This document shows positions 1 to 34,660 of a stretch of DNA of 34,660 nucleotides, one piece after another. Origin of the DNA: Gammaproteobacteria bacterium (GTDB lineage Bacteria; Pseudomonadota; Gammaproteobacteria; Steroidobacterales; Steroidobacteraceae). The stretch spans positions 1 through 34,660 of the forward strand of contig PKXS01000040.1 in the NCBI GenBank assembly GCA_003132425.1, given 5' to 3'. The notes beneath the pieces were generated by a model. That model saw only the letters and a program-made list of their open reading frames with translations. It was not told where the DNA came from and made no database searches. Position 1 is the stretch's first letter, and every line of letters starts with the position of its first letter. The position numbers were made by a program, and so were the translations under genes.

Positions 1-545
1 CAGGAGCGGACTAAAGGGTCTGCCGACACCAGCCCATAGGCGCTCGATGCTTGGCGGGCACCGTCGACGATAAAAAAGCGGGTCGTGGACTCCACAGCCA
101 CGACCCCGGTGGTGGCACCTCGGTTGCGAAGACCCTGAACGATCCGATCGAATGGGCTCTCGTGTTCCTCCCATGTCCGGATATCGCCTCCAACCTGCAG
201 CGTCTCCCGGACCGACGGTTCCTCGAATGCCGGCGTCACCACGAGGACCTCCCCGTGGGCAGGAATGATCGCGACGGTGGTCCGCTCCGATCGCCGCCAG
301 CGGATTCCCGTGAAGTACTCAAGCGTCGATCCGGGTTCGACGAGTAGCGCCGTCACTTTCCGCTGCGCCATGAGCCCCTGCACCTTCGCGATGCGCGCGC
401 GGCGCTCTTCGATCGAGATCGGTTTCGCCGCGCCGGTAATGGATTGCAGTTCCTTGCTGGATGATGCCGGCGCCGAGTCCCCAGCGGCGGCCGCGATCAG
501 CGGAGCGGCAGAGGCGCTCCAAAGAAAGTTGCGTCTCGACAGCAT
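1..545 (-). CDS. Exported M24-family Xaa-Pro peptidase, 5' part (cut by window edge)
   Basis: Reading the minus strand from the ATG at 545 gives 181 open codons that run off the window. The protein opens with a twin-arginine signal (SRRNFL at residues 3-8, then an Ala-rich stretch), so export in folded form is likely. Residues about 45-180 resemble the creatinase/prolidase N-terminal domain: an ERRARIAKVQ helix, the strand TALLVEPGSTLEYFTG, then VVTPAFEE and a WEEHESPF segment. The metal-binding pita-bread domain would lie beyond the window. A GGGGGA Shine-Dalgarno sequence sits 5 nt upstream of the ATG. The fold assignment is from family knowledge; the exact substrate (Xaa-Pro dipeptide or creatine-like) cannot be told from this half. 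Confidence 0.85.
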   Translation of the reverse strand, partial: MLSRRNFLWSASAAPLIAAAAGDSAPASSSKELQSITGAAKPISIEERRARIAKVQGLMAQRKVTALLVEPGSTLEYFTGIRWRRSERTTVAIIPAHGEVLVVTPAFEEPSVRETLQVGGDIRTWEEHESPFDRIVQGLRNRGATTGVVAVESTTRFFIVDGARQASSAYGLVSADPLVRS

Positions 546-612
546 GATCGTCCCCCATTGGGCTCATCCCAGGGACGCAACATATCATTCATGCAACGCG
601 ACGGGCGGCCGT

Positions 613-783
613 TCAGCGCAGGATCCAGTATCGAACGCCTTGTTCCTCCAAAAATGCCTGCGCTTCGGCGCCGTGCAGCAACGCCAGGGTCGACAGCAAT
701 CCTGCCTCCGTGCAACTGCTGGCTGCGACCGTCACCGAACGGGGGGCTTGAGGGACCGGCCAGCCTGTCCGCGCGTTCAATTG
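613..783 (-). pseudogene. ApbE (FAD:protein FMN transferase) C-terminal remnant
   Basis: One minus-strand frame encodes 56 residues ending in TGA at 613-615 with the look of an ApbE C-terminus: NARTGWPV (compare the family's NPRTGWPV), RSVTVAA, a Cys-Thr-Glu-Ala-Gly-Leu turn, then a helix and RYWIL. Intact ApbE proteins are about 300 residues and carry the FAD- and metal-binding parts, which are absent. There is no start codon or ribosome site of its own, and upstream it runs straight into the DUF3570 remnant in a different frame. I read it as the 3' end left by a deletion. It does not appear as an open reading frame with a start, so it is easily missed. Confidence 0.75.
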
Positions 784-1043
784 CGGGTGCGCTCATCGGG
801 CCTGCTCTCATATTGATAGCCGGTGGTATTTCCGGTCGTATCGATCACGGAAATGATCTTATACGGATCGTTCATGTAGCCCTTGAAACGATCCACCGAC
901 AGGTTGAATTCGGTAAGCCAATCCCGCGTCATGACCTGGGTCAGGCCGAGCAGCACTCCGGCTCCATCTTTGGTCTTTGCGCCGCTCTTTGCGAACAGCG
1001 TGTAATCGCTTCCCGGCAGCGGGGCGCCGCCGATCGGGTGCAT
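777..1043 (-). pseudogene. DUF3570 outer-membrane-like protein, internal remnant
   Basis: An 88-codon frame starts at ATG 1043, 4 nt after the thioredoxin stop. It contains the pattern LGLTQVMTRDWLTEFNLS, then GYMNDPYK, ISVID and YESRPDERTR, typical of the middle of DUF3570 proteins, which are predicted beta-barrel-like and about 400 residues long. The signal peptide and first half are missing, and the frame stops a few bases into the ApbE remnant. DUF3570 genes often sit with TlpA-like thioredoxin, DUF4266 and ApbE genes (recalled, not searched), so the neighbours fit a cluster that has lost two segments. A functional product is unlikely. Confidence 0.7.
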
Positions 1044-1047
1044 GGAG

Positions 1048-1524
1048 TCACTTTTCCGCCAGCAGTACGCGCAATTGATTTTCATATGCGGTGCGATCCA
1101 CGGGAAGAAAACCGATATGGGTGAAGCGCACCACGCCGTGCCGGTCGATGAGCTCGCAGGTAGGCATGCCCTGAACCTTGAAGTGCGTGGCGATTGTTCC
1201 CTGCGGATCGAACCGCACGTCGAAGTTCGGGTGATATTTCGCCAAGAATCTATCGGCTTCGCTGCGATCCGTGTCGAGATCGACCGCGACGACCGTGAGG
1301 CCGCGCGCCTCATACGCATCTTTCATTTCCTGCATCCAGGGGAACGATTGCCGGCATGGCGCACACCAGGATGCCCAAAAATCCAGGTAAACCACGCGGC
1401 CCTGAAACGCATTCAGATCGAGCGCCGACTCGGCGTGCACCGTAACCGTCAACACTAGGCAGATGACCATGAGGATGGGCCGTAATGCCGTCTGGGCCGC
1501 TAGGGTGGGCTTCGGCCGTATCAT
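1048..1524 (-). CDS. TlpA-like exported thioredoxin-family protein
   Basis: A 158-residue thioredoxin-fold protein. From the ATG at 1524 there is a signal peptide or membrane anchor (hydrophobic residues about 14-31, possible cleavage after HA), the strand VVYLDFWASW, the active site WCAPC with Cys54 and Cys57, and a cis-proline loop GMPT. It probably acts in the periplasm as a thiol-disulfide reductase. A TTG at 1587 would add 21 residues, but the signal peptide fits the later ATG. The C-terminus looks complete. It stands next to DUF3570 and ApbE remnants and so seems to be the only intact survivor of a redox or extracytoplasmic flavinylation cluster. Confidence 0.85.
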   Translation of the reverse strand: MIRPKPTLAAQTALRPILMVICLVLTVTVHAESALDLNAFQGRVVYLDFWASWCAPCRQSFPWMQEMKDAYEARGLTVVAVDLDTDRSEADRFLAKYHPNFDVRFDPQGTIATHFKVQGMPTCELIDRHGVVRFTHIGFLPVDRTAYENQLRVLLAEK

Positions 1525-1640
1525 CGCGCGGACGCCGAGATCATTACAGGTATTTCCTTGCACAATGTGCCGATAACGGTGTATCAAGCACGCTTGCGCT
1601 CCGGTGGCGAGCTAGCCTACTTCTTCCTTCAAACATTGGA

Positions 1641-1660
1641 TATACTTTGTACTGCAAAGT
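1641..1660 (+). promoter_or_regulatory. Promoter -10 overlapped by palindromic operator
   Basis: TATACT at 1641-1646 is a good -10 box. A perfect inverted repeat, ACTTTG at 1644-1649 and CAAAGT at 1655-1660 with a 5-nt spacer, overlaps it. A dimeric repressor there would block RNA polymerase. The winged-helix protein two genes' width downstream (2280-2669) is the obvious candidate, which would make the pair autoregulated. No convincing -35 is visible. Confidence 0.55.
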
Positions 1661-1675
1661 CGAATGGTGTCAAGC

Positions 1676-2293
1676 ATGACAAATCTCAACGACGCGCTTG
1701 CCGAGATTAACGAAATTCGCGGCCAGATCGCTCGCGGCACGGAATTCCGCGGCTACGGCCCGGCGTCGGTTGCCGCGTCCGGCATCCTCGCTTTGCTGGT
1801 CGCGGCACTGCAGGCGCATTGGCTCAAAGGACTCGATCATGACTTCCGCAGCTTTCTGGCGCTGTGGGTGGCAACCGCGGCCATCTCGCTGATTTTGACC
1901 GGCATGGAGACCGTCATCCGCGCGAGGCGCGTACACTCCGGTTTTGCGGGCAATATGATCTACAGTGCGGCCGGCCAGTTTCTGCCGGCGTTGATGGCTG
2001 GCTTTTTGCTGACCGTGGTGCTGATCCGTTTTGCACCGAACAATCTTTGGATGTTACCGGGCCTATGGCAGGTGGTATTTAGTCTCGGCGTCTTCGCCTC
2101 GTGTCGATTCCTGCCGCGCCAAATGTACATGGTGGGCGTGTGGTACCTGGCGGCGGGCCTGACGTGTCTCGCGCTGGGAAGTGTCGCGGAGGAAGTGTCG
2201 CCGTGGGCGATGGGTGTTCCGTTCGGTATAGGCCAGCTTCTGGTCGCGGCGGTGCTGAGATTTGGTTATCGGGAAGCCCATGAACGGACGTAG
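1676..2293 (+). CDS. Multi-pass membrane protein of unknown function, paired with a regulator
   Basis: A 205-residue protein with about six hydrophobic segments (roughly residues 30-50, 60-80, 100-118, 127-145, 150-168, 178-195) and a short charged N-terminus (EINEIRGQIARGTEFRGYGP). I do not recognise a named catalytic motif. An ATG at 1664 is also in frame, but it would lie about 10 nt from the likely transcript start. The ATG at 1676 has a GGTG ribosome site 6 nt upstream, so I prefer it. The end overlaps the regulator gene by 14 bp, indicating translational coupling. Function cannot be given; membrane-protein plus winged-helix pairs are a recurring bacterial arrangement. Confidence 0.8.
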   Translation: MTNLNDALAEINEIRGQIARGTEFRGYGPASVAASGILALLVAALQAHWLKGLDHDFRSFLALWVATAAISLILTGMETVIRARRVHSGFAGNMIYSAAGQFLPALMAGFLLTVVLIRFAPNNLWMLPGLWQVVFSLGVFASCRFLPRQMYMVGVWYLAAGLTCLALGSVAEEVSPWAMGVPFGIGQLLVAAVLRFGYREAHERT

Positions 2294-2669
2294 CGGTAAG
2301 CAACCCAGAGCCCGCCGCTTCGCCTACGACGGCCTGGATCGGGTCATCCACGAGCGTGCCCGCCTCAGCGTACTCACCTCGCTGGTCACGCATCCAAAGG
2401 GCCTGCCGTTTGCTAATCTCAAGCAGCTATGCGCGCTAACCGATGGCAATCTTAGTCGGCATTTGCAAGTACTCGAGGCGGCAAAGCTCGTCACAATCTC
2501 AAAAGGTGTCGAAGCCAATCGGCCGCAAACTTTTTGCCGTATTACAGCCACGGGCCGACGGCGATTCCTCGCCTACCTGACGGTCCTGGAGCAGGTAATA
2601 CTCGACGCCGCGGCTGGGGTCAACGCAGAATCGGATGGTGCCCGATTGCGGAGCCTCGCGGACACCTAA
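2280..2669 (+). CDS. Winged-helix transcriptional regulator (ArsR/MarR-like)
   Basis: A 129-residue protein whose middle carries a winged helix: DRVIHERARLSVLTSL, then a recognition-helix region DGNLSRHLQVLEAAKLV, and a wing before the ITATGRRRFLAYL helix. This is the pattern of small dimeric one-component regulators in which the DNA-binding domain makes up most of the protein. The start at ATG 2280 overlaps the upstream membrane-protein gene (stop 2293). I infer that it binds the palindrome at 1644-1660 and represses its own operon. No ligand-binding cysteines or metal motif are evident, so the inducing signal is unknown. Confidence 0.85.
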   Translation: MNGRSGKQPRARRFAYDGLDRVIHERARLSVLTSLVTHPKGLPFANLKQLCALTDGNLSRHLQVLEAAKLVTISKGVEANRPQTFCRITATGRRRFLAYLTVLEQVILDAAAGVNAESDGARLRSLADT

Positions 2670-2672
2670 GCT

Positions 2673-3260
2673 TTGTTGCCGTCATTCAACAATCAGCGCT
2701 ACGGATCGACGGCGATCGCTCTTCATTGGATCATCGCCCTGCTGATCGTAGTGGTCGGCACTCTTGGCCTGCTGCACGATTCCTGGCCAAAACGAACTCA
2801 GGCGTTTTGGATCAATATCCACGCGCTATGCGGACTACTCGTCTGGGTATTGGTCATGGCGCGATTCTGGTGGCGATTGAGGCACCCGCCGCCTGAATTG
2901 TCGGCGCAAATCGGCGAATTCTCGCGCCGGGTTTCCGCACCTGTGCACTTGCTGCTCTACGCTCTGATGTTCGTTATACCGATCATCGGCATCGTGACCT
3001 TCATTTGGCACGGCCGAGTATTCGATTTTGGTCTGTTTCGCGTGAATTTTGGAATTCGCGCCAACCGTGCGGTATTCAATCCCACCGAGGACGTCCACGG
3101 TTATCTGGCCTACCTCCTGTTTGCCCTTGTCGGCATTCACGCATTGGCCGCCTTCTGGCATCAGTTCGTTCGGCGCGACGGCCTGATTCTGCGGATGTGG
3201 CCAAGCGGCGCTGCGGCGAAACCGGCCGCGAAGCAACGCCGGCGCACGGGAGGCCGTTAA
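2673..3260 (+). CDS. Cytochrome b561
   Basis: A 195-residue, four-helix membrane protein of the prokaryotic cytochrome b561 family, which binds two haems b and moves electrons between quinol and periplasmic partners. Histidines that could bind haem are His18 (ALHW), His50 (NIHA), His92 (PVHLLLY), His142 (DVHGYLAYLLF) and His156. There is no in-frame ATG before the first helix, and the regulator stop lies immediately upstream in the same frame, so initiation must be at TTG 2673 or TTG 2676. The C-terminal tail is basic (KQRRRTGGR). It follows the regulator by 3 nt and may share its transcript. It ends tail-to-tail with the glycosyltransferase gene, sharing TTAA. Confidence 0.9.
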   Translation: MLPSFNNQRYGSTAIALHWIIALLIVVVGTLGLLHDSWPKRTQAFWINIHALCGLLVWVLVMARFWWRLRHPPPELSAQIGEFSRRVSAPVHLLLYALMFVIPIIGIVTFIWHGRVFDFGLFRVNFGIRANRAVFNPTEDVHGYLAYLLFALVGIHALAAFWHQFVRRDGLILRMWPSGAAAKPAAKQRRRTGGR

Positions 3261-4201
3261 TATCTCGGACGATTGACGTCAATTTCATTGAAGGCGCGCC
3301 GCGATCTTTGACGGCGCCAGTCGCGCGGCCCCAGATTTCCGTGCACCCCGTCCCACCATCCCGCGGCGACGGCGACGAGTTTGCCGGCTTTGGCGCGCTC
3401 ATACAGGATGATGCGCTTGGAAATCTTCAAGCAAGAAAACAGACTCTTGAGCGCCCATCCGCTCATCCGGTAATCCCCATACTCGCGCAGGATGACAGTC
3501 CTGTTTCTGACGCTGTAGTAGCGGCGGTCCGCAGAATAGTTCGTCGTCCATTTCCTCGTCCATAGCATGCGATGCAGGGTAGGCGCGCCGATCGAATGCG
3601 ACATGAGCAGTCGCCGCGATTTGATCACACGATAGCCATGTGCCCTGGCTCGGTTGCAATAGTCGAGATCGACAAAGTCAATGAAGAATTCGTCTCGGAA
3701 GGGTCCAATAACCGAGAAGGCTGCCAGCGGCAACAAAGTTCCTGATGTGATCACGCATTCGGCGTCTTGCCATTGCTCCGTAAAGGCATCCCCTATGCAA
3801 GGGTCGGGCGATGGTTTGTGCACGTCCCGAAATCCGGAACCGATTATCGCCAAACGCTCTCTCGTCGGGAAGGACTCATGGATCGCGAGCAGCGTTTTGA
3901 CCATGTCGCAATCGACTTGGCTATCTTGGTCAAGTAGCAGTACCGCGGAATAACCGAGCGTCACGGCGCGTTGAATTCCAATATTCAGGGCCCGGGCGAC
4001 GCCGAGGTTCTCAAAATTCAGCTCCAATGTGACGGCGGAGTCTGCGGCAATTTTACGCAGCATGATCAGCTCAGCATCCGTTGAGCCATTGTCCACAATG
4101 ACGGCCGCCCCGACTTGCCGGCGAATGCTGCCGAGCCTCGCAGGCAATTCCTCGTCCGGGTGATACGTCACCAGAATGGCACACACATCGGTTTCTTGCA
4201 T
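3257..4201 (-). CDS. Glycosyltransferase family 2 (rhamnosyltransferase-like)
   Basis: A 314-residue GT-A enzyme. Motifs in order: AILVTYHPDEE (nucleotide-sugar strand), VIVDNGSTD with Asp37, NFENLGVARALNIGI, the DXD-type metal site LLLDQD (Asp91-Asp93), and DFVDLDYCNRARAHGY, typical of WbbL/RfbN-type rhamnosyltransferases. It should transfer a sugar from an NDP-sugar to a lipid-linked or polysaccharide acceptor at the cytoplasmic face. A TTG at 4228 could extend it by nine residues; I chose the ATG at 4201 because the catalytic domain begins at once after it. It lies 96 bp downstream of the GT39 gene on the same strand. The donor sugar cannot be fixed from sequence. Confidence 0.85.
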   Translation of the reverse strand: MQETDVCAILVTYHPDEELPARLGSIRRQVGAAVIVDNGSTDAELIMLRKIAADSAVTLELNFENLGVARALNIGIQRAVTLGYSAVLLLDQDSQVDCDMVKTLLAIHESFPTRERLAIIGSGFRDVHKPSPDPCIGDAFTEQWQDAECVITSGTLLPLAAFSVIGPFRDEFFIDFVDLDYCNRARAHGYRVIKSRRLLMSHSIGAPTLHRMLWTRKWTTNYSADRRYYSVRNRTVILREYGDYRMSGWALKSLFSCLKISKRIILYERAKAGKLVAVAAGWWDGVHGNLGPRDWRRQRSRRAFNEIDVNRPRY

Positions 4202-4297
4202 TGGGCGTTCGGACAATGGATTTCTCAAAAACTACACGGAATTGCAGACCTAGCGCAAGGAACTTTGCAATAGAACAGCCAACTTTGCAAAAGCTCC

Positions 4298-6268
4298 CTA
4301 ATTGTCCCCGGGAGAGTCTCGATAGCCGTAAACGGTTCGATAGTAATAGCGGCGCACGACCTTGCCGTCGTGCCTCAACACGCCGTCCCGGACGGGTTCC
4401 AACCGGCTGACACGCGACTCAATGCGGGTTCCCGTGAGCTCGTGGGAGTCCCATGCAACGAGGAGCATCGTTCGGCCTGTCTGCGATTTAATCGGGAACC
4501 ACTGTTCGTACATGAGGCCGATGCCGCCGAAAAGATGATCGCTCGACGTTGCCTTAGCCGCTTGAGCGGGCTCAGGCGCGTAAAATGCCAGCTCGCTGGC
4601 GGTCGCGTAACGATCCATGCCCACGATGAGCGGTGCGACGCCGGTCCGCGTGCGAATTTCTTCGGCGGTCTCGCCGATCTGCCGGCCCAGATCGCGCCAG
4701 CCGATAGGTATCAGCTCCATGTGTTGGTTATAACCAAGTCCCGGGAACCCGAGCGCGAGGTAGCACAGTGCGGACCCGAATAGCAGCAACAGCGCGACTA
4801 TCGTCGGCGTCCACGCGTTCTGGATACGTCCGCGTATGCCTGCGGCGAGTATTGCGCCTGAATCGATAATTCCGTGGGCCATCGCGGGCACCGCGCCGAC
4901 CCAGAGCGTGCCGGTCCAATCAAGCTTTACATCATGGCGCAGGCTGAAAGCCGCGAATACGGCGAGCGGCACAAGGACGGACGCGCCAATAAAGCGCCAT
5001 TGACGCTCGACACTCGCTATGCCGCTCTGGCCGCTCCCATTCGGCCTGACGGCCGACAGAGCGGCCGCTGTCGCGCAAAAGCCGGTCGGCGTTATCAACA
5101 CGAGCGAGGAGGCGATCAGCTTGTGCAGTGAGAACCTGGGAATCTCCGCCAGCCGGCGCGAAGTCTGGAACGCAAACGAAATCCAATCGTGCCGGGCATT
5201 CCAAACTATCGTGGGTGAAAAGATTGCCAGCGCGAGCAGAGCGGCGGCATACGGTTTCCAGTTCCACAACCAACGCCGCGATTGCGGATCAAGAAGCATG
5301 AATACCAGGACTGCCGGAACAAGCAGGCCGATGGTGTATTTCGATAGCAGGCCAATACCCATGCAAACTCCGGCCCACCACCAGGCTCCGGAGCGCCGCG
5401 CGAGCAGCGCGCGCTCGAGAAAGTAAAGAGCTGCTGCCCAAGCGGCGGTGAGCGGAGCGTCCGGCGTCATGAGCATTCCCGCTGCGAAGAAGAACGGCAG
5501 TAATTGCATCAGCAGCGCCGCCACCAGCGCGCTTGCTTCGTCGAAGAGGTTTCGCGTCAATCGATACGCAAAAAAGGATGCGACGGCCCCGCAGAACAGC
5601 GCGCCGATGCGCACTCCGAACGCCGAGTCGCCGACGGCAGACGTGCCGAGCCGAATCAACCATGCCACCATCGGCGGGTGATCTAGATAGCCAATGTCGA
5701 GATGTTGGGAGTAATTCCAGTAGTACGCTTCCTCCGGAAGGAGTTCCACCTGTCCGCAATAGACCAGACGCAATACAAAGGCATAGGCGATAACGCCTAC
5801 AGCCAATTCCCGCCACCGCGGAGCACGGCCGAATCGCCATGCGGAGGTCGACAGGCAAAAGGAGTAGCCGGGCACAGTAACCGCCGCCGTGGCGATGATC
5901 GCAGGGAAGATGGCCAGGTACGCGGGCCAGCCCCATACCGTGATTACCAGCGAGAGGACTCCGCTTCGCAGGAACAAGGCCATCACGCTCACAAGCGCCA
6001 ATCGGCCGTGCACCGGCACGTCCCAAGTATGTCCGGTCGACGCCAATACCGCGCGCGCCAGCATGTAAATCAACGCGGTAGCGGCGGCAAAGCTGACGGT
6101 TTGGGCAGCTTCCACCGCGGTGCCCCCCGCAATCATCGCGTCGAACACCAGAAGGTCGGCCAGCAGCCCAATCGTCATGGCTACGTCGACCCTTTGCGCC
6201 AGGTGAGCAACCGCCGGTAATCGCCCGATGAGCCGGCGCAGATTTTCAGAGTCAATCCGCCACTTCAA
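4298..6268 (-). CDS. GT39 (ArnT/PMT-type) membrane glycosyltransferase with GtrA-like N-terminus
   Basis: A 656-residue polytopic protein. Residues about 155-500 form a GT39/PMT_2 module: the first periplasmic loop has LLPEEAYYW (Glu179, Glu180) and the DHPP motif (Asp196-Pro199), as in ArnT-like enzymes that take a sugar from a polyprenyl phosphate and place it on a periplasmic acceptor. Residues about 28-140 form a separate four-helix unit resembling GtrA, a putative flippase of lipid-linked sugars. The C-terminal ~120 residues are soluble. Initiation appears to be TTG 6268, with AGGA 9 nt upstream. It is divergent from a GT2-GtrA gene that could make its polyprenyl-phosphate-sugar donor. 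The acceptor is unknown. Confidence 0.85.
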   Translation of the reverse strand: MKWRIDSENLRRLIGRLPAVAHLAQRVDVAMTIGLLADLLVFDAMIAGGTAVEAAQTVSFAAATALIYMLARAVLASTGHTWDVPVHGRLALVSVMALFLRSGVLSLVITVWGWPAYLAIFPAIIATAAVTVPGYSFCLSTSAWRFGRAPRWRELAVGVIAYAFVLRLVYCGQVELLPEEAYYWNYSQHLDIGYLDHPPMVAWLIRLGTSAVGDSAFGVRIGALFCGAVASFFAYRLTRNLFDEASALVAALLMQLLPFFFAAGMLMTPDAPLTAAWAAALYFLERALLARRSGAWWWAGVCMGIGLLSKYTIGLLVPAVLVFMLLDPQSRRWLWNWKPYAAALLALAIFSPTIVWNARHDWISFAFQTSRRLAEIPRFSLHKLIASSLVLITPTGFCATAAALSAVRPNGSGQSGIASVERQWRFIGASVLVPLAVFAAFSLRHDVKLDWTGTLWVGAVPAMAHGIIDSGAILAAGIRGRIQNAWTPTIVALLLLFGSALCYLALGFPGLGYNQHMELIPIGWRDLGRQIGETAEEIRTRTGVAPLIVGMDRYATASELAFYAPEPAQAAKATSSDHLFGGIGLMYEQWFPIKSQTGRTMLLVAWDSHELTGTRIESRVSRLEPVRDGVLRHDGKVVRRYYYRTVYGYRDSPGDN

Positions 6269-6520
6269 CTGTTAAGGTCCTACGCCAAGTTGGAATGAAT
6301 ACGCTGCGCGCAATCTTCACTATACTTGTCATATCATCGAGGTTGCAGCGGTGGCTGCGTTGCGGGCAGTCAATTCAGCATAGCAAACTGCGCTTGGTCG
6401 CCATTTGAACGCAAGTTAGCCTGCGCGTCGAATTTGGCGTGACTAATTACCAACGGCACCTCACTGTGCGGTATTGTTGGGCATCTTTAGACGAAGGCGC
6501 CCGGGAAGAAAGCAGCCAAC
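6269..6520. other. Divergent intergenic region between GT39 and GT2-GtrA genes
   Basis: About 250 bp that must hold promoters for both directions. A TATACT-like element lies near 6320, but I could not pair it with a convincing -35. No ORF or strong hairpin was seen. Confidence 0.4.
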
Positions 6521-7690
6521 ATGGACACTGTCGAACAGCACAGCATGCTCGAGCCCCGATCAGCGCGCCTCGCCAGGCCAGCGTATTCTTCCTTAAGTTC
6601 CAGCCCCGAGCTGTCGATCATCGTGCCGACGTTCAACGAGCGCGAGAATGTCGCGGAGCTCACGAAACGGCTCAGGAAGTGCCTGGCGCGGCGTTCCTGG
6701 GAAGTCATCTTTGTCGACGATGATTCCCCGGACGGCACGGCCGAAGCGGTGCGCGAGCTCGCGGCGACGGATGCTCGTGTGCGCTGTATCCAAAGATTGG
6801 GCCGCCGCGGCCTCTCCTCCGCTTGCATTGAAGGCATGCTCGCGACCTCGGCGCCTTATCTTGCGGTCATCGATGCCGATCTGCAGCACGATGAGCGCCT
6901 GCTGCCAAGGATGCTGGATACCCTCAAGCAGGGCGAAACGGACATTGTGGTGGCGAGCCGCTACGCCCCCGGGGGCGGAATTGGCGATTGGGGTGCGGGT
7001 CGCGCGCGAATCAGCCGCCTCGCCACGCGCCTCAGTCGGATTTTGGTTCCCGCAAATCTGACCGACCCGATGAGCGGCTTCTTCATGATGCGCCGCTCGG
7101 TCTTCATGGGGTCGGTGCGACGGCTCTCGGCGATCGGCTGCAAGATACTGACCGATGTATTCGCATCCTCTCCGCAGCCATTGCGCTTCCAGGAGATGTC
7201 ATACCGATTCAGGCTGCGCAATGCCGGCGAGAGCAAGCTCGATTCGTTGACGGCGTGGGACTACGCCATGCTGCTGCTGGACAAGCTGATCGGGCACTTG
7301 GTCCCGGTCCGCTTTCTGGCCTTCTCCATCGTCGGCGCTCTTGGGATCGCGGTGCACTTCAGCGTGCTCGCGCTGCTGCTTTGGCCGCTGCATCGTGACT
7401 TCGTGGAAAGCCAGTCCATCGCGACGCTGTGTGCAATGACTTTCAACTTTGCCGTCAACAACGTCCTGACCTACCGCGACAAGCGATTGCGCGGACCGCA
7501 GTGGCTGCGAGGCTGGTTGTCCTTCATTCTGGCATGCAGTGTCGGTGGTCTCGCGAACGTCGGTTTAGCCTCCTCCCTATACCGATCCGATCATGAATGG
7601 ATCCCTGCGGCGATCGCCGGCATTCTGGTGGGCGCGGTGTGGAATTATGCAGCGACGACGACCTTGACTTGGGGTCAGTCTCGCAAATAA
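6521..7690 (+). CDS. Polyprenol-phosphate sugar synthase (GT2, Dpm1-like) fused to GtrA
   Basis: A 389-residue protein with two domains. Residues 30-250 are a GT-A glycosyltransferase of the dolichol-phosphate-mannose-synthase type: LSIIVPTFNERENV, IFVDDDSPDGT, AVIDADLQHD (metal-binding DAD at 118-120), DIVVASRYAPGG and DPMSGFFMM. Residues about 262-385 are four hydrophobic segments of the GtrA family, ending in the usual WNY and TLTWG pattern. The enzyme should load a sugar onto undecaprenyl phosphate, and the GtrA part may help flip it. It is divergent from the GT39 gene, which would use such a donor in the periplasm. The start ATG follows a purine-rich GGGAAGAAAG. It ends at TAA before an AT-rich gap. 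Confidence 0.9.
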   Translation: MDTVEQHSMLEPRSARLARPAYSSLSSSPELSIIVPTFNERENVAELTKRLRKCLARRSWEVIFVDDDSPDGTAEAVRELAATDARVRCIQRLGRRGLSSACIEGMLATSAPYLAVIDADLQHDERLLPRMLDTLKQGETDIVVASRYAPGGGIGDWGAGRARISRLATRLSRILVPANLTDPMSGFFMMRRSVFMGSVRRLSAIGCKILTDVFASSPQPLRFQEMSYRFRLRNAGESKLDSLTAWDYAMLLLDKLIGHLVPVRFLAFSIVGALGIAVHFSVLALLLWPLHRDFVESQSIATLCAMTFNFAVNNVLTYRDKRLRGPQWLRGWLSFILACSVGGLANVGLASSLYRSDHEWIPAAIAGILVGAVWNYAATTTLTWGQSRK

Positions 7691-7698
7691 TTAACCTT

Positions 7699-7726
7699 AG
7701 GTTATAGCTGTAACCTTCTGTTTTCT
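7699..7726. terminator. Possible terminator between convergent genes
   Basis: AGGTTA at 7699-7704 and TAACCT at 7711-7716 form a 6-bp stem, followed on the plus strand by TCTGTTTTC. Another copy of the TAACC arm at 7693-7697 offers an alternative pairing. The stem is short and AT-rich, so this is only a candidate for ending the GT2-GtrA transcript. Confidence 0.35.
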
Positions 7727-7785
7727 AATATTTTAGTAATCACCCAGAATACGGACGATTTGCACGAGCTTGCGGGCGACGCGCG

Positions 7786-9228
7786 CTACGATGTGCCTAC
7801 CGTCACCGGTATCGCGGCGCTTTGCGCTGTATTTGCCTGCGCCGCTGCGGCCCGGGCGGCGGCCGGCGCGGTCTCGGGAGGTAACGCCAGAATGACGCGA
7901 AGCCCCGGATTCTGATCGGCCAATTCCAGAGTACTGCCGTGCAGCTTTGCCACCGCCTGCACGAGGCTCAAACCGAGACCGACGCCCGGCGTCCCGCGGC
8001 TCGAGTCGCCGCGATAGAATCGCTCGACCACTTTGGTTTTCTCCGCATCGACAATGCCCGGACCGTTATCCGCCACGGCAATTTCCGCTGTGCCGTCGCT
8101 GCGCCGCCGGACAGCGACGCCGATCACGCCGCCCTCGGGGGCGTACTTGAGCGCATTGTCGATGAGATTGCTGAGCGCCTGGGCGAGCAGCACCGGGTCG
8201 CCCGGCACGGGCAGCGGCCCGTCCGATTGGAACGTCAGATCGATATTCTTGAGTTCCGCGGCCGGGGCGTAGAACTCCACGGCTGCGGCCGCGACCTCGG
8301 CCACGTCGAGCGGAACGAATCCGGAACGGCGCATGCCGGCATCGATCTCCGCGAGCCGCAGCAGCGCGTCAAAGATTCGGATAACGCGGTCGACGTCGGC
8401 GACGGCGGCATCGATCTCCGCATAAGTCTCCTCGGTCGACGGGCGGATCAACGCCAGTTCCTCGAGGCGCGAGCGCAGCTCGGCGAGCGGCGTGCGCAGA
8501 TCGTGCGCAATCGAATTGGAGACGTTTCGCACGCCGTGCACCAACAGCTCGATCTGATCCAGCATGCCGTTGATGGTGCGGGACAGAGTATCGAGCTCGT
8601 CGCCGCTCATATGCGTCGGCAATCGGTGCTTCAGATCGCCGTGAATGATCGCCGATACGGTTTGGCGGATACTGTGGATCCTCGACATCAACGCGCGACG
8701 CGTCAACAGACCGCCCACGAGACCGACGATCATCAGGACCGCCACGGCGGCGGACAGACCGTACCAGAAGCGTGTCTCCAACGGCGCAAACAGTTTGTTA
8801 TCCCTTCCCACCAGTAGGTTGTAGCTACCCAGCAACGCGACGTGCACCAGCGCCGTCTCATTCGAGCGATCGCCCGCTCCAATTTTGATGGTGTAAGTCC
8901 CTGGCGTGACCGGCACGCTGCGCGGCCAGGCGGCGAGGTTGCCGGCCAACGGGCGCATTGAGGCATCGGTCAGCAGCAGGATGCGTTCGCCGGCGATCTG
9001 CATGCGGACGCGGGCATCGATATTGCGCTGCAAGCCGGTTGCGCCGTCGCGGCGGAAGATGTCCGAGAGCCGCTGTGCATCGGATTGCAGGATCTCGCCG
9101 CGGCCCTCCTGGATCGTGACATGCCATGCATACCAAAGAGGCGCGGCAAACAGCACCAGCGCCGCGATCCCCAGGATGACATAGCCCAAGGCGAGCGAAA
9201 CGGCCGAGGAGCGCATGACCTTAATCAT
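7786..9228 (-). CDS. Sensor histidine kinase of the efflux operon
   Basis: A 480-residue inner-membrane kinase. It has TM1 (about 12-35), a ~120-residue periplasmic sensor region, TM2 (about 155-177), HAMP (about 178-230), a HisKA dimerisation helix with phospho-acceptor His242 in SIAHDLRTPL, and HATPase_c with N-box NLIDNALKY (354-362), DNGPG (387-391) and GVGLGL (415-420). The Ala-rich tail after residue 452 lies outside the known domains. The start ATG overlaps the response regulator stop by 8 bp, with GGTGA as ribosome site inside that gene, so the two are translationally coupled. It is the last gene of the operon; the signal is probably a compound the pump exports. Confidence 0.95.
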   Translation of the reverse strand: MIKVMRSSAVSLALGYVILGIAALVLFAAPLWYAWHVTIQEGRGEILQSDAQRLSDIFRRDGATGLQRNIDARVRMQIAGERILLLTDASMRPLAGNLAAWPRSVPVTPGTYTIKIGAGDRSNETALVHVALLGSYNLLVGRDNKLFAPLETRFWYGLSAAVAVLMIVGLVGGLLTRRALMSRIHSIRQTVSAIIHGDLKHRLPTHMSGDELDTLSRTINGMLDQIELLVHGVRNVSNSIAHDLRTPLAELRSRLEELALIRPSTEETYAEIDAAVADVDRVIRIFDALLRLAEIDAGMRRSGFVPLDVAEVAAAAVEFYAPAAELKNIDLTFQSDGPLPVPGDPVLLAQALSNLIDNALKYAPEGGVIGVAVRRRSDGTAEIAVADNGPGIVDAEKTKVVERFYRGDSSRGTPGVGLGLSLVQAVAKLHGSTLELADQNPGLRVILALPPETAPAAARAAAAQANTAQSAAIPVTVGTS

Positions 9229-9901
9229 TTGCGCTCACCGTGTAGCCCGCATTGCGCACCGTATGCAGCAGCGGGCGCTCGAATTCGGCATCGATCTTTT
9301 GCCGCAATTTACTGATATGCACATCGACCACATTGGTTTGCGGATCGAAGTGATAGTCCCACACATTCTCCAAGAGCATGGTGCGTGTGACCACTTGTCC
9401 GGCGTGACGCATGAGGTACTCGAGTAGCTTGAATTCGCGCGGCTGCAGCGCAATCGGCCGGTCTCCGCGGGTGACCTTGCGCGTCAATGGATCCATATGC
9501 AAGTCTCCCACGGTCAGCGGCGTCTCGTGGTTGATGCCCTGCGCACGGCGATGCAGCGCATCCAGACGCGCCAATAATTCGCCGAACGCAAACGGCTTGG
9601 TCAAATAGTCGTCGCCGCCGCTGCGCAGACCGCGAATACGATCGTCGACCTCCGATAGTGCGCTGAGAATCAGGATGGGAGTGCGCTTGCCGGCTTTTCG
9701 CAGCACTTCGATGATGGCCAGGCCGTCGATCTCGCCCGGCAGCATCCGGTCCATGATGATCACATCGTACGGTTCGCTCGCCCCGAGGAACATACCATCG
9801 CGTCCATTGCCCGCGTGATCGACGGTATGTCCCGCCTCCTGCAGGCCCTTAACGACGAACTGGGTGACCCGTTCGTTGTCTTCGACCAGCAATACTTTCA
9901 A
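9221..9901 (-). CDS. OmpR/PhoB-family response regulator of the efflux operon
   Basis: A 226-residue two-domain regulator. The receiver domain (1-115) has acidic Glu7-Asp8, phospho-acceptor Asp51 in IIMDRMLPG and the conserved Lys in LTKPFAF. The DNA-binding domain (about 125-222) is a winged helix with LQPREFKLLEYLMRH and the VDVHISKLRQKID recognition helix. Initiation is at TTG 9901, whose last two bases start the upstream RND gene's TGA stop (TTGA overlap). No better in-frame start exists before the first strand. It should be phosphorylated by the downstream kinase and control the operon, possibly through the TGTTAA direct repeats upstream of the first gene. Confidence 0.95.
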   Translation of the reverse strand: MKVLLVEDNERVTQFVVKGLQEAGHTVDHAGNGRDGMFLGASEPYDVIIMDRMLPGEIDGLAIIEVLRKAGKRTPILILSALSEVDDRIRGLRSGGDDYLTKPFAFGELLARLDALHRRAQGINHETPLTVGDLHMDPLTRKVTRGDRPIALQPREFKLLEYLMRHAGQVVTRTMLLENVWDYHFDPQTNVVDVHISKLRQKIDAEFERPLLHTVRNAGYTVSAND

Positions 9902-12900
9902 GGCGTCTCCCCCATCGGATGCCCCGGCTCCGGCGAGGGCTCGGCCGATTCCGGCCCAACGTGCGTGCGGCGGCGGCGCTTCAGCCAGAGGCTGAACTGA
10001 TCCAGGTACAAATAGATGACAGGTGTCGTAAATAGAGTCAATGCCTGGCTCAGGACCAGTCCGCCGACCATCGTATAACCCATTGGCTGGCGGAGCTCAG
10101 ACCCAGTACCGCGGCCCAACGCCAGCGGCAAGGAGGCGAGCAACGCGGCCATCGTGGTCATCATGATGGGTCGAAAGCGCAGCAGGCACGCTTGACGGAT
10201 CGATTCACGCGGCGACAAGTGCTGTTGACGCTCTGCTTGGATCGCGAAGTCCACCATCATGATGCCGTTCTTCTTTACGATACCGATGAGCAGAATGATG
10301 CCGATCAGCGCCATCACCGACAGTTCGATATGAAATATCAGCAATACCAATAGCGCGCCTACTCCCGCCGAGGGCAGCGTGGAAAGAATGGTCAGCGGAT
10401 GAATGTAGCTTTCATAGAGCATGCCGAGGATGATGTAGACAGCCACTAGCGCCGCAAGAATCAGGTACGGCTGGCTCTTCAGAGAGCTCTGAAAGGCTTG
10501 TGCGGTGCCCTGAAAGCTGCCGTTGATGGTCGCCGGCAGGTGCATCGCCGCAGACGCCCGGTTGATCGCATCGACCGCATCGCCCAGCGCCGCTCCCGGC
10601 GCGAGATTGAAGGACAGCGTGACCGCGGGGAATTGTCCCTGATGGCTGATCGACAAGTAGGTGACGTGCTGCGTGTCGTACTTGGTCATCGCCGAGAGCG
10701 GCACCATCTGGCCGGTCAGGGGAGATTTCAGATACAGCTTCTTGAGCGAGTCCGGATCGGATTGCAGTGCCGGCGTAATTTCCAGAATCACGTGGTAGCT
10801 GTTGGCCTGAGTGAAGTACTGCGCCGCCTGTCGCTGGCCGAAGGCATCGTAAAGTGCCTGATCGATCGCGGCCGGCTGAATGCCGAAGCGTGCCGCCTGG
10901 TCGCGGTCGATCTCCAACGACAGCATGCCGCTGGCGGATTGCTGATCGGAGGCCACGTCGCGCAACATCGGCAGCTTCTTTAGCGCATCGAGCAGTCTTG
11001 GTGACCAATCGTTGAGTTCGTTGATATTCGAATCCTGCAATGTGTATTGATACTGAGTGCGCGCCGTTCGGCCGCCGATATTCAGATCCTGCGCCGCTTG
11101 CAGGAACAGCGTCGCGCCGGGCACCTTGGCCAATTGCGGCCGCAGACGGTTGATGATTTGGTCGGCGCTGGCGTCGCGCTCATCGCGCGGCTTGAGCCCA
11201 AGGATGACGAATCCATTGTTGACGGGCCGGCTGCCGCCGAGAAAATTGCCGTAGCTGGCGACGCCGGGGTCCCGCGCAACGACTGCCATGAGCGCGGTCT
11301 GACGGCGCACCATCTCGTCGAAAGAAACGTCCTGCGGTGCATCGGTCAGGCCGACGATGATGCCGGTGTCCTGCTGCGGGAAGAAACCCTTGGGAATGTA
11401 GATGTAGAGAAGGACGCTGGCGGCGACCGTGACCAAGAACACCATCAAAGTCGCGCGCTGATGATCAAGCACGAAGTCCAGGCCGCGGGTGTACCAGGCG
11501 AGGATTTTGTCAAAAGCCCTTTCGACCGCGAGATAGGCTTTGCCGTGCTTCGCGTGCTTTTCATCGCGCAGGAACAGCGCGCACATGGTGGGCGAGAGCG
11601 TCAGTGCGACGAACGCCGAGACGGCGATGGTCATCGTCATGGTGATCGCGAATTCCCGGAACAACCGGCCGATAATGCCTCCCATCAGCAACAGCGGAAT
11701 GAATACTGCGACCAGCGAGATGCTGATGGACATGATGGTAAAGCCGATCTCGCTGGCGCCCTTCAGCGTCGCCTCCAGCGGAGTCAGACCGGCCTCGATG
11801 TGCCGGTAGATGTTCTCCAACATAACGATCGCGTCGTCCACCACGAAGCCGACGGCTATTGTCAACGCCATCAGCGACAGGTTATCGAGACTATAGTGAA
11901 GCACGTACATCATGGCGGCGGTGCCGAGCAGCGCCAGCGGCACGGTGACGCCTGGAATGATGGTCGCCCAGGCGTTGCGCAGAAACAGAAATATCACCAG
12001 CACGACCAGAACGATGGTGAGTGCCAGGGTGAACTCCACATCGTGCACCGAGGCCTGGATCGTGGTCGTGCGATTGGCGATCGTATCCACTTTGATCGAG
12101 GGCGGCACCGAGGCAAGCGCGTGCGGCAGCAGCGCCTGAACCCGCGACACCGCGTCGATGACATTCGCACCCGGTTGTTTGTAGATTAGCAGCAGGATCC
12201 CGTGATGGCCGTTCTGGGATCCCGTCATCAGGGAGTTTTCGGGACCGTCGATCGCGACTCCGATGTCGCGGATGCGCACCGCGGCGCCATCCTTGTAGGC
12301 CACGACCACATCGTTCCAAGGCGCCGCCTCCATCAGCTGATCGTTGTCGTAAATCGTCAGACTGCGCTTTGGCCCATTGATGGAGCCTTTCGGTGCGTCC
12401 ACCGTTGCCGCCGAGATGACATTGGCGACATCTTCCATTTGCAGGCCGAGCGCCGCCAGCTTGACGGGATCGATCTGCACGCGAACGGCCGGCTTTTGTT
12501 GGCCGCCGATCGTCACTTGTGCGATCCCGGGGATCTGCGAGACCTGCTGCGCGAGTATATTCTCGGCATAGTTGTCGACGGTGCTGACGGGCAGCACTTC
12601 GGAGTGCACCGCCAAAATGAGGATGGCAGAATCGGCCGGGTTGACCTTTCGGTAAGTGGGAGGGGTCGGCAGGTTTTTCGGCAGCTGGCCGCCGGCGGCA
12701 TCAATTCCTGTTTGAACATCTTGCGCGGCCGCATCGATGTTGCGATCCAGATCGAATTGCAGAGTAATCTGAGTGTAGCCGAGCACATTGGTCGAGGTCA
12801 TCTGCGATAACCCCGATATTTCCGCGAACTGATATTCCAGGGGCGCGGCGACCGAGGAGGCCATGGTCTCCGGGCTGGCGCCCGGCAGTTGTGCCGAGAC

Positions 12901-13038
12901 TTGAATGGTCGGAAAGTCGACCTGCGGCAGCGGCGCGACGGGCAACAGCGGAAAGACCACGAGTCCAACCAAAAAAATGCCGCCCATCAGCAACGAGGTC
13001 GCAATGGGCCGCCGGACGAATGGTTCCGAGATGCTCAT
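9898..13038 (-). CDS. RND (HAE1/AcrB-MdtC-type) multidrug efflux transporter
   Basis: A 1046-residue inner-membrane proton/drug antiporter of normal length for the family. The N-terminus MSISEPFVRRPIATSLLM matches the first helix of MdtB/MdtC/MuxB-type pumps. Residues about 40-335 and 560-870 are the two periplasmic porter/docking halves, and Asp401-Asp402 in VGFVVDDAIVM are the proton-relay pair of TM4. There is only one RND gene, so a homotrimer is expected rather than the MdtB-MdtC heterotrimer. It overlaps the adaptor gene by 4 bp (ATGA) upstream and the regulator gene by 4 bp downstream. Substrates cannot be read from sequence; drugs, bile-salt-like compounds and aromatic compounds are all possible. 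Confidence 0.95.
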   Translation of the reverse strand: MSISEPFVRRPIATSLLMGGIFLVGLVVFPLLPVAPLPQVDFPTIQVSAQLPGASPETMASSVAAPLEYQFAEISGLSQMTSTNVLGYTQITLQFDLDRNIDAAAQDVQTGIDAAGGQLPKNLPTPPTYRKVNPADSAILILAVHSEVLPVSTVDNYAENILAQQVSQIPGIAQVTIGGQQKPAVRVQIDPVKLAALGLQMEDVANVISAATVDAPKGSINGPKRSLTIYDNDQLMEAAPWNDVVVAYKDGAAVRIRDIGVAIDGPENSLMTGSQNGHHGILLLIYKQPGANVIDAVSRVQALLPHALASVPPSIKVDTIANRTTTIQASVHDVEFTLALTIVLVVLVIFLFLRNAWATIIPGVTVPLALLGTAAMMYVLHYSLDNLSLMALTIAVGFVVDDAIVMLENIYRHIEAGLTPLEATLKGASEIGFTIMSISISLVAVFIPLLLMGGIIGRLFREFAITMTMTIAVSAFVALTLSPTMCALFLRDEKHAKHGKAYLAVERAFDKILAWYTRGLDFVLDHQRATLMVFLVTVAASVLLYIYIPKGFFPQQDTGIIVGLTDAPQDVSFDEMVRRQTALMAVVARDPGVASYGNFLGGSRPVNNGFVILGLKPRDERDASADQIINRLRPQLAKVPGATLFLQAAQDLNIGGRTARTQYQYTLQDSNINELNDWSPRLLDALKKLPMLRDVASDQQSASGMLSLEIDRDQAARFGIQPAAIDQALYDAFGQRQAAQYFTQANSYHVILEITPALQSDPDSLKKLYLKSPLTGQMVPLSAMTKYDTQHVTYLSISHQGQFPAVTLSFNLAPGAALGDAVDAINRASAAMHLPATINGSFQGTAQAFQSSLKSQPYLILAALVAVYIILGMLYESYIHPLTILSTLPSAGVGALLVLLIFHIELSVMALIGIILLIGIVKKNGIMMVDFAIQAERQQHLSPRESIRQACLLRFRPIMMTTMAALLASLPLALGRGTGSELRQPMGYTMVGGLVLSQALTLFTTPVIYLYLDQFSLWLKRRRRTHVGPESAEPSPEPGHPMGETP

Positions 13039-14216
13039 GAAGCGCCGTGCGCCGTCGAAGTCTTGATCGGATTGGCGGCGGATGCCGCGGAATTGAGTGT
13101 TACATGCGTACCGGGCTGCAGGCGGTATTGATTGCTCGTCACCACGCGCTCGTTCAGCGCAAGGCCGGCCGTAACGACGGTCACCGACTCGGTTTGCGCG
13201 CCAAGCTTCAATTGGCGCACTTCCACCGTCGAATCGCTTTTCACGACGTAGGTAAAGGGTCCGTCCGGCCCGAGTTGCACGGCGCTGGTGGGCAGCGTCA
13301 GCGCGTTACGATCGGTATGCACCAGCACGCGAGCGTTGACGTATTGACCCGGCCACAACGTGTTGCGCGCGTTGTTGAACGTGGCCTTAAGCTTGAGCGT
13401 GCCGGTCGCTTGCTGAATCTCATTATCGATCAGCGTCAAGGTGCCACGGTCCAACTCGGCGCCGCCGTCGCGGGCGACAGTCGTCACGGTGACGGGTCCG
13501 GTTAAAAGCGCCGCGTTGACGGCCTCGAGGTCTTCCTCGGGAAGCGTAAAAATAACGCAAATCGGCTGTATCTGCGTCACGACCACGATGCCCGTCGTGT
13601 CGGTCGCGTGCACGATGTTGCCTGGATCGACCAGGCGGATGCCGGTGCGGCCGTTGATGGGCGAGGTAATATGCGTGTAGTCGAGCTGCGTGCGCGCATT
13701 GTCGATCACCGCCTGATCGACCTGCAGCTGCGCCGCCAGCTGGTCCACCAATGCGCGCTGAGTGTCCACAGTCTGCTTGCTGGCCAAATCCTGAGGTTGC
13801 AGCACCGTGTAGCGCTCCAGATCGAGCCTCGCGTTTGCCAGTTGTGCCGCATCTTTCGCTTTGGTGGCAACCGCTTGTTCGAATGCCGCTTGGTTGGGCC
13901 GCGGATCGATCTGCGCCAACAGGTCGCCTTTGTGGACGCTCTGCCCTTCGGTGAACGCGACCTTTTGCAGCTCGCCGTCGACGCGTGCGGTGACTGTCAC
14001 CGTGTAAAACGCCTGAACCGTGCCCAGCCCCTGCAGGTAGATCGGCACATTCGCGCTGGTCGCGAGCGCGGTATCGACCGCCACTGCCGGCGGCGAATTG
14101 CGCGCCGCTGCGGCAGCGGTCCGGTGCAGCAGTCCGTACCAGGCAAATGCCAGCAGCGCCACGCATCCCAGGGTGATCAGGGCCGTACGTTTGCGAAAAG
14201 ACAGGAAATGTTTCAT
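13035..14216 (-). CDS. RND efflux periplasmic adaptor (membrane fusion protein, MdtA-like)
   Basis: A 393-residue adaptor that bridges the RND pump and the outer-membrane channel. An uncleaved anchor or signal lies at about 15-32. It is followed by a lipoyl half-motif (VTARVDGELQKVAFTEGQSVHKGDLLAQIDPR), an alpha-hairpin (about 110-170), the second lipoyl half (ITSPINGRTGIRLVDPGN), then beta-barrel and membrane-proximal domains. The C-terminus ends after the VVTSNQYRLQPGTHV strand with a short tail. It starts 7 bp after the outer-membrane factor stop, and its own stop overlaps the pump start (ATGA). That spacing implies one polycistronic message. Confidence 0.95.
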   Translation of the reverse strand: MKHFLSFRKRTALITLGCVALLAFAWYGLLHRTAAAAARNSPPAVAVDTALATSANVPIYLQGLGTVQAFYTVTVTARVDGELQKVAFTEGQSVHKGDLLAQIDPRPNQAAFEQAVATKAKDAAQLANARLDLERYTVLQPQDLASKQTVDTQRALVDQLAAQLQVDQAVIDNARTQLDYTHITSPINGRTGIRLVDPGNIVHATDTTGIVVVTQIQPICVIFTLPEEDLEAVNAALLTGPVTVTTVARDGGAELDRGTLTLIDNEIQQATGTLKLKATFNNARNTLWPGQYVNARVLVHTDRNALTLPTSAVQLGPDGPFTYVVKSDSTVEVRQLKLGAQTESVTVVTAGLALNERVVTSNQYRLQPGTHVTLNSAASAANPIKTSTAHGAS

Positions 14217-14223
14217 CGGTGTT

Positions 14224-15630
14224 TTACCCTTGATGCCAGCCGCCGCCGAGCGCGGTGAATAAATCCACCAACGACTGCAGATGGGAATATTGCACCTGCA
14301 CTAGCGTGTCCTGCGCGGTGAATAGCGCGTTTTCAGTATTGAGCACGGTCAGCACACTGACGGTTCCCGCGGCCATCTGCGCTTTCGCAAATTCGAATGC
14401 GCGTTGTGCTGTTCTCACTGCCTCGGCTTGACGCTGCTGTTGCTCCGCGGTCTGCCGCGCCGCGACCAAAGCGCTTTCGGCATTGCTGAACGCCGTGAGC
14501 ACGGTCTTGTGGTAGGTGCTGAGAAGTTCGGTGTAACGCGCCTTGCTGTATTGGTATTGGCCGCGCAATGCGCCGCCGTGAAAGATTGCCTGCGTGATGC
14601 CGCCGGTCAATGCATAGACCCGGCTGTACGGATTCACCAGTGTCGACAGCGCAGCGCTTTCATAGCCGCCGCTCGCCGTCAGATCGATGCTGGGAAAAAA
14701 CGCGGCACGCGCGACGGTGATATCCGCGTTGGCCGCGATCAGCTGCTGTTCGGCTTCGGCGACGTCCGGTCGACGCGACAACAGTTGCGAGGGCAAGCCC
14801 ACACCGACGGCCGGCGCCGACAGCGCCGTCAGCGATCCGGCCTCGATGTCGAGCGATTCGGGAGTCTTGCCGACCAATACGGCCAGCGCGTTTGCCGTTT
14901 GGCGGAACTGCAACAGCAATGGGGGTATCGCGGCGTTCAGCACGGCTACCGTCGTTTCCTGCTGCGCGACATCCAAACCGGTGGCGGTGCCGGCCGTCTG
15001 TTCGAGCTTGAGCCCGCGCAGAATGGATTGGCCGTTCTCAAGGTTGTGCTGCGCCACCTCGATGCGGTCGCGCAGCTCCAACGCCTGAAAGTAGGTTCCG
15101 GCGACGCTACTAATCACCGTGAGGGCAACTGTCTCCCGGTCGAAGCGGCTTGCCGCAGCGGTTGCTAGCGCGGAAGCGTGTAGTGCGCGGTTTTTGCCCC
15201 AGAAATCCAGTTCGTAACTGGCGCTGACCTGTGGATTGAAGACGTTGTACACCTCGGGGCCGACGCCGCTGACGGGCGCCCGCTCACGCGTTGCGGTGGC
15301 GCCGAGATCGACCGACGGCAGCAAAGCCGCGCCCGCAATTCGCGCCTGGGCATCCGCCTCTTGAACACGGGCGATTGCCCCGGCAATGTCATCGTTGCTT
15401 TGCTGCGCCTCGGCGATCAACTCATCGAGCCGCGCCGAGGCGAATCCGCGCCACCAATCTGCCGCAGGCCACACCGATGCGAACGCCGCTGAATCTGTGC
15501 CGCTCGGTGGCTCGCGCCATTGTGCCGGCAACGGGATATCCGGGCGCCTGTAGGCAGGCCCCACGCTGCAGGAGGCGAGAACCGCGCACAATAACCCAGC
15601 GAGCATTGAGCCGCGCTTATGCCAAATCAT
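14224..15630 (-). CDS. NodT-family outer-membrane efflux lipoprotein
   Basis: A 468-residue TolC-like outer-membrane factor and the first gene of the efflux operon. The signal ends in a lipobox LASC with acylated Cys21, followed by the family's SVGPAYRRP. Two repeated OEP domains follow (about 55-255 and 265-455), rich in Ala/Gln coiled-coil helices such as LDVAQQETTVAVLNAAIPPLL. The trimeric product should form the channel for the RND pump. A GTG at 15639 is in frame, but ATG 15630 has AGGGTGG about 8 nt upstream and is preferred. Putative operator repeats lie 46-61 bp upstream of this start. Confidence 0.93.
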   Translation of the reverse strand: MIWHKRGSMLAGLLCAVLASCSVGPAYRRPDIPLPAQWREPPSGTDSAAFASVWPAADWWRGFASARLDELIAEAQQSNDDIAGAIARVQEADAQARIAGAALLPSVDLGATATRERAPVSGVGPEVYNVFNPQVSASYELDFWGKNRALHASALATAAASRFDRETVALTVISSVAGTYFQALELRDRIEVAQHNLENGQSILRGLKLEQTAGTATGLDVAQQETTVAVLNAAIPPLLLQFRQTANALAVLVGKTPESLDIEAGSLTALSAPAVGVGLPSQLLSRRPDVAEAEQQLIAANADITVARAAFFPSIDLTASGGYESAALSTLVNPYSRVYALTGGITQAIFHGGALRGQYQYSKARYTELLSTYHKTVLTAFSNAESALVAARQTAEQQQRQAEAVRTAQRAFEFAKAQMAAGTVSVLTVLNTENALFTAQDTLVQVQYSHLQSLVDLFTALGGGWHQG

Positions 15631-15675
15631 GGCGGCCACCCTGGGCCCCGGGGCATTAAACTCGAGTGGTCGAAT

Positions 15676-15691
15676 TGTTAAATTCTGTTAA
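15676..15691 (-). promoter_or_regulatory. Direct repeat, candidate response-regulator site
   Basis: On the minus strand TTAACA occurs twice with starts exactly 10 bp apart (plus-strand TGTTAA at 15676-15681 and 15686-15691). One-turn direct repeats are the usual layout for OmpR-family dimers. The site lies in the 100-bp gap just before the efflux operon, whose own regulator is of this family. The link is inferred. Confidence 0.45.
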
Positions 15692-15748
15692 TTGCCGCCG
15701 TGCGCGGCCGCAGGGGTGCGGCGCGCGCACCGCGCCATGGTAGAGGCC

Positions 15749-17146
15749 TCAATCCTGCAGCCGGCTGATCATGAACTCGTCCAATTTGCCGTTCGGATAA
15801 CCACGCTCGATGGCTTCGAGCCGAGCGCCCCGACAGAGAATTTTCCAGCGACGTGTGATCATGCCTCCGCGCTGGGATTGAGTCTCGAGCGCAATTAGTT
15901 GCGCAGGCCCCAGTGGACCCAGGCTGGCCCGTAGGTCGGCCAACACGGGCGCGGTCAAATAAAAGTTTCCGGTATCCGTGAACAGATCTTTATCGACCGT
16001 GCCGTTGCGCAAGCCCTCGAACACCGCGCGGGCCCGCGCCTCTTGCGGCGTGGGTGGCAGAACAACAAAGGCGATTCGGTCCAACAGGTCCGCAGGCGAT
16101 GCCCAATCGTTGTTGGTCAACACCACGATTGCGATCCGCTCGTCCGGCCAGACACGATTGTCGGCGAGAAACCCCGAACCGGCGCCCGAATGACCGATCC
16201 GCAGGCGCCCCTGCGTTCGCTCGATGTCCAACCCAAGTCCATAGTCTCGCGTGACGCCGTTTCGTAGTGCGATCCGGCCAAATTCCGACCGATAGGAATC
16301 CGCCTTCAATAGCGATCCATCGATCAGGCTGATATCCCACAAGGCAAGATCGCTGGGCGACATCGCGAGATTCGCCGCGCCGAAGAGCCAGCCGGCCCCT
16401 TCCTTCGGAGCCGCGTGGATCGGACCCAATCCGTAGCGGGTGTAGGGAGCGGCATCCGGCGGCGGCAATGGCGCACTGTAGTCAGCGACACTCCGCATCG
16501 CCAGCGGCACGAAGATATGCCTGCGCAGAAATTCGAACAAGCTTTCGCCCGAGACTTTCTGCACCACCGCGCCCGCGAGCACAAAACCCGTGTTGGAATA
16601 CTGCCAATCGGTTCCCGGCGCGAAGTCGAGCGGGCGCTTGACCCATTCGTCGATGATCGCGGCGGTTGTCGTCGGATGCCGCATCTGCGCCGGCAGGAAG
16701 TCTTGCGGCCAGTAATCGCGTATGCCGCTGGTATGAGTGAGCAGCTGGCGCAGCGTCACCCCGGCCGCGGCGCCAAGAGTAGGAAACCAGCGGCTCACCG
16801 GGTCGTCCAAGGACAACTTGCCTTGCTCTGCCAGGAGCAGAATCGCGGCGGCGGTGAACTCCTTGGAAACCGAATCAATTGGATACCGGGTCGCGCTCGT
16901 GGCCGCTACGGAGGGTTGCAACCAGGCACGGCCGTACGCCTTGGCGTACACCAGTTTGCCGTCTCGCACGATCGCGATCGAGGCGGAAGGCGCTGCGGTG
17001 CTAATCAGCCACTCATTGGCAACACCGTCGATGGCGGCAATCGTGTCGGCGTTGAGTTCCTGCGCCGCGGCCCGGGACGCGAAACAGGGCATAGCCACTG
17101 CGCACGCGAAAAAACCGAGTGATGCCGCGTAACACGCTATGCGCAT
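15749..17146 (-). CDS. Exported serine hydrolase of the class C beta-lactamase/CubicO family
   Basis: A 465-residue secreted enzyme with a signal peptide (about 1-28, ending ASRAAA). The penicillin-binding fold carries all three motifs: SVSK (nucleophile Ser92, Lys95), YSN (Tyr183-Asn185) and GHSGAG (His319) in place of KTG. Such proteins may be peptidases, esterases or D-aminoacyl hydrolases as well as beta-lactamases. The HSG form points away from a true AmpC. The last ~100 residues form a separate region with no motif I know. An ATG at 17167 would add seven residues; ATG 17146 is preceded by GGGGA and opens the signal peptide directly. It lies upstream of the efflux operon on the same strand with a 118-bp gap. 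Confidence 0.9.
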   Translation of the reverse strand: MRIACYAASLGFFACAVAMPCFASRAAAQELNADTIAAIDGVANEWLISTAAPSASIAIVRDGKLVYAKAYGRAWLQPSVAATSATRYPIDSVSKEFTAAAILLLAEQGKLSLDDPVSRWFPTLGAAAGVTLRQLLTHTSGIRDYWPQDFLPAQMRHPTTTAAIIDEWVKRPLDFAPGTDWQYSNTGFVLAGAVVQKVSGESLFEFLRRHIFVPLAMRSVADYSAPLPPPDAAPYTRYGLGPIHAAPKEGAGWLFGAANLAMSPSDLALWDISLIDGSLLKADSYRSEFGRIALRNGVTRDYGLGLDIERTQGRLRIGHSGAGSGFLADNRVWPDERIAIVVLTNNDWASPADLLDRIAFVVLPPTPQEARARAVFEGLRNGTVDKDLFTDTGNFYLTAPVLADLRASLGPLGPAQLIALETQSQRGGMITRRWKILCRGARLEAIERGYPNGKLDEFMISRLQD

Positions 17147-17243
17147 GGAGTCCCCAGAGTAGCGCATCCCAGAGAAGGCCGATTAACGCGCAATTGTTAC
17201 ATGTCGCGGCGGCTCTGGGCGCGGACTTGGAGCGCCATCGGCA

Positions 17244-17678
17244 TCAATGCACTTTCTGCACCAGCCACAGCCCAGGCTTGCCCCTTTGATTGAGGCCAAG
17301 GCTCACCAATGCAGACTTGTTTTCCCATAATCGCGCCACCGGCAGTCCCTCGCGATGCACGCGGCGCGCAAAGTCCTCGAATCGACCGCTTGTGCGACCT
17401 CGCCAAGCGTCCGCAGCCAGTGTCAGCGGCTGGTGCTCCTCATCCACGTCGCCGGACTGTCGATTCCGAATCGAGGACGAGAAAGTCAGTGATGATTTCC
17501 ACGTGGGGTGGTTTGGCGGGGCCGTAAGATCCAAATGCCCAGGCGGCAACGCGGCTCGAGTCGTCGACGATCGATTAAGCACGGGGCTCGAGGGAGGAGC
17601 GGCGAAAGCCGCCGCCGCCGTCCCCAGCATGCATGCAGTAGCTGCAAGGCAGGCCCGCCGTGTCGGGTTCGCTTTCAT
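17244..17678 (-). CDS. Small exported protein of unknown function
   Basis: A 144-residue protein with a clear signal peptide (TRRACLAATACMLGTAAAAFA, cleavage near residue 27, shown here as positions 6-26). It then has a Pro/Ser-rich linker and a more conserved-looking C-terminal half with FARRVHREGLPVARLWEN and SLGLNQRGKPGLWLVQKVH. I do not recognise the family. The composition, signal and an intact frame through a GC-rich region support a real gene, though no good ribosome site precedes ATG 17678. It lies between the hydrolase gene and the YqjD-like gene on the same strand with gaps of about 75-100 bp, so co-transcription is possible but not shown. Confidence 0.6.
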   Translation of the reverse strand: MKANPTRRACLAATACMLGTAAAAFAAPPSSPVLNRSSTTRAALPPGHLDLTAPPNHPTWKSSLTFSSSIRNRQSGDVDEEHQPLTLAADAWRGRTSGRFEDFARRVHREGLPVARLWENKSALVSLGLNQRGKPGLWLVQKVH

Positions 17679-17752
17679 GGTGGTAGTTCATCACTATCCA
17701 CCAAGAGCGGCACTAGGACGGCGGGCCTATCGGCTGTAGGACATCTCGCAGA

Positions 17753-18127
17753 TCATGAACGGCGAGAGACCAGCAGGCCGACGGCGACCCCAAAGAGTGT
17801 CGCAAGGCCGAGCGCTTGCCAGGGAGATCCGCGCACATAGCCGTCCGTGGTGCTTGCGACCTGCTGCGCCTGAGTGCGCACCTGCGTGGCGCCATCCTTC
17901 AATGCGCTCTTTGCCGCTACCAATGCCATGCGCACCTTGGCGCGAATTTTTTGAACGTCGGGGCTTTCCACGTCCGCAACCCGTTTGATCAGATCTTCGA
18001 CGCCGTCAAACAAGCCTTTGAATTGACCCAGGACCTCCTCTTCGGCTTTCTTTGCTGCGTCGGCGGCTGTGCCTTTGCCGCGGCCAACGCCGTTATCGGA
18101 CAAGGTTCCCTCAACAGACATATTCAT
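17753..18127 (-). CDS. YqjD/ElaB-like (DUF883) membrane-anchored protein
   Basis: A 124-residue protein with a long amphipathic, charged helical region (KKAEEEVLGQFKGLFDGVEDL and on) and a single C-terminal membrane segment SPWQALGLATLFGVAVGLLV capped by SRRS, the layout of the E. coli YqjD/ElaB family. These proteins tie ribosomes to the inner membrane in stationary phase (family knowledge). The start at ATG 18127 is set by GAGG 9 nt upstream; an in-frame ATG at 18181 lacks that. It is divergent from the NCS1 permease gene across about 220 bp. Confidence 0.85.
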   Translation of the reverse strand: MNMSVEGTLSDNGVGRGKGTAADAAKKAEEEVLGQFKGLFDGVEDLIKRVADVESPDVQKIRAKVRMALVAAKSALKDGATQVRTQAQQVASTTDGYVRGSPWQALGLATLFGVAVGLLVSRRS

Positions 18128-18250
18128 CGTGATTGTCCTCTTCGTGAGAATGGATTGAGCGCGTGTTCCTAACATGGGCATCTTCGCACTCGACCGCGCC
18201 GGTGCAGTCGGCTGAGACCCTGTCGCGTCGTAGGACTTACCTCACAGCCA

Positions 18251-18267
18251 CCGCGGCTTAGCCGCGG
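18251..18267. repeat. Perfect inverted repeat in divergent intergenic region
   Basis: CCGCGGC at 18251-18257 and GCCGCGG at 18261-18267 with a TTA spacer. It lies between the YqjD-like and permease genes. It could be a hairpin in either leader or an operator; there is no T-tract, so it is not a classic terminator. Confidence 0.5.
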
Positions 18268-18348
18268 CGCTCGGCGTCCTTGCAGGCCGATTCCGGCCCT
18301 TCTCGGCTATACTCCGGCGGTAGCTCCGGCACAAACAAAGAGAGCGCG

Positions 18349-19776
18349 ATGGAACAAAAATTCGGCGACTCGTTGATCGAAAAGCGGTCTATCGACTATG
18401 TGCCCATCGCCGAACGGCACGGTAAGGTGTGGCATCTGTGGACAGTGTGGTTTTCCGGCGATGCGCATCTGGCGACCGTTGCCACGGGCGTCGTCGGAAT
18501 CGCTCTGGGAGGCAATCTGCTCTGGATGGCGATCGCCGTGGTACTCGGCGGCGCGTTCGGCACGTTTTTCATGGCCTTCCATTCCACGCAGGGCCCGCAG
18601 CTCGGGTTGCCGCAGATGATCCAGTCGCGCCCGCAGTTCGGGTACGTGGGCGCATTATTGGTGTGGGGCGTGGCACTCATCGCGTACGTCGGATTCAATG
18701 CGTTCAATCAGATCCTGGCTGCGCAGACCGTGCACTCCTTATACGGCGGTGACTCGACGCTGACCATGCTGGTGTTCACGCTGCTATCGCTCGCGCTTGC
18801 CGTCGTCGGCTACGACTTGATCCATCTTGCGCAACGCTGGGTCGCCTATGTGCTGATTGCCGCGCTACTGGTGTTTTCCGCGGCTGTGCTGCTGCGCGGA
18901 CACTTTCCCGCACACGAACTCGCGATTCGCGATTTTCGGTCCGTGCCGTTTCTGGCGCAATTCTTCGCGGCCGCGTCCTATCAGATCGCCTGGTCGATCT
19001 ATGTTTCCGACTACTCGCGCTACCTGCCTCGCGATGTCGGGGTGAGCGCCTCTTTCTGGTGGACGTACCTAGGCGCATTTGTCGGGGGCGCCTGGACCAT
19101 GCTGGTCGGGACCATCGCGGCGGCCTTGTACCCGGCGCTGGATGTGGCTTCCGCCCTTCGGACCGCGGCCGATATGGTGTTGCCGGGATTCGGCAAACCA
19201 CTGTTGCTTTGCTCGCTGCTGGGGCTGGTGACGATTACCTCGCTGAATTTTTATGGCGGCTCCTTAACTCTGCTGAGCGTCGTCGATTCGCTGAAACCCA
19301 GCCGCCCGACGCTCGCCAAGCGTCTATTGACGCTGGTGCTGTTGACCGTGGCCGCGACCAGTATCGCGCTGGTGTCGACCGAGAACTTCGTCGCGAAATT
19401 CGGCGAATTTCTTGCCGTCCTGTTGTATCTATTCACACCTTGGACCGCCATCAACCTGGTGGACTTTTACCTCGTTCGCAAGGGCCACTACTCGGTACGA
19501 GAGATATTCAATGCGCGCGGCATGTATGGACGGTGGAACTGGAGAGGGTTACTGGCGTACGGCGTAGGGTTCGTTGTCATGATCCCATTCTTCAGCACCG
19601 AGTCGTGGAAAGGGCCCGTGGCAAAGGCGCTTGGCGGCGCCGATATCGCCATGCTGGTCGGTCTGCCGGTATCGGCAATCGTCTACATTTGGGCATGCCG
19701 GTCGCTCGATGTGCAGGCGGATCGCCGGCAGGCACACGCGGCCGACGTCGGACTCGATCCCGACACGCCCACTTAG
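18349..19776 (+). CDS. NCS1-family purine/pyrimidine (cytosine-type) permease
   Basis: A 475-residue transporter of the nucleobase-cation-symport-1 type with about twelve membrane helices. The N-terminal cytoplasmic segment has the usual [13 protein letters not shown], followed by a [17 protein letters not shown] helix. Later come [18 protein letters not shown] and [17 protein letters not shown], family signatures in the substrate-binding helices. The start at ATG 18349 has AAAGAGAG upstream. The substrate could be cytosine, a purine, hydantoin or a related heterocycle. No catabolic enzyme adjoins it, so it is more likely a salvage permease. It ends tail-to-tail with the ABC permease gene, sharing TTAG. 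Confidence 0.88.
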
Positions 19777-20561
19777 TTCTTTAGGCGGTAGCCGGTTTTG
19801 AATATCCACGATACCGTCAAAAGGCAGATGACGAGGAAGCCCATCACCATCGCCAGGCTGTAGCCGACGCTCACGTCCGCGGTGCCGTAAAAGCTCCAGC
19901 GAAAGCCACTGATGAGATAAACGATCGGATTGAACAAGCTGAAGGCCCGCCAGGCGGGCGGCAGCATATCGATGGAATAGAAGGCGCCGCCCAGAAACGT
20001 GAGGGGCGTGATGACGAGCATCGGGATGAACTGAAGCTGCTCCCAGCCCTTGGCCCATAGCCCGAGAATGAATCCGAAAAGGCTGAAGTTAACGGCGGTC
20101 ATCACGAGGAAGGCGGCCATCCACAGCGGGTGCACGATCTTAATCGGCTCGAATACCGATGCAGTGGCCAGGATTACCAAACCCAGCGTGATCGATTTCG
20201 ATGCCGCCGCTCCGACATAGGCAACGACGATTTCCCCATAGGAGATCGGGGCCGACAGCAGTTCGTAAATCGTACCGGTGAATTTTGGAAAAAAAATGCC
20301 GAACGAGGCATTGGCGAGACTCTCCGTGAACAACGCCATCATGATGAGGCCGGGCACGATGAAGGCGCCATAGTTCACGCCGCCAAGACCGTGCATGCGC
20401 GAACCGATTGCCGCGCCGAATACGACGAAATAGAGCGAGGTGGTGATGACGGGCGTCACCAAGCTTTGCACCAAGGTGCGCAGCGCCCGCGCAATCTCGA
20501 ACTTGTATATGGCCCAAACCCCGTGTCCATTGAACGCGAAGCGCGCTTGCGGCCGGTTCAT
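19773..20561 (-). CDS. ABC-2 type transporter permease
   Basis: A 262-residue inner-membrane subunit with six hydrophobic segments. It resembles E. coli YadH: an N-terminal amphipathic helix ([14 protein letters not shown]), [11 protein letters not shown], the loop [12 protein letters not shown], and SPTFLGGAF-like (here [21 protein letters not shown]) ABC-2 signatures near residue 190. It works with the ATPase encoded just upstream, the two genes overlapping by 4 bp (ATGA). Such exporters move polysaccharides, lipids or drugs; nothing here narrows the substrate. Confidence 0.9.
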
Positions 20562-21481
20562 GCGCGGCTACTGACGAGGCTGACGAAGATATCTTCGAGC
20601 GAGCTCTGGTGAGTTTGCAGATCCTTGATGACGATCGACAGCTTGTTCATTCGTTCGAGGAGCGACGCGATATCGATGCTGTTGTCTCCGCCGACCGTAT
20701 ACACGAGATGCTGGCCCTCGGCCTTCAGCTCCAGCCCCCACCCAGCAAGCTCGGTCGGGATGTGTTGCATCGGCGTCTGTAAGTGCAGGGTTAGCTGTCT
20801 CTTGCCGAGCTTCTTCATGAGTTCGATTTTCTCCTGGACCAGGATCAAGCTGCCTTTGTTGATCACGCCGATTCTGTCGGCCATCTCTTCGGCTTCTTCG
20901 ATGTAATGCGTGGTCAAGATAATGGTCACGCCCTGTGCGCGCAGGCCTCGCACCAGGTTCCACATATCGCGGCGCAGCTCGACGTCCACGCCCGCGGTCG
21001 GTTCATCCAAGAATAGAATCTCCGGCTCGTGCGACAAGGCTTTGGCGATCATTACTCGCCGCTTCATGCCGCCGGACAGCGTCATGATTTTGTCGTTGCG
21101 CTTGTCCTTCAGGGATAGATCGCGCAACAGCTTGTCGATAAACGCCGGATTCGGGGCGCGGCCGAAAAGCCCGCGGCTGAAGTTCACCGTCGCCCAAACC
21201 GTCTCGAAGGCGTCGGTGGTGAGTTCCTGCGGCACCAGGCCTATTTTTGAGCGGGTCGCCCGATAGTCGCGCTGGATGTCGTAACCGTCGGCGACCACAG
21301 TGCCGCCGCTCGGCGTCACGATCCCGCAGATGATGTTGATCAGCGTGGTCTTGCCGGCGCCGTTCGGACCGAGCAGCGCGAAGATCTCGCCCTTGTCGAT
21401 CTGCAGATTGATACCCGTCAATGCCTGGAAGCCTGACGCATATGATTTGGTCAAGTCTGTAATGGTGATGATCGGCGGCAT
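20558..21481 (-). CDS. ABC transporter ATP-binding protein (YadG-like)
   Basis: A 307-residue ATPase with Walker [10 protein letters not shown] (38-46), signature LSGGM (135-139), Walker B LFLDEP (156-161) and the switch His in [14 protein letters not shown]-terminal extension of about 90 residues is typical of CcmA/YadG-type exporters of the ABC-2 class. The start ATG has AAGGT 9 nt upstream. It partners the permease downstream through a 4-bp overlap. It starts 20 bp after the isocitrate dehydrogenase stop on the same strand, so it may share that transcript, though there is no functional link that I can see. Confidence 0.93.
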
Positions 21482-21501
21482 TCGCGCTACCTTAGCTCAA
21501 T

Positions 21502-22533
21502 TCAGGCATTCACAATCCGCGTGACCAGGGCGCGGGTAAACTCGGCCGTGCCGGAGTGCCCTCCAACGTCCCCGGTTCTCACCTTGTCGACATTCAGGGT
21601 ATCGCCGATGGCCGTGCGCAAGCGCGCCGACATCTCCGGTAACCGGCAGTGATCGAGCATCATTGCGGCCGCGAGCAACAGGGCAGTCGGATTGGCGACT
21701 CCCGTGCCGGCAATGTCGGGAGCAGACCCATGCACGGCTTCAAAAATGGCGGCGTCGATACCGATGTTGGCGCCCGGTGTCATGCCTAAGCCGCCGACCA
21801 GGCCGGCGACCAGATCGGACAGAATGTCGCCGAACAGATTGGTGGTCACCAATACGTCGAATTGCCAGGGGTTGAGCACCAGCTTCATGGCGCAGGCATC
21901 GATGATGACCGTATCGAGCGTAAAGCGCCCCTTGTACTTGCGTTCATAGAGCTGCTGTCCGGTCTCCAGAAATATCCCGGTCAGCGCCTTCATGATGTTG
22001 GCTTTGTGGACAATCGTCACTTTCTTGCGGCCGGTCGCGATGGCGTGCTCGAAGGCAAATTCCAGCACGCGCCGGCTTCCTTGGCGCGTATTTACGCCCG
22101 TCGCCATGGCGACCGCATGCGGATCGTCGCCGATCGGGATGTAGTGCTCGTGGCCGATATATAGGCCCTCGAGGTTTTCGCGAACGACGACTAAGTCGAT
22201 GTTGTCGAAGCGGCCCCCCGGAATGAGTGTGCGGGCGGGGCGCAAATTCGCGTACAGATTGAACTCCTCCCGCAAGCGCACGTTCGACGATCGGTAGCCT
22301 CCGCCGGATGGAGTCTCGAGCGGCCCCTTGAGGGCCAGCCGAGTACGCCTGATGCTGTCGAGCGTCTTGGGCGGCAGAGGGTCACCAGCTTCTTTCACGC
22401 CCTGCAGGCCCGCAGCCTGCATGTCCCAGCGCAACGGAGCACCGAGGGCTTCGAGCGCGGCCAGCGTGGCATCCATTATTTCGGGGCCGATCCCATCCCC
22501 GGGGATCAGCGTGGCGGGAATCGGTGGCGGCAT
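21502..22533 (-). CDS. NAD-dependent isocitrate dehydrogenase
   Basis: A 343-residue beta-decarboxylating dehydrogenase of the isocitrate/isopropylmalate family. LIPGDGIGPE lies at the N-terminus; GYRSSNVRLREE (Ser82-Asn84, Arg88) is the substrate loop with the S-x-N pattern of isocitrate enzymes; NLYANLRP and the metal Asp in NLFGDILSD follow. The cofactor loop reads HGSAPDIAG, with Asp-Ile where the NADP enzymes have Lys-Tyr, so NAD is expected. It oxidises isocitrate to 2-oxoglutarate in the TCA cycle. Homoisocitrate dehydrogenase is a close alternative by sequence. ATG 22533 is 50 bp from the divergent DUF1415 gene. Confidence 0.88.
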   Translation of the reverse strand: MPPPIPATLIPGDGIGPEIMDATLAALEALGAPLRWDMQAAGLQGVKEAGDPLPPKTLDSIRRTRLALKGPLETPSGGGYRSSNVRLREEFNLYANLRPARTLIPGGRFDNIDLVVVRENLEGLYIGHEHYIPIGDDPHAVAMATGVNTRQGSRRVLEFAFEHAIATGRKKVTIVHKANIMKALTGIFLETGQQLYERKYKGRFTLDTVIIDACAMKLVLNPWQFDVLVTTNLFGDILSDLVAGLVGGLGMTPGANIGIDAAIFEAVHGSAPDIAGTGVANPTALLLAAAMMLDHCRLPEMSARLRTAIGDTLNVDKVRTGDVGGHSGTAEFTRALVTRIVNA

Positions 22534-22583
22534 GAGCTAGGCTCTCGAGTGAACTGCGCAGGCGATTAGGATACTCGAAGTCG

Positions 22584-23162
22584 GTGACGGTAAACTGCGT
22601 GCTGTTGCGGGGGGTGCCTCTCATTACTAGCGACGATGTCATCGCGGCTACGCGCCTCTGGCTGGAAAGGGCGGTCATCGGACTCAATCTGTGTCCGTTT
22701 GCCGAGAGCGTGTATCGAAGCGATCGCGTGCGCTTTCGAGTCAGCGAGCAACGATCCGCGCCGGCGCTGCTGGATGATGTACGCTCGGAGCTGATGGAAT
22801 TGCATTCGGCAGACCCATTGCGTTGCGAGACAACGCTTCTCATCCACCCCTGGGCGCTGACGGATTTCATCGAGTACAACGGCTTTCTCGAGATTTGCGA
22901 TGCGGCGATCGCCGATCTGGGGCTTGAGGGCGAGCTGCAGATTGCCAGCTTTCATCCGCAGTACCGGTTCGCCGGAACCCAGTCCGAGGACATCGAGAAC
23001 TACACCAACCGTTCGCCGCACCCGATGCTGCACCTACTGCGCGAAGCAAGCATCGCGCGCGCTGTCGCCGCGGCGCCGGACACCGGAGAGATATACCGCA
23101 ACAATATTCGCACATTGCGCGGCTTGGGACATGCGGGATGGCAAGGGCTGTGGCGCTGCTAG
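22584..23162 (+). CDS. DUF1415 family protein
   Basis: A 192-residue protein of the DUF1415 family, found mostly in proteobacteria, with no assigned biochemical role. Recognisable stretches are TRLWLERAVIGLNLCPFAE, IEYNGFLEICDAAI, IASFHPQYRFAGT and NYTNRSPHPMLHLLRE. The His and Cys residues in these could bind a ligand, but that is a guess. The start is uncertain: GTG 22584 is the longest, with other GTGs at 22599 and 22614. It is divergent from the isocitrate dehydrogenase gene and convergent with the acetyltransferase gene, sharing CTAG at the stops. Confidence 0.88.
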   Translation: MTVNCVLLRGVPLITSDDVIAATRLWLERAVIGLNLCPFAESVYRSDRVRFRVSEQRSAPALLDDVRSELMELHSADPLRCETTLLIHPWALTDFIEYNGFLEICDAAIADLGLEGELQIASFHPQYRFAGTQSEDIENYTNRSPHPMLHLLREASIARAVAAAPDTGEIYRNNIRTLRGLGHAGWQGLWRC

Positions 23163-23701
23163 GGATCGCTCAAGACCTTGCGCATCGGAATGAATTCAAT
23201 GCTCTCACCGTGCCCAAGGTCGTATTGAACCCGTTGCGTTCCGACATAGCCGCGGGCCGCGTACAGCTTGACTCCGGGGAGAGTCGCCATAAGCTCCATT
23301 TGAGAAAAGCCGAACTGACGCGCTTCTTGCTCGCAGCGATCGAGCAGCAGTGATCCGATGCCGCGGCGCGCCTTGTCAGGGTCGACAAAAAAAGCACGAA
23401 TCTTTGCCGCCTGCGTGCGCGGATCGAGCGTCGAGGAATCGCGGCCCGTTCGCGCATCGCCGCCGAAGAGCGTCGAGCGAAAGCTCCAGCCGCCGCAACC
23501 GACGGCCTTGCCGTCTTCTTCCACGATGAAATACGTCTGGTCAACGAGCAATTGGCTATCGATGCCGAATGCGCCTCGAAGTGCGCCTTCGACTTGCGAC
23601 GGGCGGTAATCGTCCCTGCTCAAGACCCGAGCGGAGCGCGCGATCAGGTTCTCGAGCTGCGCAACATCGGCGAGCGTGGCCTTGCGTAGCGACAGCGCCA
23701 T
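23159..23701 (-). CDS. GNAT-family N-acetyltransferase
   Basis: A 180-residue acetyl-CoA-dependent acyltransferase. The N-terminal strand-helix LRKATLADVAQLENLIARS is followed by YFIVEEDGKAVGCGGW and the acetyl-CoA loop PDKARRGIGSLLLDRCE (R-x-x-G-I/L-G). The end reads GYVGTQRVQYDLGHGESIEFIPMRK. A GTG at 23728 could extend it by nine residues, starting 1 nt after the amidohydrolase remnant's stop; ATG 23701 opens the fold directly. The acceptor (small molecule or protein amine) is unknown. It is probably read through from the TauE-type and amidohydrolase genes upstream. Confidence 0.88.
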   Translation of the reverse strand: MALSLRKATLADVAQLENLIARSARVLSRDDYRPSQVEGALRGAFGIDSQLLVDQTYFIVEEDGKAVGCGGWSFRSTLFGGDARTGRDSSTLDPRTQAAKIRAFFVDPDKARRGIGSLLLDRCEQEARQFGFSQMELMATLPGVKLYAARGYVGTQRVQYDLGHGESIEFIPMRKVLSDP

Positions 23702-23729
23702 ACGCCGGGATGCAGCGGCGTCTTGCACG

Positions 23730-24209
23730 CTAATTCGGCGCCGGGATGGTCTCTACGCCGTTGCGTCGATACACCATGCCGCCCTTCATGACGAAGCTGA
23801 CGTGCTTGAATTGGTCGGGATCGTCGAGCGGATTGCCCGCTGTCGCCACCAAGTCCGCGTAGCGTCCGGCTTGGACGGATCCGACGCGATCCGCAGCGCC
23901 GAGCAGGTCCGCCGCGTTTCGCGTGGCCGCGAACAGGGCGGACATATGGATATGGCAGTCGATGAATCCCGGCATCACCGTGGCCGTCGATAGGTCGATG
24001 AGATCTGCGCCCGCCGCGGATACGAAGCCGGGCTCGACGGACAGGATTTTATCATCGCGCACCAATATTGAGACCTGCCGCCGTGGCGCGCCGGAGATTC
24101 CGTCGATCAATGTACCGGCGTGGATGAGCAGGTCCTTGGCTCCCGCAGCGGCTGCGCTGAATACGGCGACCAAGCAGAAGAGTGCTCGCCATCTTGAATT
24201 TAGTTTCAT
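23730..24209 (-). pseudogene. Amidohydrolase with its catalytic core deleted in frame
   Basis: A 159-residue open frame with a signal peptide (1-24) and a normal amidohydrolase beginning: LLIHAGTLIDGISG, the small beta-sandwich, then VMPGFIDCHIH (metal-binding His86, His88). Within four residues it jumps to the normal C-terminus of the same family: ATRNAADLLG (from 95), DRVGSVQAGRYADLVA and FVMKGGMVYR. About 260-280 residues of the TIM barrel that usually lie between are missing, with the lysine, later histidines and aspartate of the metal site. The frame is kept, so a short exported protein may still be made, but not an active hydrolase. It lies 3 bp after the TauE-type gene. Confidence 0.8.
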
Positions 24210-24212
24210 ATA

Positions 24213-25076
24213 TTAGTCCTGGGCACGTGCGGCGGATCGCAGCATGGCGAACGCGGCGTACGCGATCACCACGATCACCAGCCAGCGCAGGGCGGTCAGC
24301 GGCAGGCTCTTCACGATGTACGCCGCGATCAGCACTCCGACGACGCCGCCGAAAGCCAGGCCCAACGAGGGGCCCCAGGCGAAACGGCCGGTCTGAAAGA
24401 ACCGCAAACTGGCAACCGGCTGAAGCATTGCGCACGCCCCCATCATGATCGGAAAAGCGGCGATCGGATGCATGCCCAGCAGCGCTAGGGTGATCATGCA
24501 GGGCGCGTACAAGCCGATTCCGACGCTCATGAGAGCACCCAGAACAAAATTGATCCCCACGGCCACGCCGAATTTCCACCCCGCGAGGCTCATGGCGATT
24601 CCTCCGCCCGGGAGCGCTCCCAAATTGATGGCCGCGAAGACCGTTCCGGCAATCAACAATGCGATCCCCATGGCGACCTGGATCGCGCGGCGAGGCAGGC
24701 GCGCGACCACACCCGCCCCGAGCCAGGCGCCGGCCGATGCGCTAGCGATCACGGTCACGAGCAGGACCGGGTCTACAACGATCGCGGTGACGAAGATCAA
24801 CGATTCGGCGATCGCGGACGGCGTATGGCCGACGTTCAGGGTACCGGGGATCAGCTCGTCGGGTACCAGGTGCCGCAACTTGTAGATGGCCGTGGTGGGT
24901 GCGAAGGATCCTATCCCCAGCGCGTCGAAGAAATCCGTGACGAATCCGATGAGTATCTCGATGGGCCGCGGCCAGCGCACCTCCTTGCTGCGCGCGGCCG
25001 CGCGAATGCCGCCGTAAATAAAGGCAAGCGCGATCAATCCTAGGGCGACATAAAAGGCGACAAGCGCGGCGTTCAT
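24213..25076 (-). CDS. TauE/SafE-family permease
   Basis: A 287-residue membrane protein with about eight hydrophobic segments in two related halves, as in the TauE/SafE (sulfite/organic anion exporter) family. The first half holds GFVTDFFDALGIGSFAPTTAIYK and the second GALMSVGIGLYAPCMITLALLGM, the paired re-entrant motifs. Members export sulfite, sulfoacetate or other anions, or take up small carboxylates; the substrate here is not known. It is divergent from the amine dehydrogenase operon across about 107 bp, so shared regulation is possible. The amidohydrolase remnant follows 3 bp after its stop. Confidence 0.85.
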   Translation of the reverse strand: MNAALVAFYVALGLIALAFIYGGIRAAARSKEVRWPRPIEILIGFVTDFFDALGIGSFAPTTAIYKLRHLVPDELIPGTLNVGHTPSAIAESLIFVTAIVVDPVLLVTVIASASAGAWLGAGVVARLPRRAIQVAMGIALLIAGTVFAAINLGALPGGGIAMSLAGWKFGVAVGINFVLGALMSVGIGLYAPCMITLALLGMHPIAAFPIMMGACAMLQPVASLRFFQTGRFAWGPSLGLAFGGVVGVLIAAYIVKSLPLTALRWLVIVVIAYAAFAMLRSAARAQD

Positions 25077-25183
25077 AGGGGGAATATACCCTTTGACGGG
25101 TGAGAGTATTCAGCTTGAAGTGGTTGACGTACACTCGACAAAGCGCGCGGCGGCTGCTGCCATCGAAAAAGTGCGGGGGGTTA

Positions 25184-26338
25184 ATGAGAACAATTTTCCT
25201 GAAGGCGACGCTCGTCGCGATATCAGCGTTATCGGCGGCTTCGGTTGCATTTGCCGCGGATTACCCGACGCCGTTGCCGGCCGAGACTGTCCCCAAGGTT
25301 GAGACTTTACCGGCCCACTACCCGACGACGTGGGCGTTTCTCAATGTCACCGCCAATAGAATCGAGCTGCGAAATGTCGGCAGCGACGGGCGCGAGGTCA
25401 AGGGTGAACTGCAGGCGCGCGATTCGGCGACTCTGCTGGTGGCCGACAAGCGGCCGGAGATTTACGTTGCCGACACCGTCTGGTCTCGAGGCGTGCGCGG
25501 CACGCGGACCGATTTCATTACCGTGTACGACAAGCAGACGCTGAATGTCGTGGGCGAGATCGTACTGCCGGGGGCCAAGCGCGGACTGATTACGCCGATG
25601 GAAGGCATGTTCGCGTTCACCGACGACCAACGGATGGCGCTGGTGTTCAATTTCACTCCGGCCTCATCGGTCACGGTGGTGGATTTGGTGAAGCGCACAG
25701 TCCTCGGCGACGTGGATATCCCGGGCTGCTCGCTCGTCTACCCAAGCGGCGAGCGCGGCTTTTCGACCCTGTGCTCGAGCGGCTCCCTATTGAGCGTGCG
25801 GCTCGACGCCCACGGTGCGGTGTCGGGCCGCAGCGAATCGAAGGTGTTCAACCTGCTCGATACCGATCCGCTGTTCACTCAGTCGGCGGGAATCGGCGGC
25901 GTGCGCTACTTTCCGAGCTTACACGGCCGCGTGCAGCCGATCGACATGAGAACCGACGACGTCAAGATTCTCCCCGATTGGCCGCTGGTGTCGGCCGCGG
26001 ATGCGACAGGAAACTGGCGGCCGAGCGGCTGGCAACTCATCGGCAGCGACGAGCAAAACTTGCTGTACGTGTTGATGCAACCCAATGCCCGTGAGGGAAT
26101 GCACAAGAACCCCGGCACCGAAGTATGGGTGTTCAACGCCGCTTCCAAGACGCGCGTCAAAAGACTGCGACTGGTGAGACCCGGCTCGTCGATCGCGCTG
26201 ACCCACAGCGCCGAGCCCCTGCTATTGGTGTGGGCGCAAGACCACCTCGATGTGTACGACCCGCGTGACGGCCGCTTGCTGCGCACCTTAGGGTTAGCGG
26301 GCATCCTCGCGCGGTTGCAAATCGAGCCGATGCGTTGA
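25184..26338 (+). CDS. aauB: TTQ amine dehydrogenase large subunit (aromatic amine dehydrogenase-like)
   Basis: A 384-residue periplasmic protein with a signal peptide (about 1-24, ending AFA). The rest is the seven-bladed propeller of the MauB/AauB family. Characteristic stretches are EIYVADTVWSRGVRGTRTDF, DVDIPGCSLVYPSG, FSTLCSSGSLLSVRLD, NWRPSGWQLIG, YVLMQPNAREGMHKNPG (compare MHPDGKEGTHKFP in aromatic amine dehydrogenase) and EVWVFNAASKTRVKR. It binds the TTQ small subunit in an alpha2-beta2 enzyme that oxidises primary amines to aldehyde and ammonia. ATG 25184 has a G-rich ribosome site just upstream; an earlier in-frame start at 25100 would spoil the signal peptide. It is the first gene of the operon. 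Confidence 0.88.
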   Translation: MRTIFLKATLVAISALSAASVAFAADYPTPLPAETVPKVETLPAHYPTTWAFLNVTANRIELRNVGSDGREVKGELQARDSATLLVADKRPEIYVADTVWSRGVRGTRTDFITVYDKQTLNVVGEIVLPGAKRGLITPMEGMFAFTDDQRMALVFNFTPASSVTVVDLVKRTVLGDVDIPGCSLVYPSGERGFSTLCSSGSLLSVRLDAHGAVSGRSESKVFNLLDTDPLFTQSAGIGGVRYFPSLHGRVQPIDMRTDDVKILPDWPLVSAADATGNWRPSGWQLIGSDEQNLLYVLMQPNAREGMHKNPGTEVWVFNAASKTRVKRLRLVRPGSSIALTHSAEPLLLVWAQDHLDVYDPRDGRLLRTLGLAGILARLQIEPMR

Positions 26339-26340
26339 CT

Positions 26341-26892
26341 ATGAGTTCGGCATCCGCGCTCGGAGTGATGCAGTTGCTGGCAACTCAGTCAGGCGCGTTC
26401 ATGGCGGCGCTGCTCATCGCTTCCTCGGCCCATAAGTTGATCCGGCGTGCGCACACCCAGGCGGTGGTGCAACAGTTCGCGGGCGTGCCGCAAGGATTGT
26501 CGGCCTATGCGGTTGCGGCGGTGTCGCTGGTCGAGATGCTCGCGGGTGTTCTCTTGATCGTCCCGGCGCAGCGCGCGACGGGCGCGGTGCTCGCGGCGCT
26601 CATCTGGGGCAGCTACCTGGGGCTGATCCTGCGCGCCATTGCCCAAGGCCGGCGCAACGTTGATTGCGGCTGTAGCTTCGGCGCGGCACAGCGTCCCCTG
26701 GGAGTCTATCAAGTGGCGCGCAACGCGGTGCTGTTGGGTCTCGCGACGGCGGTTGGTTTGGAGTCGGCGGCGAACGTCAGTGCCGCGGTGCCTGCCGCGC
26801 AGTTGCTGGGGGCCTTGACGTTCTTGGCATTGTACTTGGCAATCGATCAGGCGATGGCCTTGCAGCCGATGCGCTCTGGAGAAGCGCTATGA
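26341..26892 (+). CDS. mauE: MauE/DoxX-family membrane protein for amine dehydrogenase maturation
   Basis: A 183-residue protein with four membrane helices and the conserved NVDCGCSFG loop (Cys109, Cys111). In mau and aau clusters this family is needed, with MauD, for a stable small subunit, probably by supplying oxidising or reducing equivalents across the membrane for its six disulfides. I chose ATG 26341, which follows the large-subunit stop by 2 nt; a TTG at 26335 overlaps that stop and is an alternative. The last codons overlap the mauD start (ATGA). Confidence 0.85.
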   Translation: MSSASALGVMQLLATQSGAFMAALLIASSAHKLIRRAHTQAVVQQFAGVPQGLSAYAVAAVSLVEMLAGVLLIVPAQRATGAVLAALIWGSYLGLILRAIAQGRRNVDCGCSFGAAQRPLGVYQVARNAVLLGLATAVGLESAANVSAAVPAAQLLGALTFLALYLAIDQAMALQPMRSGEAL

Positions 26893-27503
26893 ATTTCTTG
26901 GTGGCCTCGCAAATCTTGCTGTGGCTGGGATTGATGGTGTTGGCCTTGGTCTGCCTGGTGCTGGCGCGGCAGGTCGGCGTATTGCATCAGCGCCTCGCGC
27001 CGGCGGGAGCGCTGGCGCTGCCCCAGCCGCTGAAAGTTGGCGATCCGGCGCCGCAGCTGGCGGTGACCGCCCTGGACGGATCGACGTTGAAGCTCGGCGG
27101 CGTGCGCGACGGACGCAGTCAGTTGTTGTTGTTTCTGTCGCCCGATTGCGCGGTGTGCGAGGCTTTGTTGCCTGCGGTGCGTTCGGCGCAAGCGGCCGAA
27201 CGCGAGTGGCTGGACGTCATTTTGGCCAGTGACGGCCAACTCGACCAGCATGTGGCGTTCGTGCGCGAGAAAGGTCTGGGAAAATTTCCCTACGTCCTGT
27301 CCGAGCACCTGGGGCGCAGCTACGGAGTTTCCAAGCTTCCGTACGCCGTGCTGATCGATGAGGCCGGTAAATTATCGTCGACCGGCCTGGTCAACACGCG
27401 GGAACATTTGGAAAGTCTATTCGTCGCCAAGGAAACCGGCATCAGCAGTATTCAGCAGTTTCTCAAGTTACGCGGGCAAAGGCGTGCATCGTCGGGAGAA
27501 TGA
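26889..27503 (+). CDS. mauD: MauD-type thioredoxin-like amine dehydrogenase accessory protein
   Basis: A 204-residue membrane-anchored periplasmic protein. The N-terminal helix (about 5-26) is followed by a thioredoxin fold with KVGDPAPQLAVTALDG and the redox pair SPDCAVC (Cys87, Cys90), then SKLPYAVLIDEAGKL around the cis-proline. MauD is required for disulfide formation or folding of the small subunit; without it that subunit is unstable (family knowledge). The start overlaps mauE by 4 bp. Its stop codon lies within the ribosome site and spacer of the small-subunit gene, so all four structural and accessory genes are translationally tight. Confidence 0.9.
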   Translation: MNFLVASQILLWLGLMVLALVCLVLARQVGVLHQRLAPAGALALPQPLKVGDPAPQLAVTALDGSTLKLGGVRDGRSQLLLFLSPDCAVCEALLPAVRSAQAAEREWLDVILASDGQLDQHVAFVREKGLGKFPYVLSEHLGRSYGVSKLPYAVLIDEAGKLSSTGLVNTREHLESLFVAKETGISSIQQFLKLRGQRRASSGE

Positions 27504-27505
27504 GA

Positions 27506-28072
27506 ATGGCCCAATTCGATCATTTGGCGGAAAAAATGCTTCGCGGCTTTGCGAGCCGCACCTCGCGGCGCAGCGTCTTCAGCGTGCTGGGCGGTTTTCT
27601 CGCCGGCGCCGCGACCCTGCCTCTGCTGCCGGTGGCGCGAGCGGCGGAGGGTGGGCCTGCCTCCAAGCCCGCGTTCAACCCCGAAGAGATGCCGCCGCTC
27701 GCCACCGGCAACCCGCAGGACCCCGGCGATCCATCGAAGTGCGATTACTGGCGTTACTGCGCCATCGATGGCTCGTTGTGCAACTGCTATGGCGGCACGG
27801 TCACCTCCTGTCCGCCCGGCACGGAAATGTCGCCGATTACCTGGATCGGGACCTGCCGCAATCCGGCCGACAAGCGCAACTACATCATTTCATACAACGA
27901 TTGCTGCGGCGGCGTGGCGTGGGGACGCTGCGCCTGTCAGAACAACAAAGGCGACCGTCCGGTGGTGCGGCCGCAGAACAACAATGAGGTGACCTGGTGT
28001 TTCGGCACCGAGAGTCAGTCCTATACCTGCACGGTCTCGGTGATACTGGGTGTCGCGCTAGAGCAGAAATAG
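27506..28072 (+). CDS. aauA: TTQ amine dehydrogenase small (catalytic) subunit
   Basis: A 188-residue precursor with a twin-arginine signal (SRRSVFSVLGG). The mature part matches MauA/AauA: it starts CDYWRYCAIDG, and all twelve disulfide cysteines are present (79, 85, 92, 94, 102, 117, 133, 134, 142, 144, 165, 175). The two tryptophans that become the TTQ cofactor are Trp113 (ITWIGTC) and Trp164 (VTWCFG). The catalytic aspartate is Asp132 in YNDCCG, and Asp88 matches the second conserved acid. GGAG lies 7 nt before ATG 27506 but only 2 nt before ATG 27500, so the later start is chosen. It is fully equipped, so the enzyme should be active. Confidence 0.93.
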   Translation: MAQFDHLAEKMLRGFASRTSRRSVFSVLGGFLAGAATLPLLPVARAAEGGPASKPAFNPEEMPPLATGNPQDPGDPSKCDYWRYCAIDGSLCNCYGGTVTSCPPGTEMSPITWIGTCRNPADKRNYIISYNDCCGGVAWGRCACQNNKGDRPVVRPQNNNEVTWCFGTESQSYTCTVSVILGVALEQK

Positions 28073-28073
28073 C

Positions 28074-28541
28074 ATGATGTTGCCAATGCGTCTGTGCGCG
28101 GCTGCCGTGGCGATCGGCCTATTGTCGCTTGGCGGCGGTGCCTTCGGGCAAACGCCGCTGCCGGCCGGCGTCGACAATCCACAGCGCGCCTGGCAGGACT
28201 GGACCCTGAATTGTCAGGGATGCCATCGACCGGACGGCACGGGCACGTCGGCGACGGCACCAAGCCTTGCGGGCACGGTGGCCAAATTTCTCTGGGTTCT
28301 CGGCGGACGCGAGTACTTGGGCCGCGTGCCCGGGGTGGCGACCTCGGCGCTGTCGAGCGCTGATCTGGCCGAGGTGCTCAATTGGATGTTGTGGCGCTTC
28401 GACAAGGAGAACTTGCCGTCGAACTTCCAGCCGTATACGGCGGCCGAGGTGGGCCGGTTGCGCACTCAGCCATTGCGGCTCGAGGCAGCTCCGATGCGCG
28501 CCGACTTGTTGAAAAGAGCCGGCGAGTCCGGACGTCCGTGA
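28074..28541 (+). CDS. Periplasmic monohaem cytochrome c
   Basis: A 155-residue exported protein: signal peptide (about 1-25), then WTLNCQGCHRPDGTG with the covalent haem site Cys47-Cys50-His51, and a class I c-type helix SSADLAEVLNWMLWRF. A methionine at the usual sixth-ligand spot is not obvious (the loop reads VPGVATSALS), so the distal ligand may be unusual. The position directly after the small subunit matches the small cytochrome gene (orf-2) of the Alcaligenes faecalis aau cluster. It probably accepts electrons from the dehydrogenase or from an azurin-type carrier. It starts 1 nt after the small-subunit stop and ends in a GTGA overlap. Confidence 0.88.
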   Translation: MMLPMRLCAAAVAIGLLSLGGGAFGQTPLPAGVDNPQRAWQDWTLNCQGCHRPDGTGTSATAPSLAGTVAKFLWVLGGREYLGRVPGVATSALSSADLAEVLNWMLWRFDKENLPSNFQPYTAAEVGRLRTQPLRLEAAPMRADLLKRAGESGRP

Positions 28542-30592
28542 AGCCGAATGACTCGCGAGACGAAGTTTTACTGACGACTTGTCCGCGCGATTGCTACGAC
28601 ACTTGCGGCATGCTGGTGCACAAGCGCGACGGCGTCGTCACGGCGGTTCGGGGCAATCCCGCGCATTCAGTCAGCCGCGGCGCGCTGTGCGGGAAATGCT
28701 CGACTGCATACAATCGCGAATGGCGCGACCCTAAATTCCGGTTGACTCAGCCCATGCGCCGCTCGGGCGCCAAGGGAGCGGGGCGCTTCGAATCCATTTC
28801 TTGGGAGACCGCGTTTAAGGAGATCGCGGGGCGGCTGCAGAAAATCGTCGCATCGCACGGCGCGCGCTCGATACTCAATGCCCATTACACGGGCACGATG
28901 TCGCTCCTAGCCGGCATGGCGCCAATGCGCTTTTTCAATCGATTGGGCGCGACGGAAGTCGCACCGGACACGATTTGCAATATGGCGGGGCACGTGGCGC
29001 TGCGCTACATGTACGGCACATCGGTCGATGGTTTCGATCCTCGAGCGGCAGAGGAGGCGGCCTGCATCGTGGTTTGGGGCGCCAATCCTCATGCGTCGGC
29101 GCCGCACGCCCATGAATACTGGCTGCCGGAGGCACGCGGCGAGGTAGTGGTCATCGACCCCATTCGTACGCCGACTGCCGCGCAGGCCGACATTCATTTG
29201 CAGCCGTTCCCCGGCAGCGACGCCGCATTGGCATTCGCTCTGTTGCACGTGATTCACCGCGAGGGCCTGATCGACTCCGATTTCATCGCGCATCATGTGC
29301 ACGGCTGGGAAGAACTCGAGCCCATGCTTGCCGATTGCAGCCCTAAGTGGGCAACCGCCGTCACCGGGGTGCCCGCGGCGCTCATCGAGAAAGTCGCAGT
29401 GTTGTACGCGCGCGGTCCTTCTCTACTGTGGCTGGGCCAGGGCCTGCAGCGGCAGGTCACCGGCGGTAATGTCATGCGTGCCTGCGCGCTATTGCCGGCG
29501 GTGACCGGCAATCTATGCAAGCCGGGAGCAGGATTTTTGTACCTGAACGGCAATCTGCGCCAGCGGGGCATAGACGAGGAATACCTGGTCGGGGCGCATT
29601 TGTCCGCCGCCGGCGCAGCGCCTTCGTTAAGTCATATGGACCTTGTGCAAGTTCTGGAAGCTCCGGCGCGCTCCCGCGCGCTAGTCGTTTGGAATATGAA
29701 TCCAATGGCATCCTGCCCACAGCAGTCGCGTTTGCGCCGAGCATTGCAGCGCGAAGACCTGCTGACCATCGTCCTCGACCTGTTCGCCACCGACACGACC
29801 GCGATGGCCGACTATGTACTGCCGGCGGCGAGCTTCCTGGAGTTCGACGACCTCATCGCCTCATATTTTCATTTGACCCTGTCCGCGCAAGTCAAGGTCA
29901 TGGAGCCGGTGGGCAGCGCTTTGCCGAATCAGGAAATCTTTCGCCGCTTGGCCCGAGCCATGAACTTTACGGATTCGGAGCTGCAGGAAACCGACGCCCG
30001 GATGCTCGCAACCTTAATGGAGCGCAGCGGACTTGGGCTTGATTTTCAGTCACTCGCCGCGCGAGGGTCGATTTGGGTCCCTGATCAGACGGCCGTGCAA
30101 TTCGCGGACCGCGTCTTTGCGACCCCGAGCGGCCGCATTGAGATTGCTTGCGCGCAGGCGCAGGCGGATGGATTGCCGCGACTTCCGCAATGCTGGAGCG
30201 ATGCGCGCCCCACTGCGGGCCGCTTGCGCTTGCTGTCCCCGGCCAATGCATGGCTGCTCAATACCAGCTTCGGCAACGTGCGGCAAATCGGCGCGCGACT
30301 GGGCGAGGCCACGATCGCCCTGCATCCCGCGGATGCCGGGGAGCGGCAACTGTCGGACGGCGATCACGCCCTGGTGCACAACGAGTGCGGTCAACTGGAA
30401 CTCCGGGTCGTGATCTCGGACGAGGTGCCGCGCGGCGTCGCCCTCACGCACAAGGGCCGCTGGCTATCGGCCGATGCGGCGAGCGCCAACGTCAACGTCT
30501 TGAATGCCGGGCGCAAGAGCGACATGGGAGAGAGCACGGCGGTGCACAGCGTGGAGGTCTCGGTCCGGGCGCGCTCCGCCGGCGTCAATTGA
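28538..30592 (+). CDS. Molybdopterin oxidoreductase (DMSO reductase superfamily), cytoplasmic
   Basis: A 684-residue enzyme. An N-terminal iron-sulfur motif CPRDCYDTC followed by GALCGKC gives ligands Cys15, Cys19, Cys23 and Cys51 for one [4Fe-4S]. The bis-MGD body follows: WETAFKEIAGRL, DTICNMAGHVALRY (Cys as a possible Mo ligand), IVVWGANPHASAPH, VVIDPIRTPTA, and a C-terminal MPT-binding barrel (about 560-680). There is no signal peptide, so it should stay in the cytoplasm. GTG 28538 overlaps the cytochrome stop (GTGA); an upstream in-frame ATG at 28382 lies inside the cytochrome gene and is unlikely. The substrate is unknown; oxidation of the aldehyde or acid produced from the amine is one idea. 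Confidence 0.87.
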   Translation: MKPNDSRDEVLLTTCPRDCYDTCGMLVHKRDGVVTAVRGNPAHSVSRGALCGKCSTAYNREWRDPKFRLTQPMRRSGAKGAGRFESISWETAFKEIAGRLQKIVASHGARSILNAHYTGTMSLLAGMAPMRFFNRLGATEVAPDTICNMAGHVALRYMYGTSVDGFDPRAAEEAACIVVWGANPHASAPHAHEYWLPEARGEVVVIDPIRTPTAAQADIHLQPFPGSDAALAFALLHVIHREGLIDSDFIAHHVHGWEELEPMLADCSPKWATAVTGVPAALIEKVAVLYARGPSLLWLGQGLQRQVTGGNVMRACALLPAVTGNLCKPGAGFLYLNGNLRQRGIDEEYLVGAHLSAAGAAPSLSHMDLVQVLEAPARSRALVVWNMNPMASCPQQSRLRRALQREDLLTIVLDLFATDTTAMADYVLPAASFLEFDDLIASYFHLTLSAQVKVMEPVGSALPNQEIFRRLARAMNFTDSELQETDARMLATLMERSGLGLDFQSLAARGSIWVPDQTAVQFADRVFATPSGRIEIACAQAQADGLPRLPQCWSDARPTAGRLRLLSPANAWLLNTSFGNVRQIGARLGEATIALHPADAGERQLSDGDHALVHNECGQLELRVVISDEVPRGVALTHKGRWLSADAASANVNVLNAGRKSDMGESTAVHSVEVSVRARSAGVN

Positions 30593-31514
30593 CGGGCGCG
30601 CGATTGCGCGAATCACGCCCGTAGTAATCGGGATAGTCGGCGCTCAGGCCTTTGAAGCGGCGGTGCATCCAAAGATATTGCTCCGGCACGCGACGAATCT
30701 GCGCTTCCAGCAAGCCATTGAAGCGCGCCGCGTCTTGGGCCGCATCGACCCCGGGGAAGCCCTCGAGCGCCGGTCCGATGAAGACGCGATAGCCGGCGGT
30801 GCCGGGTAGACGCTCTGGAAAGTACGTCAACACGGCGGCGCCCGAGATGCGTGCCAATCGAGAGGTTGCGGTGGTGGTCGCGGCCGGAATTCCAAAAAAG
30901 TTCACCATGGCCGCGCCCTTGTTGCGATAGCTTTGATCCGGAGCGTACCAAACGGCTTCATTCTTCTTCAGCGCGCGAATCATGGCGCGAATGTCATCAT
31001 GGGCTATCGGGTTGCCGTGGCGGCAGAAACTGGTGTACATGGTGTGCGACAGAAGGGCGTTTTTCGTCGGGCGATAAACCACATTGAGCGCAACGACAGT
31101 GCCCAGAATGCGGGTCGCAATCTCGATGGTGGTAAAATGGCCGCCGATCATGATGGCGCCGCGACCCTTGGCGAGCGCTGCTTGCAGATGATGCAGGCCG
31201 TGCACCTCTGCCAGCGCATGCACTTGCCGATCGCTGCTCCACCATGTGTTCGCGGTCTCGCAGAGCGCCATGCCGAGGCTTTCGCAGTGCCGATCGAGCA
31301 ACGCCGCTCGCGCGGCGGCGGACCACTCAGGCATGCAAAGATCGATGTTGCGGCGGGCGATTCGCACATACGCAAGGGGCAGCCGGCGAATGAGGCCGCC
31401 CAACGCGAAGCCGACGCGCCGCTGCGCCGCAAACGGCAACAGCTCCAGGCTGCGCAAGACGAGGAGTCCCAGCCAAGTGAGCCAATACTTTGGGCCAAGA
31501 AGCGCTAGCCGCAT
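30585..31514 (-). CDS. Lipid A biosynthesis acyltransferase (LpxL/HtrB family)
   Basis: A 309-residue inner-membrane acyltransferase. Near the N-terminus is LLGPKYWLTWLGLLVLRSLELLPF, typical of LpxL. The catalytic motif is GGHFTTIE (His-x4-Glu), then VVYRPTKN and WYAPDQSYRNKGAAMVNFFG. It adds a secondary acyl chain from acyl-ACP to the Kdo2-lipid A precursor. An ATG at 31562 would add 16 residues unlike the family; neither start has a good ribosome site. It is convergent with the molybdoenzyme gene, the two stops lying in the 8-bp palindrome TCAATTGA. No other lipid A gene is nearby. Confidence 0.9.
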   Translation of the reverse strand: MRLALLGPKYWLTWLGLLVLRSLELLPFAAQRRVGFALGGLIRRLPLAYVRIARRNIDLCMPEWSAAARAALLDRHCESLGMALCETANTWWSSDRQVHALAEVHGLHHLQAALAKGRGAIMIGGHFTTIEIATRILGTVVALNVVYRPTKNALLSHTMYTSFCRHGNPIAHDDIRAMIRALKKNEAVWYAPDQSYRNKGAAMVNFFGIPAATTTATSRLARISGAAVLTYFPERLPGTAGYRVFIGPALEGFPGVDAAQDAARFNGLLEAQIRRVPEQYLWMHRRFKGLSADYPDYYGRDSRNRAPVN

Positions 31515-31562
31515 CGCGATTGCGTGTGCGCGCCCGACGCTGCCGCCAGTCCCTGGGAACAT

Positions 31563-31914
31563 GTCGGGAATATATTCATTGCTTCAGCGATTGCGATCCT
31601 TGGGGGCACCGTTTGGAGAATAGCCGCGTTGCCTAAGCGTTACCAGGCGTAATTGACGCGTCGCAGCATAGCCTCGGTCACCGATGAGCTGCCAGCACCA
31701 TTATTCGTATTGCACGGTAAATTACTGTAATATCCGCGCCGGTTCGTGATTTCTACTTGGTCCGTTTCTGGTCACCGCGCCGCTCCGGCGTCACCTTGAC
31801 CACAACCCACAAAGCAGGTTTCTTCGACCCAGGTGGCAGGCACTGTGCACATTGCATCGCAGTACGCACGCGTGACCAGCCGATAGTTTCTTTTATTTGG
31901 TAGGTATTCTTCAC
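31563..31914. other. Intergenic region upstream of the RRM gene
   Basis: About 350 bp without a convincing gene. It is more AT-rich than its surroundings and holds a perfect palindrome, ATTAC at 31721-31725 and GTAAT at 31727-31731 around a central T, which could be an operator. The 50 bp before the RRM start are pyrimidine-rich with a weak AGGT site. I could not assign a firm promoter. Confidence 0.45.
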
Positions 31915-32220
31915 ATGACGAAAATGTATGTTGGCAATCTCCCGTTCTCAATGGACGAGTCCGCGGTACGCGCATTATTCGAAAAGCATGGCGCCGTACA
32001 ATCGGTTGCGCTGATCAATGATCGCGACACCGGTCGGCCCCGCGGTTTCGGCTTCGTTGAAATGGCAAGCGCGGACGCCGCGCGCGCCATGCAGGCTTTA
32101 AACGGTCACGATGTCGACGGGCGAGCGCTGAAGGTGAACGAGGCCCAGGAGCGCACCGGCGGCGGCGGCGGCGGCGGTGGCGGTGGCGGTGGTGGCTCGC
32201 GCGGTCCGAAGCGCTGGTAA
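31915..32220 (+). CDS. Single-RRM RNA-binding protein with glycine tail
   Basis: A 101-residue protein: one RNA recognition motif with RNP2 MYVGNL (4-9) and RNP1 RGFGFVEM (43-50), then a tail of thirteen consecutive glycines (82-94) and SRGPKRW. This is the layout of bacterial Rbp proteins, which bind single-stranded RNA and are often cold- or stress-induced (family knowledge). ATG 31915 opens directly with the first RRM strand; a TTG at 31897 is possible but unneeded. It is monocistronic: a strong terminator follows 22 bp after the stop. Confidence 0.93.
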   Translation: MTKMYVGNLPFSMDESAVRALFEKHGAVQSVALINDRDTGRPRGFGFVEMASADAARAMQALNGHDVDGRALKVNEAQERTGGGGGGGGGGGGGSRGPKRW

Positions 32221-32241
32221 CTGCCTTTCGATCGAGCGAAT

Positions 32242-32275
32242 ACTGGGGCCGCAACGATGCGGCCCCAGTTGTTTG
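32242..32275 (+). terminator. Intrinsic terminator of the RRM gene
   Basis: CTGGGGCCGC at 32243-32252 and GCGGCCCCAG at 32259-32268 pair perfectly (10 bp, one more A-T outside) around a 6-nt loop, followed by TTGTTTG. It lies just after the RRM stop. Confidence 0.8.
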
Positions 32276-32301
32276 TCCGCTCGCGTGTCGAGCGAACAGG
32301 G

Positions 32302-32330
32302 TTTACCGTTGACCCAGGTTTGCCTATAAT
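32302..32330 (+). promoter_or_regulatory. Sigma70-type promoter of the rimP-nusA-infB operon leader
   Basis: A perfect TATAAT at 32325-32330 with TTTACC at 32302-32307 as -35 and a 17-bp spacer. Transcription should start near 32337. A closer TTGACC lies only 10 bp from the -10 and cannot serve. Confidence 0.7.
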
Positions 32331-32333
32331 CGC

Positions 32334-32440
32334 GCCCCTCGGTGGGGGGCCCTTAGGTGGCTTTGGCCCCTGCGAACGGTCCTGAAGCGGATCGTTCGGA
32401 AGAACGCTTTGTTGGGAAATGGCCCCGAAGGGGCTTTTTC
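32334..32440 (+). ncRNA. Structured leader RNA (candidate attenuator) ahead of rimP
   Basis: About 100 nt between the promoter and the first terminator. It holds a GC-rich hairpin at 32334-32350; a competing pairing of GGGGCC near 32345-32350 with GGCCCC at 32365-32370; and a 9-10 bp stem at 32373-32398 (GAACGGTCC with GGATCGTTC, one G-U pair). Mutually exclusive stems before a terminator are the hallmark of attenuation. No leader peptide was seen. A rimP leader motif exists in RNA collections as I recall, but I could not compare. Confidence 0.5.
32421..32440 (+). terminator. First intrinsic terminator in the rimP leader
   Basis: GCCCC at 32422-32426 and GGGGC at 32430-32434 with a GAA loop, then TTTTT. 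It would end most transcripts before rimP unless antiterminated. Confidence 0.75.
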
Positions 32441-32447
32441 ATTGAGT

Positions 32448-32476
32448 AAAGGGGGCCGATGGTCCCCTTTTTTGTT
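32448..32476 (+). terminator. Second intrinsic terminator in the rimP leader
   Basis: AAAGGGGGCC at 32448-32457 and GGTCCCCTTT at 32461-32470 form a 10-bp stem with one G-U pair and a GAT loop, followed by a T6 run and GTTTG. It is 38 bp before the rimP start. Confidence 0.75.
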
Positions 32477-32513
32477 TGCGCCGATTGCCGATAGCCCGAG
32501 GGTATTGAGAAAA

Positions 32514-32972
32514 ATGCGTGACGCCTTGATGCGCTTACTAGAGCCGCCTATCGAGGCGCTGGATTACGAGTTGGTCGATATCGAGTTTGCGCAAGCGGGG
32601 CGGGGCGGTGTTTTACGAATCTTTATCGACCGCCGCGCGAGTGAAGCCGGCCTGAGCGTCACGGTTGAGGATTGCGCGCGTGCGAGCCACGCGGTGAGCC
32701 AGGTGCTCGAGGCGGAGGATCCTATCAAGGGCCATTACACCCTGGAGGTATCTTCACCGGGGTTCGATCGGATCTTGCGCAAGCGCGAGCATTTCGAGCG
32801 GTTCCTCGGCGAGCGGATATTTGCGCAGATGAAGCTGCCCGTGGAGGGCAGGCGGCGGTTTGTCGGGGTATTGAAGTCGATTGCGGACGGCTCGATCGTG
32901 ATCGAGGTGGACGGGCTCGAACATAGCCTGCCGTTGGAAGGAATTCAGAAAGCGAGGCTGAGGCCGGATTGA
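32514..32972 (+). CDS. rimP: Ribosome maturation factor RimP
   Basis: A 152-residue cytoplasmic protein needed for 30S subunit maturation. The N-terminal domain has LEPPIEALDYELVDIEF and GGVLRIFIDR, then the ECA-like DCARASHAVSQVLEAEDPI and YTLEVSSPGFDR signatures. The C-terminal Sm-like barrel begins near residue 90 (FERFLGERIFAQMKL). The start ATG follows a weak GAGA site; upstream in-frame codons lie within the two terminators and are not coding. It is the first gene of the rimP-nusA-infB operon, 64 bp before nusA. Confidence 0.95.
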   Translation: MRDALMRLLEPPIEALDYELVDIEFAQAGRGGVLRIFIDRRASEAGLSVTVEDCARASHAVSQVLEAEDPIKGHYTLEVSSPGFDRILRKREHFERFLGERIFAQMKLPVEGRRRFVGVLKSIADGSIVIEVDGLEHSLPLEGIQKARLRPD

Positions 32973-33036
32973 GCCGGATCAGTTGCATTAGGCGAGGCGC
33001 GGCGTAATCGCCGTAGCGACCAGGAGTGTTCGGTCT

Positions 33037-34533
33037 ATGAACAAAGAAATTTTGATGGCGGTTGACGCAGTTTCCAATGAGAAAGGCGTCGATAAGGAAA
33101 TCATTTTCGACGCCCTCGAAGCGGCGCTTGCATCGGCCGCGCGAAAGAAATACGGCGAGGAGCTGGATGTGCGTGTGTCGATCAACCGCAAGACGGGTGG
33201 ATACGACACGTTCCGCCGTTGGAAGGTATTTGCCGACGATTCAACCGAGCTGGAGGTTCCTGACCGGGAGCTGCGCATGGACGATGCGCGTGAAATCGAT
33301 AAGGATGTGGAGCCCGGCGGGTTTGTCGAGGAGCCCATGGAATCCGTTCCCTTCGGCCGTATTCTTGCGCAAACCGCGAAGCAGGTGATCGTGCAAAAGG
33401 TGCGCGAGGCCGAACGCGCCCAAGTCGTCGATGCCTATAAGGACCGCGCCGGGACGCTCGTCAGCGGTATCGTCAAGCGCGTGGATCGCAACGGCGTGTA
33501 TGTAGACCTTGGCGCAAATGCCGAGGGCTTCATCGCGCGCGAGGAAATGATTCCGCGCGAACCGGTGCGTTCGCAGGACCGCATCAAGGCCTATTTGAAA
33601 GAGGTACGCACCGAGCCGCGCGGTCCCCAGCTGTTTTTGTCGCGCACCGCTCCTGAATTCCTGATCGAGCTTTTCAAGCTGGAAGTACCCGAGGTGGGCC
33701 AGGGCCTGATCAATATTCTGGCGGCTGCCCGCGATGCGGGTGTGCGCGCCAAGATCGCGGTGCGCAGCAACGATCCGCGCGTCGACCCGGTGGGCGCCTG
33801 CGTCGGCATGCGCGGCTCCCGGGTGCAGGCGGTGTCGAACGAGATTGCCGGCGAGCGAGTAGATATCATTCCCTTCGACGAGAACAATGCGCAGTTCGTC
33901 ATCAATGCCATGGCTCCCGCCGAAGTAACCTCGATTGTGGTGGATGAAGACTCGCACGCGATGGATATCGCAGTTTCCGAGGACAAGCTTTCGCAGGCCA
34001 TCGGCCGCGGCGGCCAGAACATCCGCCTGGCCAGCGAGTTGACGGGCTGGGAGCTGAACGTCATGAGCGAGTCGCAGGCCGAGGCCAAGAGCGAAACCGA
34101 ATCTTTGGCGCTGCGCGAGACGTTCATGAAACAGCTCGATGTCGACGCCGACGTTGCGAGCATTTTGGTGCAGGAGGGATTTTCGACCATCGAGGAAATT
34201 GCCTATGTGCCGGCCAGTGAATTGAACGGTATCGAAGAATTCGACGAGGAAATCGTCAAGGAATTACGCACCCGCGCCCGCGACGTATTGCTGACGCAAG
34301 CGATTGCCAGCGAGGAGTCGATGGACGGGACGGAACCTGCCGCCGACTTGGTCGAAGTGGCGGGCGAGGCGTTGGCCAAAACCCTGGCTCGCAAGGGAAT
34401 CCGCACGCGCGAAGATCTGGCCGATTTGGCCGTCGATGAGCTCATTGAGATTGGCAGCATCGAGGAGACGAAGGCCGCGGAATTGATCATGGACGCGCGC
34501 AAGCATTGGTTCGCGGAAGAAGCTAAGGTTTAG
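33037..34533 (+). CDS. nusA: Transcription termination/antitermination factor NusA
   Basis: A 498-residue RNA polymerase-binding factor. The order is: N-terminal polymerase-binding domain (about 1-125), S1 (about 135-200, GTLVSGIVKRVDRNGVYVDLG), KH1 with the DPRVDPVGACVGMRGSRV motif, KH2 with LSQAIGRGGQNIRLASELTG, and two acidic C-terminal helix-hairpin repeats (about 365-425 and 435-495, each with an EIA/DLA-ELI pattern). Two such repeats and this length match gammaproteobacterial NusA. ATG 33037 has AGGAG upstream. As a regulator of pausing and termination it could act on the terminators in its own operon's leader. Confidence 0.97.
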   Translation: MNKEILMAVDAVSNEKGVDKEIIFDALEAALASAARKKYGEELDVRVSINRKTGGYDTFRRWKVFADDSTELEVPDRELRMDDAREIDKDVEPGGFVEEPMESVPFGRILAQTAKQVIVQKVREAERAQVVDAYKDRAGTLVSGIVKRVDRNGVYVDLGANAEGFIAREEMIPREPVRSQDRIKAYLKEVRTEPRGPQLFLSRTAPEFLIELFKLEVPEVGQGLINILAAARDAGVRAKIAVRSNDPRVDPVGACVGMRGSRVQAVSNEIAGERVDIIPFDENNAQFVINAMAPAEVTSIVVDEDSHAMDIAVSEDKLSQAIGRGGQNIRLASELTGWELNVMSESQAEAKSETESLALRETFMKQLDVDADVASILVQEGFSTIEEIAYVPASELNGIEEFDEEIVKELRTRARDVLLTQAIASEESMDGTEPAADLVEVAGEALAKTLARKGIRTREDLADLAVDELIEIGSIEETKAAELIMDARKHWFAEEAKV

Positions 34534-34541
34534 GAGCAAGT

Positions 34542-34660
34542 ATGGCAGATGTAACCGTAGCCCAATTCGCCGAGGTGCTGAAGGTTCCCGTCGATCGCCT
34601 GCTGCAGCAGCTCGATCAGGCCGGGATCAAGGTCGACGGTGCGCAAGACATGATCAGCGA
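34542..34660 (+). CDS. infB: Translation initiation factor IF-2, N-terminal part (cut by window edge)
   Basis: From ATG 34542, 39 whole codons run to the window end. They encode the IF2_N fold start: VTVAQFAEVLKVPVDRLLQQL, then DQAGIKV, as in proteobacterial IF-2. The GTPase domain lies beyond. TAGGAGC of the preceding gene's stop region supplies the ribosome site, 8 bp after the nusA stop, as expected for this operon. Confidence 0.93.
   Translation, partial: MADVTVAQFAEVLKVPVDRLLQQLDQAGIKVDGAQDMIS

Follow-up and report, generated by a model that had tools for sequence, protein, structure and literature searches.

The window, a 34,660-nucleotide stretch of DNA from a member of the Steroidobacteraceae, carries six same-strand genes (25184-30592) that encode a TTQ amine dehydrogenase with its accessory proteins and cytochrome and end in a 684-aa molybdoenzyme of the DMSO-reductase superfamily (Mo). 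We see about an even chance that Mo is an accessory, optional enzyme that became joined behind the cytochrome gene of an aau-like TTQ operon, where it would act on the amine once imported or on its oxidation product. The genes and their two neighbors are as follows.

24213..25076, - strand, TauE/SafE-family membrane protein (PF01925, 5.1e-14), divergent from the operon
25184..26338, + strand, TTQ amine dehydrogenase large subunit, H (PF06433, Me-amine-dh_H, 2.3e-40; Sec-type signal by eye)
26341..26892, + strand, MauE-like membrane accessory protein (PF07291, 3.4e-22)
26889..27503, + strand, MauD-like thioredoxin-fold accessory protein with CAVC (NCBIfam TIGR02661, 1.5e-53, 181.1 bits vs. cut-off 188.6)
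27500..28072, + strand, TTQ amine dehydrogenase small subunit, L (PF02975, Me-amine-dh_L, 9.9e-49; Tat-like signal by eye)
28074..28541, + strand, monohaem cytochrome c, presumed electron acceptor (PF00034, Cytochrom_C, 5.2e-05; CQGCH; signal peptide by eye)
28538..30592, + strand, DMSO-reductase-superfamily molybdoenzyme, Mo (Molybdopterin, 2.5e-41; Molydop_binding; Molybdop_Fe4S4)
30585..31562, - strand, LpxL/HtrB-like lipid A acyltransferase (PF03279, 7.9e-69), convergent

The ORF list supports an operon-like unit at 25184-30592. The stop of H (26338) and the ATG of MauE (26341) are separated by +2 bp, the MauE/MauD and MauD/L junctions each measure -4 bp, and the stop of L (28072) lies +1 bp from the cytochrome ATG (28074). 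The cytochrome stop (28541) and the GTG start of Mo (28538) share a 4-bp GTGA overlap (-4 bp). The preliminary description had reported this overlap and a spacing of -4 to +2 bp throughout, and the coordinates agree. The LpxL/HtrB-like gene, which shares 8 bp with the 3' end of Mo, delimits the chromosomal site on its right side. Scans for promoter-like and terminator-like sites were uninformative, with 0 and 5 sites (shuffle means, 1.4 and 6.1), respectively.

The dehydrogenase belongs to the TTQ amine dehydrogenase family, with both PF06433 and PF02975 over cut-off. The small subunit exceeds the TIGR02659 cut-off (200.6 vs. 196.85 bits), has 12 cysteines past residue 50, and aligns two tryptophans with the pair in the methylamine dehydrogenase light chain that forms TTQ; the catalytic Asp is also present. 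The cytochrome has a single CXXCH motif, and the MauD assignment rests on TIGR02661, for which the score falls just under the cut-off. Families, alignment and cysteine count thus bear out the complete TTQ set, with both tryptophans, twelve cysteines and a monohaem cytochrome, that had been described earlier. Methylamine dehydrogenase proper was rejected for the large subunit, which scores 137.6 bits against the TIGR02658 MADH equivalog cut-off of 454.45; among PDB sequences it scores 146.8 bits with aromatic amine dehydrogenase and 117 bits with methylamine dehydrogenase. The gene order is that of aau (B-E-D-A, then a monohaem cytochrome c), and these data support a TTQ dehydrogenase of aau-like layout, nearest to AADH by large-subunit bits only.

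The aau cluster of Alcaligenes faecalis consists of genes for a large subunit, MauE-like and MauD-like proteins, a small subunit and a small monohaem cytochrome c. The window shares this layout, and aromatic amine dehydrogenase gives the top score for its large subunit, but here the cluster ends in an overlapping molybdoenzyme gene and has TauE and LpxL neighbors, with a permease in relatives. The mau cluster contains MauE and MauD, and these, together with the TTQ subunits, are common to the window and mau systems such as that of Methylobacterium extorquens AM1. In mau, the TTQ subunits are reported to have a copper acceptor, either amicyanin or, in M. flagellatus, azurin (PMC2680597). The window instead has a cytochrome c, as well as a large subunit far under the MADH model; among the nine proteins scanned (23730 to 31562) there was no copper acceptor or further mau gene. 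A limited literature search returned no mau or aau cluster with such a molybdoenzyme, in keeping with the preliminary description, and nothing on an aau cluster or on TTQ plus a molybdoenzyme.

The superfamily previously proposed for Mo is confirmed by its three Pfam domains (Fe4S4, molybdopterin and dinucleotide-binding) and by fold matches that include formate dehydrogenase, Nap, DMSO reductase and TMAO reductase. Cys15/19/23/51 (presumed [4Fe-4S] ligands) and Cys147 (presumed metal ligand) are invariant among 11 aligned sequences, and each of the 8 sequences with at least 49% identity has Asn directly after Cys147 (Asn148). The structure model (mean pLDDT 78.3; residues 145-147 under 50) favors no particular reaction. 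We saw no signal peptide in Mo and no gene for an electron partner in the operon; Mo is probably a cytoplasmic, single-subunit enzyme.

Two related genomes (G014 and G021) encode Mo proteins that are 82 and 80% identical to that of the window and retain the 4-bp GTGA overlap with the cytochrome gene. In both, Mo is followed by an overlapping APC permease gene; the two genes share 11 bp in G014 and 4 bp in G021. Because an identical junction occurs in three assemblies, chance adjacency or an artefact or chimera of a single MAG is an unlikely source of the arrangement. Pairwise dN/dS values for Mo (0.087, 0.092 and 0.101 for the three pairs) indicate that the gene is under purifying selection.

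The Mo gene is optional within the genus. The preliminary description had proposed counting the TTQ clusters that carry it; the gene is present at 3 of 10 loci at the same chromosomal site and, in a broader scan, at 1 of 80 TTQ loci. Six trees (LpxL, TauE, cytochrome, L, H and permease) were built from the best tblastn piece per locus, with stops as X and gaps removed (the small subunit of L150 fills 44% of columns). In none of them did the Mo-bearing rows cluster together (they did so in 0 to 5% of bootstrap trees), but no well-supported branch contradicts a single origin of Mo within the genus. Genes in relatives were called by mechanical selection of ORFs, mostly with a filter on GC by codon position, and some calls may be wrong.

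Relatives of Mo at 49-60% identity reside away from TTQ genes (in G127, G315, G321, G414 and family f57). The small-subunit domain PF02975 is absent from three of the five Mo-relative genomes tested (G315, G321 and G449), and in G127 and G414 it lies on contigs other than that of the Mo relative. Since such relatives occur away from TTQ genes and most of the tested genomes lack the small subunit, comparison of these genomes indicates that Mo is not a partner reserved for TTQ enzymes. A scatter of the molybdoenzyme without the dehydrogenase had been named in advance as counting against the original proposal, and it is found in part, in the three genomes without PF02975. Across the family, Mo (E<=1e-130) is present in 4 of 217 genomes and PF02975 in 86; all 4 fall within the 86 (about 0.025 by our own arithmetic), a weak co-occurrence. 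Soluble oxidoreductases annotated 'molybdopterin-dependent oxidoreductase' belong to the same superfamily as Mo; a plasmid search gave a best-ranked match of 38% among the best 20 of 30 records. Three aligned 37% homologues have the four cluster cysteines and the ligand cysteine of Mo. In the seven genomes of the genus in which the surroundings were read, homologues at ~34-40% reside on contigs distinct from those with TTQ small subunits. In G005 one such homologue and a TTQ gene share a contig, ~23 kb apart.

A second neighborhood of amine type is found in another genus. In G127, 51 bp separate a glutamine-synthetase-like gene (itself cut by the contig start) from a downstream Mo relative (60%), and next come the same permease gene (69%) and one of the deacetylase family. 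The ligase-like (glutamyl-amine-ligase-like) gene is 61% identical to one at locus L078 that is joined to a TTQ large-subunit gene, within a run of cytochrome, FAD oxidoreductase, ligase, H and L; the TTQ locus of G127 (C172) has an FAD oxidoreductase, TauE and gamma-glutamyltransferase. The ligase-like gene, shared permease and deacetylase beside Mo in another genus suggest that Mo has been kept in amine use. Enzymes that could act second also differ among TTQ loci: one aldehyde-dehydrogenase cluster is present at 42 of 68 more distant loci vs. 0 of the 14 near loci, of which three carry Mo and one (L078) an unrelated molybdoenzyme of the xanthine-oxidase family. This suggests that the TTQ amine pathways of different lineages recruit different second-step enzymes. 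Within the DNA covered, 10 of the 14 near loci had neither Mo nor the xanthine-oxidase-type enzyme nor this aldehyde-dehydrogenase cluster, so a step of this kind is dispensable.

In the explanation we prefer, the periplasmic dehydrogenase would convert a primary amine to aldehyde and ammonia, passing electrons to cytochrome c; the permease would import the amine or its product, and cytoplasmic Mo would carry out one redox step on the imported compound, most likely the aldehyde or acid product. Mo would thereby replace the aldehyde dehydrogenase found close to many other TTQ clusters. It would belong, as one optional component, to a broader group of genes for amine use (permease, gamma-glutamyl-amine-ligase-like gene, deacetylase, amidohydrolase and TauE). 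The two-compartment route proposed in the preliminary description survives as far as the operon-like unit, the aau-like TTQ enzyme and the lack of a Mo signal peptide are concerned; a route dedicated to these two enzymes is at odds with the Mo relatives away from TTQ genes. We counted against the preferred explanation the relatives without TTQ, the mostly solitary f57 gene, the 10 near loci without any of these second-step candidates, the absent electron partner and the weak co-occurrence. A stricter version, that Mo is an oxidoreductase for the aldehyde or another amine-derived product and replaces an NAD-dependent aldehyde dehydrogenase in the TTQ pathway of this clade, is doubtful; we know of no DMSO-reductase-superfamily member that is a general aldehyde dehydrogenase, which counts against an aldehyde step. 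If true, it would add a reaction class to the superfamily and unite periplasmic amine oxidation with molybdenum- or tungsten-dependent oxidation of the product in the cytoplasm within one operon.

The strongest competitor, to which we give a little over a quarter of our confidence, is that Mo is a passenger: a molybdoenzyme of general purpose, usually found alone, would have inserted after the cytochrome gene and be expressed there without a common pathway. Family f57, an outside family, is in line with this: 14 of 17 genomes carry a Mo relative, mostly solitary (at 10 of 13 loci read, the genes on either side both run in the opposite direction), and the sole f57 genome tested has no PF02975. 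Mo is also optional at the TTQ site. That all three genomes keep the exact overlap, with Mo 80-82% identical to that of the window and dN/dS near 0.09, argues against it, as does the G127 neighborhood with its shared permease. It is unlikely, somewhat more so than the stricter aldehyde version, that Mo reduces an N-oxide, hydroxylamine or sulfoxide and so makes the amine for the dehydrogenase. Such enzymes are common in the superfamily, and both DMSO and TMAO reductases are among the proteins matched by fold, but the operon has no partner reductase gene, and the metal ligand of DMSO/TMAO reductases is Ser, while the presumed ligand of Mo is Cys.

Formate dehydrogenase completing the conversion of methylamine to CO2 is very improbable, even though TIGR01591 (Fdh-alpha) is the best NCBIfam model by E-value (7e-70) and the two top PDB sequence matches are of this type: the score of 235.9 bits is far under the cut-off (666.25), the large subunit scores too low for the MADH model, and Cys147 is followed by Asn rather than the His of 7qv7_S, 9t1s_L, 7bkb_D and 7vw6_A. 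The role is contradicted by this Cys147-Asn148 pair and the TIGR01591 score. Just as improbable, in our view, is an aromatic-ring enzyme (dehydroxylase or transhydroxylase type) with a phenolic amine, or the corresponding acid, as its substrate. A molybdenum-dependent enzyme of Eggerthella lenta is reported to dehydroxylate catecholamines, with acetylene hydratase as the nearest relative of the catechol dehydroxylase class and a companion 4Fe-4S shuttle gene described for those enzymes (PMC7028382). Acetylene hydratase is among the PDB matches of Mo (7.2e-30), but formate dehydrogenases, thiosulfate reductase and DMSO reductase outscore it and the operon has no shuttle gene; Mo thus departs from the class on both counts, as judged by the published description of the class.

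The arrangement also provides a way into a family of soluble molybdoenzymes that often stand alone: in this clade Mo is firmly part of an operon that opens with an enzyme of known reaction, so the substrate can be sought among a few amines and their oxidation products. TauE was not seen at L073, L075, L077 or L150 (the contig of L150 begins inside MauD); at 10 of the 14 nearest loci it adjoins the TTQ genes or shares a run with them (the window, L068-L072, L074, L076, L078 and L079) and also lies beside the TTQ locus G127:C172 of another genus (L171, at 64%).

Six genes on one strand form an operon-like unit at 25184-30592 of the window, with intergenic spacings, from first to last gene, of +2, -4, -4, +1 and -4 bp:

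25184-30592, one strand: large subunit of a TTQ amine dehydrogenase, MauE-like protein, MauD-like protein, small subunit, monohaem cytochrome c and Mo, in this order
28538-30592 (+): Mo, a molybdoenzyme of the DMSO reductase superfamily (684 aa)
30585-31562 (-): LpxL, a convergent acyltransferase gene bordering the chromosomal site on the right

The preliminary description of a tight six-gene set ending in a molybdoenzyme is borne out by ORFs, spacing (+2 to -4 bp) and family matches. The large subunit is closer to aromatic amine dehydrogenase than to methylamine dehydrogenase (146.8 vs. 117 bits) and scores far under the methylamine dehydrogenase model (137.6; cut-off 454.45), the small subunit lies narrowly over the corresponding model (200.6; cut-off 196.85), and MauD is marginally under its NCBIfam cut-off (181.1 vs. 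188.6). Based on the subunit family and model scores, the window enzyme is classified as a TTQ amine dehydrogenase in an aau-like gene arrangement. The APC-type permease found next to Mo in relatives is missing from the window, where Mo runs straight into LpxL. An apparently internally deleted amidohydrolase remnant lies at 23730-24209 (-); it matches amidohydrolase N-termini up to about residue 90 and a C-terminus over residues 89-148.

The cytochrome-Mo junction recurs in two relatives, G014 and G021 (Mo identity 82% and 80%), in both of which the GTG start codon of Mo and the stop codon of the cytochrome share a 4-bp overlap identical to that in the window. Contig C49 of G021 and locus L079 are one contig (each is 145,939 bases long, with Mo in an identical position), and thus three genomes, not four, carry the junction. 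Mo dN/dS is low in the three pairs (0.087, 0.092 and 0.101); the TTQ operon plus Mo arrangement is real and conserved. In both relatives an APC-type permease overlaps the Mo 3' end, with a deacetylase-family gene on the opposite strand beyond it in G021. A comparable arrangement was not met in the open-access literature searched.

Mo is optional at this site. The TTQ genes lie to the left of LpxL at ten loci (window, L150, L068-L074, L079). Mo is found in three of them; in four others (L068, L069, L072, L074) the cytochrome is followed by the permease and Mo is absent, L071 retains only a 53-aa permease piece, and L070 and L073 have neither gene. A wider contig scan kept 80 of 287 TTQ loci (the window genome's own records may be excluded), and 69 of the 80 extend 3 kb or more past the small subunit in the downstream direction; one of the 80, L079, matched Mo. 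Between large and small subunit, MauE/MauD matches are missing from the close relatives L151 (5718-8244), L072 (446-2745) and L074.

Mo was found in 4/217 family genomes at E≤1e-130 (window, G014, G021 and, from another genus, G127 at 60%), in 6/396 of the order sample at E≤1e-125 (adding G315, G321 and G414, 49-51%), in 3/107 genomes of G315's family at E≤1e-140 (the same three), and in 2/398 of the phylum sample at E≤1e-110 (window and G449, 54%). The enzyme is thus rare overall. Distant homologues are common (22/60 relatives at E≤1e-60, mostly 30-40%). The small-subunit family PF02975, sought in five Mo-bearing genomes, was absent from G315, G321 and G449, and was on contigs other than Mo's in G414 and G127. 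In G449's family, 14/17 genomes have Mo, and 13 of these 14 loci were examined: in 10 of them Mo is flanked on both sides by genes of opposite orientation, and in 12 the downstream neighbour has the opposite orientation. Occurrence of Mo without the dehydrogenase, which the preliminary description named as refuting its proposal, is seen in the wider family and not within the genus. In 5/13 of these loci the nearest or second-nearest gene to Mo is an opposite-strand GcvT/FAD sarcosine-oxidase-like gene (annotation in L170), a faint hint of amines. L153, L154 and L155, of the window's genus, encode a separate 37% Mo homologue, which in all three is followed by one and the same gene pair, HipA-like and a small protein as judged by eye.

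Across 11 aligned sequences (the window's Mo, seven others at ≥49% identity to it, and three at 37%), Cys15, 19, 23, 51 and Cys147 of Mo are invariant. Cys147, the presumed metal ligand, aligns with the ligand site of thiosulfate reductase and four formate-dehydrogenase-type chains; the following residue is Asn in 8/8 of the ≥49% set vs. His in the four chains. Mo is taken as cytoplasmic because no signal peptide was seen. Its AlphaFold2 model (mean pLDDT 78.3; <50 at residues 145-147) resembles many superfamily members about equally and points to no particular reaction.

ORFs were grouped over 82 TTQ loci (window, L150 and the 80 scanned). One aldehyde-dehydrogenase cluster (PF00171) occurs in 42 of the 68 more distant loci, largely sphingomonads, and in none of the 14 nearest (window, L150, L068-L079), three of which have Mo. 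A xanthine-oxidase-family Mo enzyme occurs in just one of the 82, L078 (8584-10707, +); by eye it carries a Tat-like signal, and its gene starts 22 bp past a TTQ small subunit, within a run that also includes cytochrome, FAD oxidoreductase and glutamine-synthetase-like genes. Ten of the 14 have none of these three enzymes, some ending at contig edges. The pattern fits, but does not demonstrate, a Mo-dependent enzyme taking over the aldehyde step. The favoured reading is that Mo is a molybdoenzyme recruited as an optional member of an amine-use operon; the proposed two-compartment route through an aldehyde is one of several possible inferences.

Other neighbourhoods are amine-related. In G127 a glutamine-synthetase-like gene, clipped by the contig start and also matching the gamma-glutamylputrescine synthetase model below cut-off, lies 51 bp ahead of Mo, which is followed by the same APC-type permease (69%) and a deacetylase-family gene. 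Beyond these come a pair of SDR genes, a gene for a class-III transaminase and another ligase-like gene. The TTQ genes of G127 are on contigs C172, with FAD oxidoreductase, TauE (a membrane protein) and gamma-glutamyltransferase, and C4. In L078, the cytochrome, FAD oxidoreductase and both TTQ subunit genes are in one run with a ligase-like gene that is 61% identical to the one ahead of Mo in G127. The window genome has a second TTQ operon (L003 6855-10294, contig C60). A permease (64%) lies ~4.5 kb upstream of it, and ~2 kb downstream there is a ligase-like gene; many relatives have two or three TTQ small subunits.
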